Shown here: piece by piece, positions 1 to 64,000 of the stretch
Layout: the number at the start of each line of letters is the position of its first letter
Position numbering within the stretch: position 1 is the first letter of the stretch
Source of the DNA: a virus
DNA length: 64,000 bases
Virus record (IMG/VR): IMGVR_UViG_3300035660_000002
Location: 62,001-126,000 of that record
Direction: 5' to 3' (one strand)
Notes under the pieces: generated by a model
What the model was told of the DNA's origin: nothing
Seen by the model: only the letters and a program-made list of their open reading frames with translations
Database searches by the model: none
Program-made: the position numbers and the translations under genes

Positions 1-612
1 GAAAGAGCTCTTATCGGAGAAAGCGCCTCCATGCCCATAAAAGTATGTATCCGCGTACCACTTGTTGATTTCGCCTCGCTGCGCAGCCCGGACATAATCC
101 GACATCTTCATTCGGACCTGGCCCTGCTGCTCGTCCCCACGTGAATCCGATATCTGAAGAGGCAGGAACATAAAGAACTCCTGCCAGTCCTTGACCAATG
201 GGTAGTCCTCTTTGTTCAGAACTTTCAAAAGCCTCACTGCGTCAAAATACCACGGGCATGGGTCAAAGGTAATGTAGGGCAGACTGACCTCTGGGTTCTC
301 CCTCTTGTACCTCATGATGCCCCGATTCATGTTGTTATACGCGTCTATGGCGAACATGGCCTCGACCATCTGCTTGCCGTCCATGTCGTTAAAGCGCCCC
401 ATCTGAATCTCTATGTACCCAAGCACTTCGCCCATGTCGCAACTAAGCTTTTTAGCCTTCTCCGCGTACACCCCGTACACGAGCACGGCCGCGCACGACA
501 AAAAGTCATTCATCTCATCGTATGTGGCTCTCAGCCTTTCCTGCGCTGCCGGGGTCATCCTCTCGATACGGCTGTCGTACCTATGGTACAAGCACCCTTT
601 AAGATTCAGCAT
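1..612 (-). CDS. hypothetical protein, 3' part missing (runs off window)
   Basis: The frame is open from an ATG at 612 down to base 1 with no stop, so at least 204 residues are visible and the C-terminus lies outside the window. The start follows an AAAGGTCG ribosome-binding site and overlaps the stop of the next upstream gene by 14 bases. The protein is soluble, with no signal peptide or membrane segment, and rich in Asp, Glu, Tyr and Met. A segment reading DPCPWYFDAVRLLKVLN is followed by acidic stretches. I do not recognise the family. Tight coupling to the 88-residue and KTSC genes places it in the same early-type operon. Confidence 0.7.
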   Translation of the reverse strand, partial: MLNLKGCLYHRYDSRIERMTPAAQERLRATYDEMNDFLSCAAVLVYGVYAEKAKKLSCDMGEVLGYIEIQMGRFNDMDGKQMVEAMFAIDAYNNMNRGIMRYKRENPEVSLPYITFDPCPWYFDAVRLLKVLNKEDYPLVKDWQEFFMFLPLQISDSRGDEQQGQVRMKMSDYVRAAQRGEINKWYADTYFYGHGGAFSDKSSF

Positions 613-865
613 CGACCTTTACCGTCTTTTCCCTTTTAGCTCTCCCCAGCAGCACCGCCTCCCCGAAGCACCCTATCAAAGACTCTATCATCTCCGGACT
701 GCTCTTTATAAACTTGAACTCTTCGTCTTGATGAAGAGTCTTTAACGTAATACTACCGTTACTGCCTATACTGCAAAGTACTTTCACCAGTTTATGATTC
801 ACACCCTTGGTATCCGCGATGATTTCATATGTCTGTGTGTCCTCTACCATTTTAGCTATCGCCAT
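599..865 (-). CDS. hypothetical protein, 88 aa
   Basis: A small soluble protein starting at an ATG behind GGAGGAGTGAT. It begins one base after the stop of the KTSC gene, and its stop overlaps the start of the next gene, so the three are probably translationally coupled. The N-terminal half looks like a small beta sheet and the C-terminal half is charged. I do not recognise a family and assign no function. Confidence 0.75.
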   Translation of the reverse strand: MAIAKMVEDTQTYEIIADTKGVNHKLVKVLCSIGSNGSITLKTLHQDEEFKFIKSSPEMIESLIGCFGEAVLLGRAKREKTVKVDAES

Positions 866-866
866 A

Positions 867-1283
867 TCACTCCTCCATGCTCATGACTTTGAGCTTTATG
901 CCGTTCTGTGCGATCTTTGTCCAGAACTCGTCCAGGGTCATGCCCGCAAGCTCGTTCCAGCTAAACTCTTTCCCGCCCTTGACCAGTATGTGCGCCTGCA
1001 GAGACTTGTAGAATATGTTCGCCTCTGCCATCGCCGTCACCACGTTGGCCGGGGCCTGAGACTCCTCCCCAGGTATCCTTTCTACAAGCTGCGCCGGGAA
1101 CTTGCCCTTGATCCTTTCATTGAAAAACGAACCGGCCGACTCCGCTTTGAGCAGTTCTTCGTAGATGCTTCTGGGCACTTCGAGGTATCTGTATACTTTG
1201 TCTGATACAAACTTGATAAACATCTCCTGCTTCTCTTCCTGATGTACCGCCTCTTTGATCACACTTGATACGATATGAGCCAT
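867..1283 (-). CDS. KTSC-domain protein
   Basis: A protein of 138 residues. Residues about 22-67 match the KTSC domain, a short module found alone in phages and prophages and at the C-terminus of some lysyl-tRNA synthetases. The visible hallmarks are VYRYLEVPRSIYEELLKAES followed by GSFFNERI, that is, the VP..vY..LL.A.S.G..FN..I pattern. The remaining 70 residues are alpha-helical and not recognised. The start follows AGAAGGGATAAACACAC. The molecular role of KTSC domains is not established, so none is claimed. It lies downstream of the 35-residue membrane peptide gene and the promoter at 1585-1612. Confidence 0.8.
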   Translation of the reverse strand: MAHIVSSVIKEAVHQEEKQEMFIKFVSDKVYRYLEVPRSIYEELLKAESAGSFFNERIKGKFPAQLVERIPGEESQAPANVVTAMAEANIFYKSLQAHILVKGGKEFSWNELAGMTLDEFWTKIAQNGIKLKVMSMEE

Positions 1284-1323
1284 GTGTGTTTATCCCTTCT
1301 ATCAATACAGATAACGATTCGGT

Positions 1324-1431
1324 CTATTCGTCCACTTTTTTCCAAGGCTTGATCCACAATATCATCAGTGCTGTTGCTATGATCAGCATGATTGTCTTGT
1401 GGATGTCTTTTATCTTCTGTACTATCCTCAC
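1324..1431 (-). CDS. 35-aa single-span membrane peptide
   Basis: A short frame with a GTG start, eight bases behind a strong GGAGG site. It encodes a basic N-terminus (residues 1-12), one hydrophobic helix (about residues 13-28, TIMLIIATALMILWI) and a short basic/acidic tail ending KKVDE. It is the first gene after the promoter at 1585-1612 and ends about 40 bases before the KTSC gene. Small phage membrane peptides of this form often act on host membrane functions, but nothing here shows which. A real gene is supported by the ribosome-binding site, hydrophobic pattern and position; only comparative data could confirm it. Confidence 0.55.
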   Translation of the reverse strand: MRIVQKIKDIHKTIMLIIATALMILWIKPWKKVDE

Positions 1432-1584
1432 AGGTATTTCCCTCCGTAAAAACTACCGAGACACTCATCCCCAGCCGAAGCACTATCTCTGTGAACTACT
1501 CCCTCTCTTTGTCTCTCTTCAGAGAGAGAAGTATCAGATACATTTACAGAGACTATGATATTTACATTATCAATGTAAGTATTC

Positions 1585-1612
1585 ATTATAAAGTATACAT
1601 GTTGCTATGCAA
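1585..1612 (-). promoter_or_regulatory. sigma70-type promoter
   Basis: On the minus strand, a TTGCAT -35 element (1607-1612) and a perfect TATAAT -10 element (1585-1590) are separated by 16 bases. The promoter sits in the AT-rich gap 1432-1674, just after the HNH gene, and points to the membrane peptide, KTSC and following genes. A short CTCTC/GAGAG hairpin lies between it and the first start (near 1513-1530). Otherwise the gap holds nothing I can assign. Confidence 0.65.
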
Positions 1613-1674
1613 CAGCGACACCGACTTCTTCATAGGTATTGACTTCCAATTGGAGTTGGTTATCTCATTAAACT

Positions 1675-2181
1675 TCATCGAACTTTCGAGGTATTAAAGT
1701 CTATCTGGACTCGCATATCCCCCAAGTTGTTGGGTTGATTGCCTGTAGCTTTCATTATAGTTTGAAAGTACATCGTCCAGTATCCTCTGTTGTAATTAAC
1801 CGATGTATTGCATCCCGAACATAGTGTTATGAGGTTACGCTCTCGGTCATTTCTCTTGTCATAGTCGATGTGATGCACCGTTGTACTTCTCAACGCTCCA
1901 CACCTTTGGCAGCGATAACCGTCTCTATTTCTGATCTTATCTCGTATGTTGCCTGGCTGCGTGCTCTTGAAATATCCTGTATGGTAGTATGGAGTCGGCA
2001 GTTGGTAATTGGGGTCTTTTTTCCTCCGTTTACGAAGATGTTTCTTTTCAAATCTTAACTGCAATGCCTTTTCGACTGCCGCTTTATACTTGATATGACA
2101 AGACCGGCACCGCTTGCTTCTGGCAGGTATAGCAGTGCCGCAGCCAAAACATTTTCCTTCTTTCTTGTCATATAATCCCAT
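1675..2181 (-). CDS. HNH endonuclease with N-terminal zinc ribbon
   Basis: A free-standing HNH nuclease of 168 residues. An N-terminal CxxC...CxxC zinc knuckle (Cys11, 14, 25, 28) is followed by a long basic helix (residues 30-58) and the nuclease core: CxxC at 91/94, the catalytic HH pair at 103-104, Asn116 and CxxC at 121/124. This layout is typical of phage mobile HNH nucleases that bind and nick DNA. It begins one base after the stop of the sigma-like gene and is followed by a fresh promoter, as expected for a mobile insertion in an operon. A second HNH gene at 3999-4484 belongs to a different subfamily. Confidence 0.9.
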   Translation of the reverse strand: MGLYDKKEGKCFGCGTAIPARSKRCRSCHIKYKAAVEKALQLRFEKKHLRKRRKKDPNYQLPTPYYHTGYFKSTQPGNIRDKIRNRDGYRCQRCGALRSTTVHHIDYDKRNDRERNLITLCSGCNTSVNYNRGYWTMYFQTIMKATGNQPNNLGDMRVQIDFNTSKVR

Positions 2182-2182
2182 T

Positions 2183-2857
2183 TCATACTCCTACAAGTTT
2201 TGTCGATCGTGCGTATTCGACTTCCCGAAGAAAGCCATCCACACCTGCTCGTATCTTACCCTCGGTTCCCTGCATGTACCTGTCTGTCATGGCTGCCCGG
2301 ACTTGTTCGCATACCCGTCGCAGCTGCGTCACCTTATTAAAAAATCCTCCATGCGACATGTCTTTCTTGAAATATACCTTGTGGATGCTGGCCCAAGACA
2401 TGTCCCCATGTTTGATCTTGGCCTCGAACATCTTCATGACCGTCCTGTCGGTTCTTCGCAGGATGTCCCACACTTCCTGCACGAACATCTTGGTGTGCAG
2501 TTCCTTTCGTGTGAACGTCACGAGATTGCTGTGATATACTCCGGCCATGTCCGCCATGCTCTCTACATGCTCCGTGTCTTTTTTCCATGCGCGGATCAGT
2601 TTGAATCTGAGAGCCTGTATCAACATGCTGGATTCGTTCCGGGGCTTTATCTTGGCGGGATCTTTTGGTACGTGGCGCCTGTGTTCGTACTCAGCCTTGT
2701 GAGTGCTGTAGTCGTACTCGAGCATCATGCATTCCTGCAGTGCGTCCTCTACCGGGTGTTTGAAATGTCTCGCTATACTGCAAATCTTTGTTCGTATCTT
2801 GTACGTGATCGGGAAACTCTCTTCTTCGACTCTGACACCTTCTATGATTGCTACCAT
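2183..2857 (-). CDS. possible sigma-factor-like protein
   Basis: 224 residues, basic and helical. Residues about 34-50 (HFKHPVEDALQECMMLEYDY) resemble the sigma region 2 helix that carries the D-L-x-Q-E pattern. Residues about 134-190 (LRRTDRTVMKMFEAKIKHG, then a W-x-S-I-H helix and QLRRV) resemble a region-4 helix-turn-helix. The match is weak and the family is uncertain; another helical DNA-binding protein is possible. The start follows CCGGAGGGCAGC. It has its own promoter and a leader with a terminator-like fold (2983-3184), so its expression appears separately controlled, which suits a regulator. Confidence 0.4.
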   Translation of the reverse strand: MVAIIEGVRVEEESFPITYKIRTKICSIARHFKHPVEDALQECMMLEYDYSTHKAEYEHRRHVPKDPAKIKPRNESSMLIQALRFKLIRAWKKDTEHVESMADMAGVYHSNLVTFTRKELHTKMFVQEVWDILRRTDRTVMKMFEAKIKHGDMSWASIHKVYFKKDMSHGGFFNKVTQLRRVCEQVRAAMTDRYMQGTEGKIRAGVDGFLREVEYARSTKLVGV

Positions 2858-2900
2858 GCTGCCCTCCGGTTTGTTTATCGTTTCCGCTTCTGCTCTTGAT

Positions 2901-2930
2901 CTACGGTGCCGGATTTCCCGGCGGATTCAT
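2901..2930 (-). CDS. possible 9-codon leader peptide
   Basis: ATG at 2930 follows an excellent GGAGG site by six bases, but the frame closes after nine codons (MNPPGNPAP). It contains four prolines, including one Pro-Pro pair, and lies between the terminator-like stem (2983-3061) and the start of the sigma-like gene (2857). A strong ribosome-binding site serving only nine codons fits a translated leader. It could equally be a chance frame next to a ribosome-binding-like sequence. Confidence 0.3.
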   Translation of the reverse strand: MNPPGNPAP

Positions 2931-2982
2931 AAAGCACCTCCTATGTTGTGATGGTATGTCCCACCAAAATTGTGCAGTGAAG

Positions 2983-3061
2983 AAAAAATGTCCCCAACGT
3001 GGCCTGTGAGAGCAGTAAAGCCCGCTATCCTCGGTAAGGACTGTGGGCTTTCGCGTTGGGG
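2983..3061 (-). terminator. nested stem-loop with U-tract (terminator or attenuator)
   Basis: An 8-bp outer stem (CCCCAACG 2992-2999 with CGTTGGGG 3054-3061) encloses a second long hairpin: AAAGCCCGC 3017-3025 with GTGGGCTTT variants 3043-3051, capped by TCCT/AGGA (3028-3031/3037-3040) and a 5-base loop. On the minus strand the outer stem is followed by six U residues (2983-2988). This is an intrinsic terminator with an unusually structured 54-base interior, lying between a promoter (3156-3184) and a gene start (2857). That arrangement suggests conditional read-through. The flanking gap 2858-3190 holds only this, the promoter and the 9-codon frame. Confidence 0.6.
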
Positions 3062-3155
3062 CAAATTGAATTCGATTGTATGTTTTCTCACAGGGCTTGC
3101 TCATGCTATATCTTTCTTTCGTACATTTTTTACCTGTATGCCTTTGTGTGGTTAA

Positions 3156-3184
3156 ACCTTATCACAGGAACTGACTTTTGTCAA
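3156..3184 (-). promoter_or_regulatory. sigma70-type promoter upstream of leader RNA
   Basis: On the minus strand a perfect TTGACA -35 (3179-3184) is followed after 17 bases by TAAGGT (3156-3161), which keeps the key T1, A2 and T6 of the -10 consensus. It begins a few bases after the stop of the membrane gene at 3191. Its transcript would run through the nested terminator into the gene at 2183-2857. Confidence 0.5.
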
Positions 3185-3190
3185 GGGGTT

Positions 3191-3997
3191 CTACCCATTT
3201 ATAACCTCAAGCAACTCCCCGCCCAATCCCTCGACGTGCTGCCGCAGCGCATGCTCGTCCCGGCATGTCTTTTGCCCTCGGAATTCCTGCCCGTCTACTT
3301 TCCATCGGTACGTGAATACAGAATCGGCACTGCGGTACTCCACCTGTGGTGCTGCGACTGGTTCAAATCCGGGACTCCCTGGGTATGGTCGATACCCATG
3401 TCTTACCGGATGTGACTTAACATCGATGTAGTCATCTCTTTCAATCTTGCCGTCGTTCACGAGCCTGCCTGCGAACCATCCTATAGCCCCTAGGATTGCG
3501 GCGCTGGTCACTTTTGCTGACAGCGATCGCATTATGTATTCGCCGTCTCTTTCATCATCTCTTTGCTTGGTGCTTCCTGACATCATGGCCAGTATGGCAA
3601 ATATGACCAGCACTGCTGTCAGCGTAGTCCTGCTGATCCATATACAGAAGGCATCCGCCGGGCTGCTTGCGTTACTCATGAACGCTATGACCCCGTGGTA
3701 TATGATCATCAGAGGCAGCACCACGTACAACCAGTGGAACCCTCCTATCTCTGCTTTAGGGGCGCGATGCAGTACCTGATGAATGTTATTATATGAATCG
3801 TAGTAGAAACTGTAGTGGTCACTTGGTGGCGCCTTATACACCGCAGCAATGGCTACTATGACCGCTATGGTCAGTATCGCGCTGCCCGCTACATCCCACA
3901 TATTGCAGTAGAATCTTGCCTTGCCGTAAAACGATCTGCAGCACGCTATGATGCAGATGATTGCCAACACTATTCCTATAATCCATCCTATCGCCAT
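3191..3997 (-). CDS. multi-span membrane protein with small C-terminal domain
   Basis: 268 residues. Hydrophobic segments lie near residues 3-20, 36-54, 88-107, 121-139 and 163-180, giving four or five membrane spans. A soluble tail (about 225-268) carries YRWKVDGQEFRGQKTCRDE and ends in GGELLEV. This tail has the pattern of the small ARM-like repeat module seen at the N-terminus of GspF proteins (F.Y...DG....G.......AL...L...G). The start follows a GGAGGGTAAC site. I know no family for the whole protein. It is an inner-membrane phage protein of unknown role, separated by one base from the HNH gene upstream. Confidence 0.6.
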   Translation of the reverse strand: MAIGWIIGIVLAIICIIACCRSFYGKARFYCNMWDVAGSAILTIAVIVAIAAVYKAPPSDHYSFYYDSYNNIHQVLHRAPKAEIGGFHWLYVVLPLMIIYHGVIAFMSNASSPADAFCIWISRTTLTAVLVIFAILAMMSGSTKQRDDERDGEYIMRSLSAKVTSAAILGAIGWFAGRLVNDGKIERDDYIDVKSHPVRHGYRPYPGSPGFEPVAAPQVEYRSADSVFTYRWKVDGQEFRGQKTCRDEHALRQHVEGLGGELLEVING

Positions 3998-3998
3998 G

Positions 3999-4484
3999 TT
4001 ACCCTCCTCTTCCGTTTGTATTTCTCATCATTGCAACACTAAGATTTTTTCTGTGCGTGTCGCTAAAAATTCTCTTGCCTTGCATAGTATAGTCACATTC
4101 ATATCCTCTTTGCTTAACCGTCCGTATGTACACATTACACTTAGTACATAGCCCGTCACCAGCATGCTTACGCGTAGTATCTCCGCACCGTATACAACTC
4201 TCATAGTTACGAGACCATCGTCCTATAAGCACATGATCTTGTCTATGTGTACTATTTGTATGCAATTTCAAGTTGTCTGGTCTATTATCATTCTTTACTT
4301 CATTTATATGATGCACAACTTCCCAAGACTCAAGTTTTCTTCCAAGTTGCTTCTCCATCACTAGACGATGTTCTAAAACATATACTCCGTTTATTCTAAT
4401 CTGAATGTATCCGTCTTTTGTTAAAATTCTTCCCCCCTTCCAGTGCCCGTTAACCTCCCCCCATCTTGCTTTATTTACGTTCAT
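3999..4484 (-). CDS. HNH homing-type endonuclease
   Basis: 161 residues from the ATG at 4484, preferred over an earlier in-frame ATG because AAAGGAGGCAGT precedes it. An N-terminal GHWKGGR...DGYIQIRING strand pair and LEHRLVME lead into the HNH_3-type core (HH at 58-59, Asn61, then RPDNLKL). A C-terminal zinc ribbon follows (Cys97, 100, 113, 116). This is the classic composition of phage free-standing homing endonucleases. It has its own sigma70-type promoter (4510-4538) embedded in the end of the deformylase gene, so it can be expressed independently of its neighbours. The exact cleavage target cannot be read from sequence. Confidence 0.9.
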   Translation of the reverse strand: MNVNKARWGEVNGHWKGGRILTKDGYIQIRINGVYVLEHRLVMEKQLGRKLESWEVVHHINEVKNDNRPDNLKLHTNSTHRQDHVLIGRWSRNYESCIRCGDTTRKHAGDGLCTKCNVYIRTVKQRGYECDYTMQGKRIFSDTHRKNLSVAMMRNTNGRGG

Positions 4485-4509
4485 ACTGCCTCCTTTATAG
4501 ACAGTATTT

Positions 4510-4538
4510 ATTGTATTATACCCTATACACAAAGTCAA
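4510..4538 (-). promoter_or_regulatory. sigma70-type promoter for HNH gene
   Basis: On the minus strand TTGACT (-35, 4533-4538) is followed after 17 bases by TACAAT (-10, 4510-4515). A perfect TATAAT (4515-4520) overlaps it, but its 12-base spacing is too short to use. The promoter overlaps the deformylase stop codon at 4535 and lies 26 bases before the HNH start at 4484. Confidence 0.65.
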
Positions 4539-5107
4539 CTCTTAAAATGCTCTTTGCACTTTTTGTACTTAATTTTTATTCCTTTATCCGCACACCAAGG
4601 ACAAGGCGCATTGCGTCCTGTTTCCTTGGGCTTTTCCTGCTCTGGTGCCCTTTTATCTGTTATTATGACACCCATTCCATGATCAACTTCATGGGCCATG
4701 ACCACGGCCTCAAATCCATAGAAAACGGCCTTCTGCTGTATCTTCAGGTCGTAGTCCATCCATTCTGCCGTCACCACTCTGTACCTAATTGTATCCACAA
4801 AAGTATCCGGCAGGCTTAGGCATCCTTCCTTCATCATGATCCCCGGCTCCTCGAACTTCAAAATCTTCGGATTAATCATGTTGAGATGAACTGCGTGAAT
4901 ATGCTGCTTCTCGTTCTCCGGGATCCTTATAATGCATGCGTTCAGTGCATAGCCGATCTGGCTTCCATGCAGGCCCACGCCCGGGCGCTTGCTCTCTTTT
5001 AGCGTGCTCTCGAGCTGCCCGAATATGTTAAGGCGCTCGCACTCTTCGATCGTTGTGTCCTTACTGACTTTCCGCAGTTGCAGGATGTCCTGTACTATGA
5101 ATGCCAT
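4535..5107 (-). CDS. def: peptide deformylase with SEC-C-like zinc tail
   Basis: Removes the N-formyl group from nascent proteins. All three deformylase motifs are present in the 190-residue product: GVGLHGSQ (43-50, against the usual GxGLAAxQ), EGCLS (94-98, metal-ligand Cys) and HEVDH (139-143, two metal-ligand His and the catalytic Glu). Residues 164-186 add GRNAPCPWC....YKKC, the pattern of the SEC-C zinc motif found on SecA and other proteins. A fusion with deformylase is unusual. The ATG at 5107 overlaps the previous stop as TGATG and follows GAGGAGGAGG, so an earlier in-frame ATG is not used. Phage deformylases are known to favour synthesis of particular host or phage proteins; the role of the tail is unknown. 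Confidence 0.93.
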   Translation of the reverse strand: MAFIVQDILQLRKVSKDTTIEECERLNIFGQLESTLKESKRPGVGLHGSQIGYALNACIIRIPENEKQHIHAVHLNMINPKILKFEEPGIMMKEGCLSLPDTFVDTIRYRVVTAEWMDYDLKIQQKAVFYGFEAVVMAHEVDHGMGVIITDKRAPEQEKPKETGRNAPCPWCADKGIKIKYKKCKEHFKS

Positions 5108-5841
5108 CAGATACTTTCCTCCTCCTCTGTGTACTTCTTTGTCAGACACTCTTCGATCATCTGCATGGCCTTGTCGAATTCATACTTCTTCTCCGCCTCT
5201 TCCGGCTTATTGAGAGCGTCTGTCAGCTCACGCAGAAACATCGTGTCGATGCCCATCATCTGCTTACGCAGGTCGGCCATCGTTGTCATGCCAAGTTTCT
5301 CGATGCGTAGTCCTATCTTTAACGCCTCTACGCCGGACATCTTATATCCTCTGGCCATGAACTTCCTGGTCCTGAACAGAGCGCATATCGGATACCCCGA
5401 GTTAATATTGAACACCAATCGGCGCTGTGCGATGTGCCGCAGGAAGTCAGGATGCAAAAGCATCCCTTCCCCATGAAAATCATACGCCCCCATGCATATA
5501 GTAAAGTCGAACTTTTCCAGCACATCCCGAACCTCCCCCATCATCTCAACCATCTTAATCACCTGATACGTCCTGTCCTTGTAACGATAGGTGACCGCAC
5601 AGTCTGTTTCAGACAGCACCTTGTTCGGCTGATCCGGATGATAGTTGCACTTGCTCATGAAGAACTGCATCAGCGTGCTGCAGTTTCCCACGCTTCTCGA
5701 GTATATGTCGTAGTCCTTGATCGCGGCCCCGCTGTACACAGAGGTGATTGCGCCCCCCGCTATGAATGCCTTACACGCCCTCAGCTCCTGCTGTACTTCG
5801 GGATCTATGTTTTTTAGTAGCAGATATCGTTCTCTATCCAT
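5107..5841 (-). CDS. nucleotidyltransferase-fold protein
   Basis: 244 residues from the ATG at 5841, behind AAAGGAGTGCTGTAGAT; an earlier in-frame start lies inside the preceding gene. Residues 26-47 (FIAGGAITSVYSGAAIKDYD) have the GG...DxD signature of the polymerase-beta/poly(A) polymerase nucleotidyltransferase fold, with D43 and D45 as likely metal ligands. A later FDFTICMGAYDF would supply the third acidic residue. Similar stand-alone proteins are common in phages and their substrate is not known. The C-terminus is helical and acidic. Its stop overlaps the deformylase start, suggesting coupled translation. Confidence 0.65.
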   Translation of the reverse strand: MDRERYLLLKNIDPEVQQELRACKAFIAGGAITSVYSGAAIKDYDIYSRSVGNCSTLMQFFMSKCNYHPDQPNKVLSETDCAVTYRYKDRTYQVIKMVEMMGEVRDVLEKFDFTICMGAYDFHGEGMLLHPDFLRHIAQRRLVFNINSGYPICALFRTRKFMARGYKMSGVEALKIGLRIEKLGMTTMADLRKQMMGIDTMFLRELTDALNKPEEAEKKYEFDKAMQMIEECLTKKYTEEEESI

Positions 5842-5843
5842 AT

Positions 5844-6155
5844 CTACAGCACTCCTTTCTCCACCAGTTTTGCCATAGCAAGTTTGCTTGGCTCGTTCTT
5901 GCCGTTTTCCCACCGCATTACTTCCATCATACTGACTCCAAGGATAAAAGCCAGTCCTTTCAGCGTGAGTCTGCGCTCCTCGCGGTGCTCCCTGATCTTG
6001 GCGCTGATCCTGCTCATATCTTCATCCCACACCTGGTAGTGCTTGAGCCTTTTATAGAGGTGCTGCGCCTCTTTGTAGCTTATGTGCCAGCTCTGCCTGC
6101 CAAGTATTAATATGAACCTTGTCGGGTGCTGCCTGTCTCTTTTTATGTCCAACAT
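5844..6155 (-). CDS. XRE-type helix-turn-helix protein
   Basis: 103 residues. The C-terminal half (about 55-103) is a Cro/C1-type helix-turn-helix: RRLTLKGLAFILGVSMMEVM followed by RWENGKNEPS, where W-E-x-G-x-x-x-P is diagnostic. The N-terminal 45 residues, ILILGRQSWHISYKEAQHLY, form a separate small domain. The overall form resembles short HigA/YiaG-like regulators or antitoxins, but no toxin partner gene is next to it. The start follows AAAGGCGCAT, directly after the 53-residue gene. Confidence 0.8.
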   Translation of the reverse strand: MLDIKRDRQHPTRFILILGRQSWHISYKEAQHLYKRLKHYQVWDEDMSRISAKIREHREERRLTLKGLAFILGVSMMEVMRWENGKNEPSKLAMAKLVEKGVL

Positions 6156-6165
6156 ATGCGCCTTT

Positions 6166-6327
6166 CTATATCTCTGTGATTATTACGCGAAGCTTCTTCT
6201 TGAACGTTCCTTCCCTACTGCTGTTTACTAAAGGGAAGTTTATCATCTTGTCGACATTGTTGAACGTGACCGCCCACCATGTAGCGCCGTATCCTACGTA
6301 GGACTTTCTTCTCTTTTCTATCTTCAT
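6166..6327 (-). CDS. hypothetical protein, 53 aa
   Basis: A short gene read from ATG 6327, which overlaps the stop of the 69-residue gene as ATGA. The product starts with a run of basic residues (KIEKRRK), contains YGATWWAVTF, and ends KKKLRVIITEI. It is basic and probably a small beta protein. The clean four-base overlap and the gene-to-gene spacing support it as real. No family is recognised. Confidence 0.6.
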   Translation of the reverse strand: MKIEKRRKSYVGYGATWWAVTFNNVDKMINFPLVNSSREGTFKKKLRVIITEI

Positions 6328-6533
6328 GATATGATTCCTTCTACCTTTAAGTTTACTGCGTCCTTTGCTGTGTAATCAAAGTTATGAAGCTCTATGATAC
6401 CTGTTTCGGAATCTTTCAGCTGTATCTGAATCATGGCCTTGTGAACGTTCATGTACTCCAGTTGCCGTCCATCGAACATTCCCTTAAAGTCTTCGATCCA
6501 TTGATTCAGAGTCTTTTTCTTTTCGCTATTCAT
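6324..6533 (-). CDS. hypothetical protein, 69 aa
   Basis: A small soluble protein. A charged helix at the N-terminus (NSEKKKTLNQWIEDFKGMF) is followed by beta-strand-like stretches (AMIQIQL, TGIIELHNF). The start is preceded by GGGG only, so translation is likely coupled to the ComM-like gene that ends two bases upstream. No family is recognised. Confidence 0.65.
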   Translation of the reverse strand: MNSEKKKTLNQWIEDFKGMFDGRQLEYMNVHKAMIQIQLKDSETGIIELHNFDYTAKDAVNLKVEGIIS

Positions 6534-6535
6534 GT

Positions 6536-7228
6536 TTAACCCCAGAGATTCCGATCGAGGCTGCGGTAGCTGATTGCCTCCGATATATGATGCGCCTCGA
6601 TTACCCCCTTGTCGTCCATGGCTGCTATGGTCATCGCAACTCGCATCATCTTGTCGTAGGCCTTTGGCGATATGCCCAGTTCGAGAATCGCCAGCTTCAA
6701 GAGTTCGCCCGCTTCTTTATCCATATCAGGATCCCCTGTGATCGCCGGAACGAGTTTCTTTCTCCACTCCAGTATTTTGCCTCTTGCTATTACGACACGC
6801 TTTGATATATCCTCGCTCGGCTCGCCGATCCGCTTGGCCGCGTATTCTTTGTTCAGGAACGGAACTTCGATGTGGATGTCCGTTCTGTCGAGTATGGTCG
6901 ACGGTATACTGCCCAGATGATGCTGTATCTGAACCGGCGTGCATTTACACATCTTTTTAGGATGCGTGAAGTTGCCGCACTGGCATGGCCACATCATCGC
7001 TATCAGTAGAGGGATGCTGCCATTCACATACAGCTTGCTGTTCGTCGCATCCTCGACGATCTGATAGTCGCCCTCGTATATCGTCTTGAACCTTCTGGCC
7101 AGTGCCATCATGTCCTTGACGGACGGCCCGATCAGCATAAAGCTGTGCCCACCTGTCGCCGCTACCTCCATGCCTCGCTTAACATGCTCCTGACCGAGAA
7201 TATCTGATAAACACATACTTTTACTCAT
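6536..7228 (-). CDS. degenerate ComM/YifB-like (Mg-chelatase family) protein
   Basis: 230 residues, about half the usual ComM/YifB length of about 500. It keeps recognisable pieces of that AAA+ family: DILGQEHVKRGMEVAATGGH at the N-terminus, a four-Cys cluster (82, 84, 94, 96), then STILDRTDIHIEVP (sensor region), and a C-terminal lid with ISPKAYDKMMRVAMTIAAMD and AISYRSLDR. The Walker A loop has become GPSVKDMM with no GKT/S, and the Walker B segment is missing. It therefore should not hydrolyse ATP. It could be an inhibitor or a subunit that mixes with the host hexamer, which in bacteria acts in branch migration during DNA uptake. The start follows AAAGGAGAATGCA. Confidence 0.75.
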   Translation of the reverse strand: MSKSMCLSDILGQEHVKRGMEVAATGGHSFMLIGPSVKDMMALARRFKTIYEGDYQIVEDATNSKLYVNGSIPLLIAMMWPCQCGNFTHPKKMCKCTPVQIQHHLGSIPSTILDRTDIHIEVPFLNKEYAAKRIGEPSEDISKRVVIARGKILEWRKKLVPAITGDPDMDKEAGELLKLAILELGISPKAYDKMMRVAMTIAAMDDKGVIEAHHISEAISYRSLDRNLWG

Positions 7229-7292
7229 TGCATTCTCCTTTCACAATTGCTTTAAATTTACTCCATGATCCGAACATACTTATTACATAAAT

Positions 7293-7966
7293 GGTTTTCA
7301 TAATCTCACCGGTCTGCATTGCATACTTGGTTTTCAAATTGACGTCGGCTTGCATTATCTATCTGGGTTTCATTTCGCTTATGGCTTGCAAATCATTACT
7401 GGGTTCCATTCGTCCAGTGGCTCGCATTGACAACTTGGTTTTCAAATATTCGACGGCTCGCAAGCTGTATATGGTTTTCATAGTGTATGTGGCTTGCAGT
7501 ACTTTACTGGTTTTCATGTTTCAAAGGGCTTGCATTCATTGCCTGGTGTTCAAAATTAGCTCGGCTCGCAATCGTTCTATGGGTTTCGTATATAAAATGG
7601 CTTGCATGCCAAACACGGGTTTCAATTGTTTCATGGCTCACAAACTCTTTTTGGGTTCCACTCTTGCCTTGACTCACATCTACTAACCGGGTTTCAATTC
7701 TTTCGTGGTTCGCAGCCTAAGACAGGGTTTCACTACCATATTGGCTCGCACGCATGCCTTGGTTTTCAGACCCAGGGTGGCTTGCACATCTATGTTGGTG
7801 TTCACATTTCGTCTGGCTCGCAAGCAGGACATGGTTTTCATAAGCTATTCGGCTTGCATCCTTCTTTTGTTTTTCATTGTTCACTTGGCTCGCACCCTCA
7901 TTTTGGTTTTCAAGCATCATGCGGCTCACAAACTGTCAATGGGTTTCATGACTGTCACGGTCTACG
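7293..7966 (-). repeat. TIGR-like dual-guide array: 19 units of 36 bp
   Basis: Read on the plus strand, half-sites begin at 7293 and every 18 bases to 7959 with no phase slip. Even positions are type A: GGTTTTCA (8 of 19), GGGTTTCA (5), and single or double variants. Odd positions are type B: GGCTTGCA (7), GGCTCGCA (6), GGCTCACA (2) and variants. The ten bases between half-sites vary completely, except that the last base is T or C in 35 of 37 cases, leaving about nine variable bases. Type B copies are degenerate at both ends (7311 GGTCTGCA, 7959 GGTCTACG). The last half-site contains the stop codon of the gene at 7962-8918. Period, two alternating motifs and spacer length match tandem interspaced guide RNA arrays processed to 36-nt guides. 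The minus strand is inferred from the neighbouring gene. The short gap 7229-7292 holds only the ComM-like ribosome-binding site. Confidence 0.85.
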
Positions 7967-8918
7967 TCGCTACGCCTGCCGTTTCGTGATGCACATGACC
8001 CAACTTCTCCTCTTGATATGGTGGCCTTGGCGTCTGCCCTTCCAGCTTCCACCACGTTGCGTACAGGTCGATCAGGAATATCTTGATCATGTACCTAAGT
8101 GCCTTTGCATGCCTGTGCCCTTTGGTGCATCCAAATGCATCAAGCTTTGCCTTTAACACTTCCTCCCTGTTCGGCTTCGCCTTCTCTTCGTTGTTCAGGT
8201 GATCCACAGGCGCCTTGCTGCATGGCATGTTCGATATACGATGCTTATATTCATCATATATCTTACGGTACCTGGGGTTGTTCTGCTTCAGCAGACTCTC
8301 CCCGAGAATGTGCAGCTTCGCCTTCAGTAGCGGATTCCAGGTAATTTTCTCCCCTTTCCGAAGCTGTTGGATGGCAAACCCGTTCTTTTCTGCTAACCGA
8401 AGTCCGTATCCGCAGTACATCCACAACTTGGATACTGTGGCGAACCTCAAGATATTCCCGATCTCGCTCACCAGAGCGCCTGCCATAGTAGGGCCGATGC
8501 CTTTGATGTGGATAAGGTACTCTGTCCAGATCGGATGGTTCTTTAGCTCTGTCGATATGTCTTTGAGCACCTTCTTCTCTGTTGCTGTAATCTCGTCGAA
8601 ATACCCAAGCAGTTTGTCCTCAACAGCACCTGTTATGGTGTTCGTGAGCTTGCCTGCCTTACTGATCCTGTTGCCAAAGCTCATTCGTATGCTCTGCAGA
8701 TCGTAGAACGTCCTCACCAGCATCTTCATTGCACTTATGGGCAACACTCCAGGATCTTCGTGCTCGGCTACCCTCTCATCATATGATCCGGGCCCGTGTA
8801 TCTCGTCGTAGTCCTTTCGAAGCTGTGCGAGATACGCTTGGCGCTGCTTTTCCCTCTTACTCAACTTTACCTCTGCCGACTCCTCTACTACTTTTTCTTC
8901 CTTCTTCTTTCTACCCAT
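7962..8918 (-). CDS. tas: Tas-like (Nop/IS110-related) guide-RNA-binding protein, no nuclease domain
   Basis: 318 residues from ATG 8918, chosen for its AAAGGAGGG site; the frame also opens upstream at a TTG with no such site. Residues 1-30 are basic and charged. Residues 60-130 form long helices of the coiled-coil kind. Residues 138-157 (HIKGIGPTMAGALVSEIGNI) are a helix-hairpin-helix followed by KLWMYCGYGL, and 195-228 plus 266-294 continue the C-terminal half of IS110/IS116 transposases. The N-terminal DEDD/RuvC domain, any HNH motif and the IS110 catalytic serine are absent. Tas proteins of TIGR systems carry a Nop domain related to IS110 and box C/D proteins, with or without a nuclease. 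This is best read as a guide-directed DNA-binding protein for the adjoining array; a decayed IS110 fragment is the alternative. Confidence 0.8.
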   Translation of the reverse strand: MGRKKKEEKVVEESAEVKLSKREKQRQAYLAQLRKDYDEIHGPGSYDERVAEHEDPGVLPISAMKMLVRTFYDLQSIRMSFGNRISKAGKLTNTITGAVEDKLLGYFDEITATEKKVLKDISTELKNHPIWTEYLIHIKGIGPTMAGALVSEIGNILRFATVSKLWMYCGYGLRLAEKNGFAIQQLRKGEKITWNPLLKAKLHILGESLLKQNNPRYRKIYDEYKHRISNMPCSKAPVDHLNNEEKAKPNREEVLKAKLDAFGCTKGHRHAKALRYMIKIFLIDLYATWWKLEGQTPRPPYQEEKLGHVHHETAGVAT

Positions 8919-9041
8919 GCTACTTACCCTCCTTTTTTTGATATGTACTGCTGCTTCCACACTTTTGGCCGGGGGCTGCCACACTGGGTTGCGATTTAAG
9001 GCGCCACTCCTTTGATAGAGACTCAGCTCCAACCCCCCACG

Positions 9042-9953
9042 TTATTTATAGAAAATGTGTTTCCCTATCTGCACTGTCTTTACCCTGTCCTTTGCCCACC
9101 ATGGCCTTTCAAAATCGGTACTTTCAAAGTAAAGTGCACCCCCGGTTGTGTCCTCGCTGTTGTGCTCAAAGACGTCTGCCACGATCTCTTTTGCTGTCTT
9201 TTCTGCCTCGGGCCCCTCCTTGGCCACGAAGGCGTCGAGATCGTTCCTCTTGAGCCCTGCCAGGCCTGTATTCATGCCCTTTTTGAGCCTATTGCGACAA
9301 ACGCAGGCTGCCGCATATTGGCCCTCAAACCCCTCACCCACGGCTTCGGCTATGATCCCCTTCCATAGGTTCGCCGGTGGCTTCTTGGCCCTGTGCTGGG
9401 CCGGTACGCCTCTTGACATGCCCAAGGCGCTTGCCTCTGCCGGTCCTGCTATCACGGCTATGATCATTAGAGCGCTGCCGAACATCGCGCATATGATCCT
9501 ACGCAAGTTCTGCATCTCAAAATTGCGCCATGCCGATTCTACATACACGAACGGCTCTTTGTAGTGGTAGTGATTCCTGTCTATATGATCCTGCGCTGCT
9601 TTCTCTGTAAGGTACGTTTGGCCGCTGACCGGCACATCCTCGATTGAGTATTCTACCTTCCTGTTTTCAAGTTTGTGTTCTATGATGTCAACGTCAGTCA
9701 GATCTTTTGCATCTTCGGGATTCTCTTCACGGTACTCCGCTATCGCTTCTGCCTCCTCTTTCTCCGATAGTATATGCCCCTCTTTATCCAGCCATCCCCA
9801 CTTATCGCCACAACCTTCTGCCTTAAAAACGATCTGCTTTTGGTACACACAGTATAGAGGATGCGCTGTTAATCTATTATCCTGCGCCATGATCCGTCTC
9901 ATCATGTGTCGCAATAACTCATAGTCTTTTTCTGGTATCGCTATGTTGTTCAT
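9042..9953 (-). CDS. phage domain fused to SleB-type cell wall hydrolase
   Basis: 303 residues. The N-terminal 145 residues match a common stand-alone phage protein (TAHPLYCVY, WGWLDKEG, QTYLTEKAAQDHIDRNHYHY, VYVESAWRNFEM). A hydrophobic segment (about 150-175, ICAMFGSALMIIAVIAGPAE, then ASA) follows. The last 110 residues are Hydrolase_2/SleB: AEAVGEGFEGQYAAACVCRN with the catalytic-type Glu, ALYFES and a terminal IGKHIFY. The hydrolase part, read alone from Met at AWRNFEM, would have a perfect signal peptide. No ribosome-binding site precedes that Met, so a true fusion is favoured, putting one domain in the cytoplasm and the hydrolase outside. The start follows GAGGAAGTCGAT. SleB enzymes cut peptidoglycan. 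Confidence 0.8.
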   Translation of the reverse strand: MNNIAIPEKDYELLRHMMRRIMAQDNRLTAHPLYCVYQKQIVFKAEGCGDKWGWLDKEGHILSEKEEAEAIAEYREENPEDAKDLTDVDIIEHKLENRKVEYSIEDVPVSGQTYLTEKAAQDHIDRNHYHYKEPFVYVESAWRNFEMQNLRRIICAMFGSALMIIAVIAGPAEASALGMSRGVPAQHRAKKPPANLWKGIIAEAVGEGFEGQYAAACVCRNRLKKGMNTGLAGLKRNDLDAFVAKEGPEAEKTAKEIVADVFEHNSEDTTGGALYFESTDFERPWWAKDRVKTVQIGKHIFYK

Positions 9954-10339
9954 ATCGACTTCCTCACTATGTCACATACTTCCTCTTTCAGATCTACTAT
10001 AACCATACCTTTTTTATCATCCCATGCCGCTTTGAACTTCTTGCCAACGAGTTCCTGCACCCCGAAATGCTTTACAAAGGACTGCCCACTCACCTGACAA
10101 GCACGCCCTCCCGATATCTTATAAGAATGCTCCGGACGTGGTGCATTGCTAAACTTTACGCCAATCCTCTGTGTATCCTTGTCATAGCATAATTGGACGA
10201 ACTTAAACTCCTTCATCTTGGCTTCCCTTACCAACTTTGCACTAAACGTGAAGGCCCTACTGGGCTCTATCGCCATAAAAGATACTTTACTCTTTCTGCC
10301 TCTGCCTTCATACTTATTATGCCATCGGATCATTGTCAT
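9950..10339 (-). CDS. hypothetical protein, 129 aa
   Basis: A basic, mostly beta protein with no export signal. It contains RAFTFSAKLVREAKM, FKFVQLCYDKDTQRIGVKF and SGQSFVKHFGV. Its stop overlaps the start of the SleB fusion gene. It begins a few bases after the DUF6166 gene, and an in-frame Met at residue 3 is an alternative start because neither has a clear ribosome-binding site. I do not recognise a family; the form would suit a small nucleic-acid-binding protein. Confidence 0.7.
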   Translation of the reverse strand: MTMIRWHNKYEGRGRKSKVSFMAIEPSRAFTFSAKLVREAKMKEFKFVQLCYDKDTQRIGVKFSNAPRPEHSYKISGGRACQVSGQSFVKHFGVQELVGKKFKAAWDDKKGMVIVDLKEEVCDIVRKSI

Positions 10340-10340
10340 G

Positions 10341-10616
10341 TTATTTCGTCCACGGCCACTCGAACTTGATACTGAAATTCTTGCCCTGTGGCAGCTTTGC
10401 TATAATTTTCTCCTTCAAATCCTGATACCCTGTTGAATCATTGTATAGCCTCAACACGATCGCCAACGCCAGTTGCGCTGGCCCACTTCCAAAATACCCC
10501 CAATTGTATCCATCTGGACTGTGGTTCCTAACCTTCTGGCTTGGTGCCGGGTCCAGTGGCTTCCCGTCCAGCCATACCTCTCTTGTCGATGCTTTGCCTA
10601 TCAGAGTATGCTTCAC
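10341..10616 (-). CDS. DUF6166-type protein
   Basis: 91 residues from a GTG start behind GGGAGGGTTGTC. The middle, NHSPDGYNWGYFGSGPAQLA, is the hallmark of the DUF6166 family, common on phages and plasmids: nHS..G..WGY.GsGPaQLAlAi. The N-terminal V-W-L-D-G-K-P-L strand pair and terminal lysine-rich helix also fit. Family function is unknown. It shares GTGA with the stop of the 57-residue gene upstream. Confidence 0.8.
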   Translation of the reverse strand: MKHTLIGKASTREVWLDGKPLDPAPSQKVRNHSPDGYNWGYFGSGPAQLALAIVLRLYNDSTGYQDLKEKIIAKLPQGKNFSIKFEWPWTK

Positions 10617-10786
10617 GACAACCCTCCCTTGAACCGTAATCTTTCTCTTTCTACTTCTTGCCAGTAGTCGATCTTGGCCTCAAACTCCGCTACCTCTTTA
10701 TCATTGAGCACGATCCTCTTGCCTGTGCTGAATGTCAGGTAGCCGCGCTTCTTTCCGTTCTTGAACACCTTTATGCCGTATGTCAT
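10613..10786 (-). CDS. hypothetical protein, 57 aa
   Basis: Read from ATG 10786 behind AAAGGATAG, ending in a TGA that overlaps the GTG start of the DUF6166 gene. The product begins with a beta hairpin (TYGIKVFKNGKKRGYLTF) and ends in a charged helix (EVAEFEAKIDYWQEVERERL). It is soluble. Tight packing on both sides supports it as a gene; its function is unknown. Confidence 0.65.
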   Translation of the reverse strand: MTYGIKVFKNGKKRGYLTFSTGKRIVLNDKEVAEFEAKIDYWQEVERERLRFKGGLS

Positions 10787-10798
10787 GATATCTATCCT

Positions 10799-11215
10799 TT
10801 ATGTCAGTACCGGGCTTGCTGTTTCATGCCCGTGGGGGCCCGGCACCGCATCCCCTTTGTGCGGCACGTCCGTCAGCTTGATTTCCTTCTCCCAGACGAA
10901 CTTGTACTTTTTAGTGATCGTGTCGTACACCCTTCTCTTGCCGCGAGTCCCGTTGCCGCGATCCCGGTGACCGTTACCGTTTTTAACCTCGATTTCCATC
11001 ATAGGCTTTAGGCAGAACGGGCATTCCTTCATTCCTTTTTCGATCCACACTCTGCCTGCTTTGCTCTGCCGCATCTCCTTCATTATAGTGCAGCATTCGT
11101 GCTGTGGTATGACCTCGTACGGCTGGCCGTTCTGTGTCATAAATACAATCTTGTCCGCCGCGAGCATCGCAATTCTCTCTGCCGATATGTATACCTTTAT
11201 TCGCTTCAGCTCCAT
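10799..11215 (-). CDS. hypothetical protein with CxxC knuckle
   Basis: 138 residues, starting behind GGAGGAAGGGGATC. A compact N-terminal domain (KRIKVYISAERIAMLAADKI) is followed by ECCTIMKEMRQSKAG and a single CPFC motif near residue 65, then a Gly/Arg-rich linker and a KYKFVWEKEIKLTDVP strand. The C-terminal 25 residues are Pro/His-rich and look disordered. The Cys pairs could bind one zinc ion. No family is recognised. Confidence 0.65.
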   Translation of the reverse strand: MELKRIKVYISAERIAMLAADKIVFMTQNGQPYEVIPQHECCTIMKEMRQSKAGRVWIEKGMKECPFCLKPMMEIEVKNGNGHRDRGNGTRGKRRVYDTITKKYKFVWEKEIKLTDVPHKGDAVPGPHGHETASPVLT

Positions 11216-11259
11216 GATCCCCTTCCTCCTTTTTTGTACAAAGTTACTGTCCTTAACTG

Positions 11260-11562
11260 CTATCCTCCGTACGCCTCGAGCACGATATTTTCGATCTGAT
11301 CCTTGATCTCTCTCTTAAGAGGAACGACCGTGTTGTACCACTTCCCGTCCTTGCCCTCTTCCCTGGGTAGTGTCACGAAGAGACCCGCCTCCCCCTCTAT
11401 GACCCGCAGCCCCTTGATCATCAGGGCGTCGTTCACCGAGATGTCACAGAATGCCTTTGTGGCGCCTGTGCCTCCGCCATCGAGCTTGTGGATCCTGCTT
11501 ACTTCTATACGCAGCTCGTTATTCGGTGCCGGTGCTTCTACCACTTTTGCTTTTCTTGCCAT
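11260..11562 (-). CDS. SpoVG-family protein
   Basis: 100 residues from ATG 11562 behind GGAGGGTAAC; an upstream in-frame ATG lacks a site. After a basic, Ala/Pro-rich tail, residues about 16-95 carry the SpoVG fold: VSRIHKL, then KAFCDISVNDALMIKGLRVI, then EGEAGLFVTLPRE and a terminal helix IENIVLEAY. SpoVG proteins bind nucleic acid site-specifically and regulate gene expression in Firmicutes and spirochaetes; versions occur on phages. Here it is embedded in the accessory operon. The fold assignment is firm, the target unknown. Confidence 0.85.
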   Translation of the reverse strand: MARKAKVVEAPAPNNELRIEVSRIHKLDGGGTGATKAFCDISVNDALMIKGLRVIEGEAGLFVTLPREEGKDGKWYNTVVPLKREIKDQIENIVLEAYGG

Positions 11563-11646
11563 GTTACCCTCCATGTTTGTGTTCACTTGTGAGCTCTGTT
11601 GTTCACTACTGAAGATACAAAAAACCTGGTTTCGTCCACGCTATTT

Positions 11647-12102
11647 TTATAGTGCCGGATGCGTGAGCTTCTTCTCTAAGTCCTCCTTCCGGTCCTGCAG
11701 CTTTCCTGCCTGCGTGTCAATATCCTGTATGGCCTTGATCGTCGCCTCGTTCTCGGGCGTGATGGCTATGATATGCTCCTTACCGACCTTGCTTCGAGTC
11801 TTTCTCTCTGTTGCCATGCCCACGTTTTTGATCTCTTGGATCCACACATCGCCTTCGAGGTCGACTGATGTGACCAGCACCTTTCGATACTTGGTTTCAT
11901 ATCCTGATGTGCTGATCGCCTCAAACGGCTTGAAATCGCTCTTGAGAACCTTGTCGACGTAGTCCTTTACTTTATCGAGATCCTCGTTCTGATATGCTAA
12001 GGTATCTTTGTCTATCGTGACCGACCAATGCTTGCTGTACTCATGAAACTCGATCTTGAACCCTCTGTACTTCGCTTTGAGCTCTACTGCTATGCCTTTC
12101 AT
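11647..12102 (-). CDS. hypothetical protein, 151 aa
   Basis: Starts behind GGAGGATAGC. The N-terminal half alternates strands and helices (AKYRGFKIEFHEYSKHWSVT, LDKVKDYVDKVLKS), similar in rhythm to small RNA- or DNA-binding folds. Residues about 105-150 form an acidic/basic coiled coil (EATIKAIQDIDTQAGKLQDR). No membrane segment and no family recognised. An 84-bp gap (11563-11646) separates it from the SpoVG-like gene and holds no clear promoter or terminator. Confidence 0.7.
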   Translation of the reverse strand: MKGIAVELKAKYRGFKIEFHEYSKHWSVTIDKDTLAYQNEDLDKVKDYVDKVLKSDFKPFEAISTSGYETKYRKVLVTSVDLEGDVWIQEIKNVGMATERKTRSKVGKEHIIAITPENEATIKAIQDIDTQAGKLQDRKEDLEKKLTHPAL

Positions 12103-12117
12103 GCTATCCTCCTTGTT

Positions 12118-12468
12118 TTACGATTGGTTGCTGCTGTTCAACTTTGCCTGTGCCCTGCGTGCCCTGCGTAGCTCGTTCCACTTCTGATCATATTCAGGAT
12201 GCGTTTTCCTATAGGCATCTTTCAAGTTCTTCTTCTCCCTACGCCATTTGGAATCATACGCATTCTGCTTTGCTCTTACTTCAGGATGAGTTCGTCTGTA
12301 CTCACGATTCCAATCGTTCAGATGTTCCTTGTGCTCTAGACGGTACTTCTTCTTGTACCTTCGTATCGCTTCGGCATTTGCGAGGCAACGGGCTTTGATC
12401 TTTTCCTTGTTCCGCAGGTAGCTCTGCCTCTGCGCCTCTTTTTGCTGTTCTGGGTCTTTGTATGCCAT
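12118..12468 (-). CDS. Lys/Arg-rich helical repeat protein
   Basis: 116 residues from ATG 12468, eight bases behind GGAGG; the ATG three codons earlier is too close to that site. The whole protein is one very basic, extended helix with degenerate repeats of the type Y(R/K)...HPE: NREYRRTHPEVRAKQNAYDS, DAYRKTHPEYDQKWNE. Such repeats are common on phage proteins as N-terminal extensions of HNH nucleases; here no nuclease core follows. It may bind DNA or RNA through charge. Function unknown. Confidence 0.65.
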   Translation of the reverse strand: MAYKDPEQQKEAQRQSYLRNKEKIKARCLANAEAIRRYKKKYRLEHKEHLNDWNREYRRTHPEVRAKQNAYDSKWRREKKNLKDAYRKTHPEYDQKWNELRRARRAQAKLNSSNQS

Positions 12469-12500
12469 GTCATTCACCTCCTCTCAAAAATCCCTCTTAG

Positions 12501-12551
12501 GATCGCTCACGTTCTGCGATCTTGGGCCGGAGCCTGTACTTGCCCCGGCCC
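12501..12551 (-). other. two adjacent inverted repeats between genes
   Basis: GATCGC/GCGATC (12501-12506 with 12516-12521) and GGGCCGG/CCGGCCC (12524-12530 with 12545-12551) form two neighbouring hairpins right after the DUF932 gene. No U-tract follows closely on the minus strand, so this is not a standard intrinsic terminator. A transcript-end stabiliser or processing signal is more likely. Confidence 0.5.
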
Positions 12552-12559
12552 GTTTGTGC

Positions 12560-13582
12560 TTACTGTTTGATCCCTGCCACCTGCAGGATGCCCTCGAACG
12601 CCTTGCCTTTGATATGCGCCGCGTTGCCGAACCATATGCTCTTGAGCCGGTTCGTGGGGTCCTCTGTTTCGTTCTTGATCACCTTGTAATGATCGTGGTA
12701 CTCAGTAATTGCATTTAGAGCGCACCAAGCGGATCCTTTCACGCTTGGCAGGTCGTTGCCCTTGCCATGCTCGAACAGGTACATGTAATCGTCTTTCCTG
12801 TTCTTGAGCACCATGCTCTCTTCTTTCTTCTCATCGATGGTTTCTCCGTAGAGCATCTTGTCGAAGTATCCTTCGGCCTTGCCCTTGGTCATCTGCACCT
12901 TGACGAGCTGCTTGCATAGCTCCTCGAACTCGTTATACCACTTGATCGAGATGCCTAGCACCTTTCGCGCCTCGTTTGTCTTGCCGGTGATGTCGCCTGA
13001 GTGCCGGATCGATATGCCGCCCTTCGCGTCCTTGAGTGCTTCGGTTAGTGTGTTGTGGCACACTACTCTTACGGGACTGAAGAAGAGCTTCAGAGCGCTG
13101 GTGCCGTCATGGCTGTTCGCCAGTATAAGGTACTTCTCTACGATGTCCTCCCTGGCTATCACCATGTCCTTCGGCAGCTTGGCCATGAGCCATATCCTGC
13201 TTCCATTATCGAGCGCGCCAGCGCTGTTATAGATGGCCTGCCCTTCTCCTACCACTGTGTCGAAGAAGTCGAAGGCCTCCACGTTCTGGACGACTTTGTA
13301 CCCGTCTCCTACGATCCCGAGCACGTCCTTGGTGTCCGTGCGGACGGCTGCCACGTACCTGCCCGGCACGTTCACCTGCACCGGCTTGCCTTTCTCTGGC
13401 ACCGTTGCTATGAGAGGACACTTCTCGACTGTGTAGTCGAGCTTGGCCGCCTCGATCGCCTCTTTGGCCGTTGCCTGGCCCTGCAGCTCTGTGCCGAGAC
13501 CATGCCATGGCTTGCCCTCTGCCTTGATGTAAAACATCCTCGCCTTACCTGTCTTTTCATCTATGTTGAGTCTGTGTGCCAT
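12560..13582 (-). CDS. DUF932 phage/plasmid-like protein
   Basis: 340 residues from ATG 13582, seven bases behind GAGGAGGATA; the frame is also open further upstream but without a start signal. It matches the DUF932/TIGR03299 family: KPWHGLGTELQG near residue 26, VGDGYKVVQNVEAFDFFD near 95, LFFSPVRVVCHNTL near 165, KGSAWCALNAITEYHDHY near 290, and NRLKSIWFGNA near the C-terminus. Members are widespread on phages and plasmids, are cytoplasmic, and have no proven biochemical role. It is the largest gene of the accessory block and is bounded by hairpins at both ends (12501-12551 and 13601-13624), suggesting a separately stabilised message. Confidence 0.9.
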   Translation of the reverse strand: MAHRLNIDEKTGKARMFYIKAEGKPWHGLGTELQGQATAKEAIEAAKLDYTVEKCPLIATVPEKGKPVQVNVPGRYVAAVRTDTKDVLGIVGDGYKVVQNVEAFDFFDTVVGEGQAIYNSAGALDNGSRIWLMAKLPKDMVIAREDIVEKYLILANSHDGTSALKLFFSPVRVVCHNTLTEALKDAKGGISIRHSGDITGKTNEARKVLGISIKWYNEFEELCKQLVKVQMTKGKAEGYFDKMLYGETIDEKKEESMVLKNRKDDYMYLFEHGKGNDLPSVKGSAWCALNAITEYHDHYKVIKNETEDPTNRLKSIWFGNAAHIKGKAFEGILQVAGIKQ

Positions 13583-13600
13583 GATTCTATCCTCCTCTGT

Positions 13601-13624
13601 GGGGCGGCCATCATCGGCCGCCCC
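13601..13624 (-). other. GC-rich perfect hairpin between genes
   Basis: GGGGCGGCC (13601-13609) and GGCCGCCCC (13616-13624) form a perfect 9-bp stem with a six-base loop, between the end of the SprT-like gene and the DUF932 ribosome-binding site. No U-run follows, so full termination is unlikely. RNA processing, stabilisation or partial termination is possible. Confidence 0.6.
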
Positions 13625-13640
13625 GGGTTCGTTGCGCTCG

Positions 13641-14636
13641 TTATCCCTTCTTGGCCTTCTTCTGGAAGAATGGGCAGTTCTGCCATCTCTTCTTGGCGGC
13701 CTCTGTAATCTCCTCACGTTCCTTCGCGCTGCACTCGCTCTTCATGATCCGGACCAGCTCCTCGCGATTCAGGATCCTGAAGTACTTGTAACCCTTCTCC
13801 TTGGCTCTCTCCATCAGGGCTGCCCGGCTGTCGCCCTTGGCCTCTGGCGCTGCCTTGGCTGCCTTTGGCGCCTTCTTGCCTGCCATCTTGTCCTTTATGG
13901 CCTCGTTGTGCGCCTGGGCCTTAGCTACCTTTGGACTGATCGCGCTGTCTCTGGTCTCTGCCAGTTCCGGCTTGCCGTCTTTCTCTATGATCCTGTACAA
14001 CCGGCCACTGTGATAGTTTTTGTACCAAAAACCACCTGCCTTGGCGATGCCCATCTTCTTGACCTGGGGATCCCCGGTCACCTCTACGATCGGATCGACC
14101 TTTACCTCTTCCTGCTTCTCCGGCACTGCTGCCTCTGCCGGTACTGCCGTCACTGCACCTTTCTTTGCCACTTTGACACCTCCTGTTTTTATTGCCTTGT
14201 ACACTGTGCCATAAGATTCCTCTCTTACTTTGACCCAGTGTACTTTTGTCTTTCGACCCTTGATCCTATCGTACGCCTTTACAGGGTCTTTGTAATGGCG
14301 GCATAGGTATGCCCACTGTGATACTCTTTCCTCATCCTTTCTTATGGTTGAGTGGTCTCTTAACCACATGTAGAACTTCCTGCCGTGACCGTCCTTAGTG
14401 ATGACATGGCTCATCTCATGCCACATTAGTAAGGAAGCTCTGCCCTGTTTGTCATACAGCCTCTTGGCTGATCGGACGCAGATCCATCCCATGTGCTTAT
14501 CCTGCCTGAAGCAGTGTGCGTGCGCCTTCCTGCGGAAGCTTGAGCCTTCGCCGCGCTCTACGCAGCCGCCTACGAATGTGCCTTTGTATCCTTGCGCTTT
14601 GTACTGCTCGAACTCGGGGAAGTTTACGATCGGCAT
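13641..14636 (-). CDS. SprT-like putative zinc metallopeptidase
   Basis: 331 residues from ATG 14636 behind AAAGGAAGGCAGGATA; an upstream open stretch in frame overlaps the preceding gene and is not used. Residues about 60-100 contain SLLMWHEMSHVIT followed by DGHGRKFYMWLRDHS. The HExxH motif with a following G-H-G-x-x-F pattern is the metal site of SprT/SprT-like peptidases. A middle Lys/Ala/Pro-rich linker, a GGFWYKNYHSGRLYRIIEKD strand block and a basic C-terminal tail of about 100 residues follow, perhaps DNA-binding. SprT-like enzymes cut DNA-bound or crosslinked proteins. Enzyme activity is inferred from the motif only. Confidence 0.7.
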   Translation of the reverse strand: MPIVNFPEFEQYKAQGYKGTFVGGCVERGEGSSFRRKAHAHCFRQDKHMGWICVRSAKRLYDKQGRASLLMWHEMSHVITKDGHGRKFYMWLRDHSTIRKDEERVSQWAYLCRHYKDPVKAYDRIKGRKTKVHWVKVREESYGTVYKAIKTGGVKVAKKGAVTAVPAEAAVPEKQEEVKVDPIVEVTGDPQVKKMGIAKAGGFWYKNYHSGRLYRIIEKDGKPELAETRDSAISPKVAKAQAHNEAIKDKMAGKKAPKAAKAAPEAKGDSRAALMERAKEKGYKYFRILNREELVRIMKSECSAKEREEITEAAKKRWQNCPFFQKKAKKG

Positions 14637-15037
14637 TATCCTGCCTTCCTTTCCTGCACCTTGTAGCTTCTCTTCTCTACGATCGTGCCAGGTGCGAACT
14701 TGCTCGCTGCCTCGAGCAGATACTTGACATCCTCTAATATATGATCCTCTGCGGCTTTTCTGCTCATCATCTTGTACCATCCTGCTTCCGTAAACGACTG
14801 CCGGACTACCTCTATATAGTCCTCTATCTTGATTTCCCTGTCCTCGACCTTCATGGTCGTGGTGCCTCTCTGTGTCTTGCACCCTGTCAGTGACCTCAGG
14901 CAACCGCACGGGCCGTCTATGTCACCACGATCACGATCGCATTCAAACGGAACCCTTACGATCTCGCCTTCCTCTGTCCAGAAGAAGTCACTTTCGCGCT
15001 GCTTCTGTGTTTCCTTTGTTGCTACCAGTATTTTCAT
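14636..15037 (-). CDS. DUF7715-like protein
   Basis: 133 residues behind GGAGGACGT. The first 62 residues, MKILVATKETQKQRESDFFW then EGEIVRVPFECDRDRG and GPCGCLRSLTGCKTQRGTTT, match a small domain common in actinobacterial and phage proteins that I recall as DUF7715 (the number is from memory). Its conserved Cys residues may bind a metal. The C-terminal half is helical (IEVVRQSFTEAGWYKMM). Its stop region overlaps the start of the SprT-like gene, so the two are probably coupled. Function unknown. Confidence 0.7.
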   Translation of the reverse strand: MKILVATKETQKQRESDFFWTEEGEIVRVPFECDRDRGDIDGPCGCLRSLTGCKTQRGTTTMKVEDREIKIEDYIEVVRQSFTEAGWYKMMSRKAAEDHILEDVKYLLEAASKFAPGTIVEKRSYKVQERKAG

Positions 15038-15064
15038 ACGTCCTCCTTACCTTATTATACGATG

Positions 15065-15163
15065 CTACCTGTCCTGCAGTTCCTGTGCTTCCTTCTTGCT
15101 GTCCATTCCCGGATCGGTTTCATACGACCCCGGGAACAACCATCCTAAATTCTCCTCTCCCAT
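15065..15163 (-). CDS. small acidic peptide, 32 aa
   Basis: ATG 15163 lies behind GAAAGGGGGTGACAAGA and about 50 bases after a good promoter (15212-15240). The frame also opens upstream to an ATG at 15262 (65 residues), but that start lies before the promoter and has no site. The 32-residue product contains GWLFPGSYETDPGMDSKKEA and is acidic and probably unstructured. It is the first gene of the transcription unit that continues into the accessory block. Existence is likely, function unknown. Confidence 0.5.
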   Translation of the reverse strand: MGEENLGWLFPGSYETDPGMDSKKEAQELQDR

Positions 15164-15211
15164 TCTTGTCACCCCCTTTCCGTTTGTTATCTTGCTTGTC
15201 ATCTTGATACA

Positions 15212-15240
15212 AGTATGCCCGACAACTTTTTGAATGGCAA
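15212..15240 (-). promoter_or_regulatory. sigma70-type promoter for accessory block
   Basis: On the minus strand TTGCCA (15235-15240, five of six matches to the -35 consensus) and CATACT (15212-15217, four of six) are 17 bases apart. It follows the terminator at 15374-15407 and would start a new transcript for the genes below 15163. The stretch 15241-15373 between them shows nothing else I can assign. Confidence 0.55.
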
Positions 15241-15373
15241 GGACAATCGCAACTTTCTTCATTCTTGCAAGTGCTTGATAAGACTGCTACTTAGGGCTTT
15301 ATTTCGATTTCAGGAATTTCACGGCAGGCGCTGTATGCTAAATGCAGCTCATTTGCGGTGTGTTTTTACGCAT

Positions 15374-15407
15374 AAAAAATGGGCGCAGTCTTGTCGACTA
15401 CGCCCAT
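15374..15407 (-). terminator. intrinsic terminator ending the lysis/late unit
   Basis: ATGGGCG/CGCCCAT (15379-15385 with 15401-15407) continues as AGTC/GACT (15387-15390 with 15396-15399) around a five-base loop. On the minus strand it runs straight into six U residues (15374-15379). This is a textbook rho-independent terminator, downstream of the spanin-like gene and the structured element 15417-15485. It divides late-type genes from the accessory block. Confidence 0.88.
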
Positions 15408-15416
15408 GTTATTTTC

Positions 15417-15485
15417 GGGCAGGCGCAAGTGCGGTCGTTCTGCAGAACTCCGCGCTTGTGCTTTTTTGGGAGGTGCCGCCTGCCC
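15417..15485 (-). ncRNA. highly structured 69-nt RNA element next to terminator
   Basis: An outer stem GGGCAGGC/GCCTGCCC (15417-15424 with 15478-15485) encloses a 12-bp stem with G-U pairs (15423-15434 with 15450-15461) that is capped by the palindrome TTCTGCAGAA (15438-15447). On the minus strand the unpaired strand between the two 5' arms reads CACCUCCC, complementary to Shine-Dalgarno sequences. It starts on the last base of the spanin-like stop codon and is followed 10 bases later by the terminator, so a stable 3' fragment of about 110 nt could accumulate. On the plus strand the inner stem is followed by six T, so it might also stop antisense transcription. Its identity as a small RNA is inference. 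Confidence 0.45.
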
Positions 15486-15895
15486 TATTTCTTTGTCTCT
15501 ATGGTTGCTGTCACCTTACTTGGGAACCAGGACTTTGCCTTGAAGAATATTCCAAGCCCTGCGGCGATGATTCCCAGCACTGATCCTACAACAGCCACCG
15601 CCGTCTTTTTATCGGCATTGGCTTTCACCTTATCAAGCAGAGCGTTGTTCAACTTCTCCTCCTGCCTCACCAGTACAGTAGGAGATGTGAGCTTCATATC
15701 GTAGGGGAATGTCATCGTCATCTCTTCTTTGTCGAGCATGACTTTTATCTCTTGCCCGGCCGGTACTGTGAATATGCGCTCCTCCGGTAAAAGCACGACC
15801 TTTGTCGGCCGCACTACCCATGACGCGCAGCCGCACAGCATAAAGCATAATGCTAATGTAAAGTATAGTTTACATATTTTGCTAGAGGTCTGCAT
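15485..15895 (-). CDS. lipoprotein with C-terminal membrane span (u-spanin-like)
   Basis: 136 residues. A signal sequence ends in the lipobox LCGC (lipidated Cys23). A periplasm-type middle follows (VRPTKVVLLPEERIFTVPAG and beta-rich stretches), then a strongly hydrophobic segment near residues 98-120 (VAVVGSVLGIIAAGLGIFF) and a short basic tail. An outer-membrane lipid anchor at one end and an inner-membrane anchor at the other is the layout of unimolecular spanins such as T1 gp11, which join the two membranes in the last step of Gram-negative lysis. Length agrees with known u-spanins. The neighbours are holin-size membrane genes. The start follows GAAGGTGA. Confidence 0.65.
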   Translation of the reverse strand: MQTSSKICKLYFTLALCFMLCGCASWVVRPTKVVLLPEERIFTVPAGQEIKVMLDKEEMTMTFPYDMKLTSPTVLVRQEEKLNNALLDKVKANADKKTAVAVVGSVLGIIAAGLGIFFKAKSWFPSKVTATIETKK

Positions 15896-16100
15896 CGGTA
15901 AAATTCACCTTCTTTCTCAGTTCGTCCATTTTCTTTCGTATCTCTGCAGCCTTTGTATCCTCCCCTTTTGTAAGAGCATCCTGGTAGGCCACATTCAAAG
16001 CCCTCAATTTATCCACCAGCGCTGCCTTCTTAGAGGGCCACAGTGTATCTATGATACGAGCGATCACTCCTATCGCTGTGCTTATGCCGGGTATTGCCAT
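15882..16100 (-). CDS. small amphipathic protein of the lysis block
   Basis: 72 residues behind GGGAGGTAATT. The first 20 residues are hydrophobic (IPGISTAIGVIARIIDTLWP), followed by SKKAALVDKLRALNVAYQDA and a charged helix ending KKVNFTDADL. Small proteins of this build sit in lysis regions of several phages, but their role is not settled; antiholin or scaffold are both possible. Overlap with the spanin-like gene suggests coupled translation. Confidence 0.6.
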   Translation of the reverse strand: MAIPGISTAIGVIARIIDTLWPSKKAALVDKLRALNVAYQDALTKGEDTKAAEIRKKMDELRKKVNFTDADL

Positions 16101-16112
16101 AATTACCTCCCG

Positions 16113-16289
16113 CTATGTTGTGCTCTTCGTCCCTGTAAATCCCGTTAGAATTCCGCACAGCGCCGTCATGCCTGCCGAGAATGATGCGAACACAAGCGAG
16201 TATGCTGGCCACAGGCTGCCACAATAAGACAGTCCCCAGACTGCCGCACCGCTAATGCATACCACCATTATCTTCTGCCCAGTCTTCAC
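16113..16289 (-). CDS. small two-span membrane protein, holin candidate
   Basis: 58 residues from a GTG start six bases behind AAAGGAGG. Two hydrophobic stretches, IMVVCISGAAVWGLSY and SLVFASFSAGMTALCGILTG, are separated by a short Trp/Pro turn. The short length, two predicted spans and polar C-terminus fit a class II-type holin. Position between the spanin-like gene and another membrane gene supports a lysis role. Which of the membrane proteins here is the holin cannot be told from sequence. Confidence 0.6.
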   Translation of the reverse strand: MKTGQKIMVVCISGAAVWGLSYCGSLWPAYSLVFASFSAGMTALCGILTGFTGTKSTT

Positions 16290-16319
16290 ACTGCACCTCC
16301 TTTTAGTTAAATGCCTTTT

Positions 16320-16616
16320 TTACTTTGTGGGTGTTACGTTATCTGCTGATCGCTGTTTGACTAAGTAATAGAAGTTGAATACCAAGCTTATGATCAGCAT
16401 CGAATCTTTAGGATCAAGCGTCGTTAACGCCAGTTTGACGAACAGCACAACTATCATTGCCGTTCCTATGGATCTGACGCTTCCGACCCATTCCGCTTTT
16501 GACTTGTATCCTATATGAAACATGTATACAAGAATGAACCAGAGGATATTTTGATTTATGAACCCGAAAAAGCTACTCCAAAAATCTGCAGGTACTTGTG
16601 TCGGATTTATGATCAT
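16320..16616 (-). CDS. membrane protein, holin candidate
   Basis: 98 residues behind AAGGAGGACGT. Hydrophobic segments near residues 15-35 (FFGFINQNILWFILVYMFHI), 47-65 (SIGTAMIVVLFVKLALTTL) and 72-87 (MLIISLVFNFYYLV) give three spans, followed by a polar tail (KQRSADNVTPTK). Three spans and a charged C-terminus match class I holins. It lies just upstream in transcription of the two-span candidate, so the pair could be holin and antiholin. Confidence 0.6.
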   Translation of the reverse strand: MIINPTQVPADFWSSFFGFINQNILWFILVYMFHIGYKSKAEWVGSVRSIGTAMIVVLFVKLALTTLDPKDSMLIISLVFNFYYLVKQRSADNVTPTK

Positions 16617-16625
16617 ACGTCCTCC

Positions 16626-16964
16626 TTATTTTCCACGGATAGTCAGGTACCACTTATAATTATGCAGCACCAGCCCATATGCCAATTCAGAAGAACGAAG
16701 CAGCACTTCTGTATGAGGCTTGCTTGTGCCTATGACGTCCCATATTATTTTTGCACACAGCTCATGGCCCTCTTCTCCTGTATAGGACATCATCGCCACG
16801 GCCTCGCGCCATCCGTTCAGAAAGTAATCCGGCGCATGGTATATGTTGCCTGCCCGGGCCATGGCCCACGAGTGCTGGTTGCAATAATAGGACACCAGCC
16901 CATTCCAAAATGGCGGGTGTTGTATGCCATGATGTCGCCTAAAATCCTCGATTACGCGTATCAT
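16626..16964 (-). CDS. CAP/SCP-domain (PR1-like) protein
   Basis: 112 residues without a signal peptide. The whole chain follows the CAP superfamily pattern: an early helix with HSWAMARAGNIYH (His43), W-R-E-A-V-A (Glu54), then IIWDVIGTSKPHTEVLLRSS (the W..S..H...LL motif), and a final strand pair GLVLHNYKWYLTIRG. CAP proteins of bacteria (YkwD-like) are usually exported and poorly understood. Here the gene overlaps a membrane protein gene by four bases inside the lysis block, and absence of a signal suggests release through the holin. Confidence 0.75.
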   Translation of the reverse strand: MIRVIEDFRRHHGIQHPPFWNGLVSYYCNQHSWAMARAGNIYHAPDYFLNGWREAVAMMSYTGEEGHELCAKIIWDVIGTSKPHTEVLLRSSELAYGLVLHNYKWYLTIRGK

Positions 16965-17449
16965 CTAACGAATCCCCAGAACGGAACATAGATACACAAA
17001 ACTTGACATATGATAAATTGCTCAAGAGGAGCGTTGCTGAATGGGTTTAGCACTCCAAGTGCCACGCTCGTAAGCCCTGTTATGACCGCCAGCGTCATCA
17101 CAACCCATCCGGAGACGCTGAATCCTACAGCCCATAATCCTAGAGCACAGCATGACAGTACTCCCAACGCAAAAACTGTTCTTTTAACTACCTTCTCCAT
17201 TACGCTGCTGCCGCCATACGGCAGGCTGAATCCTACAATGAGCGCTGGCCAGAAACACAGGTACTGCACACACCAGCTATTCAGGTAAAAAGCAATCATA
17301 TTAGCCGCAACAGCCAATATGAATGATGCAATAAACCTTCTCCAGAACTTGCCGAATCCTGCTGTGCCTCCCCACATATAAAGTACGGCCGCAATAAAGC
17401 TCGCTCCACCTCCTATAGCTACTATTCCCCAGTTCTCAGTTCCCCACAT
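16961..17449 (-). CDS. polytopic membrane protein, 162 aa
   Basis: Starts behind GGGAGGATTT. About four membrane spans can be seen: residues 8-26, 40-56 (FIASFILAVAANMIAFYL), 64-75 and 92-133 (two spans around LSCCALGLWAVGFSVSGWVV). Low charge throughout. No family is recognised. Its stop overlaps the CAP gene start. A transport or lysis-timing role is possible, but nothing in the sequence shows it. Confidence 0.6.
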   Translation of the reverse strand: MWGTENWGIVAIGGGASFIAAVLYMWGGTAGFGKFWRRFIASFILAVAANMIAFYLNSWCVQYLCFWPALIVGFSLPYGGSSVMEKVVKRTVFALGVLSCCALGLWAVGFSVSGWVVMTLAVITGLTSVALGVLNPFSNAPLEQFIICQVLCIYVPFWGFVR

Positions 17450-17458
17450 AAATCCTCC

Positions 17459-17869
17459 CTATCTGGACGGTGCCATACGTGTCACAGAGGCCGTCCCGGC
17501 TTTAATTGTGTTGATTCTGCTCTTACTTGCTGTGATCTGCACGTTCAATGCCGCTATCTGATTATCTGCAAAAGCTTTCTTGTCCTTAAGAATTCCGGCC
17601 TTACGATCCTGCAGAGCTTTGATCTGCTGCTCAAGCCACGCAGTCTGTTTGTCTATGGCATCTATTTGCGTGTTGGCAAAAGCGTCTTTATCTTTCTGTA
17701 TCACAGTGACGCGACTCTCCTGGGCACTACTCGTGCTTTCGAGGTAGTGAAGCTTGTCCGCATCCGTCTTTCCAGGGATCAGCCAGTTTCTCAAACTTGC
17801 CTCATCTGCATATGCCAACGATGCAACCAGAACAGCAATGCATACGCCAAAAAATATTATTTTTTTCAT
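17459..17869 (-). CDS. exported coiled-coil protein
   Basis: 136 residues from ATG 17869 behind AAAAGGAGAAACAGT; an upstream in-frame ATG is not used. A clear signal peptide (KKIIFFGVCIAVLVASLAYA, cleavage after AYA) is followed by an almost continuous coiled coil in which a D-K-x-A-F-A-(D/N)-x-Q-I unit occurs twice (KDAFANTQIDAID and KKAFADNQIAALN). It is therefore periplasmic or surface-exposed. It ends the group of exported fibre-like genes and may associate with them; function unknown. Confidence 0.65.
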   Translation of the reverse strand: MKKIIFFGVCIAVLVASLAYADEASLRNWLIPGKTDADKLHYLESTSSAQESRVTVIQKDKDAFANTQIDAIDKQTAWLEQQIKALQDRKAGILKDKKAFADNQIAALNVQITASKSRINTIKAGTASVTRMAPSR

Positions 17870-17885
17870 ACTGTTTCTCCTTTTG

Positions 17886-20060
17886 TTAGTCGTTTGCAAG
17901 GAACAGTGAAGCCCCAGGTCCAGAACTCAGAAACTGCCACCCACTATTATTTGATACGTTCGTACAGTTATCCTTCGCATCCCATACTGCTCCTCCCGTC
18001 GCGTTGCTGTCTCTAATATTACAATAATGGACTGTAACAGTTCCGCTTGTCTTAGAAAGTGTTGCCTGTGAGCCCGCTGTAGTTGAATTCATTGTTATTT
18101 TGTTAACTGCAGTCCCCGTAGCGGTGAATGCGGTGGTGATCGTCTGGGTTGCCCCCGAGGTAAAGTTAACTGTCTTAGGTGCATTGATAGTAAATGCCGC
18201 AAACGTATTAGCGCCTGTTGCCGCAGATGTAGATGTAAAAGAAACCGCCCCCGTTCCACCACCAGTGATATTCAATGTGCCATAAGCCTTAGCACCACCC
18301 CTGAATGTCTTCGCAGTAGTGGTCGCATTAGTAATGTTAATTGTTGAACTCGCTCCAGAGAATGTCGGAGTATTTCCAACGTAGTCCAAGTCCCAAACTA
18401 TGCCGGTCCCGTTCAATGTCCATGTCCCCGCACCTAACGTAATCGAGCATGTTGATGCTGTATTGTACCGAAAGTATGCAGTAGTGACATTCTTACCGTT
18501 AGCGTTAAGATTCCCCGCTGCAATACTTATCCCGGTGCTAGTCAAGTTATCCCCAAGAGTCAATATTCCCACCGGATTCGTGATGATGATCGTTCCGACA
18601 GCCTTGCCGTTCGTAGTAAACGTGGCGTTGGCCATGGGGCAAAAATACAGACTAAACCCCGCCGGGGTGAATGTCATAGATCCGGATAATGTCAAACTCC
18701 CGTAGATAAATGGTGTTGTGGTGAATGTCCATGTGGGTGTATTAGTTACAGCCGCCCAGCTTATGACCTTTCCTATATTCCTATAGTCTATCGTCACGAC
18801 CTGCCCTACTGCTGTAAAAGAGTTTCCGTCAAATGTCACAGTATCCTGTGGTAATGGCATGCGTCCCGAAGCAGGCACCCCACCAGATCCGATCGCCCAA
18901 TGATTCACGTCCGACCAACTGCCTGTTCCCTGATTGCCTCCGATTCCTGAGGGCACCCAGTATTGTATGGCTGTTGGTGTAAAGGTGAACCCGGTATTGT
19001 TACCCATATCACCACTACCACCTGGTATCGCAGACAAATCTCTCGAGGCCGTGCCTGCTCCTGCGATACTTCGGAAATCTGCATAAGACACAACCCATGT
19101 TCCATTACACGTGATTGTTGTCTTTGAAGCCTCATTGGCAAATGAACACCAGACTTTAGCTCTTTGCGTTGTAGAAATGCCCGCAATGGTAAAATTGTTA
19201 GATACCGCCATCGCCGATGTCTGAAAGCCTAGTAGATCGTTGGCACTCGTTATATTAAATGTCAGGTTCGTAATTGTAATTCCCGTACCGCCGCCTAATG
19301 TAATTGCACCACTATTCCCAGCGAGAGTCAGGTTTCCATATGTGAGTACTGTGCTACCTAAATACATTACTGTTGCAGTCGAACTTCCAGATGCTAATAT
19401 CGTTGATGATGCCGCATTCAGCGTGAGTCCGGTCGTATTCGTACAATCCCAGACTGTCACTGCAGTTCCTCTGAGCGTGATCGTCGATGTCCCAAGATTA
19501 AAAATCCGCGTATTACCGTAATTAGAATTAAAGGTTAAAACTGAAACGTTATGATTGTTCGTAGTGAATATTCCCTGAGATATCAACAGCCTGCCAATGA
19601 CATATAAATCATCCTGTAGAGCGACAGTTGCTCCTGCAGATGAAGTAATTTGCACCTGCTGTATCTGCTTTCCTCCGGTTGTCAGATTAACGGTAGCCGT
19701 TCCTGCAGGACCAAGATATAGCAAACCCGTCCAATTATTAGTGCCAGCGAATTTAACCGCAACCGTGGTGCCGGTTGGCGGCTGCACTAATATCCGACCA
19801 GTGCCCGATAACGTTCCTGTATACCCGGTTAAGTCGAATGACTTTAATGACGCTGTCGATGCAGGGTCTACAACGACGCTCCCCGATGTCGCTGTAGCCA
19901 CCACATCGTCTCCTGCTATAGGGACCACACCACCAGCCCATGTTGTAGTAGCACTCCAGTTACCCCCAGCATCAGAGATTGTGCGTGTTAAAGCATAGCC
20001 ATTGGAGGTCATTAACAGAATAGCAAATCCGATAAGCAGTATCCTTAGTTTAGTACGCAA
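17886..20060 (-). CDS. large exported beta-helix/adhesin-like protein
   Basis: 724 residues if started at TTG 20060, seven bases behind GGAGGG, inside the end of the upstream 1886-residue gene; ATG 20075 is the alternative but has no site. An N-terminal signal peptide (RTKLRILLIGFAILLMTSNG) leads into a Gly/Thr/Asn/Ser-rich beta-repeat protein. The first domain, GGNWSATTTWAGGVVP...DDVV, is typical of bacterial surface adhesins and phage fibres (G-x-W-s...TW.GG.vP..gDdV). The same motif recurs mid-protein (GSWSDVNHWAIGSGG). Probably a fibre or exported adhesin. The export signal is unusual for a virion protein. Confidence 0.7.
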   Translation of the reverse strand: MRTKLRILLIGFAILLMTSNGYALTRTISDAGGNWSATTTWAGGVVPIAGDDVVATATSGSVVVDPASTASLKSFDLTGYTGTLSGTGRILVQPPTGTTVAVKFAGTNNWTGLLYLGPAGTATVNLTTGGKQIQQVQITSSAGATVALQDDLYVIGRLLISQGIFTTNNHNVSVLTFNSNYGNTRIFNLGTSTITLRGTAVTVWDCTNTTGLTLNAASSTILASGSSTATVMYLGSTVLTYGNLTLAGNSGAITLGGGTGITITNLTFNITSANDLLGFQTSAMAVSNNFTIAGISTTQRAKVWCSFANEASKTTITCNGTWVVSYADFRSIAGAGTASRDLSAIPGGSGDMGNNTGFTFTPTAIQYWVPSGIGGNQGTGSWSDVNHWAIGSGGVPASGRMPLPQDTVTFDGNSFTAVGQVVTIDYRNIGKVISWAAVTNTPTWTFTTTPFIYGSLTLSGSMTFTPAGFSLYFCPMANATFTTNGKAVGTIIITNPVGILTLGDNLTSTGISIAAGNLNANGKNVTTAYFRYNTASTCSITLGAGTWTLNGTGIVWDLDYVGNTPTFSGASSTINITNATTTAKTFRGGAKAYGTLNITGGGTGAVSFTSTSAATGANTFAAFTINAPKTVNFTSGATQTITTAFTATGTAVNKITMNSTTAGSQATLSKTSGTVTVHYCNIRDSNATGGAVWDAKDNCTNVSNNSGWQFLSSGPGASLFLAND

Positions 20061-23000
20061 GTGAGAACCCTCCATAGTACTTCGAGTTGGTACCGTCATA
20101 TACAAACATGATGATATCAACTTTACCATTCGTGAGTGTTAAAGTCGGAGCTGTTCCACCAGACCATAAGACAGTTGCAGGCCATGTGACCGTTCCAGCA
20201 GCACCAGCGGCAGGTTGCTTCAAGATCAACATATACCTACCACCATCCTTAGGATTATTGAATGTAGGGGCAGAGTGTGCACCATTACCAAGTTGAACAT
20301 AATGCACGTTACCTTCATTCCAATCAGTTGTCCATGTACTTACAGCTACAGTATCTGTCTTCTTAGGTGAAACATACTGACCTTGTACATCCAAGTTCCT
20401 TGTAAGATTCACGTCACCTGTAGATAGATCTCCTTTAACTGCTCCGCCAATGTTCAACTCGTTACTAGCAGTTGCCGAAGACGCTACTATCCCATATCCA
20501 ATCAGAATGTTATTGGAACCTGTAGTAGTAGATATCCCTGCCTGTGTCCCAACCATGATATTCTGATCGCCAGTTGTAAGTACATAACCAGCTTGATAAC
20601 CAATTGCTACGTTATCATCACCTACCGTATTCGAATACAGAGATACCTCACCGATAGCAATGTTCCTATTAGCTACTTTACTTGCTCTTAATGCGTATCT
20701 GCCAATTGCTACGTTGTCGGAACTCGAGACTGCAGATTCCATCGCTGAGTAACCGACTGCAACGTTATACTGTCCGACTGTCAAATTAGTCAACGTTGCA
20801 TTGCCTATGGCGATGTTCTGTGGTCCAGTCTGCAGACTGAACAGAGCTGTGTTGCCTAAGGCGAGATTGTTGCTCGCTAAGGAGTTACACGCTCCAGCAT
20901 TCGTCCCTATAAGCAGGTTGTTTCTACCTGCATTATTCGCTCGGAACTCGTTAACTGTTATACTCGTAGGATCTTTCAGTAGCATGAGAGCCGCTGATAA
21001 TGTAATCTCCCTGCATGTTACATTATCTATTGAACCTACCCACGCCGCAGACGCAGAAAATTGAAGATCTACCGTGCTTATTGTTGGCCCCACAACTACT
21101 ATTTGCCCGGTTATTGTTCCGTTTTCTTCTCCAAGAGTTACTGAGTCTGCCCCTCCCAATCTGGCTGTAAGCGTTCCGGGAGTGGTCGTAGTCACATCAA
21201 AAGAAATACGGTAATATGTAGACGTGGATATTGCCAGCGTTTGTGACAAACTGCTCGAGGATCCAGCTGCGTGGTTTGCTCCGGCACCCCCAGGAATTGA
21301 CCAGCCTGTTCCTTTTGTCCATCCACTGTCCGTGTCAAAAGTTCCGTTTGTGACTAAGTCAGATCCATATGCCGCCTCGTTGCCAGATGTGGGCTGTATT
21401 GTAAGTTGGTTCGAGATCTGCTGATTGACTACATAACTGTTACTCCATCTAAAGGAGCCAGATCCCAAAGAATATGTATTGTCTGTTTTGGGAAATGCGT
21501 CACCAGCAAAGTATGAGATTCCTGTTACGCTAATCCCACTGTGTGTGATTCTGAACCTTTCCGATGTGATATCATGATAGAGTGTGGAGAATACCATATT
21601 CGAATAATTATTCAATTGCGTATTGTCAACCATGATCGTATCGATGACTCCCATATCCACATCGAGATGCCCTAAAAATCCTTGTGCTCTTGCGCCTATT
21701 ATACGAATCCTGACACCACCGTCTGGAGCTGTTGCGCCGAGAAATGGAGTATTTACTAAAGTAAGCTCTTCATCCAAATCACTATTCCCTGAGCTAACTG
21801 CGAGATTGTTTTGAAATTCAGAAGAATCGGCTGAAAAACTCATAATTCTAGTACTTGGAACATATGAAATTGATCCCATGTTTGTTCCGTCATCTGTAAA
21901 TGCAAGCGTCGGTGGGAGTAAAGGATCTACATCTACTATAACAAAGTAATCCTTAAACACTCCTACATTGCCCCAAGTCGGGCTTGTGCTATACGGTGCT
22001 ATCATCGGATATGTTTCACCGACAATAGTAGCTGTTTCCACCTTCCAATAATTATCGTCTGTTCCGAACCTAGAGTTGAGACCTGCATGGATCGATGGTG
22101 CCACATCTACTTCATTATTTACTACGTCATATGTAAACACGCCATCCGTTCCGGAAGTTCCTAGATGCAGAGACGCCCCCGACAGATAGAGATTGTTCCA
22201 TCTTAACAGATCCGTACCAAGATCGTAGGTTGCGGTCGTAGTCGGATTGATACTGGCAGTTGCATCGATGATAGCGGAACTCGGAGCGAGAGTCAGGTTA
22301 CATGAACCAACTGTCGTAATCTGAGGGACGTCAGCGACTGTTTTAAGACTGATATAATCACTCGTGTCGCCACTAGCATAGAATCGCACGTCTCCTGCGG
22401 TACCCGCACCTGCTCCTAATCCTGCAGTAAGAATTACATTACCGCCATTCCCTGCCACAGTACCATTAGCTGCGGTTAAGAAGACATTCCCACCATTCCC
22501 TGATGTAGGTGATTGAGACTTCAGCCCGACCGCTTGCGAAGACACGTTGTTGTAGCTACCAAGGATTGTGAAATCTCCGATTGCTAATCCCGCACCCACG
22601 TATACACCAGTGATTGTCGTTTTAAGCCCTGCAACCGTACTCGTCCCAAGAAGACCAAACTGTGCAGTATCGGCACCAGATCCGTATATCGCTAACCCAG
22701 CGTAAACACCAGATGTATTACTCCCTGAATAGGTCGCTAACACATCTGAGTCACTATAATTCATATATGCATATCTATTCGAGACATTCCAAAGCTGCAA
22801 TTCTGGACTACCTGTTGCATCTTTGTCGAGAACTATATTACCGAAGAACCTATTCGTACCACCTTCAGAATAGATTGAATAATTAGACGCTGCACCTGAG
22901 ACACCCTTGATGTAGAGTCCATACTTATTCGTGACTACCATATTCGCTGATGCCAAATCCACATAATAACCGTAAAGGCTTCCTACTGTGGTAATCACTG

Positions 23001-25710
23001 ATGATGCACCCACATCTGCTCTATATACATATGCATTAGTTACTGCCACAGGGTTCCCAGTAGCATTAATGGTGCAACTAATCCCTTGTAACGCATTATA
23101 AGTCATGTTGTTCGTGAGAGCATTTGCTGTCACGTTCAGCCCAGTCACGAATCCAAACGTGGATAACACAGGAGCTGCTGCACCAGCAGATTGGGCGAAG
23201 ATGTACGCACCAGTTAACGTATTCGTGGTATTTCCAGCATACCCTGCACCTGTCATCGATTCACCAACATACAAACCACGAGCAGTTACACCAGGAACTG
23301 CATGTACGGTAAAAGTATCCTCAAGACGCACATAATCTATAAAGGTGGTTCCCATAACTCTTGCATTGTTAGAAGCTGAAAGCCGATAAGCTGATGCTGC
23401 GGTGGTGCCTATGGAGAGTTTCGTATCGTCCCATGTTAGATTAGCACTGGCTCCAAACACTCCAGAATCATTGAATATGACTTGACTATTCGCCCCAGGA
23501 GCTTCGATGGATGGGGAGTGAATCTCATCGACATAAATATTCGCCCACCTTAATGCAGGACTACCAAGATCGTATAAGTCATCTTGATCGGGTCCGACAG
23601 ACCCATCAACCTGAAGCTTGAATGAGGCTGGATCTGGTACACCGATACCGACATTAACCGCATCTGCCCCTGTACCGCCAAGAACCATCGAGTTGTTCGC
23701 ACTGACTACCGCATTAAGTCCTATAGCTGTGGCATAAGTTAACCCTGCGACACCAGTACCAGATCCTGTACCAATGAAGATGCTGTTATTCCCAGTGTGT
23801 CCTGCCCCCGCACTAGATCCGAGTGCGACGTTATTTACACCTATGACAAGATTCGGTAAGGACACAATTCCTATAGCAGTATTATTTGACCCAGTTGTGA
23901 CGGAACTCATCGTTGTATTCCCTACACCAATGTTATTAGAACCTGTGCTATCAGCAGCTAGCGTTCCTTTACCTACTGCAATGTTACTGTCACCTGAAGT
24001 TAGCCCAGCCAATGTAGACTCACCATAACCATAGTTATCCACACCCGATGTAGAGAAGTTGCCCGCTGTCTTCCCCCAGAACAGGTTCCTTCCAGGAGTT
24101 GAGCTAAAGTTGTGATAGACGGTAACTCCAGCCTGAAGTATCTGTCCTCCAACCCCTCCAGCCGTATCAGGAAAATTCCACTGATTGGCATAGGCATTCT
24201 GAAAGTACGCACCTACATTACCAAGATTCGCAACATCTGTAACAGCTGGTATAATCGATCCATTATTCGTCAATCCCACTGCTGGAAGCCAGTCCTCCAA
24301 CTCAGTGTGTTCTGCATTGGTGAAGTGATAATACTCAGCTGGAGCCCCACCCTGTAAACCGCCAAGTGCATTATGGCTAAATAACGATGCGAAGATTACC
24401 CAGTCCGTTCCGTTGTGGACATAGGCAGAGCCTAGATTATCAACATATGCTGCGAATCCTGCAGAGACAACAGTCACGTCCCAAGTTGCACCATTATATT
24501 GATAGATATTGTCTTTCACCCAACCAGTTCCAGCAACAGAACAGATGTAACGATCATCCAGAACGGGTCCTACAGGAAGTCCGGCTGATGCATCCCAGAA
24601 ATCGATAACCGATTCCTGCCACGAGAGTCCCGCTACGAAGTTGTCTACATACACCTTGTTCGTCACATCGAAATCTGTCCCAGGAGTAGCAGTTAATACT
24701 ATTCTGTTACCATTCATATCCAAAACACCACTGATACGGACTTTCTTATCGATACGGAGTTCGTTCGCACCCGTATCATAAAGAAGTGTAACTTCATCTC
24801 CAGAATCTCCAAGATGAATAGATGAACCCGTGACATAGATATTCGCCCATCTCACAGTGTCCGATCCAAGAGTATATGTATCACCTGCTCCAGGTATGAT
24901 ATCGTGCGTTGTCAACGTATCTGTCGTCTTATCCCATAATAGATTAGCTGCACCTGCCGTCACACCACCATCATTGAAGAGCACATTCGTATCTGCTCCA
25001 GGTGCTACTGCTCCAGAAGGTGCCCATGACATCACTCCGCCTGTAGTACAGGAAAGTGTGTACCCATCTACAGCTGGGTAATCTCCTGGAAGGAAATAAA
25101 TGAGCGTGGTAGCGAGTCCTGGTGATAAGAATCCCTGATAGTTACCGAATCCTCCTCCTAACTCTGCGACAATAAGTCCCCGACACCCTGCTATGCCTGA
25201 ATTTGTTACGAGGAATTTCGGGTCTCCACCGACGGTGAGAGTGAGCAAAGTATTAAACACTCCAGGAGCAGAGGTCTCTGTCACATTGAGAACAATGCCA
25301 CTGTAGTTCCCCGCTGCTTTATTAACATCGGCGTCTATCGTCAGGATATTCTCATCCCCTAAAGCTGCATTCATCGTTCTGTTGTAAAGGAAGTTGTCAT
25401 TACCCTCGATGGTTTGTGCCCCAGTAAAATACGCCATCTGCGTATCTGCGCCTGTACCAGTGATTGTTGTAGAGCCAGCACCGATAGGTTGCCAAAGTCC
25501 AGTAGCTTCATTGTACACGTACACAATATGTGTATCCAACACCACGCGAACTGAACCGTCTGACGTCAATGGCTCTAAGTCTGCCGCTGTATCTCTAGGC
25601 GCTTTCCATCGAGGAGACGCACCTCCGCCATCCGGCTGCGCTATCACATTTGGAATGTTCCATAGAAGCATTGATCCTATCAAAAAATAAGCGAGTATTT
25701 TTCTAGTCAT
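20050..25710 (-). CDS. giant fibre/adhesin-like protein, 1886 aa, with export signal
   Basis: Starts at ATG 25710, eight bases behind GGAGG, with a signal peptide (TRKILAYFLIGSMLLWNIPN, then VIAQ). Two blocks of YadA-head-like repeats (residues about 550-690 and 1597-1737) show units such as GSNNTAIGI, DDNVAIGYQAG and QNIMVGTQAG, which stack as left-handed beta-rolls in trimeric adhesins. Phage-fibre modules LGS..LRWANIYV occur at least four times. C-terminal residues form VYDGTNSKYYGGFSLAY. Likely a trimeric receptor-binding fibre or surface adhesin. The gene is as long as all the hub genes together and borders another exported protein. Whether the signal is cleaved in virions is unknown. 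Confidence 0.75.
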   Translation of the reverse strand: MTRKILAYFLIGSMLLWNIPNVIAQPDGGGASPRWKAPRDTAADLEPLTSDGSVRVVLDTHIVYVYNEATGLWQPIGAGSTTITGTGADTQMAYFTGAQTIEGNDNFLYNRTMNAALGDENILTIDADVNKAAGNYSGIVLNVTETSAPGVFNTLLTLTVGGDPKFLVTNSGIAGCRGLIVAELGGGFGNYQGFLSPGLATTLIYFLPGDYPAVDGYTLSCTTGGVMSWAPSGAVAPGADTNVLFNDGGVTAGAANLLWDKTTDTLTTHDIIPGAGDTYTLGSDTVRWANIYVTGSSIHLGDSGDEVTLLYDTGANELRIDKKVRISGVLDMNGNRIVLTATPGTDFDVTNKVYVDNFVAGLSWQESVIDFWDASAGLPVGPVLDDRYICSVAGTGWVKDNIYQYNGATWDVTVVSAGFAAYVDNLGSAYVHNGTDWVIFASLFSHNALGGLQGGAPAEYYHFTNAEHTELEDWLPAVGLTNNGSIIPAVTDVANLGNVGAYFQNAYANQWNFPDTAGGVGGQILQAGVTVYHNFSSTPGRNLFWGKTAGNFSTSGVDNYGYGESTLAGLTSGDSNIAVGKGTLAADSTGSNNIGVGNTTMSSVTTGSNNTAIGIVSLPNLVIGVNNVALGSSAGAGHTGNNSIFIGTGSGTGVAGLTYATAIGLNAVVSANNSMVLGGTGADAVNVGIGVPDPASFKLQVDGSVGPDQDDLYDLGSPALRWANIYVDEIHSPSIEAPGANSQVIFNDSGVFGASANLTWDDTKLSIGTTAASAYRLSASNNARVMGTTFIDYVRLEDTFTVHAVPGVTARGLYVGESMTGAGYAGNTTNTLTGAYIFAQSAGAAAPVLSTFGFVTGLNVTANALTNNMTYNALQGISCTINATGNPVAVTNAYVYRADVGASSVITTVGSLYGYYVDLASANMVVTNKYGLYIKGVSGAASNYSIYSEGGTNRFFGNIVLDKDATGSPELQLWNVSNRYAYMNYSDSDVLATYSGSNTSGVYAGLAIYGSGADTAQFGLLGTSTVAGLKTTITGVYVGAGLAIGDFTILGSYNNVSSQAVGLKSQSPTSGNGGNVFLTAANGTVAGNGGNVILTAGLGAGAGTAGDVRFYASGDTSDYISLKTVADVPQITTVGSCNLTLAPSSAIIDATASINPTTTATYDLGTDLLRWNNLYLSGASLHLGTSGTDGVFTYDVVNNEVDVAPSIHAGLNSRFGTDDNYWKVETATIVGETYPMIAPYSTSPTWGNVGVFKDYFVIVDVDPLLPPTLAFTDDGTNMGSISYVPSTRIMSFSADSSEFQNNLAVSSGNSDLDEELTLVNTPFLGATAPDGGVRIRIIGARAQGFLGHLDVDMGVIDTIMVDNTQLNNYSNMVFSTLYHDITSERFRITHSGISVTGISYFAGDAFPKTDNTYSLGSGSFRWSNSYVVNQQISNQLTIQPTSGNEAAYGSDLVTNGTFDTDSGWTKGTGWSIPGGAGANHAAGSSSSLSQTLAISTSTYYRISFDVTTTTPGTLTARLGGADSVTLGEENGTITGQIVVVGPTISTVDLQFSASAAWVGSIDNVTCREITLSAALMLLKDPTSITVNEFRANNAGRNNLLIGTNAGACNSLASNNLALGNTALFSLQTGPQNIAIGNATLTNLTVGQYNVAVGYSAMESAVSSSDNVAIGRYALRASKVANRNIAIGEVSLYSNTVGDDNVAIGYQAGYVLTTGDQNIMVGTQAGISTTTGSNNILIGYGIVASSATASNELNIGGAVKGDLSTGDVNLTRNLDVQGQYVSPKKTDTVAVSTWTTDWNEGNVHYVQLGNGAHSAPTFNNPKDGGRYMLILKQPAAGAAGTVTWPATVLWSGGTAPTLTLTNGKVDIIMFVYDGTNSKYYGGFSLAY

Positions 25711-25730
25711 GGCTTGTTCCTCCATTAGAA

Positions 25731-26177
25731 TTAGAGTTTGTAAATATTTACATAGATCGTCCCAATAATCACGCAGTGTATATCTATGGATTCTACCACC
25801 CGCGATACGTATTTTCTACCCCAGTTCTGCCCTTCTGTGATAAGAATTGGAGGCGTCACAGCTACTGACGAAGGGTACACCATAACCATAGGGCCGTTCA
25901 TCCTAATCTGAAATTCTCCAGATTCTACATAGAACGTGATGAAGTACCCCTTCGTATCGCTTGCGCCAACAGATATTGTAGAAAGATTGGCTCCTGCCTT
26001 AGCACTGTACTTTTGTGCCAGTATGACTGGGTTGAAGTTCGGCAGGTTGCTTATCCAAGATAGCCCTGCCGGTAACGTTCCCTCTATATAGCTGCTGACC
26101 TCGATAGTACTTCTTGCCGGGAATCTTATTGAGCCGACAGTGATATCGGCATTGGTTGAGTTTCTATAAGTTGGCAT
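25731..26177 (-). CDS. small beta-structured fibre-associated protein
   Basis: 148 residues behind GGAGGAACAG. The chain starts PTYRNSTNADITVGSIRFPA, a strand-rich opening common in phage accessory tail proteins, and continues with short beta segments to VIIGTIYVNIYKL. No signal peptide or enzymatic motif. Location just upstream of the giant fibre gene suggests a fibre connector or chaperone; this is inferred from position only. Confidence 0.5.
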   Translation of the reverse strand: MPTYRNSTNADITVGSIRFPARSTIEVSSYIEGTLPAGLSWISNLPNFNPVILAQKYSAKAGANLSTISVGASDTKGYFITFYVESGEFQIRMNGPMVMVYPSSVAVTPPILITEGQNWGRKYVSRVVESIDIHCVIIGTIYVNIYKL

Positions 26178-26191
26178 ATTCTGTTCCTCCT

Positions 26192-26473
26192 TTAGGTCTT
26201 GTTTTTCAATTCACCAGTAACCATCATCAAATAAAGTATATCTTGTTGAGCCTTTGCGGCTCTATCGGTAAGCGTTCCTATCTTTCCCTGCAAATACGCA
26301 ATTTTGTCTGTGCTCTCGTCTACTACCTTTTCTATCATATCAATTCCACTTTTGATCTTCGATATGCCTTTTTCTATTTCAGCAATATGCTTCTCGATCC
26401 TGTCTATTCTTTGATTGATACGCCGTACCATTTCCAGCTCGACCAGCATCAATACGATGAGTATGATCAACAT
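26192..26473 (-). CDS. membrane-anchored coiled-coil protein
   Basis: 93 residues. A short hydrophobic N-terminus (LIILIVLMLVELEMV) anchors a long coiled coil rich in Ile/Lys/Glu heptads (RIDRIEKHIAEIEKGISKIK, VDESTDKIAYLQGKI). Its build recalls inner-membrane spanin subunits, but it is far from the lysis block and next to fibre genes. The start lies within the last codons of the 53-residue Cys-rich gene. Confidence 0.5.
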   Translation of the reverse strand: MLIILIVLMLVELEMVRRINQRIDRIEKHIAEIEKGISKIKSGIDMIEKVVDESTDKIAYLQGKIGTLTDRAAKAQQDILYLMMVTGELKNKT

Positions 26474-26628
26474 TTTTTACACGTTCCCGATGCATCGACC
26501 ATGTCTCTCATCGGGCAGTCTGCTGTCGCTTTCAGAGTGAACTGGCCTCTTATAGCACATTTACCTCTCTTCTTACAGAAGTTCTGCCAGTCGCACACTG
26601 TTGTGTCTACTTTCGCTTCGCACGCCAT
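26467..26628 (-). CDS. small cysteine-rich protein, 53 aa
   Basis: Read from ATG 26628 behind GGGAGGTGCGT. It has seven Cys (CEAK, VCDWQNFCKKRGKCAIRG, DCP, TCKKC), spaced like a small zinc- or disulphide-stabilised domain. The strong ribosome-binding site and the seven-base overlap with the following gene support it. No family recognised. Confidence 0.6.
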   Translation of the reverse strand: MACEAKVDTTVCDWQNFCKKRGKCAIRGQFTLKATADCPMRDMVDASGTCKKC

Positions 26629-26650
26629 ACGCACCTCCCTTGGTCATAGG

Positions 26651-27568
26651 CTATGCATTACTAATAGAATACTCTACTCTGTGTTCCTCGTTCATCACTA
26701 TGTCAAGAACATCGTTCAATACTCGTTTATCATGTTCTTTGCCTTCCCAGAACATTCCCACATGAAGCACATTCGGATCATGCCACATTCCAGACAGCTT
26801 CCTGCCCGGTGGCTTCGGAAACGGTGGATAGTACACAACAGTCGGGACATACAGCACGTTCGCTATTGCCATCAGGCCACTGCATGCGCCAAAGTAGCAC
26901 TGTGACTGCTGAATCAGCGCCAGCACTTCCACAAGCTCTGGGGTCTTGCCCACAAGGTTAATTGCCGGCAATCCTTGCTCTATCATTCCGTTGCATATAT
27001 CCGTGGTGTAGTCATCGTATGATCCTCCTATAAATATCGGCATCCATCCAGTCTTCTTCTGCACAAACTTCACGATGTCGATGGAATCTTCTATCTCATA
27101 GTACCCCCACTCTTTCTTTGTGCCGTAGGATGAGAAATTCACGATAAAGCAGTCGTTCTTAATGCATTTGTCCAGCACACCATTTATTCGATAGTGGAAG
27201 TCTACGTTCGGGATCTCGCTATGCATCCATGTTTCCAAACGAATCCCTGCCTCCAACAAGGAGTTGCACTCTATAAACTTCATCTCTGTATCGTTCAGCT
27301 CACTGTATGATTTGACATTCACTACATCAGCAAACCCATTTCTAGGAAACGCCTCAAGTATGTTTTTGTCGTTCCATCTGGTCGCATACCTCGGATCGGC
27401 TCTGAATCCCACAACCTTATCCTTAGGTAGTAGCTTCAGAAACGCCTGCATACGATCAGGGTTTCCTCCTGCATAGTTGATGTCGAACTGATCTCCTGTC
27501 GTTATGACCTTTGACCACAGCCATGAGAAATCACCAATCCCGGACGCAACCAATATCTTTTTTATCAT
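26651..27568 (-). CDS. GT9-like glycosyltransferase (heptosyltransferase type)
   Basis: 305 residues from ATG 27568 behind GGAAGTGAGCAT. Residues IKKILVASGIGDFSWLW form the N-terminal Rossmann start typical of GT-B enzymes. The C-terminal region carries GWMPIFIGGSYDD, then LVGKTPELVEVLALIQQSQC and a GACSGLMAIANVLYVPTVV nucleotide-sugar site, the pattern of ADP-heptose:LPS heptosyltransferases. The usual donor-site motifs are less perfect, so donor specificity is open. It starts a block of sugar-modifying genes and shares a four-base overlap with the methyltransferase gene upstream. A role in modifying host surface glycan or phage components is inferred. Confidence 0.7.
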   Translation of the reverse strand: MIKKILVASGIGDFSWLWSKVITTGDQFDINYAGGNPDRMQAFLKLLPKDKVVGFRADPRYATRWNDKNILEAFPRNGFADVVNVKSYSELNDTEMKFIECNSLLEAGIRLETWMHSEIPNVDFHYRINGVLDKCIKNDCFIVNFSSYGTKKEWGYYEIEDSIDIVKFVQKKTGWMPIFIGGSYDDYTTDICNGMIEQGLPAINLVGKTPELVEVLALIQQSQCYFGACSGLMAIANVLYVPTVVYYPPFPKPPGRKLSGMWHDPNVLHVGMFWEGKEHDKRVLNDVLDIVMNEEHRVEYSISNA

Positions 27569-28062
27569 ATGCTCACTTCCTTTTTTAGTATTGCCACGCA
27601 GTCCTGTCCCTTCCAAAATATATTAATCTCTTTAAGCTTCTTGGTTCTCTTCACAAACAGGAACCTCATTCCGTCCGGGTAGAACCTCCAGCAGTCCACC
27701 GGGAACTTATGCTCACACCAAGCACATGGCGCTATGATGCACATGATGCCCCCCAGCTTGAGTATACGTGTGGCTTCGTCTGCCCATGCATAAATGTCCT
27801 CTACATGTTCTAAGACTTGCCCGGACACTACTACATCGTACACTTCGTCAGCTATAGGATAGTGATACATATCCTTGGTGACGATATCCACATTCTTGCC
27901 TACAGATGTATCCAACCCCTCATATATCCATAGAGGTTTGTCAAACAGCTTTCGGTACGATCCTCCCATATCCATCGCACCTATGTCTAGTATCCTTAGG
28001 TACTTTTCTGGATTTAGAGTGGCTACAAATTCAGTCATTCGTTCAATGGACGTCTGATGCAT
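27565..28062 (-). CDS. class I SAM methyltransferase
   Basis: 165 residues behind AGGAGGAAGA. Motif I is ILDIGAMDMGGSY (G-x-G region, residues 24-36), motif II ends in the acidic YEGLDTS, motif IV is YDVVVSGQVLEHVEDIY, and motif V ILKLGGIMCIIAP. This is the Methyltransf_11 type, usually acting on small molecules or sugars. No extra substrate domain is present. The gene lies in the glycosyltransferase block, so a sugar substrate is plausible. Confidence 0.8.
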   Translation of the reverse strand: MHQTSIERMTEFVATLNPEKYLRILDIGAMDMGGSYRKLFDKPLWIYEGLDTSVGKNVDIVTKDMYHYPIADEVYDVVVSGQVLEHVEDIYAWADEATRILKLGGIMCIIAPCAWCEHKFPVDCWRFYPDGMRFLFVKRTKKLKEINIFWKGQDCVAILKKEVSI

Positions 28063-28615
28063 TCTTCCTCCTGAACACGGTGATACCCATCTTATAGGGC
28101 TTGCCGAATGAGGTGACCTCTGCTATCCTCTCCTCCAGTAATACAATCTCGGCTATGGCCTTCTTGACGTAAGCGTTACCGTATGTATCATGAAAAGCGA
28201 TAATGCCGCCGGGTCGTACAAACGGTGCATAGTTGTTATAATCTGCCTTCACATACTCGTAGAGGTGGTTACCATCGATGAACAGAAAATCAACCTGCCG
28301 TCCAGCAAGAGCTGTTCTAACTTGCTCGATAGTGCCCTTAGCTGTAGAGTCAGCTATTACCTTAATGAATGTCTGTGTTGGTTTATATACCTTACGGTCA
28401 CGTACCCTGTCCTCTATGTCTACACCTACTAGCAGAGCTGTCTCTTCAGCGAACTTAGACCATATGTTCATTGTCCCACCGCCAAACATTCCTATCTCCA
28501 AAATAGTGCTTATGTTAAGCTTAGACAATATCTCACACAGACCCGCTACCTCATCAGGATCCTGCGTGGGATGGTTCTCTTTCATTGCCGTCACTACAAT
28601 GTCTCGTATAATCAC
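28043..28615 (-). CDS. class I methyltransferase (Methyltransf_24/CmcI-like)
   Basis: 190 residues from a GTG start behind AGGAGTGTGAA. ILEIGMFGGGTMNIWSKFAE forms the SAM-binding loop, LLVGVDIEDR the ribose-binding acid, and VDFLFIDGNHLYEYVKADYN plus RPGGIIAFHDTYG the metal/catalytic part seen in the cephalosporin-hydroxylase-like O-methyltransferase group. It overlaps the next methyltransferase by 20 bases, so the two act in one operon. Substrate unknown; sugar O-methylation is a reasonable guess from the neighbours. Confidence 0.78.
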   Translation of the reverse strand: MIIRDIVVTAMKENHPTQDPDEVAGLCEILSKLNISTILEIGMFGGGTMNIWSKFAEETALLVGVDIEDRVRDRKVYKPTQTFIKVIADSTAKGTIEQVRTALAGRQVDFLFIDGNHLYEYVKADYNNYAPFVRPGGIIAFHDTYGNAYVKKAIAEIVLLEERIAEVTSFGKPYKMGITVFRRKNASDVH

Positions 28616-28616
28616 T

Positions 28617-29603
28617 TCACACTCCTAAAGTTTCTACATCATTATGAATGAACCAGTCACCCTTCATCTTCTCGTACAGCTCTGCCCCCACCTTCCAATC
28701 TTTGATCTTATCGGCCATAGGCTTGTTTCGCAACGCACATTTGTCTATGGTAATGCCATTCTTACGCGCCTCGCTCATTGCCATGTATAATAATGGAGAG
28801 GTGACGGCCTTGGCATATCCCCAGCTTTTTACCCACGCTTCACTGTTTCCAAATGTTCCGTGCATAATTTTGTCGCGTGGGTTCTTTGACACAGCCAAGG
28901 AGCGTTGTACTGCATTGGCCGCTTTTCCTCCGTAGTGCATTATCGAGGGGCCGGGAGCCGTAAATATGTTGTACCGTGAGAACATCCAACATCGAAACGA
29001 TATGTCCTCATCCCACACCCACGTGTTCTGACTGAATCCACCCACCTCTTCCCACATCTTGCGGCGCATGATGAATCCCGATCCGTGAACATTGATGTAG
29101 AGATTTTCTGGTTTCTCCCACGATGGGTTGTCTTCAAAGTTGTCTACAAAACCTCCCTGCAATATCTCTTTCTTATCCTTGATCCTTCCCTGTCTGACAA
29201 GTGTAAGTGCCTCCCACCACGACACTCCAATTAGGCCGGCACTTGACACATCATACCTATTAATGATCCTATCTATCCAAGAAGCAGGAGCTCCCTTCTT
29301 AACTAATATATCATCACCGAGAAGTATTATCCAATCCTCTTTGCTGTTCATGACAGCATATTGAGCTGCGCCTTGACAACATCCCCAGATAGGAGTTCTG
29401 TAATATTCCACATCATACTTGACACATACGGCTTTGTACTGGGCACTAACCTCGTCGGCTTTCATTGGATCCAGGCACTTGTCTTCAAACAACCTGACAG
29501 GCACGTTCTCGGGTACCCCTGCTTTACGAAGTGAACCCAACATGTATTCCATAAACTCCGGAATACCGTAGGTGATCACATTGATAGATATTGACGGCTT
29601 CAT
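28617..29603 (-). CDS. GT2-family glycosyltransferase
   Basis: 328 residues. The N-terminal KPSISINVITYGIPEFMEYM gives the first Rossmann strand; WIILLGDDILV is the DxD metal-nucleotide motif (about residues 92-102); HGSGFIMRRKMWEEVGGF followed by WDEDISFRCW is the acceptor/catalytic ED-x-x-x-R segment. All are standard for GT-A inverting transferases. The C-terminal 100 residues (SEAWVKSWGYAKAVTSPLLY) are not in the core family and may bind the acceptor. Stop and start overlaps tie it to the pyruvyl-transferase-like gene upstream. Confidence 0.85.
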   Translation of the reverse strand: MKPSISINVITYGIPEFMEYMLGSLRKAGVPENVPVRLFEDKCLDPMKADEVSAQYKAVCVKYDVEYYRTPIWGCCQGAAQYAVMNSKEDWIILLGDDILVKKGAPASWIDRIINRYDVSSAGLIGVSWWEALTLVRQGRIKDKKEILQGGFVDNFEDNPSWEKPENLYINVHGSGFIMRRKMWEEVGGFSQNTWVWDEDISFRCWMFSRYNIFTAPGPSIMHYGGKAANAVQRSLAVSKNPRDKIMHGTFGNSEAWVKSWGYAKAVTSPLLYMAMSEARKNGITIDKCALRNKPMADKIKDWKVGAELYEKMKGDWFIHNDVETLGV

Positions 29604-30646
29604 TTCAATACCTCAATTTGAGGTGCCAGCCACTGTCGCCAATGATTGTATGTAAGATTTCTCCATGTAAGTAGCGACTGTGATGTGCCGGACGGCTCAA
29701 GGCTGCGGTACCAATCCATCACAAACGTGGGCTCCCAATCACAGAAGGAAATGTCCAGCTTTGCTATAAATGGGATCTCGTCCGCAAGGTACTGTCGGCA
29801 GTCCGTTCCCAACAGCAAACTTGGCATGCCTGATCCTGCACACGGAAGTGCACCATGATTTCGCACTCCTATATAAACATCCTTGTCCTTATGGAAGTTG
29901 ACATACGACTCCGGGGTCCTGAATCTATGCAATTCATCCTTAGGAAACAGCTCTTTGAACTTCTTATAAAATGGTGAATTGTCGTCCCTCCAACGATGGT
30001 AAGCTATAGATACTTCAGCGCCTGCTGTTCTCAACTCGTTGACTGTCCACACAGTCTTATTGTAGTACTCTTTGAAAGTTTCGTCGGAAGCGTGACTCAC
30101 TTCTTCGACATCCGCTATAGCAAAAACCACTTTTTTCTTACTGGTCACTCTTTTTTGTGGAAACATGTAGAATGCGGGACATGGCAGTACGATCGCTTTC
30201 CCTGGTGCGATCCCCGCTCTCTGATGCACCCAATAATAGCAAAGTCTGTCTCGGCATACAACGGTGTCTACGAGACGAGCGTTCTTCAATCCGACCAAAG
30301 CTTCCCTGCCGTACCAGAAATCTCCTTCGTATGGGACAGCAAGCCCTATGCCAAGAAACGCTACTTTCTTCTTATGTTTTATGCACATCTTCCATGCCAC
30401 TCTGTGAACCTCATTGACCCACGAAGGAGTGCCAGGTGTGATTATATATCTGGCCGTTCTGATGAGCTCCTCCAACTTCGCAGGGTCGTTCTTTGTTTGA
30501 TCGTGATTGACTAAGTAATATGCAGAGTGGTGTATGTCGAACTTCGCCAGTTCCGGCAGAAGCATCCTCAGCCCCTGATGAATTACCGCATCACCGGCTT
30601 CCCATTCCCACGCGCACGATATAAAAACTACATGCTCTTTGGCCAT
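29600..30646 (-). CDS. polysaccharide pyruvyl transferase-like (CsaB/WcaK) protein
   Basis: 348 residues. WEAGDAVIHQGLRMLLPEL near the N-terminus and YIGVRNHGALPCAGSGMPSL near residue 270 are the two conserved blocks of the PS_pyruv_trans family (GD..I..g......, and the R.H....A...G.P motif). These enzymes transfer pyruvate from phosphoenolpyruvate onto cell-surface sugars, or are relatives of that fold. With neighbouring glycosyl- and methyltransferases it would complete a sugar-decoration set. Activity is not provable from sequence. Confidence 0.75.
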   Translation of the reverse strand: MAKEHVVFISCAWEWEAGDAVIHQGLRMLLPELAKFDIHHSAYYLVNHDQTKNDPAKLEELIRTARYIITPGTPSWVNEVHRVAWKMCIKHKKKVAFLGIGLAVPYEGDFWYGREALVGLKNARLVDTVVCRDRLCYYWVHQRAGIAPGKAIVLPCPAFYMFPQKRVTSKKKVVFAIADVEEVSHASDETFKEYYNKTVWTVNELRTAGAEVSIAYHRWRDDNSPFYKKFKELFPKDELHRFRTPESYVNFHKDKDVYIGVRNHGALPCAGSGMPSLLLGTDCRQYLADEIPFIAKLDISFCDWEPTFVMDWYRSLEPSGTSQSLLTWRNLTYNHWRQWLAPQIEVLK

Positions 30647-30647
30647 A

Positions 30648-31376
30648 TTACCACATCACCTTTCCTATGGATCCGTACCCTTGAATGTTGAGATCGAGCA
30701 CACCTTTCGCGTCCGGGCCCACACTCCACATAGCAGTAGATGTCCTAAGAATTTTTGCCAGCGTAGTCAGTCCCGACTTTTCGCATCCTACGAACAGTTT
30801 TGCCTGCTGCACTATGCTGATCAGACTGAGCAAACTGGATGTCTTGCCTATCATGTTTATGGCGTTCTTGTCTCGGGAAAATGCATCAAAACATCTCTTG
30901 GAAACCGCATCATCCTCATTTCCCACAAACACAGGCATCCATCCTGTCAATGCTGCGACTATGGTAATCATCTTGACCCATGTGTTGCTATCCAAGCTAT
31001 CTGTGGACGCTTCTGGAATGTGCACGATAAATATCGGCTGCCTTGTATAATGATTCAGCACATCCGCCACAACGTATCTCTTATCATTCATGGAAGCCTG
31101 AGATCTCTTCTCCGGCACATCTCCTGTGCCGGGCTGTGTCTCTACAAAATACCTTCCGTTTCTGCTCTTGTCGTAACAGCACACAACCTTAAAAGATGAC
31201 CGGACGAAAACCTCGAGACTGTCTGCCTCAAAATCGCACGGTGTGTCATATTCATTTACAATCTGTGCCCCCGCCACGAGAGACAACAAATCCTGCACAT
31301 TCAACGGACGTCCATCAGACCATAGCGATCCGAAGTCCTCCCCCACCTCCATTGGGATGCTAAGCTCTTTCAACAT
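30648..31376 (-). CDS. GT9-like glycosyltransferase, short form
   Basis: 242 residues behind GGGAGGG with a long spacing. The C-terminal half aligns by eye with the GT9 gene at 26651: TGWMPVFVGNEDD, INMIGKTSSLLSLISIVQQA and FVGCEKSGLTTLAKILRTST. The N-terminal Rossmann half normally present in GT-B enzymes is short and unlike it, so this could be a donor-binding half or a non-catalytic paralogue. The shared GKT....L..I.Q pattern suggests duplication within this block. Confidence 0.6.
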   Translation of the reverse strand: MLKELSIPMEVGEDFGSLWSDGRPLNVQDLLSLVAGAQIVNEYDTPCDFEADSLEVFVRSSFKVVCCYDKSRNGRYFVETQPGTGDVPEKRSQASMNDKRYVVADVLNHYTRQPIFIVHIPEASTDSLDSNTWVKMITIVAALTGWMPVFVGNEDDAVSKRCFDAFSRDKNAINMIGKTSSLLSLISIVQQAKLFVGCEKSGLTTLAKILRTSTAMWSVGPDAKGVLDLNIQGYGSIGKVMW

Positions 31377-31397
31377 GATTTTTGGTACCCTCCCGTT

Positions 31398-32117
31398 TTA
31401 TACCAATGAATCCACCACATCAATCAATATATCTACTGTCTTATATATTCTGCTGGACGCGTTCGGTTGAAACTCTACTTCCACATACAGACTCTGCGCT
31501 ATGGATAAATCTCCGTAGTGTCCACTTGCGGTCCTGGCCGCTGTCGCAAACAGATCTCCCACAACCGTCTGCGTGGTGTTCGTACCATTTGCTATCGTAA
31601 CATTCGAGCTGTCCCCTGTGGTCGGTGATGTTATCTTCAAAAACCCTGTAGTAGCTGCCTTTGACGCGACAACGCTGCCCACAGCTGTGTTGATGGCCGT
31701 GACCACAGTATCTATGGATACAGCCGCCGAGATGTTGATGTCATCGTATACGATGTCGTCTATGGTCACCTTGATCTTGTCGCCTGCTATTCCTGTGAAT
31801 GTCGCAACATCGCCTGTGATTATACCTGCCGTATCCGTTGAATTCAATACTGTCTTGATAAGACCTGTGGCTGCGCTCGCAAGATCAATGTCAGTCGAAG
31901 CCTTATCCTTGCTGAATACATAAGTGGTAAGTTCCTTCAGCTTCTTCGCCCTGAGATTGAACTGCACTGGACTGGCAAGATTCCAAGGATAAATGTGAAA
32001 TATGTCCTTATAAAACTGCAGAGACAACTGGACATTGTCACCCTTCTTAATCTTCATGTACTGTAACTCTTGAGAGTCGAGCGACCCATCCTCAGGGACG
32101 ATTAGTATTAGACTCAT
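31398..32117 (-). CDS. fibre/baseplate structural protein
   Basis: 239 residues behind AAGGAGGAACC. The first 60 residues (LQYMKIKKGDNVQLSLQFYK) resemble the start of many phage fibre- and baseplate-periphery proteins in which a short strand block is given over to attachment. Residues 110-190 contain DIVYDDINISAAVSIDTVVT...SPTTGDSSNVTI, similar to the flagellin hook IN domain. No export signal, unlike the fibre that follows it. Probably an adaptor between tail and fibre. Confidence 0.55.
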   Translation of the reverse strand: MSLILIVPEDGSLDSQELQYMKIKKGDNVQLSLQFYKDIFHIYPWNLASPVQFNLRAKKLKELTTYVFSKDKASTDIDLASAATGLIKTVLNSTDTAGIITGDVATFTGIAGDKIKVTIDDIVYDDINISAAVSIDTVVTAINTAVGSVVASKAATTGFLKITSPTTGDSSNVTIANGTNTTQTVVGDLFATAARTASGHYGDLSIAQSLYVEVEFQPNASSRIYKTVDILIDVVDSLV

Positions 32118-32132
32118 GGTTCCTCCTTAACT

Positions 32133-35100
32133 CTATTTTGTCGTTATCGTTCTTGACCCAAGTGTGTCAACCTGGTAATGGACACCTGCGGTCTCTATCA
32201 AACAGTCTCCGGCGTAGTCATCGGAAGCAGCGGCCACACGGTAAAGATTGAACATCAATTGGTCACCTACTAGATAATTAGTTCCCGTTATAGCACCAAA
32301 ATCTGTCCTATAACATCTGTATCTTGTGTCTATCGCGACATCAGGAGAGTCTATCGTGGCAGCTGCCGCTAATGTAACGCCGTCTCTGCACACAACGTAA
32401 GTCAGCCTCCATTGGACATTATCCGTCCCACCCGCAGGAGCAGCAATACCTTGCCAATGAACATGGAAAACTAAGTTGGTCCCCTCAGCATAATCATGTT
32501 GTAATTCAAACCCACCTGAGACGTATTCATCTATGGCAAATGCATAAGTTCCTATCGTGGTATCTGTTCCTATGCTATCTCTGAATGTATCTATTCCAGG
32601 GTAGCTCGACGCTGGTTTCGCTAATACATACCCCGCTATATTTAGATCTTTATAAACAGGGACGTCTAATACGAGCGTCTTCGCAGCTCCACAATCTATC
32701 TGTAAATCTGAAGGAGCGACGAGAGAGGCATCTATCCTGCCTGCCGAACCCGTGTACTGGATTGACATATCACTCCCTGTGCCAAGAGTGACTAACCCGC
32801 CGTCATCGAGGAAGATGTCATTTGCGACGTACAAGTCGTTTGTACACAGTTTACCGTTATAGGTAATGGTGCCAGTTAGGGTCGTGACTGCTCCAGTCAG
32901 CACACAGGCGGTCACGTCTACAACAGATCCGGTGTCCTGTTCTAATAGACCATTCATATTAGTTCCGGCTTCGATAGTACAGCTGTCTAGGTATATCAAT
33001 GCATCCCCACCATAACTGTCTACTGTGTATCTATCGCTACCTGCTCCTGACAGTCCAATCGCATACAGGTCACAATTATACACGTATCCAATAACATCGT
33101 TCGTAGCGCTTGAATCATAGACCTCTACACAGGATACTCCACTTGTTTGACCTGACCCACCAGCTACATATACTCTTGAGTCATATATATTAAGATAGGT
33201 TGCAGTTTCAGCTGAAGCAGCATTACCACACCAAACAGCGTTAGCTCCAGATGTTCCAACAGCAGCTGACATATATATGTAGGAGTCTCTAATGGTGATG
33301 TTTGTATCATAGGAATATATACCATAGTAGGTAGTAGCATCACCAGCACACACCAATGACGCATCGACATGGTTTAATGTAAATGTTCCGACAGTACCGC
33401 CTGTAGAGTTAATGTTGAATAATTTGTTACCACCAGAACCTGCTGTTGTAGTTACACTCATCTCAGAGAGACTGACTGTAGCTCCTGGTGCTGCAATATC
33501 AAACATGTTCTTGCCAGCTGTAGCGCAGGTTACCGTAGTAACTCCAACTCCTTGACCTACTATGTTAATGCCCTTAGCTATATCTATATCATCAGTGATA
33601 GTATACGTCCCGGATGCTAAGATCAGCGTGTCTCCCGCAGTCGCCGCAGCGACATACGCCTCGATGTCGCCACCTATCGGCACGTACGTGATGTTATTAG
33701 CGACTACGAGTGCGTAGGTGCCCTCATCCCAAGCCCAATTACCTGAAGAATCGACTGTCAGGAACCCGAGAGCAGCGGGGAGAGCAGCGGGGAGCGTATA
33801 AGTAATAGATCCGGGTGTTTGCGTCGTAGTATTGAATTGCGTATAATAATCGTTGTCGCCATCTGACCAAAGTTTGAGGCTACCAGGAACGTTCGTAGAG
33901 CCTGCACCGACGTCTTTACCAGTCTCTAACATCGTGTAACTATGTAAAGTCGTGGTGTTCATCGCCACGTATGGAGTGTTAAGAGCTCTGAACTCGAGCT
34001 GTGCCGCCAAAGCATTGAAATACCACCCCGTATTATCTAACCCCAGACCACTCTTATATCTGAACGCCCAAACGGATTGGATTGTTCCGAACTCTAACCC
34101 AACTGAGGCTGTAGGTATGTTATACTGTTGTGCATTAACCACTCCATTGGCAGTTAAATCTCCTCCTGTAATCTCCTTTAACGTTAACGTATCTAAGGTG
34201 AATGACTGCCCTGTAGTTAATGTAGAGGTAATAACAAAATCCGTTGGAGCTACCGCTGATTTGAAATACGTTGTATGTGTTCCTGCAGTTAACGTCAGAG
34301 CTGTTGCTGTCTCTGCAAAATCTGTGGTAATGGTAGCAACCTCAGTTCCCAACCCTACATCCGCAACAGTGTAGGTGAATGCATACCATCTAGAAGCAAT
34401 GCCTGCAATATCCATGTCTCCAACAGCTTGCGTTAAAGTGGAGGCATTCCCTGAACTATATGCCCACTGGGCTTCATCATCAGCTAACGTACAATCTTCT
34501 GCATCTCCCCAATCTGTCCCTCCAGTTAAATTTGGATTCGTCAAACTCTCTGCAGCGAGAGTGGATCTATCAATAATCTCATAATCACATGAATTCTGGA
34601 AGAGATTCTCATCCTCCATCCACTTGATCTCACCATCGTTCGTCTCTCCATCGAAGAGAATACGGTAATCTATTCCTGCTACTCCCGCTCCTATCGTCAA
34701 GGCTGTGGTTGCATTCGTTGCTAACAGCCCACCTGAGAACGTGGACGACGTTGATGTCGTAGCTCCTCTGGCAGTAACTGCGGCAAGTGTGTCAGCTTCT
34801 GCAAGGGTAGCAAATTCATAACCAGTGCCACCGCCATTCACTCTAAATGTTTGTCCTGGTGTGCCTATGCCTACCTGAGCAAGAGAAATTGTCGTATCTG
34901 CATACACGATACCATACTGTGTAAAGCTTGCCTTACCAGTTCCTCCCTTATTTACTGCCAAGGGATCAATAAGTCCGATAGTTATTGATCCGGCGGCATG
35001 TGTAACATCTATCTCATTGGCAGTCCCAACTATATCTTTGTACTCTAATGCTGTCGCTGTTGCATTAGATCCTATAACATAATTTGCAGTTCCCAGACTA

Positions 35101-36188
35101 ACCAGTCCCCCTATTGAAGCAGTATTGCTTGAAAATGCTAGAGGAGATGTCCATGTATTCACTCTTTTGGTATATGCATCGTTCCAATTCGTCGATCCGT
35201 CCGCGACTGCCGTGTAAACGCCTGCTCCTGTACATTTTACAAGGCCCGCGAGTGCATCCTCTGTAGTCTTATGAGAGTAAGCTGCGTTCCAACTCACAGA
35301 GCCGTCTGTCACCGATGAATACACACCGGCTCCGTTTACTTTGACTAATCCACTTATTGCGTCCTCTGTGGTTATGTGACCGTTCCAAGCTGTAGAGTTA
35401 TCTGTCACTGCGGAGTAGGCACCGGCACCATTGACCTTGACTATGCCACTTATGGCATCTTCGGTCGTCTTGTGAGTGTATGCCAACCCCCAGTTCGTCT
35501 CCTGCGTAGTGGTAGGAATTACATACAGTGCGGTCAATGATAGCACTCCGGTACCGGAGGTGTACGTCAATCCTGTGGCAGTACATGAAATTGCAGCTCG
35601 TGCCTTAGCATCCGTATAAAACTTGTTTACCGCTCCATCCGGCATATCATCCGCATCTACCTGCCCGGCCCCTGATCCCCAATCTATCATTGTGTCTTTT
35701 ATCGCATCACTGCCAATAGATATAGTCACATTGCCTGCGGGCACTCCGCTATCGGTTACTGTGATCCCAGCTCCTTGTGCCAATAACCTATCATCAAGTA
35801 ATGCAGCGTGGTGAGTCATTACTAAGTACTGTGCATCAGTCGGCGCGCCAGATCCCGCAGCTGCCGTCAGGTCATATTCCACACCTGCCTGCGTCTTAAA
35901 ATACACCTTATGATCCGATGACTTGACATACAGTTTGCCGTAGCCTGTTGTAAGAGCCGGTGCCGTTGTTTCCCCAAGCGCTGTGACGCCCTCCACAGTA
36001 AATCTGTCATTGCCTGCGTCAGATGGTTTGACTCCCACACCGACGTTTCCGGCAGTCTCGTACAAGTCATTGTTTTCTTTAGACCAGTGCTCGGTCGATG
36101 TCTTTCCTGTCCATGCCGATCCTGCATACCCCGCTACTGGCTGGAGTACCATTGCGACAATAGCAATTATGCATAATAGTTTTTTCAT
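32133..36188 (-). CDS. giant fibre with beta-helix domain and export signal, 1351 aa
   Basis: Starts behind CGGAGGATTACG with a typical signal peptide (KKLLCIIAIVAMVLQPVAGY, then AGSA). Residues about 236-336 contain three 30-36-residue repeats of the form H.TTEDA(I/L)(S/A)GLVK(V/C). Residues about 836-1096 are a right-handed beta-helix of pectate-lyase type, opening GGDIEAYVAAATAGDTLILA and continuing as paired I/V/Y strands. The end TAGVHYQVDTLGSRTI is common at phage fibre C-termini. Beta-helices in tail fibres often bind or cut polysaccharides. The middle of the gene (about 32.5-34.7 kb) looks richer in A and T than its ends, which could reflect module exchange. Confidence 0.75.
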   Translation of the reverse strand: MKKLLCIIAIVAMVLQPVAGYAGSAWTGKTSTEHWSKENNDLYETAGNVGVGVKPSDAGNDRFTVEGVTALGETTAPALTTGYGKLYVKSSDHKVYFKTQAGVEYDLTAAAGSGAPTDAQYLVMTHHAALLDDRLLAQGAGITVTDSGVPAGNVTISIGSDAIKDTMIDWGSGAGQVDADDMPDGAVNKFYTDAKARAAISCTATGLTYTSGTGVLSLTALYVIPTTTQETNWGLAYTHKTTEDAISGIVKVNGAGAYSAVTDNSTAWNGHITTEDAISGLVKVNGAGVYSSVTDGSVSWNAAYSHKTTEDALAGLVKCTGAGVYTAVADGSTNWNDAYTKRVNTWTSPLAFSSNTASIGGLVSLGTANYVIGSNATATALEYKDIVGTANEIDVTHAAGSITIGLIDPLAVNKGGTGKASFTQYGIVYADTTISLAQVGIGTPGQTFRVNGGGTGYEFATLAEADTLAAVTARGATTSTSSTFSGGLLATNATTALTIGAGVAGIDYRILFDGETNDGEIKWMEDENLFQNSCDYEIIDRSTLAAESLTNPNLTGGTDWGDAEDCTLADDEAQWAYSSGNASTLTQAVGDMDIAGIASRWYAFTYTVADVGLGTEVATITTDFAETATALTLTAGTHTTYFKSAVAPTDFVITSTLTTGQSFTLDTLTLKEITGGDLTANGVVNAQQYNIPTASVGLEFGTIQSVWAFRYKSGLGLDNTGWYFNALAAQLEFRALNTPYVAMNTTTLHSYTMLETGKDVGAGSTNVPGSLKLWSDGDNDYYTQFNTTTQTPGSITYTLPAALPAALGFLTVDSSGNWAWDEGTYALVVANNITYVPIGGDIEAYVAAATAGDTLILASGTYTITDDIDIAKGINIVGQGVGVTTVTCATAGKNMFDIAAPGATVSLSEMSVTTTAGSGGNKLFNINSTGGTVGTFTLNHVDASLVCAGDATTYYGIYSYDTNITIRDSYIYMSAAVGTSGANAVWCGNAASAETATYLNIYDSRVYVAGGSGQTSGVSCVEVYDSSATNDVIGYVYNCDLYAIGLSGAGSDRYTVDSYGGDALIYLDSCTIEAGTNMNGLLEQDTGSVVDVTACVLTGAVTTLTGTITYNGKLCTNDLYVANDIFLDDGGLVTLGTGSDMSIQYTGSAGRIDASLVAPSDLQIDCGAAKTLVLDVPVYKDLNIAGYVLAKPASSYPGIDTFRDSIGTDTTIGTYAFAIDEYVSGGFELQHDYAEGTNLVFHVHWQGIAAPAGGTDNVQWRLTYVVCRDGVTLAAAATIDSPDVAIDTRYRCYRTDFGAITGTNYLVGDQLMFNLYRVAAASDDYAGDCLIETAGVHYQVDTLGSRTITTK

Positions 36189-36200
36189 CGTAATCCTCCG

Positions 36201-36524
36201 TTAAGACGAATATTGCGCGTTCTTTAGATTGAACCATCCTTTGGCATTGGCCCCCGGTTGACCTATGCCTATAAATATATAATACTTTGTGGTGTCGATA
36301 GCATACCAGTGCTGACCCGCTATAGGATTTGCAGGAAACTGATCTGGAGTCTCGGTTCCAGAGTTAGATCGTAGCCTGCTTACCTCAACACCTGCATCTG
36401 TAGTTTTCTCCTGTATCGTATCTGTGTATGTTGTTCTTGGATGATTAACTTTGATGCTTCCTACTGTGATGATCTCGTCTTCGCATGCCCAGTTTATGAT
36501 CTTGGCTATAAATTTCTTTATCAT
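36201..36524 (-). CDS. small tail-associated protein with GWFNLKNAQY module
   Basis: 107 residues from ATG 36524 behind GGAGGAGATAAA; the frame extends upstream without a start signal. The C-terminal 40 residues, including WYAIDTTKYYIFIGIGQPGA then GWFNLKNAQYSS, are nearly repeated in the 67-residue gene at 46173-46376. The N-terminal half (KKFIAKIINWACEDEIITVG) is unrelated. A shared end module suggests it docks to a common partner in the tail. Its start overlaps the stop of the 695-residue fibre gene. Confidence 0.6.
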   Translation of the reverse strand: MIKKFIAKIINWACEDEIITVGSIKVNHPRTTYTDTIQEKTTDAGVEVSRLRSNSGTETPDQFPANPIAGQHWYAIDTTKYYIFIGIGQPGANAKGWFNLKNAQYSS

Positions 36525-38608
36525 TTTATCTCCTCCACCGCAAATTTGAATTTCTTTCCATCGGGGGATATAAGGATAATCCCGTTCGGACCATCCCAGT
36601 CTTCCTTTATTACCCAGTCGTTCATCATCTTGATATCGCCTGTATGTATATTCACACAGTAAATATCCGCCCATCTTATGGCGGTGTCACCAAGCTTGCC
36701 CGAGTTGTCCCCTCCATTCGGATTGATGTTGACTGCTGTCAATGTGTCTGTCCCGGGTATGTAAGTGAATGTATTCTCGCCTCCGAATGCGGTGCCGCCG
36801 CTATTGTATTGAACATAAGTGTCGGCTCCGCCCGGAGGAGTTACTACGGTAGCCCAAGCTAACACTGCGGATCCATTCGTAGTCAGAGCCTGCCCTGTTG
36901 TGCCGTCAGCGACCGGCAAAGTATAAGCTGTGTCAGCTGTCTGCGATGCCGAGGGGGTCAAGGATACAAAACGGTCTGTACCTCCATTCTCGGAATACAA
37001 CTTGAGAGACCCCGACAGCGTATTTTTACCAAGGAGCAACTGCTGCGTTCCAGTCGTAAATGTAAAGCCCGCATCTGCTCCAAAAGCGCCTGAATTATTA
37101 AACTGCACTTGCGTGTCCGACCCGGCTACACCAACAGATCCTCCTGCTACCCATGACATAACACCGCCTGTGGTAGACTGTAGAAAGCCGCTACTGCCTA
37201 CCGGCATAGCTGTCGGCAGTGTGTAGGTAGCAGTCGCGCTCTGTGTACCTGCCGTTAACTCTGTATAATATGCGTTATTCCCCGCACTCCATAGTTTCAT
37301 CTCCCCTGCAATGTTGGGTGTGGCGGGAGTCTCGTCTTTACCTAGCTCTATAGCATTTACACACTGGAAATACACAGTCGTAGGCGTAGTTGCGCCTCTA
37401 CCTGTTACAGACTGTAATGTAGACGTGTCTGCTATTGTAGTTATCCCAACCCCTGGAGTTACCGATATGTCCGTTCCGGCAGTCAATACTTTCTCGTTAG
37501 GCAACGATCCCGACACACTCGATACCACAAATTCGGGAGACGCCGGAGCCACATCTACACCGATCCCCATACCACGCCAATTATGAAAGTACCCCACTGT
37601 CGTTGTTCCTGCTATCAGTAGAGGTTTATTGATGTATCCTACAGTTACCGGAGCTGTCGCTGTCAAAGCTCCGGCAGTTGCTCCACTCAAGAAGTGAACA
37701 GCTCCTGGAGTAAGTCCTACAAGTCCTGAAACGTTTCCTTCTACTGCTAACCAGAAGTTATCCGGGTCCACAATAATGGCTACAATGCCCACAACTTCTG
37801 CGTTTGTTTCGGTATCTGCTTTCGCTTTAACGAAAAGACTTGTACCGGCATCCCATCGTAAAACGTCCCCAATAGCAAAACCATGTAACGTTTGTGCGAC
37901 AAGTTTGTAAACTGTTGAGAATGGAACAGTAGTTGCAGGATTCGCCCACTCCATTGCAGTGCCATTCCACCTGATGTAGTAGTTCGTTAGGGCGCTGTTG
38001 TTCATAGCCAACTTAGGTTCTGTGACACTATCATCTGCCAACTGGGCTGTATCCACCCCCAGAGCCTTGATTCGTAAAGTATCCGTATTAGTCTCTAAAG
38101 TTGTTCCATCAACATTAACCGTAAGAGCATTGGTGCCCCCCGCAAGAGAAAGACCGTCCCCAGCAGTATCTGCATTGAGCTTCAGTGCTGTTATCCCGCT
38201 ATCCTTGACTCGTAGTGTGTCAGTATTGATCTCTATAGTAGAATCATCGACGTTGACGTAAAGATTAAGTCTCTCATCTCCTCCCGGAACCAGAGTCGCT
38301 TTCGACAACCCATCTCCTGCCAGTAGTTTGGTGTTTAGGTACCCCGAGGTCGTGTCTGCTACGGTAACTCTCACATATTTATCACCTCCGCTGGCTATAA
38401 GAGCCCATGCGGCGCCTGTCCATTGATATAAGGAATCTGTGTCTCTGACGAGATGCATATCCCCCACTTGATTTCCGATAGCAGGAAGAGAGGCATAGGT
38501 TGCCACAGGAGATCTCCAGTGTTTATCCGCCATGCCTGCCTGTTCCGCAAGACACAGGCTTGTCATAAAACTCGTCAACATTACGAAAATTAGAGCAATT
38601 CTTCTCAT
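36521..38608 (-). CDS. fibre protein with export signal, 695 aa
   Basis: Starts at ATG 38608 behind GGAGGTATTAAA. Signal peptide: RRIALIFVMLTSFMTSLCLA. Next comes a module shared with other phage fibres, YASLPAIGNQVGDMHLVRDT followed by LYQWTGAAW. The body is Gly/Thr/Ala-rich beta repeats, with LGDTAIRWADIY near the end, the same module as in the 1886-residue fibre. The C-terminus WDGPNGIILISPDGKKFKFA probably caps the trimer. Likely a host-binding fibre paired with the 1351-residue protein. Confidence 0.72.
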   Translation of the reverse strand: MRRIALIFVMLTSFMTSLCLAEQAGMADKHWRSPVATYASLPAIGNQVGDMHLVRDTDSLYQWTGAAWALIASGGDKYVRVTVADTTSGYLNTKLLAGDGLSKATLVPGGDERLNLYVNVDDSTIEINTDTLRVKDSGITALKLNADTAGDGLSLAGGTNALTVNVDGTTLETNTDTLRIKALGVDTAQLADDSVTEPKLAMNNSALTNYYIRWNGTAMEWANPATTVPFSTVYKLVAQTLHGFAIGDVLRWDAGTSLFVKAKADTETNAEVVGIVAIIVDPDNFWLAVEGNVSGLVGLTPGAVHFLSGATAGALTATAPVTVGYINKPLLIAGTTTVGYFHNWRGMGIGVDVAPASPEFVVSSVSGSLPNEKVLTAGTDISVTPGVGITTIADTSTLQSVTGRGATTPTTVYFQCVNAIELGKDETPATPNIAGEMKLWSAGNNAYYTELTAGTQSATATYTLPTAMPVGSSGFLQSTTGGVMSWVAGGSVGVAGSDTQVQFNNSGAFGADAGFTFTTGTQQLLLGKNTLSGSLKLYSENGGTDRFVSLTPSASQTADTAYTLPVADGTTGQALTTNGSAVLAWATVVTPPGGADTYVQYNSGGTAFGGENTFTYIPGTDTLTAVNINPNGGDNSGKLGDTAIRWADIYCVNIHTGDIKMMNDWVIKEDWDGPNGIILISPDGKKFKFAVEEIK

Positions 38609-39564
38609 TTTAATACCTCCGATGTATGAACATCTCTCTTGCCCTGTACCATCTTTCTTATCGGACAAATACAGTTAATTCTATTGTCCTCAAATTCTTC
38701 TGACCCTATGATTTCCTCCAGAGAGTAACAGTGCAGATCGCCCATGATCTTGCTATAAGGTAAGCAACAAGAGAGCACAGTCCCGTTCTCCTGTATTTTC
38801 AGTATACCCACAGTATTATGACAATATTTGCTTGGAGCAATCTTCCTCCATAACTTATATATAGCATGAAAGGTGCCAGGTATCTGTAGTAATGGCCTGT
38901 GGTAGAACCCTAAGAAAGCACTCACATCTGCGTTATGCTTCACCAAGAATATCCTATCCAGATACTCAGTATCCTTTGGTGGCTTATCAAGTTTATATGG
39001 CTTCTCAAGATTCTTGAGGAACTGGAACTCCTGGAACTTCACGGCATCTACGCCCAGCTCATCAGCTAAGTTCATAATTGCTTCCATATTGTAGAAGTTA
39101 TAGTTGCTGACAGTAGTTTGGATAGTCACCCTCTTGCCACAGCTCTTGAAATACTTGATGTTGTCTATAATACAGTCAAAGAAACAGTTGGGTCTCAGGA
39201 ACTCCTGGAGATCCTTGTTGGCTGCGTCCAGGGATATCACAAACTCAACATTCATATCTTTGAGTATCTCACGGTGCCTATCAGATATATCTGAGAAGTT
39301 ACTGGTAATCAGAGTCTTGAAATGATACTTCTTTATGTCCTCGAAGACCGTCTCAATACGGGAATACATAAGTACTTCACCACCACCAGCCAAGTCCAAG
39401 ATGTCAATGGTTGGGAATACCTTATCACGAATACCGATATAGGTCACTTCGTCCAGCTCGAACCTGCTGTGTTGCTCTTGATTAGAGTGCCAGCACATAA
39501 GACATTTGCCGGGACAACGATTGGTCAGACCCAACATCAGCGTTTTAATTTCCTTTAACTGCAT
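38605..39564 (-). CDS. radical SAM enzyme with extra C-terminal Cys cluster
   Basis: 319 residues from ATG 39564 behind AAAGAGGGAAACTC. The CxxxCxxC 4Fe-4S motif is at Cys17/21/24 (TNRCPGKCLMCWHS), followed by LDLAGGGEVLM (SAM-binding GGE). A SPASM-like C-terminal region has CHNTVGILKIQENGTVLSCC and CICPIRK, which could hold auxiliary clusters. The gene overlaps the next radical SAM gene by 20 bases and is clearly its paralogue (T-N-R-C...CWHSN; SNYNFY). Such enzymes generate a 5'-deoxyadenosyl radical to modify peptides, sugars or nucleotides. The target is not known. Confidence 0.85.
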   Translation of the reverse strand: MQLKEIKTLMLGLTNRCPGKCLMCWHSNQEQHSRFELDEVTYIGIRDKVFPTIDILDLAGGGEVLMYSRIETVFEDIKKYHFKTLITSNFSDISDRHREILKDMNVEFVISLDAANKDLQEFLRPNCFFDCIIDNIKYFKSCGKRVTIQTTVSNYNFYNMEAIMNLADELGVDAVKFQEFQFLKNLEKPYKLDKPPKDTEYLDRIFLVKHNADVSAFLGFYHRPLLQIPGTFHAIYKLWRKIAPSKYCHNTVGILKIQENGTVLSCCLPYSKIMGDLHCYSLEEIIGSEEFEDNRINCICPIRKMVQGKRDVHTSEVLK

Positions 39565-40543
39565 GAGTTTCCCTCTTTGATATCTTGCACGAACATACAC
39601 GACGTATTCTGTCGTACCGGTCGTTATCCATTATCTGCTCCAGAGTATTCTCACTCAGGTTGCCTATCGCCTTACACTCGTGACAGGAACAGAAATAAAT
39701 CTGCCCATCAACATCCACCTTTATAAAGCTACGGGATATGGGACAGTATTCTTTACGCCTCATCATAGCCCAGAGGTTTGCTATCTTTACCTTAGTTCCT
39801 GCTCCTAAGGCGGTAAGAGGATCCATGACACAGTAGACTGCTCTCATTGGGCTGATAAGAGCAGAGGTTCTTCGGTGGTAGTCCAACCATAGATCATAGT
39901 TAATCTTGTAGTGACCATGAACTAAATTATGGATATATTCCCTATCCACCGGGGGAGCCTCAAACTTAAGGGGCCTGTCGAGGCACTCCAAGTACTGGGC
40001 TCCATGAAATATGATACCCTCTACCCCCAGCTTCTCGCCTAGCTTCATCATCCGTTGCATATCATAGAAGTTATAGTTGCTTATGGTCATACGTATCGTG
40101 ACCCTCTTCTTGTTCTTCACAAAGAAGGAGATATTCTCGAGTACCTTTTCATAGTTACATTGTGGCCTCATAAACTCTTGTAGTGCCTTGGTAGAACCAT
40201 CAAGAGAGACTATGAAACGTACGTCTGCGCTCACCATAAACTCACGCTGTCTATTGGTGATAACAGAGAAGTTGCTCTCAATTGTAGTCTTAAAGTCATA
40301 CTTCTTCATATCGTAAAGAACCTCATCTATATACTTACAGGCAAAGGCCTCTCCCCCAGACAGTAGGTCTAAAATATTAAGTTTGGGAAACACCTTGTTC
40401 CTCAGCTCTTCATATATCCTATGATCCAAATCGATTATGCTTGGTAAAGTCTCAGGTTCATTGGAATGCCAACAGGTGCGACAGTGACTATTGCACCTAT
40501 TGGTTAGACCTAGCTTGAGATATCTGACTGAATCCACCTTCAT
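39545..40543 (-). CDS. radical SAM enzyme, tandem paralogue
   Basis: 332 residues. Cys17/21/24 form the CxxxCxxC motif (TNRCNSHCRTCWHS), LDLLSGGEAFACK is the SAM-binding GGE, and the C-terminus carries YCPISRSFIKVDVDG, CSCHECKAIGNLSE and RRVCSCKIS as possible SPASM clusters. Residues LGLTNRC, I.DLL.GGE, FIVSLD.....QEF.RP and SNYNFYDM are shared with the neighbouring enzyme, so the two arose by duplication. Probably both act on the same substrate or on successive steps. Confidence 0.85.
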   Translation of the reverse strand: MKVDSVRYLKLGLTNRCNSHCRTCWHSNEPETLPSIIDLDHRIYEELRNKVFPKLNILDLLSGGEAFACKYIDEVLYDMKKYDFKTTIESNFSVITNRQREFMVSADVRFIVSLDGSTKALQEFMRPQCNYEKVLENISFFVKNKKRVTIRMTISNYNFYDMQRMMKLGEKLGVEGIIFHGAQYLECLDRPLKFEAPPVDREYIHNLVHGHYKINYDLWLDYHRRTSALISPMRAVYCVMDPLTALGAGTKVKIANLWAMMRRKEYCPISRSFIKVDVDGQIYFCSCHECKAIGNLSENTLEQIMDNDRYDRIRRVCSCKISKRETHAVKGN

Positions 40544-41925
40544 ACCATCACCGCTTGTATTAAATCTCTATATTTTATAACACCATGACGATCAACCAAA
40601 TGGCTACAGTATTTCTGTACTATTTCATGCAACTCCTCTACTCTAAACTCCTCGGAAGCCAAGGGATATAGAACGGGATGTAGCTCCTCAAGTGTCCAGT
40701 CTTTGCCTAAGAACTCACGCGCATACTCAAACTCCTGAGTCTTTGGCACGGGAGTAAACATTAGAACCACAGGTAACGCCCCCGCGTCCTCGACTATCTG
40801 TATAGTCTCACAGGCTTCCTCATATGTTTGTCCTAAACAACCTATCATAACGAAGGAGTTCAGGACCAAGCTCTTTTTAAGAGACCCTATTTTTGTCTTC
40901 CAAAACTCTGCGTCTAAGCGCCTATGCCACCTTGTTAACAGCTTCTCAGATGAACTCTCAATCGGCACTCCAATACTACGAAATCCTGCTTCATGCATCA
41001 GCTCTAATATCTCGGTGGTCAGAGGCTGCGGATCTAGCCCCCCATATGCTTTCAGGTAGAACTTTAGATTCCTCTTCACGATACCCTCAAGGATTACCTT
41101 GAAGTGCTTCTCATAGTTTACAAGGAAATTGGAATCCAGGAACTCTATCTCTTTAATTCCATTAGCATAATAATACTCGAGCTCATCCAATACATCCATA
41201 GGATCGCGCCGTATATGCTCATGTCCCTCTACCACAGGAACCGCACAATACCCACAACTATTGGGACATCCTAGTGCTGTAAGTATCCCCACCAAACAGG
41301 GGTGCTCTTCATATAATGAAAGGTCTATGCGAGTAAAATCATCCTCGCACCCTTTTGACTTGGTTACTACTTTATCCGCACCCAACTTCTGGGCGTGCTC
41401 TGTGCATAGTGTAGGATATAGACCACCTATCCATATTTCTGCCGAGGAGAAGTTCTCCCTTGTGGCATCTATGGTTTCTTTAACCCCCTCCCATAGGTAT
41501 GTGAATGCTTGGGATATGACCACCACATCTGGCTGAAATTCCAACAATTTCTTCACATATGAGGATAACGGTCGGCCTATACGCACAAGTTGACGGGTAA
41601 AGTGCTCCTTCTCCCAATTTCCACACTTTCTCTCCCCCATGGGAGTGAGTATCTTTTCACCCTTATAGTATAACTCCCCGTCCACCAACTCCCATATATT
41701 CTTACAGTTCCAGATTGACTCTCTTCCTTTATTGCACTCCTCAAAGGTCTTGTAGTTATCACCCCGGCAGCGATACCCAGGAAGATCAGGTCTTATGTTA
41801 AACACAGCAACCTCGTGCCCCTGCTTCTTGTACATAGAAGCTATACGGTAGGTGGGAATCATAGTTGCTCTACTTACCATCTCGGTATAGCCAAACTCTG
41901 CGGGGTAAACAACTAATATTTTCAT
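40540..41925 (-). CDS. B12-binding-type radical SAM enzyme
   Basis: 461 residues. An N-terminal flavodoxin-like segment (KILVVYPAEFGYTEM...ISQAFTYLWEGVKETIDATR...IWIGGLYPTL) follows the layout of cobalamin-binding radical SAM enzymes. The Elp3-like core has LGCPNSCGYC (Cys220/224/227) and IKEIEFLDSNF. This subgroup (for example BchE and relatives) often carries out methyl transfers or ring changes, but no specific activity can be assigned. The expected DxHxxG cobalamin ligand is not obvious, so cobalamin binding is uncertain. Confidence 0.78.
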   Translation of the reverse strand: MKILVVYPAEFGYTEMVSRATMIPTYRIASMYKKQGHEVAVFNIRPDLPGYRCRGDNYKTFEECNKGRESIWNCKNIWELVDGELYYKGEKILTPMGERKCGNWEKEHFTRQLVRIGRPLSSYVKKLLEFQPDVVVISQAFTYLWEGVKETIDATRENFSSAEIWIGGLYPTLCTEHAQKLGADKVVTKSKGCEDDFTRIDLSLYEEHPCLVGILTALGCPNSCGYCAVPVVEGHEHIRRDPMDVLDELEYYYANGIKEIEFLDSNFLVNYEKHFKVILEGIVKRNLKFYLKAYGGLDPQPLTTEILELMHEAGFRSIGVPIESSSEKLLTRWHRRLDAEFWKTKIGSLKKSLVLNSFVMIGCLGQTYEEACETIQIVEDAGALPVVLMFTPVPKTQEFEYAREFLGKDWTLEELHPVLYPLASEEFRVEELHEIVQKYCSHLVDRHGVIKYRDLIQAVMV

Positions 41926-42629
41926 TTCACTCTTCTCTCTATGGCCCCACTTACATCAGTAATATACTTAAACAATATCTCCCTATCAATCTCACAGTAG
42001 TCAACCTTGATATAGAAATACAGCTTCATTCTGTTAAACATATAATCGGTATAACTCACATTGTAGGCTACCTTGAAGGGCCCTACTGGAAAATTATACT
42101 TTGGGTATACTTCAGTGAACGCTTCGTCCAATAGTTTAAGTATCTTAGGTTCAATTCCTCTCTTGTATACCCTGAAGCTCACATACAGACATCTCTGACC
42201 GTGACCATCGCATGAAGCGAATGTTCTAACGTGCTTAATCCTATTAACAGCATCGACGAGAGGCTTTACGCCTCGGTCGATACTGAACGTGTGCCTAAAG
42301 GGACCAGCGTGGCACTCTCCTGATACAGAGTTTCTCTTTGGAACCTTGATATCAGGATACTTGGCCATCAGGTCTTCGTCACTCTGTTCCAAGAAATACT
42401 TTGGTTTTATCATTGCTATCATCTTGGGAACATCAAGAGAGCTTATGGCATCAGCGAACACTACATCTCCCTTACGATCTATCCTCTTCAATAGTTTAGA
42501 TTCAACGAAAGAGATATCACCGACTTTGAACAGAAATTCATTGAACTCTCTGCTCATAGTCTTGACATCTATCATATGTTCCTTATCCTCAATGAAAAGG
42601 ATTAGGTTGAACCAAACTTGGTACTTCAT
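41922..42629 (-). CDS. hypothetical protein between radical SAM genes
   Basis: 235 residues. No known family. Visible features are a Phe/Tyr-rich opening (KYQVWFNLILFIEDKEHMID), GECHAGPFRHTFSIDRGVKP in the middle, then VRTFASCDGHGQRCLYVSFR and a C-terminus rich in aromatic residues. The C-D-G-H-G and two further His/Cys might bind a metal. Overlaps of four bases on both sides place it firmly in the radical SAM operon, so it may be an accessory or substrate-binding protein of that pathway. Confidence 0.6.
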   Translation of the reverse strand: MKYQVWFNLILFIEDKEHMIDVKTMSREFNEFLFKVGDISFVESKLLKRIDRKGDVVFADAISSLDVPKMIAMIKPKYFLEQSDEDLMAKYPDIKVPKRNSVSGECHAGPFRHTFSIDRGVKPLVDAVNRIKHVRTFASCDGHGQRCLYVSFRVYKRGIEPKILKLLDEAFTEVYPKYNFPVGPFKVAYNVSYTDYMFNRMKLYFYIKVDYCEIDREILFKYITDVSGAIERRVK

Positions 42630-43972
42630 TTAGACGTACTTTCCTTCTCCTCTTTTGAAACCGTTATTTCCGCAATTTTCTTCAGTAACGGAATGATTAT
42701 CTCATTCTGGTGCCTGATCTCCGTTAACGTCTTGAGTAGCACATTCATACCCTGAATCATTAGATCTTCTGCATCTACCCCTAGCACCTTCGCACCCTTG
42801 CTCATGACTATCCCCCTTCTTTTGCTTGTTGGCGATTTGTAAACTGAAAATGCACTCAATGTGTTATTACACTCCTCAAAGAGCCTGTCAGAATATTTAT
42901 TCACGAACTCTTGATTCATCCTGCAAAACTCGCAATACCCTGTTGTGGGTTTTGCCGCAGCTTTTCCCTCTAAGTACTTGTTTGTGGCAAAGCACCTAAC
43001 ACAGGTATACGAGGTGCATTTCATGCAATCCTTGTTAGAGAAGTGCACTGCCTTTATCTCCTTTAGTTTATCGTTATTAGGATCTACCCAACTCTGTACG
43101 TCTCCTAATTTATAGTCAAAGTGTTTACGGTACGCTATAAAACGATGACAGGGATATATCTCACCATCTACAGTTACCCCTACCATCTGATCTCCCGCAT
43201 GACACCCTTTGTAGTCACCCGGACTATAACAACCTACTCTCCTCTCATTCGCTTCAATAAGCGGAGAATTGAGGAGACTCAAGAACTTAACCGGTGTTGT
43301 CTTTAACTGCTCGAAGAACAATTTGTATATTTTCTCAAGTTGCTCCTTGGCTTTGTCCAAAACTGGATTCCAATCCTCCTCTATAATTGGCGTCATTTGA
43401 ACTACATCAGCCATATCAGAAAGAGCGACATAATCATCATAGAATTTGTCCACCCGAGAGGGTAACAGGGTTTCTCTCACCTGTATGTCGGGAATTATAC
43501 TGCGAAACTTTTTTATATTACCGGCAATAAGCTTAAAAGAATCCTGACCTCCGATCATAGGTCTACTTTGATTGTGTGATTCTTCACAACCATCCACACT
43601 TATCTGAAGCTTTAACCTATGCCCCATCGAGGCTTTATACCTACCAAGGAATTCGTGAATATCCTCATTCCACACAGTACCATTCGATAGAATATATATT
43701 GAGAATACTATCCCTTTCTTGCGCAGACCCTCTACGTATTCAAAGGTGTTCTTCATTACCTCCCAATTTAGGAAGGGTTCACCACCAAAGAAATTGATAT
43801 TGAAGTGCGAACCAAGATTGGCCTGATGTCCTGGCTCATAATGCGCCACCATCTGGTCTATAAGCTTCTCCATAGTTCCCCATTCCATATCACCTGTTCG
43901 GTCTTGTTCGTAACAATAAGAGCAATTCAGGTTGCACCTATTTGTTATCAGAACGTACACACTACTGATCAT
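42626..43972 (-). CDS. radical SAM/SPASM peptide-modifying enzyme (anSME/RiPP-maturase type)
   Basis: 448 residues behind GGGGAGGTAACAGTC. CxxxCxxC at Cys13/17/20 (TNRCNLNCSYCYEQ), FFGGEPFLNWEVMK and LQISVDG are core motifs; GCHAGDQMVGVTVDGEIYPC then CMKCTSYTCVRC and YCEFCRMNQEF form the SPASM domain with auxiliary 4Fe-4S clusters. This is the architecture of sulfatase-maturing enzymes and RiPP maturases that crosslink Cys or other side chains in peptides. The C-terminal 90 residues are a helical extension. Occurrence in a phage next to a Cys-rich structural protein (45509) makes peptide modification plausible but not proven. Confidence 0.85.
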   Translation of the reverse strand: MISSVYVLITNRCNLNCSYCYEQDRTGDMEWGTMEKLIDQMVAHYEPGHQANLGSHFNINFFGGEPFLNWEVMKNTFEYVEGLRKKGIVFSIYILSNGTVWNEDIHEFLGRYKASMGHRLKLQISVDGCEESHNQSRPMIGGQDSFKLIAGNIKKFRSIIPDIQVRETLLPSRVDKFYDDYVALSDMADVVQMTPIIEEDWNPVLDKAKEQLEKIYKLFFEQLKTTPVKFLSLLNSPLIEANERRVGCYSPGDYKGCHAGDQMVGVTVDGEIYPCHRFIAYRKHFDYKLGDVQSWVDPNNDKLKEIKAVHFSNKDCMKCTSYTCVRCFATNKYLEGKAAAKPTTGYCEFCRMNQEFVNKYSDRLFEECNNTLSAFSVYKSPTSKRRGIVMSKGAKVLGVDAEDLMIQGMNVLLKTLTEIRHQNEIIIPLLKKIAEITVSKEEKESTSK

Positions 43973-43994
43973 GACTGTTACCTCCCCTTTTTAA

Positions 43995-44516
43995 TCATAG
44001 CTTTAACATGCTTAGATCTGGATATAGGTTTTGCACATCCGGCATCTCCCGCATAGTTGCAAGTATCTTAAGCCCTCTAGCAGCCTTGTCTGGATAAAAC
44101 TCAACCCTTTTCTCTACCCTAGCTTTTTTAAACCATTGAACATCCTCGACATCGTCACAAAGAATCATTCCTCCCCTACCTATATAGATTGACCCTCTTG
44201 GCTGTGCAAATGATATACAGAAGTATGTGCCTGGAATATACATATCCTTCTTGAATCGCAAAGCACAATCATAAATAGGGTACGGTTTCAATTGATAGCA
44301 GCCTGACCACTCTCTATCTTCAAATGCTACCGAACCTCCTGCATCCATAATAGCGTAGCAAATTTTCACTGTGGTCTTTTTTGGTATAACTACCTTCCCA
44401 ACACTTAAATGTGAGCAGCACAAACCAATAGCACTTGCTCCTGTGTTGGTAGCTACACCATACTTGGCACCAGCATACTTAGCTGTTATATTCTCAAATT
44501 CTTCTACTAAATTCAT
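43995..44516 (-). CDS. truncated DegT/StrS-like aminotransferase fold protein
   Basis: 173 residues behind AAAGGGTAAGTA. It covers the first part of the DegT/DnrJ/EryC1 fold: LVEEFENITAKYAGAKYGVA, then TNTGASAIGLCCSHLSVGKV, VIPKKTTVK and a late SFAQPRGSIYIGRGGMILCD. Full enzymes are about 370-400 residues, and the PLP-lysine position (usually ..tKhl..geGG) holds Arg. Catalysis in the normal way is therefore unlikely. It may be a binding protein for a sugar or cofactor in this pathway. One-base overlap with the aldo/keto reductase gene. Confidence 0.65.
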   Translation of the reverse strand: MNLVEEFENITAKYAGAKYGVATNTGASAIGLCCSHLSVGKVVIPKKTTVKICYAIMDAGGSVAFEDREWSGCYQLKPYPIYDCALRFKKDMYIPGTYFCISFAQPRGSIYIGRGGMILCDDVEDVQWFKKARVEKRVEFYPDKAARGLKILATMREMPDVQNLYPDLSMLKL

Positions 44517-45496
44517 TACTTACCCTTTAATACGTTTATGTTCAATGGATTCTTGAAGTAATTTAACTGAGTAGCAAATGGTCTCGTCTTGCCTTCGAGC
44601 ACTTTTTTATCGGCTTCTGCTAATGGTATAATGTTATTAAATGCCACCCAATCCTCCTCCAACTGAGGTAAACCATTACACCCCAATAATACCACATCTG
44701 GGTTATATGACGCGACATAGTTCAGACAATCCTGATATATCTGAAAAACCTCTAAGGCACCTTCCTCCTTCTTATAACCACACTTCGGACACACCCATTT
44801 AGCAGTAACCGGCTTAGTCAAGTACGCTACCCTGTCAAGTGGTGTTCTTACACAAGTTGGGCACTCTGGATGTCCTGAATCTAGAGACTTGCCAAACTTT
44901 TTGGCGAGTCCATCCGTAATATTCCTGAAATATGGTAAAACCTGATCCTGACTTTTCCCTCTCATGAAAACCTGCATGGCAATCAGCTTCGTTTTTGTCC
45001 TATCAATATTAGGTAACACCTCCATTATAAATGATGATTGATGCTTGTCCGCAATATTCATCGTCATCATTGCATAATCGAATGTATACACCTTCAGAAC
45101 GTCCCTAAGTAAAAATGGGTCTCTGTTACAGGTAATCCCCACATACTTTACCTTTCCACTCTTCTTGGCGGCATCCAACGCTGGTAGAATTTTTATATCG
45201 TACGGCGTTGCTAAATCGTGTAAATTCCAGATGTCTACGTAATCTGTCCGCAGCTCTCTAAGACTACGCTCCAGCAAAGCCAATGCCTGAGCTGGATCCC
45301 TGTAGTGGGATTTAGTCGAAATAACAACCTCGTTTCTGGGTATACCAGACAATTTTAATGCTTCACCAAATAAACCCTCATTCCTTCCATTGCTATACAG
45401 AGGTGCTGTGTCAAAAAACCGGACACCCAATTCAAATGCCCTCTTCATAACAGGTGGATTATTTCCAGCTTTTTCAAGTCCAAGTCCAAATATCAT
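44516..45496 (-). CDS. aldo/keto reductase with inserted zinc ribbon
   Basis: 326 residues behind GAGGAGGATAAA. NADPH-dependent AKR core: FFDTAPLYSNGRNE carries the catalytic Asp and Tyr, ISTKSHY the Lys, and IWNLHDLATP the His; the barrel strands follow (VKYVGITCN, LLGCNG). Between strands a CPTC...CPKC zinc ribbon (about residues 211-240) is inserted, which is unusual for the family and may bind a partner protein. Four residues of the catalytic tetrad are present, so it is probably active on an unknown carbonyl substrate. Confidence 0.85.
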   Translation of the reverse strand: MIFGLGLEKAGNNPPVMKRAFELGVRFFDTAPLYSNGRNEGLFGEALKLSGIPRNEVVISTKSHYRDPAQALALLERSLRELRTDYVDIWNLHDLATPYDIKILPALDAAKKSGKVKYVGITCNRDPFLLRDVLKVYTFDYAMMTMNIADKHQSSFIMEVLPNIDRTKTKLIAMQVFMRGKSQDQVLPYFRNITDGLAKKFGKSLDSGHPECPTCVRTPLDRVAYLTKPVTAKWVCPKCGYKKEEGALEVFQIYQDCLNYVASYNPDVVLLGCNGLPQLEEDWVAFNNIIPLAEADKKVLEGKTRPFATQLNYFKNPLNINVLKGK

Positions 45497-45508
45497 TTTA
45501 TCCTCCTC

Positions 45509-46132
45509 TTATCCGCAAGTCGCACAGTCGCATGTGCATGTGCACTCACAAGTGCAACCACACGTTCCCGTACAAGTGCATGTGCATGTGCACTCACAAT
45601 TGCATGTCACGCTGTGAGTATGCAACGTTAGATGCTGTAAGAAAGTCCTTAACTGCTGCCACGCACTTGCCGATTCCAGAGTTGAGTCCACCACTACGGG
45701 ATCGACTACGAACGGCAACGCCTGCGTATAGTAAGTTGACCACTCTGCCGTTACCCCCTCGTTACTAAAAGCGGGAAAATTGTGCCTATGACCACCAGTT
45801 CCTACACCTTCAAAATCTTTGATAAACCCTATCAACTCATTAAGATGTGCTACACGAATTTTTGTTGCCTCTGCTATTATGACGGGATCAGTAAATGCTA
45901 TCACTATGTTAGGATTTTCCTGACCTGAATTTACCGACGATGCGGGATATACCCTTGGCCCAGCGGTGTGCTTATGTAAGTGTGCATCAATTAGAACAGT
46001 TCTTAACTGATCGGCATGCTCTTTTTTAAGAGGCATATCGTCAGCACCCAAGGGGTCGTTAGTCCACGAATACGTCAGAGGACTCCCATCTGCTTTCTTT
46101 GGTGTTGTCGTAGTATAAGTTGCTGTTGGCAT
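45509..46132 (-). CDS. structural protein with alternating-Cys C-terminal tail
   Basis: 207 residues behind AGGAGGTTAGT. Residues 1-170 look like a phage tail accessory protein (IRVAHLNELIGFIKDFEGVG, TGGHRHNFPAFS). Residues 177-206 then contain 14 Cys, most of them alternating with T, N, E, D or G in a C-x-C-x pattern. A 48-bp tandem duplication encodes part of this tail (45530-45598). Such a tail could bind metals, form a dense disulphide or thioether network, or be a substrate for the SPASM radical SAM enzyme 1.5 kb away. The gene is followed by tail genes, so it may be displayed on the virion. Confidence 0.7.
   Translation of the reverse strand: MPTATYTTTTPKKADGSPLTYSWTNDPLGADDMPLKKEHADQLRTVLIDAHLHKHTAGPRVYPASSVNSGQENPNIVIAFTDPVIIAEATKIRVAHLNELIGFIKDFEGVGTGGHRHNFPAFSNEGVTAEWSTYYTQALPFVVDPVVVDSTLESASAWQQLRTFLQHLTLHTHSVTCNCECTCTCTCTGTCGCTCECTCTCDCATCG
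45530..45598 (-). repeat. 48-bp-spaced direct repeat inside the Cys-tail gene
   Basis: The same 21-base sequence (plus strand begins GCATGTGCATGTGCACTC) occurs at 45530-45550 and 45578-45598, exactly 48 bases apart. It encodes the same Cys-Glu-Cys-Thr-Cys-Thr-Cys stretch in phase, showing that the tail grew by duplication. Confidence 0.8.
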
Positions 46133-46172
46133 ACTAACCTCCTAATTTTACAATTCGTCCACAGAATTGATC

Positions 46173-46376
46173 TTACGTTGCGTACTGTGCATTCTTTAGA
46201 TTAAACCACCCATTCGCGTCGCATCCCGGCTCACCTATTCCTATGAAGATGTACATCTTTTTATCCGTCGTGTTGTAAAATATCTCGTTCGAAAGAGGCT
46301 TCACTGGAAATGATGCGTCGCAGTATGGACGTGTTCTGAATCCATACGCCTTCTTCTGTCCGTATAATCCGTGCAT
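46173..46376 (-). CDS. 67-aa protein with GWFNLKNAQY module
   Basis: Starts behind AAGGAGGAATT. The C-terminal half (KMYIFIGIGEPGCDANGWFN and LKNAQYAT) is nearly identical to that of the 107-residue protein at 36201-36524; the N-terminal parts differ. Two copies, one near the fibres and one near the baseplate, suggest a small adapter that binds a shared tail component. No family name is known to me. Confidence 0.65.
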   Translation of the reverse strand: MHGLYGQKKAYGFRTRPYCDASFPVKPLSNEIFYNTTDKKMYIFIGIGEPGCDANGWFNLKNAQYAT

Positions 46377-46402
46377 AATTCCTCCTTAGTCTATTATGTT
46401 TT

Positions 46403-46753
46403 TTAGCTCTCGGAGCCGAACACTGTACATGTCAGCTTTGAGCCGACATCAATCACCTGTATGCTTTCCCCCACTGCAAGAGACAGGCCAGCAATCAGCA
46501 CGTAGGACTCCCCCGGAGGTATCGTACCCTTCGCTATCACATTGTTCGCTCCTGCCGATTCGGCTGCTTTGCACGCATACAGCACAAACGTGTCACTAAG
46601 TGCGGCATCGTTATTACAAATAACTACACTTGAGATTACCGCTGATGTCGCCAGTCCCCCCACACCGACCTCGTATGCGTTCAACAAAGCTCCAAGAGGC
46701 CGTCTTACCGGTATCGCCACTCCGCCTGTGTTATTCAATATTTTTAAACCCAT
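46403..46753 (-). CDS. small virion-type beta protein
   Basis: 116 residues behind AAAAGGAGGATAGC. Beta-rich, no signal or membrane segment; PPGESYVLIAGLSLAVGESI recalls short virion proteins with an immunoglobulin- or jelly-roll-like fold that are placed among tail genes. It resembles the pair at 60590 and 61026 in length and general pattern but is not clearly homologous by eye. Probably a minor tail or baseplate component. Confidence 0.5.
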   Translation of the reverse strand: MGLKILNNTGGVAIPVRRPLGALLNAYEVGVGGLATSAVISSVVICNNDAALSDTFVLYACKAAESAGANNVIAKGTIPPGESYVLIAGLSLAVGESIQVIDVGSKLTCTVFGSES

Positions 46754-46779
46754 GCTATCCTCCTTTTATTTTATTGTTG

Positions 46780-47613
46780 TTAAGCTCCCATCATGAGAAA
46801 TGCTGCTTCTATGCCTTGAATTCCTGCTCCTGCGCCCCCAAGGTTGATCCAAGGCCTCGCGTCTGTGATCAAGGCCTCTGTGATTACTGTCGTGGTCGTG
46901 CCGATCAGAACTTCAGCCAGCACTATCTTTCCTGTATGCACTGCAGGCACTGGTGATGGATCCGGCAGTCCTGCTGTTATTTGCAGGTTTCCAAGGCTAT
47001 CGACCCACAGTATGTCGATACGAGGCTGTGCGCCTGCCGCTCCAAATGCAGGACTTTCCTGCGCCGGAACGTACAGTCTCGAGTCCCCATAGCTCACCCA
47101 TCCGTTGCTTACGAACACTTTCATGGATGGAGTAGCTGTGGGCGCCACCTTCAAAAAGTCCCCCATGTTCGAAGGCACTGTTCTGGGCACAACGCTGCCT
47201 GATCCATAATCGATACTTATAAGGTTGCTCCACGAGTACACGCCAAAGCCAACTACGATGTCATTAGGCAGAATGCAATTTGGAGGAGTGCCAGCAAGAG
47301 CAACAGACATTATATCCATGAACCAGTTTGTCAGCGGCTGCCATGTCCACCGAAGAATCACATAGGGAGTGGCCGATGTGATCGCGATGTCTGCATCAAC
47401 AGTTGTCGCTATCCGCGCCTGCTGCGTTCCGTCAGATATCATGCACACCAGAGGCTTCACTCGTATCGTAGTATTGTTTACGATCTCAAGCTCTCCCCCC
47501 TTGTAGATACCTACCGGGATGATATCCTCATTATGTTTGTCAAACTCATCTGAGTTCAGAGGGTCGTAATATGCCCACTGAATATCCTGTGTACCCCAAT
47601 TTTGCTGGCCCAT
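46780..47613 (-). CDS. tail/baseplate structural protein, 277 aa
   Basis: Starts behind AAGGAGGACTTAA. The opening NWGTQDIQWAYYDPLNSDEF and repeated short strands (VGIYKGGELEIVNNTTIRVK) are in the style of tail-fibre-proximal proteins; the C-terminus (PWINLGGAGAGIQGIEAAFL) is hydrophobic. It follows the gpI-like gene in transcription, where T4-like and P2-like phages usually place fibre-attachment proteins. Assignment rests on location and composition. Confidence 0.55.
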   Translation of the reverse strand: MGQQNWGTQDIQWAYYDPLNSDEFDKHNEDIIPVGIYKGGELEIVNNTTIRVKPLVCMISDGTQQARIATTVDADIAITSATPYVILRWTWQPLTNWFMDIMSVALAGTPPNCILPNDIVVGFGVYSWSNLISIDYGSGSVVPRTVPSNMGDFLKVAPTATPSMKVFVSNGWVSYGDSRLYVPAQESPAFGAAGAQPRIDILWVDSLGNLQITAGLPDPSPVPAVHTGKIVLAEVLIGTTTTVITEALITDARPWINLGGAGAGIQGIEAAFLMMGA

Positions 47614-47624
47614 TTAAGTCCTCC

Positions 47625-49712
47625 TTATTGTTTCCTGAGTACATCCACGGTTATCTCATTTATAGGCCCTGCTGGTTTGTCATACGAAGGAAAGAATGAC
47701 AGCACCATCAAGCGTCCTGTGCCTGAATGGTATAGGCCTAGTTCACTCACATTTGTAAGCACCTGACTTGTCGGCACTTTGATGTGGAATGTGATCTTCT
47801 CGTTTGTGATCTCATAAGATTCCACAGTGCCCACATACGGCACAGGATCCTCCAAATCCGTCATGGCCGGGTCCGGTGTTCCTCCCTTGTTGCCTGTGCC
47901 TATCTTTACTATCGTGATGTCTTGTATCTTGGTGTTATCGCTCTGATCCATGAACAGTGCCAGCACGTCCGATTTGAACAGCACTTGCTGCCCTGCTCCC
48001 GGAGGAGCCGCGAACACTACAATTACTCTGCCTGTGACATAATCTATCGATCCTCCTACTACTTCCCCTCCCGGACTTATCCATCCTCCCGTTCCGTTGT
48101 CGTGCGCGACTTCAAGATTGTCCAGCCATATGTGCACCTTATCGGCCCGTACCCTGGCCAGAGTTCCCTGATGCCACATGCCTGTCTCAGTGACCACCCA
48201 AGTAGCGGTAATGTAGAACGTATCTAATTTTACATAGGTGACCCAAGCTGTCCCGTTCCATCTGACTGTATTGTAACTTGCGTCTATGTACACAATGTCA
48301 TTAGTCGAGGGAGCATACTCTGTAAATGCGGATCCTGTTCCTGTGTATATTCTATTTATCGTCCAGCCATTAGCTGTCGCCGTCGATAGGTATCTCACGC
48401 CAAGTGTCGGCGCGGGCAACACGGGCGTTGGATTGTAGACACTATCGACCTTAGCAAGCTGGTTAACCGTATCTGCGATTTTTGTAATTACATAATTCCC
48501 GTTATAGTTAGTGGTTCCTGTTATCCTGATCGTGCTGCCGTTTGCAAGCCCATTGTTAGGACTTGTAACCCGAACCTTGCCAGGCACCACCGAACCGTAA
48601 TCCGAAAACGCAGTAATATCCCCAGCCAATTGCATCAATTGAGGATTTGATGGTATTATGTCTGCTGAGTCAAACGTGTCCTCTACTATATCACCCGTTC
48701 CTATCAGCACATCCACTCCCGGCTGATCGAGGTACTTATCATCCAGCGCAGGCATGTCAAAGTACAGTGTCTCAAGTTCCCAGAAATTTGTTATGCATGT
48801 CTTAACTTGACTATCCGGTATTATGAATGGCAGGTAGTCCTCTTTGCACATGCAGTATAGATTCAAGTAGAAATGGGGCACGGTGTTGACCGGAGTAAAC
48901 TGCTCCATTATCTCTACTATTGATGGCCACAGTTCTGCGGCGAACAGCTTGTTGTATGTTCCCTGAAACATTATGAGCTTTGTCAGGTTTATTACAATGT
49001 CAAAGTGAGGAGATTTAAACCCTCCGCCGCCGTCAAATCTAAGATTTTCGTCAAAGTGCCATCCGTCGTCGCTTCGCAGACTTGCCTCGGGGCTGAACCC
49101 CGGCACTACACCGCTATGCCAGTGAGGAATAAATCTTGTAAATGTTTGGTAGTCTCTTGTCCATAGATCATACACCTGCACATTCAGACCTATTGTAAAG
49201 AATGCATAGTTGAGGACTTCATAGGTACCTTTGATCTTATAAATATCGACTGCCATTTTTATCTGGCGCCGCAGTTCATCTGCAGTTGCGTATGTCTTGT
49301 TCTTAAGTCTGCATCCGATCAATGCTGCCAAATGACCTAGATACTTTCTAGGGCATGTGTCTACATCTATCAAAAGTCCAAGGGTATCTATCCTGCAGGA
49401 AATTTCGTTTACTACACGCGATACTGAATCGAGATAATCTTTCATAGCCGGAGCGTTATGGAACTTCTTCGGCATCATCTTAAGCAGATCCCAGTTGCTT
49501 GGGCACACTATTGTCTCAGCTTCAACAGTAGGCATAAAGTCGATGTGAACAGGCAACTCCATCGTCTCAAGGTACATGGCATTGAATAACCCCATGAGCC
49601 ATCGGCCCTCTTCCGTTATGGGCCTCAACCCCTGTCTGCGGCCTGTTTCCAGCACTCGGACATTAGCATCGGGTCCGAATACTGCGCGGCCTGTCTCAGT
49701 GAATATCTGCAT
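47625..49712 (-). CDS. baseplate tail protein (P2 gpI-like)
   Basis: 695 residues. Residues about 70-200 (KYLGHLAALIGCRLKNKTYA, RRQIKMAVDIYKIKGTYEVL) match the tail protein I pattern found at the outer baseplate of P2- and T4-like phages, where the protein links the wedge to the fibres. The remainder adds strand-rich domains absent in P2 (GDITAFSDYGSVV, VTETGMWHQGTLARVRAD), giving a much longer protein than the usual 150-200 residues of gpI. Its neighbours (J-like wedge upstream) fit. The extra domain probably forms a fibre-docking site. Confidence 0.75.
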   Translation of the reverse strand: MQIFTETGRAVFGPDANVRVLETGRRQGLRPITEEGRWLMGLFNAMYLETMELPVHIDFMPTVEAETIVCPSNWDLLKMMPKKFHNAPAMKDYLDSVSRVVNEISCRIDTLGLLIDVDTCPRKYLGHLAALIGCRLKNKTYATADELRRQIKMAVDIYKIKGTYEVLNYAFFTIGLNVQVYDLWTRDYQTFTRFIPHWHSGVVPGFSPEASLRSDDGWHFDENLRFDGGGGFKSPHFDIVINLTKLIMFQGTYNKLFAAELWPSIVEIMEQFTPVNTVPHFYLNLYCMCKEDYLPFIIPDSQVKTCITNFWELETLYFDMPALDDKYLDQPGVDVLIGTGDIVEDTFDSADIIPSNPQLMQLAGDITAFSDYGSVVPGKVRVTSPNNGLANGSTIRITGTTNYNGNYVITKIADTVNQLAKVDSVYNPTPVLPAPTLGVRYLSTATANGWTINRIYTGTGSAFTEYAPSTNDIVYIDASYNTVRWNGTAWVTYVKLDTFYITATWVVTETGMWHQGTLARVRADKVHIWLDNLEVAHDNGTGGWISPGGEVVGGSIDYVTGRVIVVFAAPPGAGQQVLFKSDVLALFMDQSDNTKIQDITIVKIGTGNKGGTPDPAMTDLEDPVPYVGTVESYEITNEKITFHIKVPTSQVLTNVSELGLYHSGTGRLMVLSFFPSYDKPAGPINEITVDVLRKQ

Positions 49713-49715
49713 CGA

Positions 49716-50009
49716 CTATGTGTCCTTTGTTATAATACCATCCGCACCTATTCTTTGAGAACTCACTGCCCTGTTGTATATCCGCAGGTACTGTGTTGAT
49801 GCAAGATGTATATACATATTTGTCAGGAAATTCTTGCCCGCCTCTTCAAAAAAGGCCAGCTCATTTCCTCCTCCGTCCACTAATTTCAGCTCTATATCGT
49901 TTTCATGAAATATGTTATGTATCACATATTCCCTACCTGCGATTGGAGCTACTTCCAGGTAGTTGGCTGCGTTCACATTCGCCATTGCGGTATAGACGTC
50001 TCCGACCAT
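49716..50009 (-). CDS. small tail protein, 97 aa
   Basis: Starts behind AAGGAGGATTAC and begins VGDVYTAMANVNAANYLEVA. Short strand-loop pattern, no export signal. Residues 60-97 (NMYIHLASTQYLRIYNRAVS) resemble the end of small phage decoration or baseplate proteins. It sits between the J-like and gpI-like genes. Function inferred from position only. Confidence 0.5.
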   Translation of the reverse strand: MVGDVYTAMANVNAANYLEVAPIAGREYVIHNIFHENDIELKLVDGGGNELAFFEEAGKNFLTNMYIHLASTQYLRIYNRAVSSQRIGADGIITKDT

Positions 50010-50023
50010 GTAATCCTCCTTAC

Positions 50024-50446
50024 TTACGTTATAGTTATTCTGGGAGTTATCCTAACCTTGTCGCCGTAATACAGCAAATCTATCGGCGCCGAGAACAGAT
50101 TCATTGCTATCAGCTTTCCCGCCGCGTCTCCCGCCGGGTTAGGGGATGTCGTTATAAAACATCCGTATATAGTTCCAAGTGACTCTAGTATCACTTCAAA
50201 CTCTTCATCCGGGTACACTGACACTTCTCCATACACATTCCAATTGGCCGGAGACAAAGGCAGTCTTATGTAGTCAGATGCTACTGGTTCCACGATCGAT
50301 GCAAGTGTCGCATTGTTCAAATTTCCAGAAGGTAAGTTGTTTGTAAAGAGCCCTAAGTATAAAACAGGATGCTGCGACTTATTCTGGAGAAATATCTCTG
50401 CCACGTCTTGTGACCCTTGTACAACCCATTCGCCTATAGCTGGCAT
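50024..50446 (-). CDS. tail-associated structural protein, 140 aa
   Basis: Starts behind ATAGGAGACTTGAAAT. The chain includes NKSQHPVLYLGLFTNNLPSG and ASDYIRLPLSPANWNVYG with NPAGDAAGKLIAMNLF, similar in style to short phage tail or fibre-base proteins. No motif defines an enzyme. It is embedded between baseplate genes, so a minor virion role is likely. Confidence 0.5.
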   Translation of the reverse strand: MPAIGEWVVQGSQDVAEIFLQNKSQHPVLYLGLFTNNLPSGNLNNATLASIVEPVASDYIRLPLSPANWNVYGEVSVYPDEEFEVILESLGTIYGCFITTSPNPAGDAAGKLIAMNLFSAPIDLLYYGDKVRITPRITIT

Positions 50447-50458
50447 ATTTCAAGTCTC

Positions 50459-52162
50459 CTATAATATCGTAAAGTTTTTCTCTATAAGTCTGGCTATCTG
50501 TTTTGTTGTAACCACAATGTCCCCCAGTTGATTCTGTTGATAGTAAGCCCTTATAACCTCCCCTGTGGCCGGAGGCGTTGCGATGGTGACAGATATGGCC
50601 CCTGTGCTATATACAATCGATCCTGTGACACCTGTGCCCGAGATAGTGCCTAATCCGTTATCTACCGCTATAAGCGCTGCGTCTTTATAGATCTTAACTG
50701 TATTTGGTGTTACCGGCAGAAGAAATAGCGGAACACCCAATTTATTGAACACTGTATCCCCGCCATCCCCCACTCCAAGTATCTCTCTGTGTCGTAATAT
50801 TATATGTGTGTAGTCTACACCAACCACGTTCTCTATGGCATGAACCACATCCGATCCTCTAATCGAAACTCCAAGCTTTGCTCCGGTACCGAGAGCAAAC
50901 ACGGCATCCAGTGCGGCACCTGCATTTGTCACAATCTGGCTGTCTTGGTAGGTATCCAACACTTTTAGCTCCACATCTATCATCGTCTCGACAATATCCG
51001 CATTTTTGAAGTCAAGCCATACTGTAAGTTGCTCCTTGTTTATAAGTGCAGCCTCTATTGCTATCTTGAATGCGTTGTCAGGATTAGTCCAGTTCTGCAA
51101 GAGGCACACGATCCACACCTTGTTAAACATAGTTATATTTGGAGGATATTCATCGCGTTCGCCCCACACGTATGCCGTCTGAACGCCGGGCATGTTCTCT
51201 ATTATCGTGATATAGTCCTCTCTTGTTATGGCCCTATCCCCTGTCGAGAATACCAGTGGTGCCTCTCTTCGTATCTCTTCTGTATCCTCTGCGTCGTCAC
51301 CTCCAAGGAATAGTGACGAGTTTTCCACGCTGATAAGACTTGTCACATCGTTCGGTGTCGGCGTGGCCGCATCAAATATGGTTCCCTCTATCGTATTTAT
51401 CTGATACAGTGCATATACATTTCCGTCAGCACCGTCCGTCTCTATGAATTCTATATCAATTGTGGAGCTGTTAGGTGGAATTTTTCCAAATATGCCGTTT
51501 CCGAATATCAGATTGACCGTGTCATCCAACGCCGTCTCTTGCATGAAGTGCAAACTTTCCGAGTTGGATCCCACAAAGTTGTCCACCATTGTCCATTCTG
51601 CGTTGTCGATAACTACTCTGATCGTCTTGGCCAGTAGTCCCGAATCCTCGACATTGACATTAGAAATAGGTATAACCATGTCGGCAGTGCCGTCGGATGT
51701 CGAAGATTGAGTCCTAAGTTGTCCTTGTATGCCTTCTACTATAACGTTCAGTTGCCCTGCTCGCAATACTGCAAACTTCTTTACTATGAATTTCATGTTG
51801 GCTGCAGTCTTGACCACCAGTCCTTTCGGGAGATAAATATCATATGCGTATATGCTTCCGGATAGTATCCTGAATTTAAGGTTTCCCTCAGAGGATGTCT
51901 TCCTCTTGGGACGGTAGTTAAGCAGACTCACCAGCCTCACCACCGATGATCTGTTCTGCGCTGTGTCTATGTACGACTCCTGTGCCCGTCTCTCCAGATA
52001 GTACATCATCATTTCTGTTACAAAGCTGAACAGCTCTATCAGCAAGTTGCCTGTGCCTGATTCGACATCGAGATCCTTCCACGAATCCTTCGTCTTCAGG
52101 ATGCTGCGAAGCTGCTTTACCAGCGCGTCGTAGTTATACTGAGAAAAATCAAGTCTTGCCAT
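50459..52162 (-). CDS. baseplate wedge protein (Baseplate_J/T4 gp6-like)
   Basis: 567 residues. The opening RLDFSQYNYDALVKQLRSIL, the DVESGTGNLLIELFSFVTEM helix and the YYLERRAQESYIDTAQNRSS segment are typical of J-like wedge proteins, as are EEIRREAPLVFSTGDRAITR and EDYITIIENMPGV in the middle. The protein joins gp25-like and gpI-like subunits in the contractile baseplate. Length is close to T4 gp6 (660) and longer than P2 gpJ (about 300). It precedes gp25-like and spike genes in the standard order for myoviruses. Confidence 0.9.
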   Translation of the reverse strand: MARLDFSQYNYDALVKQLRSILKTKDSWKDLDVESGTGNLLIELFSFVTEMMMYYLERRAQESYIDTAQNRSSVVRLVSLLNYRPKRKTSSEGNLKFRILSGSIYAYDIYLPKGLVVKTAANMKFIVKKFAVLRAGQLNVIVEGIQGQLRTQSSTSDGTADMVIPISNVNVEDSGLLAKTIRVVIDNAEWTMVDNFVGSNSESLHFMQETALDDTVNLIFGNGIFGKIPPNSSTIDIEFIETDGADGNVYALYQINTIEGTIFDAATPTPNDVTSLISVENSSLFLGGDDAEDTEEIRREAPLVFSTGDRAITREDYITIIENMPGVQTAYVWGERDEYPPNITMFNKVWIVCLLQNWTNPDNAFKIAIEAALINKEQLTVWLDFKNADIVETMIDVELKVLDTYQDSQIVTNAGAALDAVFALGTGAKLGVSIRGSDVVHAIENVVGVDYTHIILRHREILGVGDGGDTVFNKLGVPLFLLPVTPNTVKIYKDAALIAVDNGLGTISGTGVTGSIVYSTGAISVTIATPPATGEVIRAYYQQNQLGDIVVTTKQIARLIEKNFTIL

Positions 52163-52171
52163 TGGTATCTC

Positions 52172-52564
52172 CTATATCTTAAACACTTTGTCGTATCTGA
52201 AAACTTGCGAATACCCTCTGATGTACATCTCCATCCGGATGAACACGGTCTGGTTATCCCTGTCTGTCGTAAAATCAAGCGTTTCGATCTTCACTCTGGG
52301 TTCCCACGTCTCTATCGCATCTCGAAGTGTATCTATGAACTGCGCCTTCAAAAAATCTTCTTGTATAGGCTCAAACAACATGCTCAAAAAGTTTACGGCG
52401 AATGTCCTCATCATGCATCTTTCGCCTTTTATGACAAGCATTATGTTCTCGAGCGACGCGTATACGGCCTCCACGTTCTTCACGATCGTGGGCTGCCCAT
52501 CGGCTCCCATCTTCAGGTCCGGGTGCAGGTCACTCCATATTATCTGTTCTGTCAATACTGCCAT
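52172..52564 (-). CDS. gp25-like baseplate wedge protein
   Basis: 130 residues behind GTGGAGTAACTT. The fold of the GPW/gp25 family is visible: VKNVEAVYASLENIMLVIKG, the GERCMMRTFAVNFLSMLFEP helix pair and the end IRMEMYIRGYSQVFRYDKVF. T4 gp25 is about 130 residues, the same size. It joins wedge proteins to the sheath base. Position directly between the PAAR and J-like genes is the usual one. Confidence 0.9.
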   Translation of the reverse strand: MAVLTEQIIWSDLHPDLKMGADGQPTIVKNVEAVYASLENIMLVIKGERCMMRTFAVNFLSMLFEPIQEDFLKAQFIDTLRDAIETWEPRVKIETLDFTTDRDNQTVFIRMEMYIRGYSQVFRYDKVFKI

Positions 52565-52567
52565 AAG

Positions 52568-52834
52568 TTACTCCACGTATACTTGTCTGTCTATTGGAAG
52601 CATCATTGCCCCACATCCGGCAATCGCCCCTTCGGTGACGATCAACTTGCCATTGATCGTTTCTCTTGTCGTTATAGCAGCCACAGGTGTCACACCATGC
52701 CCAGGAATCGGACAATCATGCATGCAACCATGTACTGCAATCGGAAACATACGCACCTCGGCTCTGTTGTCCTGGTTCGACGTGACTATCGTTCCTCCAT
52801 GATCACTAACGTCGCTTAGGCAAGCTATTCTCAT
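52568..52834 (-). CDS. PAAR-domain spike tip protein
   Basis: 88 residues. ACLSDVSDHGGTIVTSNQDN, VHGCMHDCPIPGHGVTPVAA and a C-terminal EGAIAGCGAMM form the PAAR domain, which caps the central spike of contractile tails as a sharp cone. His and Cys residues in it (HDCPIPGHG, GCG) would hold the tip iron or zinc. The gene overlaps the spike gene by four bases, as in many myoviruses. Confidence 0.9.
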   Translation of the reverse strand: MRIACLSDVSDHGGTIVTSNQDNRAEVRMFPIAVHGCMHDCPIPGHGVTPVAAITTRETINGKLIVTEGAIAGCGAMMLPIDRQVYVE

Positions 52835-54024
52835 ATGCCACTCAAAACTTTAATGAAACCTATATTAGATTGAACATTTGCCACAGTCTGCCCAAGCTGT
52901 TTGAAATCCATCAGTCCCCCAACGTACGATCCTACTTTACTGCAGTTAACTCCACTTGCCATGGTCACTCCATCTTTAATGATGTCCATCGCAGACGACC
53001 CGGGAACTAAGTTATTCACGACAAATTTCCAATCTGAAAAGGCCCCTATGCTTCCTATGCTAGGCAATATGTTCTGAAATCCGATCCCATCATGCACAAA
53101 TAGTCCATCCCTCGCAAAAGTAATAGCATTTTGAACTAACGGTTGATTGATTGCCATCTGGAATATATTATTCGTTGCGAAGTTCCCCAACAGTGAGCTG
53201 GGGTTGAATTTCATCATCATCGTGAACTTGTCCGTCAGTGTCCCGAGAACCTTGCTGATGCCCCCGAACGCTCCCACGCCTGCTGCCCCCGATAGAAATT
53301 TGAACGTACTCAAGCCATTCAATGAGGATACTGCGACAGATCCTACTCCTGCGGGCGACCACCCCGTAAGGCTTGTACACAAATCTGCCATCAACCCTTC
53401 ATTCACTTTCAAAAGACCATCTATCGTGATAATAGGAGCACCTATGGAAAGTTCTGTGGAGGAGTATAAATTCACAGCGGTCGCTCCGATAACAGAGACG
53501 TTTTTCATTGCCATTACGTTGACATTCCCCTTGGCGCTGATACCGACGTCTTTCTCTGAACTTACCACCACAGACCCTTCCGCATCAATATTTATAGTCG
53601 TTCCGGATTTATGCGTAATATTTATTCTGGTTCTATCCACATAGAATATATGACCATCCTCAGTCTGCCACACCACGCTGTATGGATAATCTGTGTCCTT
53701 GCCTGCCGGTAACCCCTTTACTCCATTGGATGCCTCCGCAAAGTACACGGGCTGCATCGGATCACCCATCTCAAAGAACACCCATACCTCTGCGCCTACT
53801 CGCGGCACGGCAAAGAATCCAAATCCGCTTCCTGCCCCACCATGTATCGGAAACGCAGGCACGGCCCAAGGCAACGCGTCGTTGACGATAGTGCTGTTAT
53901 GCATCATGGGACGTATCCGTATCCGGACTCTTCCGAGCGTTAACGGGTCGGCCGTGTCCTCGACCACTCCTCTATACTTGCCCATGTACTTCTTTGATGT
54001 TCTTTTTATTGTGTTGGATATCAT
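52831..54024 (-). CDS. central spike protein (gpV/gp5/VgrG-like)
   Basis: 397 residues. N-terminal YRGVVEDTADPLTLGRVRIR is the OB-fold start of baseplate assembly protein V; LPWAVPAFPIHGGAGSGFGF and GAEVWVFFEMGDPMQPVYFA complete that domain. Residues about 120-210 are short repeated strands (INITHKSGTTINIDAEGSVV, AKGNVNVMAMKNVSV) of the beta-helical needle. Residues 210-397 form a C-terminal domain with no known function, an addition relative to P2 gpV (about 211). The lysozyme domain of T4 gp5 is absent. Its neighbours are hub and PAAR genes. Confidence 0.87.
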   Translation of the reverse strand: MISNTIKRTSKKYMGKYRGVVEDTADPLTLGRVRIRIRPMMHNSTIVNDALPWAVPAFPIHGGAGSGFGFFAVPRVGAEVWVFFEMGDPMQPVYFAEASNGVKGLPAGKDTDYPYSVVWQTEDGHIFYVDRTRINITHKSGTTINIDAEGSVVVSSEKDVGISAKGNVNVMAMKNVSVIGATAVNLYSSTELSIGAPIITIDGLLKVNEGLMADLCTSLTGWSPAGVGSVAVSSLNGLSTFKFLSGAAGVGAFGGISKVLGTLTDKFTMMMKFNPSSLLGNFATNNIFQMAINQPLVQNAITFARDGLFVHDGIGFQNILPSIGSIGAFSDWKFVVNNLVPGSSAMDIIKDGVTMASGVNCSKVGSYVGGLMDFKQLGQTVANVQSNIGFIKVLSGI

Positions 54025-55241
54025 AGTATCTTCGCCATCGGCGCTCTCTGTAATGTGGTATCCACCTCCGAGTCAACGCCTGGTCTTGTGACCAGCAGCT
54101 TTGTGAGGTATGTGTTTGATATGTGATGCACGATTCGTTCTATCATCCAAAATCCTGTATATTGATAGTTCATCATCTCCGCAGGATCCTCTGTAAATAC
54201 TACCTTAATAAGATCACCACACGATAATTCGGTAGTACCCATGGTTGTAATCCACTGCTTCACGAGAGAGTTGATCTTTTTGTAGTACCTGCCCTTCAAT
54301 ACCGGCTTCCAGTCGGGCACCATCTCGTTTGTCCTGCCCAGCTCTTGCTGTGTTATGCCTACAGTATTTATTGTCGGATCGTGCGCAAAGTATTTCGACA
54401 GAGATGTAAAGATTGCTTCCTCTATTGGTATCTCGTCATCGACCTGTACTCCTGTCATCCAGTTGAAGTAGCTATACGACTGCTTACCTATTCCTAAAAT
54501 ATTCAAAGGCTCGAAGTTGTCTATGCCCTCAAAGTTATATAAAGGCATCATGATACCATCCGGCATCTTCGTCATCTTTATGACCTTCTTCGCCTGTTGT
54601 TTCAAAAGGGATGTCAATGATCTAAAGTTGAGTCTGGGATCGCCTTTTGTATCAACATCCACGAACGCGAAGTACCCTGTCTCGCCAAAGCTCTGCGCCA
54701 CCCTGTCAGCGAGGTACTGCAGGAACATGGCATTGTTCCATTGAGGCTGCACTATCGATACCACCTGGGTTAGTCCCGGATCGAATCGGTATGACGCTAT
54801 GCCCATGCTCGCGCCTATGTCCTCAAGGATACTCTGTATTGATGTCTTAACCCACCCCTTTTGATACTGCGGGGAGAACACATTAGGAACATCCAACAGC
54901 CCTGTAAACTTAACCATGTTTGCAATTTCAGTGTACATCTCAGGTTTTCTTCTGTATATCCTGAACCGCATATCCTTGCCTTCATATGGAGTTTCGTTAT
55001 CCATCGCAAAGGAGAATGTCATCGTATTGTGCATGGAATCAGTCAAAGTTTTATGTGTCAGTATGCCTCTCGCATCCTTGAACGTAACCGTAAAGGCCGG
55101 CAGTATTCTATCAATGTATTCTATTATATCAATGGCCGTGAACGACTCGGGGGACACCGTTACGTCCTGCTTCCCGATCCGTACTCGCAGTCGGTAGTTT
55201 CCTGCTATGCCTAATTGTGGTTGCCCTACAAAAGTGCCCAT
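54021..55241 (-). CDS. baseplate hub protein (gpD/gp27-like)
   Basis: 406 residues behind AAGAGGTAATT. The two-domain hub fold is suggested by the strand-rich beginning (NYRLRVRIGKQDVTVSPESF), IEYIDRILPAFTVTFKDARG, and the late WMIERIVHHISNTYLTKLLV segment common to late-control D/gp27 proteins. It sits between the gp53-like and spike genes, the place of the hub. Length is close to T4 gp27 (391). Sequence similarity is distant, so the call rests on pattern plus gene order. Confidence 0.72.
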   Translation of the reverse strand: MGTFVGQPQLGIAGNYRLRVRIGKQDVTVSPESFTAIDIIEYIDRILPAFTVTFKDARGILTHKTLTDSMHNTMTFSFAMDNETPYEGKDMRFRIYRRKPEMYTEIANMVKFTGLLDVPNVFSPQYQKGWVKTSIQSILEDIGASMGIASYRFDPGLTQVVSIVQPQWNNAMFLQYLADRVAQSFGETGYFAFVDVDTKGDPRLNFRSLTSLLKQQAKKVIKMTKMPDGIMMPLYNFEGIDNFEPLNILGIGKQSYSYFNWMTGVQVDDEIPIEEAIFTSLSKYFAHDPTINTVGITQQELGRTNEMVPDWKPVLKGRYYKKINSLVKQWITTMGTTELSCGDLIKVVFTEDPAEMMNYQYTGFWMIERIVHHISNTYLTKLLVTRPGVDSEVDTTLQRAPMAKIL

Positions 55242-55243
55242 AA

Positions 55244-55525
55244 TTACCTCTTACGAAAACGTTTATAGAAATCGTAAATATCCAGCATATTCGGAACTGT
55301 TATCAATGTACCCACTGCCATGTCAGCGGCTATGTTGTTGATCTGGTTGACAAGACATAGCACCCACCACAATCTCTCTTCGCCATAAACCTTGAACGAT
55401 ATGTTATCCGGCACCGGTATGTCGGTGTTCATTATTCTGTAATATAATGCGTCGTTGTTCAGCACAAACTTGGTAATGCTGTTATCCAGGAAGTCTAATT
55501 CCTTCCTAAGCACACCATCCCCCAC
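55244..55525 (-). CDS. gp53-like baseplate wedge protein, start uncertain
   Basis: 93 residues from a GTG start at 55525. The chain DNISFKVYGEERLWWVLCLV followed by NQINNIAADMAVGTLITVPN is the LysM-like T4 gp53 signature (vYG...lwW.i...N.i......l..G..l.iP). No ribosome-binding site precedes the GTG. The frame stays open upstream to 55573, with AGAGGTG lying just before an ATC at 55564, so translation may begin at a rare codon there and add about 13 residues (reading RTKLYAEVTADV). Gene order fits a wedge protein. Confidence 0.8.
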   Translation of the reverse strand: MGDGVLRKELDFLDNSITKFVLNNDALYYRIMNTDIPVPDNISFKVYGEERLWWVLCLVNQINNIAADMAVGTLITVPNMLDIYDFYKRFRKR

Positions 55526-55573
55526 ATCTGCGGTGACTTCTGCGTATAGTTTCGTTCTATCGATGGTACACCT

Positions 55574-56326
55574 CTATTTTCCGCTCGGCATTTGTGCGCT
55601 GCCTACAGCCTCTGCAAGACTGCCTATGTCAACTTGTACTCCAGCTATCTGCTTTATGTCGCTGTATGCGTGATCCAACACCTGCTTCGTGACTATCTCG
55701 TATGTCTCAAAATACACGATCGCTGATCCTGCTATAGGTTTCCCCGGCTGTTCTGCCGACAGTCTTGTGGAGAACGAAGTCTCGATTCGGTGAATTACCA
55801 CCTTCTTAAAGCTTAATATATTTCCAATCTGAATTTTTATATTGTCTCCCACCATATCCCAAAATGCTGACGGCCCTGGGGACACTAACAAACCTCTGGT
55901 AGGATCATCCGGAGCGGCCATTTTTTGTAATGTCCTGATTGGTGTTATCACATCCACGTTTGCGTCATAGTCTGCCATGAAAATCATTTTAACTTTCAAC
56001 TGAAGAGGTGTCGTTCCTCTCCATATTCTTCTTGATGTGACTGCCAGTTGAAGAGACCTGCCAGCAACTTGCGCCAAATTCTCAGCCCATTTTCCTAAGT
56101 CCCCCGCACGCGTACCATCGTATATGGGCTCCCATCTCGACTCTATCGCCATATCTATGGATTCCTGCATCTTCGCCACAACCGTTCCAGCCCTATCTGA
56201 ACTAATCGTGATCCTGTACTCAGGTGGGATGTCCTGCATCTGGCGAGCCATCTTTTCCATGATCACCTGCTTCGCCGTCACTATCACAAATCCTTGAACT
56301 GCGCTGCTCCAATCACCTAAAGCCAT
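55574..56326 (-). CDS. baseplate/tube-end protein, 250 aa
   Basis: The central part, WRGTTPLQLKVKMIFMADYD then VITPIRTLQKMA and GLLVSPGPSAF, followed by IQIGNILSFKKVVIHRIETS and SAIVYFETYEIVTK, is the pattern seen in tail-tube-initiator and tube-cap proteins of T4-like phages (gp48/gp54 group). The N-terminal 60 residues are helical. The gene lies directly after the tape measure gene in transcription, as expected for the protein that sits at the base of the tube. Detailed homology cannot be proved here. Confidence 0.65.
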   Translation of the reverse strand: MALGDWSSAVQGFVIVTAKQVIMEKMARQMQDIPPEYRITISSDRAGTVVAKMQESIDMAIESRWEPIYDGTRAGDLGKWAENLAQVAGRSLQLAVTSRRIWRGTTPLQLKVKMIFMADYDANVDVITPIRTLQKMAAPDDPTRGLLVSPGPSAFWDMVGDNIKIQIGNILSFKKVVIHRIETSFSTRLSAEQPGKPIAGSAIVYFETYEIVTKQVLDHAYSDIKQIAGVQVDIGSLAEAVGSAQMPSGK

Positions 56327-58147
56327 TTATTGCCTCTCATCGTCTAGTCCGCCCTTGTTCAACTCATCTACAAAGCTGTCTCCTGAATCATATGGTATGG
56401 GCACAGGAGCCGAATGTGCTGTCATAGGCGCTCCTATTCCTTTGATCATCTCCCCCATTTTCTCGCCAAGACCCTTTACCGCATCCGTAAGCTTTTTGCT
56501 CTCCTCTACGGCAAGTTGTTGTACAGTATGAAATGCGCTCTCTGCAGCTTTAGGTATTCCAAAGACTTCTGCCTTCTTTCTGCCTTCGGCTGCGGCCGCT
56601 TCTCCCAATGCTCCTATCGGGCCCGCCGTTGCCATCTTCATAATACCTGCCGGAGTAGCTAAAAATTCTATTCCTCTTTTTATCCTGTCTCCGCCAATCG
56701 CTCCAAAGGCTAATCCCGCTACTGCGCCAGGCAGAATCCCCGCCACATTCCCAATCGCAAATCCTGCCAGAGCCCCTTTGACTGTATTTGATAATATGTT
56801 TTCAATACCACCCTTTTGCCCTAACCCCGGGCCGCCTCCTAAGCCATGTCCTATAACCGCAGCCACTTTTTTTCCTAAAGGTGCGTTTTCTCCTTCTTCC
56901 TTCAATCCTTTATAAGCATCCATACCAATCATATACGCTGCCGCAGTACCGGCACCTATACGAGCTATCCATGTCAACAACCCCCAAGGAATTTTGCCGA
57001 ACCAGTTTATGTTTGTGTCTCCTTTTCCTTCCGGTCCTGAAATACCTCTTATCCCTGCCGTTTTCTCGAGCAGTTCAATTACTCTCTTTGTCCACTTAGA
57101 TTCGTATGCCTGCTTCATAAAGAATGCGGCCATGCCTAAAGTTACCGCGCCTGCCATCCCCTGTGCCGCCAAGCCGCCAACCGATGCCTCCGGTACTCCG
57201 GGCCTTCTTTTTACAAACTTTCCTGTCTCGGGATCCCTACCGGGCCACTGAATTCCTCCCATCGCCTCCGCAGTTTTAGGAGCTATGCCCGCCTCTCCTG
57301 CATGAATCTGCTCCAACGTCTGCGGACCTCCCCCTGTAGGTAGTCCCATGCGTTGTCTTTCAAAGACACTCTTGAACCCATCCAGACCTGCATCAAGAGT
57401 TCCCATCTCTTTAAATGTCTGTCCTACTGTCAGTTTCGCCATATTAATATATTCTTTTTTCTTTCTGCGCTCTTCAAAGTAGCTACGTAGTGCCGTTGCG
57501 ACTTTAAATGTTCCTGTGATAGCTCCTGTCGCTATCGGGGCAAATGGGCCCAAGAGAGCCGCCATGCCCACATCACCAATGCCGCCCCATTCCCCAGGCA
57601 TTCCCATGGATAGCTTCCCGAATGCTCCAGTCGCTACACGAAAGGGTTCGGTTTTGCGGTACGCCTTTCGTACATGACCCGCCAACCCACCTTCTCCTTC
57701 TTGTATCCGTTTTATCCTTTCCGTGATCAAATAAGAAGCAGACTGCGCTGCCGAAATCTGCTGATCTACCACCTGTGCTATTCCACGCATCTTCTCCTTC
57801 AGCTCCGCATCCGCCGCTATTCCCGCAAGCACTTTCATCACTTGACCGTGCATCTCAGGGAATAGTCCAGCCGCTTCTTCTACTTCTTTATCTCCTGCTA
57901 TGGATCTTTCCCCCACCATCATCGGAAGCAACGCCACAACTCTCTTCATCATAGGAAGAGCCGTATTGATATCCGTCTGAAGCTCCGCGTTGGTCGTATT
58001 CTTCATGGCCAATCCGAACAATCTTGGCAAATCCTCTCCATATTTAACGGATGCCGCAATCAGCATCTTCCTGCTCAACGGATCAAGCTCAAGATAGCTG
58101 GCCATTTCGTCCAAATTGGCTTTCCAGTCTTTTCTTTCGGTCACCAT
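56327..58147 (-). CDS. tape measure-like tail protein
   Basis: 606 residues. Long helical N-terminus (LDEMASYLELDPLSRKMLIA, ADAELKEKMRGIAQVVDQQI) and a Gly/Ala-rich hydrophobic centre (AAVTLGMAAFFMKQ-type, LAGFAIGNVAGILPGAVAGL) followed by a helical tail (VQQLAVEESKKLTDAVKGLG) are typical of tape measure proteins, which fix tail length and form membrane-active segments on injection. At about 0.15 nm per residue it would give a tail near 90 nm. It lies between tube-type and tube-end genes, the conserved location. Confidence 0.8.
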   Translation of the reverse strand: MVTERKDWKANLDEMASYLELDPLSRKMLIAASVKYGEDLPRLFGLAMKNTTNAELQTDINTALPMMKRVVALLPMMVGERSIAGDKEVEEAAGLFPEMHGQVMKVLAGIAADAELKEKMRGIAQVVDQQISAAQSASYLITERIKRIQEGEGGLAGHVRKAYRKTEPFRVATGAFGKLSMGMPGEWGGIGDVGMAALLGPFAPIATGAITGTFKVATALRSYFEERRKKKEYINMAKLTVGQTFKEMGTLDAGLDGFKSVFERQRMGLPTGGGPQTLEQIHAGEAGIAPKTAEAMGGIQWPGRDPETGKFVKRRPGVPEASVGGLAAQGMAGAVTLGMAAFFMKQAYESKWTKRVIELLEKTAGIRGISGPEGKGDTNINWFGKIPWGLLTWIARIGAGTAAAYMIGMDAYKGLKEEGENAPLGKKVAAVIGHGLGGGPGLGQKGGIENILSNTVKGALAGFAIGNVAGILPGAVAGLAFGAIGGDRIKRGIEFLATPAGIMKMATAGPIGALGEAAAAEGRKKAEVFGIPKAAESAFHTVQQLAVEESKKLTDAVKGLGEKMGEMIKGIGAPMTAHSAPVPIPYDSGDSFVDELNKGGLDDERQ

Positions 58148-58366
58148 TTATTGTTGCCTGCCTTTAAGTTCCTTCTTCTTCGTTTCGAGCAATTTACCTT
58201 GCATCCACTCTATGTCAAATGTGTACATGTCCATAACATCATTCCACTGTTGCCCCGCGTAGTAACACAGTTCAAATATGATATCCAAGAGATTCTGCAA
58301 CGAGGGCACCTGCTGGAAATAGTAGGTCAATCCGAAACGGTACCGGCGTCTTGCCGGTCCCTCCAC
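58148..58366 (-). CDS. small overlapping frame, possible frameshift extension
   Basis: Up to 72 residues in a frame that overlaps the end of the T4_baseplate-type gene by 95 bases in the +1 frame. The GTG at 58366 has no ribosome-binding site, and no better start is seen. The second half (GQQWNDVMDMYTFDIEWMQG) has the look of tail assembly chaperone C-termini. Either translation is re-initiated near the TGA at 58272, or a +1 shift at that point appends this helix to the upstream protein. I could not find a perfect slippery motif. Confidence 0.5.
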   Translation of the reverse strand: MEGPARRRYRFGLTYYFQQVPSLQNLLDIIFELCYYAGQQWNDVMDMYTFDIEWMQGKLLETKKKELKGRQQ

Positions 58367-59000
58367 AATGTTTGCAGGTGTATGAAGCGTTCATGTCAAC
58401 CCCATGATAATACTTTTCCAAGAACGCTCTAATGAGATCAATATCCTGTAGTGACATCCCGTTCAAGCGCTCCACCTTCTTATCAATCGTTTCATCCCCC
58501 ACAACCACCTGGGCTAACTTGAAGATGATATCATCCTCTTTCTTGGCCTCAATATAGTCCATGTACTGAATCTGATCATCAACCCTGTATAGTCGAAGCA
58601 GCACAGACTCCCCGTTTGGGAGCTTGAGGGAATATGGTTCTTGAAAATCGTCAGGTAGGAGAACCTTCTCGAGCTTACCAAGGTCTACTTTGTAATCTTT
58701 GTCCGTTCGGAAGCAATGCTCGCACATCAGTTCTATCGGAAACAGATTACTGTGGCAGTTTAGCGTAAGCCATATTACTATGTAGATCCTGTCCCCAATC
58801 GTGAGACGCCCCGGCTCGATTCCACGGAGGATGTTCTTTAGCAACAGCTTAAACTTCTTCTCAAAGTTTGCGGTGGTTGCCTCACCGATGATCTTGAGAT
58901 CCTTGCCTTTCAGCATCCTGATTTCCACCTTGCTGACGCCCTCGCTCTTATACGGTATCAGCTTCGATGGAAGATTTAGCTCAAAATAATTCTCTTCCAT
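58272..59000 (-). CDS. T4_baseplate-family (gp26/gp51-type) tail protein with two zinc knuckles
   Basis: 242 residues. SKVEIRMLKGKDLKIIGEAT, LTIGDRIYIVIWLTLNCHSN and the following CEHCFRTDKDYKVDLGKLEK are the pattern of the T4_baseplate family of hub-assembly proteins. A second CKHCGGTGKTP occurs near residue 212. The two CxxC pairs could bind zinc. It precedes the tape measure gene, where phages place tail-assembly chaperones, and its end overlaps a second frame (58148-58366). A chaperone role is more likely than a virion component, but both are possible. Confidence 0.75.
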   Translation of the reverse strand: MEENYFELNLPSKLIPYKSEGVSKVEIRMLKGKDLKIIGEATTANFEKKFKLLLKNILRGIEPGRLTIGDRIYIVIWLTLNCHSNLFPIELMCEHCFRTDKDYKVDLGKLEKVLLPDDFQEPYSLKLPNGESVLLRLYRVDDQIQYMDYIEAKKEDDIIFKLAQVVVGDETIDKKVERLNGMSLQDIDLIRAFLEKYYHGVDMNASYTCKHCGGTGKTPVPFRIDLLFPAGALVAESLGYHI

Positions 59001-59022
59001 TGTGCACCTCCCCTTTTATTTA

Positions 59023-59961
59023 TCATATGAAAGCCGCCGGCAAATCTTTTGGCGCCGCCAACGGATTCAGATTATTCCTTTCCAAAATAGCCGCAGTCAC
59101 CTCCGCATCTGTCAATGTGCTCGCCGCAAGTGGGGGAGTCCATTGCACAGGCACATTTACTTTCACGGTCTCTACTGCGGCCGCCAAAGGCCTGCTGTTA
59201 TAATTATCGATCATCTCCTGTGTTATTTGGTAATCCTCCAAATCTTTCGGAATCACTGTCGGAGCTTTCTGCCTCTCTTCTATTGCCGCTTCCGATATTA
59301 TTGAAGTTGATCCCCACGATGATGTGCCTTGATTCACACCCCCTGGCTTTTCTTTTACTACCTCGCTGAGTATATTACTCGCAAGACTCTGACCGAACGA
59401 TAGCAATTCCGCTCCCACGTTCTCCGCTAGCTCTGATCCCAGTATCCCCTCTTCTACCATGTCACATGCAAAGGGCACTTCGATCTGTTGTATCGTGTTT
59501 TCCTTGTAGCTTAGTGCTGCATCATAGAACTTTAATGGGAATGCGTTCCTGAAGTTAACCACTCTTAAAGGAATGCCCTCTGCCGTCAAATAAGTAAGCG
59601 TTATGTTCTTTGCGTATCCGTTGAGCTTCTTGCGCCATAGTCCTTTATTCGTCAGCATGAGGCTACGCCATGCGTTCAGGTACAGCCTCACTGCACCTTC
59701 CTCTGTCTCGAGAAAGATTATTTTAAGAACAGGATCCTGCAGATCATTCACGTAGAACAACTTGTACGCCCCACTTCTCATAGATGTGGGCTCTTTCATA
59801 ACATAGTCGCTATACGTGATATCCTGTATCGTAGGAGCCACAAGTTCCCCCGGCACCCATCCCACTTGAGGTAGCAGTACTTCAAAGCCGTACGATCTTT
59901 GAAACCTTCGTACGCTTAATACTGCTATGTCCCTGTTTATCGCAGATAACGATAAAGGCAT
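59023..59961 (-). CDS. tail-tube-like structural protein, 312 aa
   Basis: Starts behind GAAGGTGGTAGC. Residues 20-190 show the strand pattern of tube-type proteins (YGFEVLLPQVGWVPGELVAP, YKENTIQQIEVPFACD), followed by a Pro/Ala-rich, probably flexible C-terminus with WTPPLAASTLTDAEVTAAIL. It is longer than the usual 160-residue tube subunit, so it may be a baseplate-proximal tube paralogue. The proper tube protein is the gene upstream in transcription (60014). Confidence 0.6.
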   Translation of the reverse strand: MPLSLSAINRDIAVLSVRRFQRSYGFEVLLPQVGWVPGELVAPTIQDITYSDYVMKEPTSMRSGAYKLFYVNDLQDPVLKIIFLETEEGAVRLYLNAWRSLMLTNKGLWRKKLNGYAKNITLTYLTAEGIPLRVVNFRNAFPLKFYDAALSYKENTIQQIEVPFACDMVEEGILGSELAENVGAELLSFGQSLASNILSEVVKEKPGGVNQGTSSWGSTSIISEAAIEERQKAPTVIPKDLEDYQITQEMIDNYNSRPLAAAVETVKVNVPVQWTPPLAASTLTDAEVTAAILERNNLNPLAAPKDLPAAFI

Positions 59962-60013
59962 GCTATGCTACCACCTTCTCTTTTTCAGCTTTATATGCTA
60001 CCTCATCAAACAT

Positions 60014-60535
60014 CTATGCGCTCATTTCTTCCCATCTATCATAAGCAAAAGTTACATCATACTTCGCTGATTCGTTGATCTCGTACCCTAACGGCAGCGC
60101 CACCTTCTCCTGCGGGTACATCCCCACAAGCTTTATCCTCTTCGCAACTGTGCCTTTGGTGCTAAGCAGTGTCAACACCGCATCCGTCTTCAGATCCGGA
60201 TCCCCGAGGCCTGTGCCCGCAACATTGTCGCGAACGAGTCTCATCCAGGACTGGATCGCCTCGTATGTCTTGGCATCCTCACCTTCCTGTATCTTCACCG
60301 TCAGCATATGTGAGTATACTTCCTTGCCCGGCACCACCATGCCTCCTGTTCCTTTGAAGGGGATTAGGATTGGGTCGAATCGTCTGCCCGGCTCTTCGAG
60401 CGATGTTGCTCTTATGATCCATATGTCCGATGATCCCAATCCTTTAGGAGCCGGTATTTCAAACTCCCACAAAAACGTTCTCTGCGGATTCGTAAGGTTA
60501 TTCCTTAACGCATCCATTCCCATTAAGTTCGACAT
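60014..60535 (-). CDS. tail tube protein (T4 gp19-like)
   Basis: 173 residues behind AAAGGAGGCAACGC. The chain follows the gp19 pattern: RTFLWEFEIPAPKGLGSSDI, WIIRATSLEEPGRRFDPILI, then TYEAIQSWMRLVRDN and YPQEKVALPLGYEINESAKY followed by DVTFAYDRWEEM. Size agrees with T4 gp19 (163). It comes between sheath and chaperone-type genes, the conserved order. Tube hexamers stack inside the contractile sheath. Confidence 0.88.
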   Translation of the reverse strand: MSNLMGMDALRNNLTNPQRTFLWEFEIPAPKGLGSSDIWIIRATSLEEPGRRFDPILIPFKGTGGMVVPGKEVYSHMLTVKIQEGEDAKTYEAIQSWMRLVRDNVAGTGLGDPDLKTDAVLTLLSTKGTVAKRIKLVGMYPQEKVALPLGYEINESAKYDVTFAYDRWEEMSA

Positions 60536-60589
60536 GCGTTGCCTCCTTTTTAGCTTTCGTCTTTTTGTTTATACATTGATTTTCCTATG

Positions 60590-60994
60590 TTATGGTGTTG
60601 CATCTCTTGCTATTATAATAGTAACGTTCTTCGTTGTCGCACCTGCGTTAGACAAGAATACTTTGTCAGGCTGCGCCCCCAGCACCGATACCGCCCCAAT
60701 ACCTGCCAGAAGTATCGCACTCTCGATCTGTATCGCAGGATTTGCCGCACTGTGCACCTTGAAGCTGACATCATACGTTCCCGGAACTGCCTGCGTGTAT
60801 GCATTCATTTTTATACCAAACAGATACACCATAGCGGCCAGTCCGGGCTGCAGAAGAATCTCTACGTCCGCGGCGGCCGGTGCGAGTGATACCTCGATCA
60901 CATCGTACGCTTCTGCGTAGTAAGTGATATTCTCACTAAAATTCGGACCTCCTTCAACGTTTATCTCTATCGGCGAATTTACCCTCGTAGTCAT
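60590..60994 (-). CDS. small virion-type protein, paralogue A
   Basis: 134 residues behind AACGGAGGACGGAAT. Beta-strand rich, with VIEVSLAPAAADVEILLQPG, an AAMVYLFGIKMNAYTQAVPG stretch and a late DKVFLSNAGATTKNVTIIIA. It has the same overall order and length as the next gene upstream (61026-61430), which suggests duplication. Located between sheath and tube genes; decoration or sheath-accessory function is possible. No family is known to me. Confidence 0.55.
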   Translation of the reverse strand: MTTRVNSPIEINVEGGPNFSENITYYAEAYDVIEVSLAPAAADVEILLQPGLAAMVYLFGIKMNAYTQAVPGTYDVSFKVHSAANPAIQIESAILLAGIGAVSVLGAQPDKVFLSNAGATTKNVTIIIARDATP

Positions 60995-61025
60995 ATTCCG
61001 TCCTCCGTTTATAACGGTTTCCTGG

Positions 61026-61430
61026 TTATAGCGCCTCTTTGTTTCTGCCTGTGACGATTGTCACTTCATGATCTGTCACACCCGTGTTGTATACCAGAAC
61101 AGCATCCAAGTTTCCAAGTTTGGCGCACATTGCTACACCGTTAAATACCTGCATGCAATCCAGTGTAATTACGGATCCCCCAGAGTTGTGCACCTTATAC
61201 GTCAACACATCAACTGCACCGTACATAGGCCCCAGCGGCTCTTGATACGCCTCTGCCATTATTGCAAACAGGTGAGTCGCGCAGGGCAGTATCGCAACCG
61301 TCACACTGCCTCCATGAGGAACAGTAACTTTGTATATCTCGAGCACATCCACATCAACCGACACGTCTTCCTGAAATATTGGCACACCATCTGCAAATGA
61401 TCTCAGCACTGTCTGAATTGTGTTGCCCAT
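61026..61430 (-). CDS. small virion-type protein, paralogue B
   Basis: 134 residues behind AAAGGAGGCAAGT. VLEIYKVTVPHGGSVTVAIL, THLFAIMAEAYQEPLGPMYG and LDAVLVYNTGVTDHEVTIVT align in order with the paralogue at 60590-60994. Beta structure predominates. It is the first gene after the sheath gene in transcription. Confidence 0.55.
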   Translation of the reverse strand: MGNTIQTVLRSFADGVPIFQEDVSVDVDVLEIYKVTVPHGGSVTVAILPCATHLFAIMAEAYQEPLGPMYGAVDVLTYKVHNSGGSVITLDCMQVFNGVAMCAKLGNLDAVLVYNTGVTDHEVTIVTGRNKEAL

Positions 61431-61472
61431 ACTTGCCTCCTTTTATCCATGTATTTATTCATATTAACCCTT

Positions 61473-61499
61473 CGGGCCTACTTGTTAGGAGTCGGCCCG
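61473..61499 (-). other. hairpin after the sheath gene
   Basis: CGGGCC (61473-61478) and GGCCCG (61494-61499) pair around a 15-base loop in the gap 61431-61547. No U-tract follows on the minus strand. It may stabilise the abundant sheath message or partly end it. Nothing else is visible in this gap. Confidence 0.45.
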
Positions 61500-61547
61500 T
61501 AATAATGCACCTAGCCGCTCAACAACAGGACGTTATAGGCCTGCTGT

Positions 61548-63200
61548 TTACAGTACCGTTCCAGCTGCTATGATTGCCTCGAAGCTCGCGGTTGACCTTG
61601 TGATGATCGCCTTGATCTCGATGTACTTCGCGACCTTCACCGGCTTGATGAACAGCCACACATTCAACTGATTGTTGTCCCTGTCTGTTGCCGAGTTGTT
61701 CGTGGCATCGCAGACTACCTTCCATCCCCGGTCGGTCACGTTATCGAACGCTCCCAATCCTTCCAGAGACGCCATGTACTGCTCCAGCGCTGTCCGCACA
61801 CGGAAGTATGTCCTATCGATCAGCGGCTCGAAGAGGTAGTTCTTTGACGCCCTTGTAGTCTCGACTGCTATCTGATTGATCAGCCTTCTGATGTGCACGT
61901 TGCTGAGCGCCGACTTCAAGGCCTGCTCTGTTTCCTCTCCGAACACCACGATTCCAAACCCCGGATCGTTGATGATGGGGTTGATCTGCGCTGCGTCGAG
62001 AACATCCATCTCTCCGCCCACCCCTGTCGTGTACGCCTTCTTTGTCAGATCTATTCCAAAACAGAGTTGCAGTGCCCTGCCCAGTATCCCCCTGTTATAC
62101 CCCGCAGGGGCCCCGTGCGCCGCGCCGTATATGTAATCCGTAAGCGCGTATACACCTGCTATGTCTCCTGACGCAGGTATTGCCACCACCTGACCATTGT
62201 ACTCATCAAACACCTTTATCCATGGAGAGTACAACGCGGTGAAGCTGGTATTGAGATTCTGTGTGCCGGTTCTCCACGTCACCTGATTTGCCACACTGTT
62301 GAGGTCTGCGTATGGCACGTCGAGAACGCAGGTACAGTCGACACGAGCCTCTGCTATGTTCTTCATCTTGGTGTGCACAGTATTCGCGGCAGTGCACAGC
62401 CCCCCATTTATGAGTATGTTGATCGAGTATGCCAAGATGTTCGTGAACACATCCCATGCTACCACTACTGCCGCATCGTCCATCGTGGTATCATTGGATC
62501 CCTGCGCCATGCTAAGTGCAGTCGATATGTCTCTCGGCATTACTGTGTTGGCCACGAGAGCGTTATCTTCCACACGGATATAGGCACTTCTGCCGTTGAT
62601 CACATCTTTGATGTATGTCTGATTCCCGTACCCATCCAGTTGCCTCTTACGAGAGACATTAAACGTCTCGACCAACGATGTCACACCTGCGTCATCTACA
62701 TAGTAAACGTCGACTCTGAACTTCCATGTCGGCGCATCGACCGTCGTCAGCACGATCTTGATGTTGTTGTTCCATGTTCCAGGATCAGCTCCGAAGAATA
62801 CCAAACATTGGTCTGTGCCATATACATATGCTCCTGGAACACTCTGTCCTGCTACTATAGCTGCGTTTATTTCAGATGATCCGCTCGTCACTACGTACAA
62901 CCCGCCGTACAGAGAGTCCTTGCGCGCTCTCATGGCATACAGCACTCTTCCGTTTTGCAGGAATCCTATCGCAGCATGCTTCGCAAGCTTCGCAAGCTGT
63001 AATGCGCTCGTATAATCGGTAGGAATTTCAGGCTTTCCGTACTCCTGTATAAACTGCGCCTTGTTCGTGATAAGCACCGGCGCATCGACATCGCCTTTAT
63101 TTGAGTGCACTACGATCGCCCCTACAGATGTTGCTACTGCCGGGACCAACTCCGAAATGTCCAACGTCTTAAAAACAATCTTCGCACTTCCGCTATACAT
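61548..63200 (-). CDS. tail sheath protein (T4 gp18-like)
   Basis: 550 residues behind AAAAAGGAGGATACC. Conserved sheath regions are visible: SVGAIVVHSNKGDVDAPVLI, FIQEYGKPEIPTDYTSALQL near the N-terminus, ADPGTWNNNIKIVL in the middle and, near the C-terminus, LYGA-type KNYLFEPLIDRTYFRVRTAL and VWLFIKPVKVAKYIEIKAII. This last domain wraps the tube and drives contraction. Between them an insertion domain (ADLNSVANQVTWRTG) is present. Length is close to phage sheaths of 480-660 residues. It marks the virus as a myovirus. Confidence 0.92.
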   Translation of the reverse strand: MYSGSAKIVFKTLDISELVPAVATSVGAIVVHSNKGDVDAPVLITNKAQFIQEYGKPEIPTDYTSALQLAKLAKHAAIGFLQNGRVLYAMRARKDSLYGGLYVVTSGSSEINAAIVAGQSVPGAYVYGTDQCLVFFGADPGTWNNNIKIVLTTVDAPTWKFRVDVYYVDDAGVTSLVETFNVSRKRQLDGYGNQTYIKDVINGRSAYIRVEDNALVANTVMPRDISTALSMAQGSNDTTMDDAAVVVAWDVFTNILAYSINILINGGLCTAANTVHTKMKNIAEARVDCTCVLDVPYADLNSVANQVTWRTGTQNLNTSFTALYSPWIKVFDEYNGQVVAIPASGDIAGVYALTDYIYGAAHGAPAGYNRGILGRALQLCFGIDLTKKAYTTGVGGEMDVLDAAQINPIINDPGFGIVVFGEETEQALKSALSNVHIRRLINQIAVETTRASKNYLFEPLIDRTYFRVRTALEQYMASLEGLGAFDNVTDRGWKVVCDATNNSATDRDNNQLNVWLFIKPVKVAKYIEIKAIITRSTASFEAIIAAGTVL

Positions 63201-63213
63201 GGTATCCTCCTTT

Positions 63214-63612
63214 TTAAATTTTTATTTTCATCGCTTTCTTGATTTCCGGATCTATCTCGATATCTACGATCACCCTTTCATTATATTTCCTCCCATCCTG
63301 TCCTATAAAGTCTCTGTACAGCTCTACTGATTTGAATGTCAGCTTTCTTACACTCCAACGTCCGAACGTATTCAAAAGTGTGGGGTCGGAGAGCATATGC
63401 AAGAGCTCCCCCTTCGTTATCTTGTTCCTTCTCTTTGTTGTCGGATCTGTGTGAACGATATTCAGTTTTCCCCAGAAGGATATGCGCTCGAGCCAGAACT
63501 CCATACCACCATCAAAGGCACATGGTAGCACTTCTGGCACCCGAAGCATTGCCCTGATGTCCTGGTATGTTATTTCATTCACCGCTTCTTTGCACTCTTC
63601 GTATATACTCAT
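63214..63612 (-). CDS. tail/neck accessory protein, 132 aa
   Basis: The chain SIYEECKEAVNEITYQDIRA, then LERISFWGKLNIVHTDPTTK, is followed by RWSVRKLTFKSVELYRDFIG and a charged end. No named family recognised. It ends 13 bases before the sheath gene and is adjacent to the partial gene at 63613; this is the region where T4-like phages place tail terminator and neck genes. Role assigned by position only. Confidence 0.5.
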   Translation of the reverse strand: MSIYEECKEAVNEITYQDIRAMLRVPEVLPCAFDGGMEFWLERISFWGKLNIVHTDPTTKRRNKITKGELLHMLSDPTLLNTFGRWSVRKLTFKSVELYRDFIGQDGRKYNERVIVDIEIDPEIKKAMKIKI

Positions 63613-64000
63613 CTATACCTCTGGTGGTACTGGAGTATTCTCGGTTATGACTTTATGCAAGAATAGCGTCTCTGCGTTCGCCACGTAGTTCACATCAAAG
63701 TATCCATCAAGCACGATCGTCTTTGCTGTCTTTACCATGACACCTCGTAATAGCCATGATTCTACTGTGATGGTCACAGTATGCTTCCAATACTTTCCCT
63801 CTGTAAACATCTTGGCTATCTTCGAGTCATCCATCGCTGCGCTAGGATCGAATATTATGTCAAGCTCAAGAGGCTTGTTCTCATCGTAGAAGAGATTAAT
63901 GTTTGGATCCTCGAATTGCCAAAACATAAACTCCTGCAGGAACTCATCCATCTTCTCTTTATAAGAAGTCCAAAACGATATTGCATATTCTATGTCAACC
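63613..64000 (-). CDS. tail/neck protein, 5' part outside window
   Basis: The frame is open to the window edge with no stop. A Met lies at 63951, but codons upstream of it continue sensibly (DIEYAISFWTSYKEKMDEFL), so the true start is outside. The visible C-terminal part has NLFYDENKPLELDIIFDPSA and VTITVESWLLRGVMVKTAKT in the style of tail-completion or tail-terminator proteins. At least 128 residues are seen. Family not assigned. Confidence 0.55.
   Translation of the reverse strand, partial: VDIEYAISFWTSYKEKMDEFLQEFMFWQFEDPNINLFYDENKPLELDIIFDPSAAMDDSKIAKMFTEGKYWKHTVTITVESWLLRGVMVKTAKTIVLDGYFDVNYVANAETLFLHKVITENTPVPPEV

What the first reader, a model, noticed from the sequence alone, without database searches (positions are those of the whole stretch)
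7293..8918. TIGR-Tas-like dual-guide RNA system in a phage, nuclease-less form
A 674-bp array with perfect 18-bp phasing of two alternating motifs (36-bp units) directly follows a gene with the C-terminal fold of IS110 transposases and no nuclease domain. Established knowledge: TIGR-Tas systems of phages pair a Nop-domain protein, related to IS110 and box C/D proteins, with arrays processed to 36-nt RNAs that carry two short spacers. Period, spacer size and protein type all agree. A form lacking RuvC, HNH and the IS110 serine would bind but not cut DNA, suggesting gene silencing or competition between phages.
Basis: partly seen in the sequence, partly recalled or inferred. Interest (0 to 1): 0.96.

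Follow-up and report, generated by a model that had tools for sequence, protein, structure and literature searches.

The report
Phage TIGR-TasA dual-guide RNA system
An uncultured tailed phage carries a nuclease-less TasA gene fused to an array of 19 two-part guide RNAs, a further member of the TIGR-Tas systems published in 2025, which probably binds rather than cuts 18-bp DNA targets that I could not identify.

Summary
On the minus strand, 19 units of exactly 36 nt (7283-7966) alternate a 9-nt edge repeat (TGCRAGCCR) and a 9-nt loop repeat (TGAAAMCCA) with 9-nt spacers. They start inside the stop codon of a 318-aa gene (7962-8918). That protein passes the curated NCBIfam cut-off for TIGR-Tas (164.6 bits against 100), and its best structural matches are TasR and TasH; IS110 transposases come next. 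It has no RuvC, HNH or DEDD domain, so it is TasA, the commonest, already described form. A DNA pattern of the two repeats alone pulled 51 stretches out of 2.9 million viral contigs, and 43 of them also encode a Tas protein. No spacer pair matches the phage's own 133-kb genome, other TIGR phages or (three pairs tested) IMG/VR above chance, so what it silences is unknown. One feature that I did not find in the main text of the founding paper: in 15 of 32 independent loci, this one included, the tasA stop codon is supplied by the array's first repeat. Verdict: a genuine new member of a known kind; function of TasA still open.

The parts
7962..8918 (-). tasA, 318 aa, solo Nop-domain protein; N-terminal tail 1-60, coiled coil about 61-125, C-terminal RNA-binding part about 129-305
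   Evidence: NCBIfam NF052498 TIGR_Tas_endo 164.6 bits, cut-off 100; phmmer to TasR 9mty E 6.8e-26 and TasH 21kl E 1.3e-8; AlphaFold model mean pLDDT 82.8, Foldseek top 11 all TasR or TasH
7283..7966 (-). TIGR dual-repeat array, 19 units of 36 nt: edge repeat (9) + spacer A (9) + loop repeat (9) + spacer B (9)
   Evidence: direct reading and unit table; same design found by pattern alone in 51 IMG/VR stretches
7958..7966 (-). first, 5'-truncated edge repeat CGTAGACCG; bases 3-5 are the tasA stop codon TAG (7964-7962)
   Evidence: sequence; the same overlap in 15 of 32 non-redundant loci
7949..7957 (-). spacer A of unit 1 (TGACAGTCA); following units repeat every 36 nt down to unit 19, spacer A 7309-7301
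7940..7948 (-). loop repeat of unit 1 (TGAAACCCA); box D TG and box C CC(A), 18 more copies at 36-nt steps
   Evidence: loop and edge counts
7274..7282 (-). degenerate 3' end of the array (TAAGTATGT in the place of the last edge repeat)
   Evidence: no intrinsic terminator on the minus strand in 6400-10500
6536..7228 (-). next gene downstream, Mg-chelatase subunit ChlI-like protein; same strand, own ribosome-binding site; neighbour, not part of the system
   Evidence: Pfam Mg_chelatase 1.3e-19 and Mg_chelatase_C 2.9e-12
9042..9953 (-). next gene upstream, cell-wall hydrolase; neighbour, not part of the system
   Evidence: Pfam Hydrolase_2 7.5e-10, phrog_938 endolysin

Best explanation
This is a TIGR-TasA system of a tailed phage. 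tasA and the array are read as one transcript. Inferred from the characterised systems: the array RNA is cut in the middle of each edge repeat into 36-nt tigRNAs; a TasA dimer holds one tigRNA through the box D (UG) and box C (CC(A)) motifs of the edge and the loop repeat; spacer A then pairs with one DNA strand and spacer B with the other at an 18-bp site, which is unwound and bent. As TasA has no nuclease it stays bound and blocks transcription or replication of the target. The targets are probably foreign (host or competing elements), as the phage's own genome holds no match above chance. Shown here: array anatomy, gene identity, lack of nuclease, motif conservation, strand and gene-array fusion, lack of self-targets. 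Inferred: transcription, processing, DNA binding, silencing.
For: Array with 36-nt units, 9-nt spacers and two alternating repeats. TIGR-Tas equivalog model passed, 164.6 against 100 bits. Sequence match to TasR E 6.8e-26, profile match 2.8e-80; TasH 3.4e-43. Predicted fold: TasR first (E 8e-11), TasH, then IS621/ISCro4 at E about 1e-3, and Nop5 weakly (1nt2, probability 0.82, E 1.4). Ten relatives found by protein, among them the closest two, carry 36-bp arrays beside the gene, and 43 of 51 stretches found by repeat pattern encode the protein. 46 of 46 arrays parsed next to a Tas gene lie on its strand. Over all loci the edge pair 3-6 is C-G or U-G in 443 of 465 units, edge pair 2-7 is G-C or G-U in 463 of 465, and box D of edge and loop vary together: TG/TG 383, AG/AG 50. 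Paper: PMC12045711.
Against: No RNA data. No target found for any spacer pair. No intrinsic terminator was found at the array's end, whereas the paper describes one as typical. The repeats are more diverged than in some relatives (8 loop and 11 edge variants in 19 units). The window protein's place in the tree among array-bearing Tas proteins is only moderately supported (85/95).
Confidence: 0.88

Rival explanations
1. TIGR-TasA used not against competitors but as a regulator of host genes, or as a DNA-bending aid to recombination of the phage genome.
For: Faure et al. name gene regulation and help to integrases as possible roles. No foreign phage target was found, which leaves host targets open.
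Against: No spacer pair matches the phage's own genome better than mispaired controls, so own-genome use is unlikely. No tyrosine or serine recombinase in the 133-kb record, though the record may be incomplete.
Confidence: 0.35
2. A degenerate IS110-type transposon with a chance tandem repeat.
For: Pfam names the domain Transposase_20 and PHROGs calls the family transposase.
Against: No DEDD domain; no serine between residues 163 and 208, where IS110 proteins have their SGSS stretch; IS110 equivalog scores 29.8 against a cut-off of 140, the Tas model 164.6 against 100; the array is regular over 19 units and the same design recurs with the same protein in dozens of viruses.
Confidence: 0.02
3. 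The array is translated: a repeat protein is read from it.
For: Long open frames on the strand opposite to tasA (131 aa at 7291-7686); one antisense frame has fewer stops than shuffled spacers over all loci, 66 against 96 +/- 10.
Against: In the window stop numbers lie within two standard deviations of shuffled spacers in every frame (10 antisense stops in 17 units); over all loci the best frame still has a stop about every six units; a sense frame shows a like deficit (159 against 191.5), so position bias inside spacers explains it; all arrays share the strand of tasA, which points to a sense RNA.
Confidence: 0.02
4. The guides act on RNA (as box C/D snoRNAs do) rather than on DNA.
For: The fold is shared with Nop5 (weak).
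Against: The characterised relatives TasR and TasH act on DNA and TasR did not act on RNA (PMC12045711); the protein has no part that would recruit a methyltransferase.
Confidence: 0.05

Closest known systems
TIGR-TasA (Faure et al. 2025, e.g. the Flavonifractor plautii FpTIGR locus)
   Same: Solo Nop-domain protein without nuclease, dual-repeat array of 36-nt units with 9-nt spacers beside the gene
   Different: No real difference in kind. 19 units, where 5-15 is usual; no terminator found after the array; an own N-terminal tail of about 60 residues; array begins inside the stop codon (shared by about half of the independent loci examined here)
TIGR-TasR (PDB 9mty)
   Same: Nop domain by sequence (E 6.8e-26) and fold; UG and CCA motifs in both repeats; A-rich loop repeat; extra pair in the edge repeat
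   Different: TasR has an N-terminal RuvC nuclease; this protein starts at the coiled coil after a mostly helical or disordered tail
TIGR-TasH (Salicola phage; PDB 21kl, 9w04)
   Same: Nop domain and tigRNA design
   Different: TasH has an N-terminal HNH nuclease; absent here
IS110/IS621 RNA-guided transposases (8wt6, 9t56)
   Same: Common C-terminal fold
   Different: No DEDD domain, no SGSS stretch, guide RNA in an array of many units instead of one bridge RNA
Box C/D snoRNP (Nop5, 1nt2)
   Same: Distant fold match; box C/D-like motifs
   Different: snoRNPs use fibrillarin, an L7Ae-type protein and k-turn RNA; these were not looked for here, and this protein comes with an array of short repeats instead

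Membership tests
TIGR-Tas | Nop-domain protein of the Tas family | tested here: met
   NF052498 164.6 bits against a cut-off of 100; PDB sequence and fold matches to TasR and TasH first
TIGR-Tas | Adjacent array of two distinct alternating 8-12-nt repeats with about 9-nt spacers | tested here: met
   19 units, 9-nt repeats and 9-nt spacers, exact 36-nt period
TIGR-Tas | Box D (UG) and box C (CCA) in both repeats; extra pair in the edge repeat | tested here: met
   Loop TGAAAMCCA, edge TGCRAGCCR; edge 3-6 pair C-G 13, U-G 3, C-A 2 in the window; 443 of 465 C-G or U-G over all loci
[quoted passage not shown]
   CGTAGACCG at 7966-7958
[quoted passage not shown]
   The last edge is degenerate (TAAGTATGT); no terminator-like site on the minus strand. 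The paper calls this typical, not required
TIGR-Tas, TasA form | No HNH or RuvC nuclease domain | tested here: met
   No such match; model shows no beta strand; residues 1-60 are one long helix, a short one and coil; no upstream frame long enough for a nuclease
TIGR-Tas | Array processed to 36-nt RNAs that bind the protein | not testable with these tools
   needs small-RNA sequencing
TIGR-Tas | Tandem-spacer targeting of both DNA strands | not testable with these tools
   No natural target found; needs a binding assay
IS110 family transposase | DEDD domain and catalytic serine | tested here: not met
   N-terminal domain absent; no serine at residues 164-207; NF033542 29.8 against 140 bits
CRISPR-Cas | Single repeat of about 25-36 nt with spacers of like size; Cas proteins | tested here: not met
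   Two alternating 9-nt repeats, 9-nt spacers; no PADLOC match for the protein
Box C/D snoRNP | Nop5/fibrillarin/L7Ae complex on k-turn RNA | not tested
   Only a weak fold match to Nop5; partners were not searched for

The most novel reading that the evidence does not exclude
Array and effector gene are fused to a purpose: the first repeat of the array supplies the tasA stop codon, so that maturation of the first tigRNA cuts the tasA message in or at its stop codon and makes it non-stop. TasA made in excess would then shut off its own synthesis (tigRNA maturation as negative feedback).
Probability: 0.12. Interest if true: 0.65.

Novelty: new member of a known kind. Interest (0 to 1): 0.42.

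Why it matters
TIGR-Tas was described only in 2025 and what the nuclease-less TasA does in nature is an open question. This locus adds a long, intact array in a 133-kb phage, and the set of more than 50 related arrays collected here gives two handles on that question: the repeated fusion of the array to the tasA stop codon, and sister phages with near-identical TasA whose arrays exchange whole 36-nt units. It also shows that such arrays can be found by DNA pattern alone, without the protein.

Tried and rejected
Own-genome targets: all 19 spacer pairs in both geometries and with gaps of 0-2, against mispaired controls, no excess. Cross-targets in about 1.08 Mb of related loci: no exact match; pairs at up to 2 mismatches in the expected geometry 82 against 38-86 in 33 shuffles; distinct units 71 against at most 68, but the shuffles mix loci of different base content, so I do not count it. 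IMG/VR exact scans for three pairs: 1, 9 and 0 hits; of the 9, eight are copies (seven near-identical, one 87% alike) of one phage gene, so 1, 2 and 0 independent events, which is what chance would give. Close relatives of the flanking genes: none. TasA in genome contigs: none by the one pattern used; in plasmids: none. A ParB partner: the two ParB_N hits in the record are ParB-methyltransferase fusions 12-17 kb away, not an operon partner. Translation of the array: rejected. Rfam has no family for it. The N-terminal 60 residues match nothing in the loci.

Full report
What is there. On the minus strand of the window the gene at 8918-7962 (318 aa) is followed without a gap by 19 units of exactly 36 nt. 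Each unit is an edge repeat (consensus TGCRAGCCR), a 9-nt spacer A, a loop repeat (consensus TGAAAMCCA) and a 9-nt spacer B. Matches at a shift of 36 bases are 0.555, at 18 bases 0.431, and 0.267 on average over shifts of 10-79. The array stretches from the tasA stop codon (7964-7962, which forms bases 3-5 of the first, truncated edge repeat CGTAGACCG) to about 7283. No intrinsic terminator follows. The next gene (7228-6536) is a Mg-chelatase-like protein on the same strand.

The window lies at 62001-126000 of a 133,462-base virus record. It encodes tail sheath, tail tube and baseplate proteins, so it is a tailed phage with a contractile tail. No close relative of the genes flanking tasA was found in IMG/VR.

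What the protein is. It passes the curated NCBIfam cut-off for TIGR-Tas (164.6 bits against 100) and fails that for IS110 (29.8 against 140). By sequence its best solved relative is 9mty, which is TasR (E 6.8e-26), then TasH (E 1.3e-8); with a family profile 2.8e-80 and 3.4e-43, IS621 1e-7 and ISCro4 4e-7. The AlphaFold model (mean pLDDT 82.8, pTM 0.75, 46 sequences) finds TasR and TasH in the first 11 places, then IS621 and ISCro4, and Nop5 weakly. The match to TasR begins at the coiled coil, after the RuvC part of TasR. The first 60 residues of this protein hold helix and coil but no strand, so neither RuvC nor HNH; there is no serine between residues 163 and 208, where IS110 proteins have their SGSS stretch. 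It is therefore a TasA.

Independent tests of the link between protein and array. A search with a small protein alignment gave 47 loci in IMG/VR; ten of them, among them the two closest (42% and 35% identity), have arrays with a period of exactly 36 beside the gene. In the reverse direction, a pattern made of the two repeats alone (TGAAAMCCR N9 TGCRAGCCR N9 TGAAAMCCR) found 51 stretches, 43 of which encode a Tas-family protein; most of the remaining eight are stretches cut by a contig end or further pieces of contigs already counted. By base count the pattern should occur by chance about once in 10^14 positions. In 46 of 46 cases the array has the strand of the gene. In the tree the window protein groups with array-bearing proteins (85/95), and 18 actinophage-type homologues without dual-repeat arrays form one clade (100/100).

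The motifs behave as the published structure requires. In 465 units the edge pair 2-7 is G-C or G-U in 463, the edge pair 3-6 is C-G or U-G in 443, the loop pair 2-7 is G-C or G-U in 463, and box D is TG in both repeats or AG in both in 433 units. My parser required the G of box D and most of the motif, so the edge 3-6 pair and the joint change of box D are the informative counts. The paper reports the same joint variation of edge and loop (PMC12045711).

How it most likely works. Shown for relatives (PMC12045711): arrays are cut to 36-nt RNAs in the middle of the edge repeats; TasA, TasR and TasH bind them; in TasR and TasH the two spacers pair with opposite strands of an adjoining DNA site. 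Inferred here: TasA of this phage does the same without cutting, and blocks transcription or replication of what it binds. For the target geometry I used spacer A followed by the reverse complement of spacer B; this is the order that fits the paper's statement of 8-nt 3' overhangs under its C - 5 rule. The own-genome and cross-locus searches were also run in the opposite order.

What it aims at is not known. None of the 19 pairs matches the phage's own 133 kb better than mispaired controls, so own-gene regulation is unlikely. None matches the other TIGR loci exactly, and at up to two mismatches the counts lie within or at the edge of shuffles that are not fully matched for base content. Three pairs scanned exactly against all of IMG/VR gave 1, 2 and 0 independent events, which is what chance would give. 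The source metagenome could not be searched.

An anatomical point that I did not find in the main text of the founding paper (its supplement could not be read): in 15 of 32 non-redundant loci with an array downstream of the gene, the first box C starts 3-6 bases after the first base of the tasA stop codon, so that the first repeat of the array supplies the stop codon (TAG-CCA, TAA-GCCA, TGA-GCCA, TGA-AAACCA). Sixteen of 32 offsets fall into these four of 18 possible phases (binomial p 5e-4). [quoted passage not shown] That would be a feedback on TasA synthesis. It is untested. Two dull alternatives stand: compactness of phage genomes, and the fact that a loop repeat of the TGA type brings its own stop codon when a reading frame runs into the array.

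Array turnover. Five contigs with almost identical TasA (L060, L068, L078, L085, L089; branches 0-0.02) share only some of their 7-12 units, in different order, with spacer A and B kept together and with point changes in some spacers. The 36-nt unit is thus the piece that is gained, lost and moved. By contrast the pairs L073/L076, L074/L083 and L080/L107 have identical parsed arrays in different contigs.

Verdict. The form without nuclease is the known TasA, so this is a new member of a known kind. Its interest lies in the open function of TasA.

Noticed in passing
window 7966-7958; L011, L012, L021, L059, L060, L062, L073, L081, L082, L087, L091, L098, L101, L108: The tasA stop codon lies inside the first repeat of the array in 15 of 32 independent loci.
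   Followed up: partly
L060, L068, L078, L085, L089: Sister phages with near-identical TasA carry arrays in which whole 36-nt units are shared, reordered or replaced, with point changes in some spacers.
   Followed up: partly
L002-L005 and most of L019-L057 (actinophages, mostly mycobacteriophages): Tas-family proteins annotated as transposase or hypothetical, one clade, without a dual-repeat array in the stretches fetched (3-5 kb on each side where available); other kinds of guide RNA array were not looked for.
   Followed up: partly
L048:5997-7335: A ParB-like protein frame, judged by eye, begins right after the array behind tasA and a third array lies beyond it, like the tasParB operons of the founding paper.
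   Followed up: no
L008:12765-14093 and 16359-17729 (same phage, outside the window): Two ParB-domain DNA methyltransferases, each beside an HNH-type protein.
   Followed up: no
window 38605-43972: Several radical-SAM-like proteins in a row between structural genes, next to an aldo-keto reductase-like gene (44516-45496); judged from reading the translations only.
   Followed up: no
all parsed arrays: Position 9 of both spacers is G in 46% and C in 9-10% of units over all loci, not in the window; it may belong to the repeat in some groups.
   Followed up: no
window 8918-8739 (protein residues 1-60): Charged N-terminal tail with a fairly confidently predicted helix (residues 21-41) and no match in the related loci.
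   Followed up: partly

What the first reader, a model, noticed from the sequence alone, without database searches (positions are those of the whole stretch)
7293..7966. Array motif differs at its ends and shows an extra conserved pyrimidine
Type B half-sites are degenerate at both array ends (GGTCTGCA at 7311 and GGTCTACG at 7959), while inner copies are mostly GGCTTGCA or GGCTCGCA. The base before each half-site is T or C in 35 of 37 cases, so the effective spacer is nine bases. Terminal decay plus uniform inner copies suggests the array grows or is homogenised internally. The last half-site contains the tas stop codon, so gene and array share bases.
Basis: seen in the sequence. Interest (0 to 1): 0.7.

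Follow-up and report, generated by a model that had tools for sequence, protein, structure and literature searches.

The report
Phage TIGR guide-RNA array beside tasA
A tailed phage carries a TIGR-Tas locus, a recently described RNA-guided DNA-targeting system, and the "decayed" end of its repeat array looks like a half repeat that also spells the stop codon of the neighbouring protein gene and can still pair with the next repeat.

Summary
The array is real (7292-7966; RNA strand -, inferred). It is a dual-repeat TIGR array directly downstream of a nuclease-less Tas gene (TasA). Type B half-sites are edge repeats, type A are loop repeats, spacers are 9 nt. The extra pyrimidine is the complement of the third base of box C.

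The end degeneracy is mostly not decay. In 72 arrays (the window's and 71 relatives) the outer upstream edge tends to keep only its 3' half and the outer downstream edge only its 5' half, as published for TIGR. At 7958-7966 the odd letters are the tas stop codon (nt 3-5) and an A6 that can pair with U3 of the next edge. Over 152 arrays A6 covaries with T3 of the following edge only (79 seen, 35 expected; six other lags at or below expectation). The stop-codon overlap recurs in 22 of 105 downstream arrays, the window included.

The 7311 copy is not the array end: a spacer and a perfect loop follow, without a closing edge, so real loss is plausible there.

Relatives duplicate, reorder and replace units, at the ends too. 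No natural target was found. New member of a known kind.

The parts
7962..8918 (-). tasA: Nop-domain Tas protein of 318 aa without a nuclease domain (ATG at 8918, stop TAG 7964-7962; the open frame could start at TTG 9032)
   Evidence: Profile of the window protein and 19 relatives finds PDB 9mty (TasR) at E 4e-60, chain residues 114-323, and TasH 21kl at E 1e-43; AlphaFold model pLDDT 80.7, Foldseek best hits TasR and TasH; Pfam Transposase_20 in part
7292..7966 (-). TIGR array: 19 edge repeats, 19 loop repeats, 9-nt spacers, period 36; 18 tigRNA units bounded by edges on both sides plus one unit with no closing edge
7958..7966 (-). first edge, read as a 5'-truncated half-edge (CGTAGACCG); nt 3-5 are the tas stop TAG, A6 can pair with U3 of the next edge
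7922..7930 (-). second edge (TGTGAGCCG) with the compensating T3
7706..7714 (-). edge with A6 (TGCGAACCA)
7670..7678 (-). next edge (TGTGAGTCA) with the compensating T3; as degenerate as the 7311 copy
7310..7318 (-). edge 18 (TGCAGACCG): 5' half intact (closes tigRNA 17), 3' half changed
7292..7300 (-). last loop repeat (TGAAAACCA), perfect; no edge at the expected place after it and no terminator-like site on the - strand in 5000-10700
6536..7228 (-). next gene in the same direction (Mg-chelatase-like), starts 63 nt after the last loop; array probably co-transcribed
   Evidence: co-transcription is inference

Best explanation
The stretch is a dual-repeat TIGR array of a TIGR-TasA system in a contractile-tailed phage. 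The - strand transcript of tasA and array would be cut in each edge repeat after nt 4 into 36-nt tigRNAs (5 nt of edge, spacer A 9, loop 9, spacer B 9, 4 nt of the next edge). In each tigRNA the two edge remnants pair (6:3 and 7:2), and a TasA dimer holds edge and loop. Spacers A and B would pair with opposite strands of one DNA target of the form A-(0-2)-rc(B). Having no nuclease, TasA most likely binds and blocks or bends its target. The first and last edges need only their inner halves; here the unused half of the first edge has become the end of the tas gene. Shown here: anatomy, homology, half-edges, covariation, stop overlap. Inferred from the published TasR, TasH and TasA work: transcription, processing, targeting; the exact cut after nt 4 is inferred from the half-edges and the 36-nt length. 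Unknown: target and biological effect.
For: Period, repeats and spacers. Tas homology by sequence and predicted fold. 72 distinct arrays with an edge near WGCGAGCC beside Tas genes (the caller looks for that edge, so arrays with other edges are missed); all 152 arrays found lie on the strand of tas although both strands were searched. Outer edges of 72 arrays: upstream 3' half 5/5 in 29 and 5' half 4/4 in 1; downstream 5' half 4/4 in 37 and 3' half 5/5 in 1. Covariation A6(i) with T3(i+1): 28 seen, 8.0 expected; 34 v 20.3; 14 v 5.3; pooled 79 v 35.4 sd 3.2 at lag +1, no excess at lags -3 to 0, +2, +3. In the window both A6 edges that have a successor are followed by T3 (P 0.02). Published anatomy and targeting: PMC12045711.
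Against: No expression data. By letter count the window's first edge keeps only 3 of 5 letters of its 3' half and 1 of 4 of its 5' half, so it is not among the 41 of 72 clean upstream half-edges; the stop codon and pairing are my account of that. C7:G2 covariation is clear in sets 1 and 2 but not in set 3 (2 v 1.2). The last unit lacks a closing edge and there is no terminator-like site, unlike the published typical array. No target in the phage's own record, and only one exact hit for tigRNA 0 in 2.9 million viral contigs, inside an ORF of a contig that looks like a small RNA phage (identification by recall), taken as chance.
Confidence: 0.93

Rival explanations
1. Terminal decay with internal growth or homogenisation: the ends are old and drifting, the inside is young and uniform.
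For: The two terminal edges have 4 and 2 mismatches, 13 of 17 inner edges none. L167 holds internally duplicated units.
Against: Terminal loops are perfect. The changed letters of the first edge are the stop codon or are compensated by T3 in the next edge. Loss in relatives is one-sided within the edge, as half-edges predict. In the L088 family both first and last units are replaced between phages. The window has no duplicated spacers.
Confidence: 0.07
2. True loss at the 3' end only: the last unit lost its closing edge, so the 3' half of edge 18 is no longer needed and drifts.
For: Edge 18 keeps its 5' half and changes A5 and G6; a perfect loop follows at the right distance but no edge.
Against: One array, one case. 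The same GACC letters occur in the first edge, so the variant may be tolerated.
Confidence: 0.55
3. The array is a cluster of protein-binding sites (operator or partition array) and not an RNA-coding array.
For: Regular short alternating repeats beside a gene for a nucleic-acid-binding protein; parB-like neighbours are reported for some TasA loci (PMC12045711).
Against: Base-pair covariation between edges 36 nt apart, in one direction only, makes sense for RNA; all 152 arrays are on the tas strand.
Confidence: 0.02
4. An IS110-family transposase gene with its bridge RNA.
For: Pfam and PHROG call the gene a transposase; IS621 and ISCro4 structures match weakly by sequence and are Foldseek ranks 12-22 at E 0.001 to 0.02.
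Against: The profile matches TasR and TasH far better than IS621 (E 4e-60 and 1e-43 v 0.036). The PDB matches start after the first 113 residues of TasR, so no nuclease part is seen. A 19-unit array is not a bridge RNA.
Confidence: 0.01

Closest known systems
TIGR-TasA with dual-repeat array (Flavonifractor plautii FpTIGR, PMC12045711)
   Same: Nop-domain protein without nuclease; alternating edge and loop repeats with 9-nt spacers next to the gene
   Different: Here 19 edge and 19 loop repeats (published arrays most often 5-15 units), first edge shares its bases with the tas stop, no recognisable closing edge or terminator. FpTIGR itself was not compared by sequence here.
TIGR-TasR (Thermoproteota TaTasR, PDB 9mty)
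   Same: Nop domain homologous (E 4e-60); box D UG and box C CCA in both repeats; A-rich loop; edge-edge pairs seen in its structure appear here as covariation
   Different: RuvC nuclease of TasR absent in the window protein
TIGR-TasH (Salicola phage CGphi29, L013)
   Same: Nop domain homologous (TasH structures E 1e-43), phage-borne, similar C-terminal tail, 36-nt array in L013
   Different: HNH nuclease at the N terminus of TasH; SpTIGR spacers total 16 nt instead of 18 (PMC12045711)
CRISPR arrays
   Same: Repeat-spacer array beside one effector gene; terminal repeat differs
   Different: Two short alternating repeats, paired 9-nt spacers, half-edges at the ends of related arrays; no adaptation genes among the 10 neighbouring proteins scanned

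Membership tests
TIGR-Tas | Nop-domain (Tas) protein related to TasR/TasH | tested here: met
   Profile search 9mty E 4e-60, 21kl E 1e-43; Foldseek on the predicted model, ranks 1-11 all TasR or TasH. The box C/D protein Nop5 itself is only rank 37, E 2.1
TIGR-Tas | Array of two alternating 8-12-nt repeats with about 9-nt spacers next to tas | tested here: met
   9-nt edge, 9-nt loop, 9-nt spacers, 19 of each repeat
TIGR-Tas | Box D UG and box C CCA in both repeats | tested here: met
   On the - strand TG at nt 1-2 in 18 of 19 edges and 18 of 19 loops; nt 7-8 CC in 18 of 19 edges and 18 of 19 loops; nt 9 purine in 18 of 19 edges (11 A, 7 G) and 18 of 19 loops (16 A, 2 G)
TIGR-Tas | Edge-edge base pairs within a tigRNA | tested here: met
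   Covariation at lag +1 in 152 arrays; window 2 of 2 A6 edges with a successor compensated
TIGR-Tas | Array starts with a 5'-truncated edge | tested here: met
   CGTA|GACCG at 7958-7966: 5' half 1 of 4 letters, 3' half 3 of 5; upstream outer edges of 41 of 72 arrays keep at least 4 of 5 letters of the 3' half (the window is not one of the 41)
TIGR-Tas | Array ends with a 3'-truncated edge followed by a rho-independent terminator | tested here: not met
   No closing edge after the last loop, no terminator-like site on the - strand there; the paper calls this typical, not required
TIGR-Tas | Processing to 36-nt tigRNAs | not testable with these tools
   Needs RNA sequencing
TIGR-Tas | Tandem targeting of both DNA strands | tested here: inconclusive
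   No convincing target in the 133,462-bp record or for tigRNA 0 in viral contigs; the other tigRNAs were not scanned against collections
TasA subtype | No nuclease domain | tested here: met
   318 aa; PDB matches begin at residue 114 of TasR and 67 of TasH; Pfam finds no nuclease domain
IS110 transposase | N-terminal DEDD catalytic domain | tested here: not met
   Pfam reports only the C-terminal Transposase_20 and a weak HHH match

The most novel reading that the evidence does not exclude
The tas stop codon is placed inside the first edge so that making the first tigRNA cuts the tas message within its own stop codon (TA|G). The message would become non-stop, and Tas level would be tied to array processing: a built-in RNA-level feedback found in several Tas lineages.
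Probability: 0.15. Interest if true: 0.7.

Novelty: new member of a known kind. Interest (0 to 1): 0.48.

Why it matters
The locus adds a large TasA array to a family whose biology is open. Three results on it and its relatives bear on open questions. Letters that look like repeat decay are base-pair partners in the next repeat, which gives a sequence-only test of where a tigRNA begins and ends. The tas stop codon is repeatedly fused to the first half-edge. Related phages share whole units in changed order, a comparative view of how these arrays change, a matter that PMC12045711 calls an enigma.

Tried and rejected
Promoter targeting. Two window spacers contain TTGACA (-35 box, name from recall), one of them on the other strand. 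In the first 72 arrays, window included, it was the most enriched hexamer (17 v 3.6; 15, of which 2 from the window, v 3.2 to 3.9 after stricter removal of similar units). But at least one of 300 Markov simulations reached a higher best z for some hexamer (7.15 v 5.9), and it did not replicate: 4 v 1.8 in 44 new arrays (P 0.10) and 0 in 36 more (expectation not computed). TATAAT was not enriched in sets 1 and 2. Dropped.

Self-targets. All 19 spacer pairs against the 133,462-bp record in pieces, 0-2 nt gaps: 1 pair with 2 mismatches or fewer (0.3 expected from re-paired spacers), 4 with 3 or fewer (5.2 expected), 18 with 4 or fewer (17.7 expected). No signal.

Palindromic target of tigRNA 0 (TGACAGTCA / TTGACAGTT). 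One exact hit in viral contigs, in an ORF of a small contig that looks like an RNA phage. Across arrays A and B do not share 6-mers more than chance (5 v 5.2).

Do halves of the edge travel with their tigRNA when units are shuffled? Of 32 boundaries after a shared unit, 4 keep only the 5' half and 6 only the 3' half; of 34 before one, 2 and 8. Inconclusive.

TasA relatives in plasmids: none. Rfam on 6200-9300: none. PADLOC: none for 4 proteins. Window 1-25000 against phage records by megablast: no match (the tool may leave out records very near the window's own).

Full report
What is there. On the - strand the array reads as 19 edge repeats (consensus TGCRAGCC followed by A or G) alternating with 19 loop repeats (TGAAA, A or C, CC, A), each 9 nt, with 9-nt spacers; the period is 36. 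In the window the spaced half-site motif occurs 31 times, 30 of them in the array, against 2.3 expected and a maximum of 7 in 100 shuffles. The window lies in a virus record of 133,462 bases with tail sheath and baseplate genes.

What it belongs to. The gene at 7962-8918 (-) matches, as a profile with 19 relatives, the solved TasR structure 9mty (E 4e-60, chain residues 114-323) and TasH (21kl and seven more entries, E 1e-43), and IS621 only at E 0.036. The predicted model (pLDDT 80.7, pTM 0.71) has TasR and TasH as Foldseek ranks 1-11; TM-scores are moderate (0.47-0.58 by query length) with rmsd 5.9-8.5, so relative domain positions may differ; IS110-family recombinases follow at ranks 12-22 and Nop5 only at rank 37 with E 2.1. 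No nuclease domain is seen. With the dual-repeat array this is TIGR-TasA as defined in PMC12045711 (I read the abstract, parts 1-4 of 12 of the text, section 24 and the figure legends, and searched passages; supplements not seen). Box D (UG) and box C (CCA) of that paper are nt 1-2 and 7-9 of both repeats here. The extra conserved pyrimidine on the + strand is therefore the complement of the last base of box C: purine in 36 of 38 repeats, and A in about 81% of 721 units of other arrays for both edge and loop. In the window G is commoner at this place in edges (7 of 19) than in loops (2 of 19).

Why the ends look odd. Tas relatives came from six scans of viral contigs (then 65, 66, 72 for replication; at most 80 loci are returned per scan, and searches matched 393 and 133), one genome scan (two loci) and phage records. 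A scan with the window protein alone found none. Of the first 199 sequences (198 loci, many overlapping, and the window) 106 had a called array and 72 arrays were distinct, the window's included. Calling needs at least three edges with 7 of 8 letters of one consensus, so arrays with other edges are missed and outer edges are by construction poorer; the test is which half is lost. Upstream outer edges keep the 3' half (5 of 5 letters in 29 of 72, at least 4 in 41 of 72) and almost never the 5' half (4 of 4 in 1 of 72). Downstream outer edges keep the 5' half (4 of 4 in 37 of 72) and almost never the 3' half (5 of 5 in 1 of 72). The remaining rows fit neither cleanly; some are out of phase. The window's own first edge (1 of 4 and 3 of 5 letters) is among these. 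The boundary lies between nt 4 and 5, which gives 5+9+9+9+4 = 36 nt, the published tigRNA length. PMC12045711 states the truncated ends without counts in the parts I read.

Covariation. The TasR structure has two pairs between the edge remnants of one tigRNA, that is, between consecutive edges. If so, nt 6 of edge i should covary with nt 3 of edge i+1, not within the same edge. Against shuffles within each array: A6(i) with T3(i+1) 28 of 35 A6 edges v 8.0 expected (sd 2.1, 0 of 2000 shuffles), same edge 6 v 8.5, reverse direction 13 v 9.3 (845 units). Set 2, 44 new arrays and 455 units unlike the earlier ones: 34 of 55 v 20.3, same edge 18 v 20.2, reverse 21 v 21.8. Set 3, 36 more arrays and 368 units: 14 of 18 v 5.3, same edge 4 v 5.9. 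Pooled over 152 arrays and 1866 edges (units not made unique across arrays here), lag +1 gives 79 of 112 v 35.4 (sd 3.2); lags -3, -2, -1, 0, +2, +3 are at or below expectation. The second pair (C7 with G2) gives 36 v 21.8 and 21 v 9.5 in sets 1 and 2 but only 2 v 1.2 in set 3. In the window two edges with a successor have A6 (at 7958-7966 and 7706-7714), and both are followed by T3 (7922-7930 and 7670-7678; P 0.02); a third T3 (7634-7642) follows a G6, a possible G-U pair.

The shared stop codon. In the window TAG is nt 3-5 of the first edge, so its G replaces the usual A5. Of 152 arrays, 105 are downstream of tas (one search gives 45 upstream and 2 unclear). In 15 of these 105, from 7 of 26 Tas clusters at 50% identity and the window included, the stop is at nt 3-5 (TAA or TGA using A5; TAG in the window). 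In 7, from 4 clusters, it is at nt 4-6 (TAG, once TAA). No other offset between -12 and +12 holds more than 5 arrays. These two registers are those in which a stop can use letters of AGCC. Simple compaction is enough to explain this; a regulatory role is my speculation. The phrase stop codon does not occur in the main text of PMC12045711. Literature searches on TIGR arrays listed no other primary study of array ends or turnover in the held library; the review PMC12385481 was seen in passages only.

The other end. Edge 18 (7310-7318) has an intact 5' half and two changes in its 3' half. It is followed by a spacer and a perfect loop (7292-7300), then nothing like an edge, and no terminator-like site on that strand. 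The last unit probably cannot mature; drift of the now idle half-edge would follow.

How arrays change. In five distinct arrays of one phage family with 98-100% identical Tas (L088, L089, L090, L092, L093) units are shared but in different order: units 5, 6, 7 of L092 correspond to 7, 6, 4 of L089. The first unit is common to three and replaced in two; the last unit is common to two (L088, L089) and differs in the other three. L167 repeats a two-unit block and also reuses single spacers with other partners. Between the 152 arrays 46 unit matches in 16 pairs were found; this is a lower bound, because arrays that shared most units had been dropped before. The window array has no such duplicates: its closest spacers differ at 2 places, as in 208 of 300 shuffles.

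Targets. None found: see Tried and rejected. The TTGACA lead failed replication and is reported as such.

Noticed in passing
window 6536-7228 (-): A 230-aa Mg-chelatase/ChlI-like protein (Pfam Mg_chelatase and Mg_chelatase_C matches; shorter than ComM as I recall it), directly after the array.
   Followed up: no
window 4535-5149 (-): A phage-borne peptide deformylase.
   Followed up: no
window 40540-41925 and 42626-43972 (-): Two radical-SAM protein genes close together in a phage genome.
   Followed up: no
L003, L005 (Mycobacterium phages BigPaolini and Rich): 76 Mycobacterium phage records carry a Tas relative, in the rows listed annotated as transposase, hypothetical or DNA-binding protein. 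The two loci fetched do not have 36 among their best periods; they may carry the stem-loop type of array.
   Followed up: no
arrays: Spacers are poorer in C than the flanking DNA in 48 of 52 arrays; the last spacer base is G in about 60% of 738 units, as if box D were GWG in many arrays, but in only 6 of 38 spacers of the window.
   Followed up: partly
window 7922-7966: The first tigRNA has similar sequence in both spacers (TGACAGTCA, TTGACAGTT), so its target would be an inverted repeat.
   Followed up: partly
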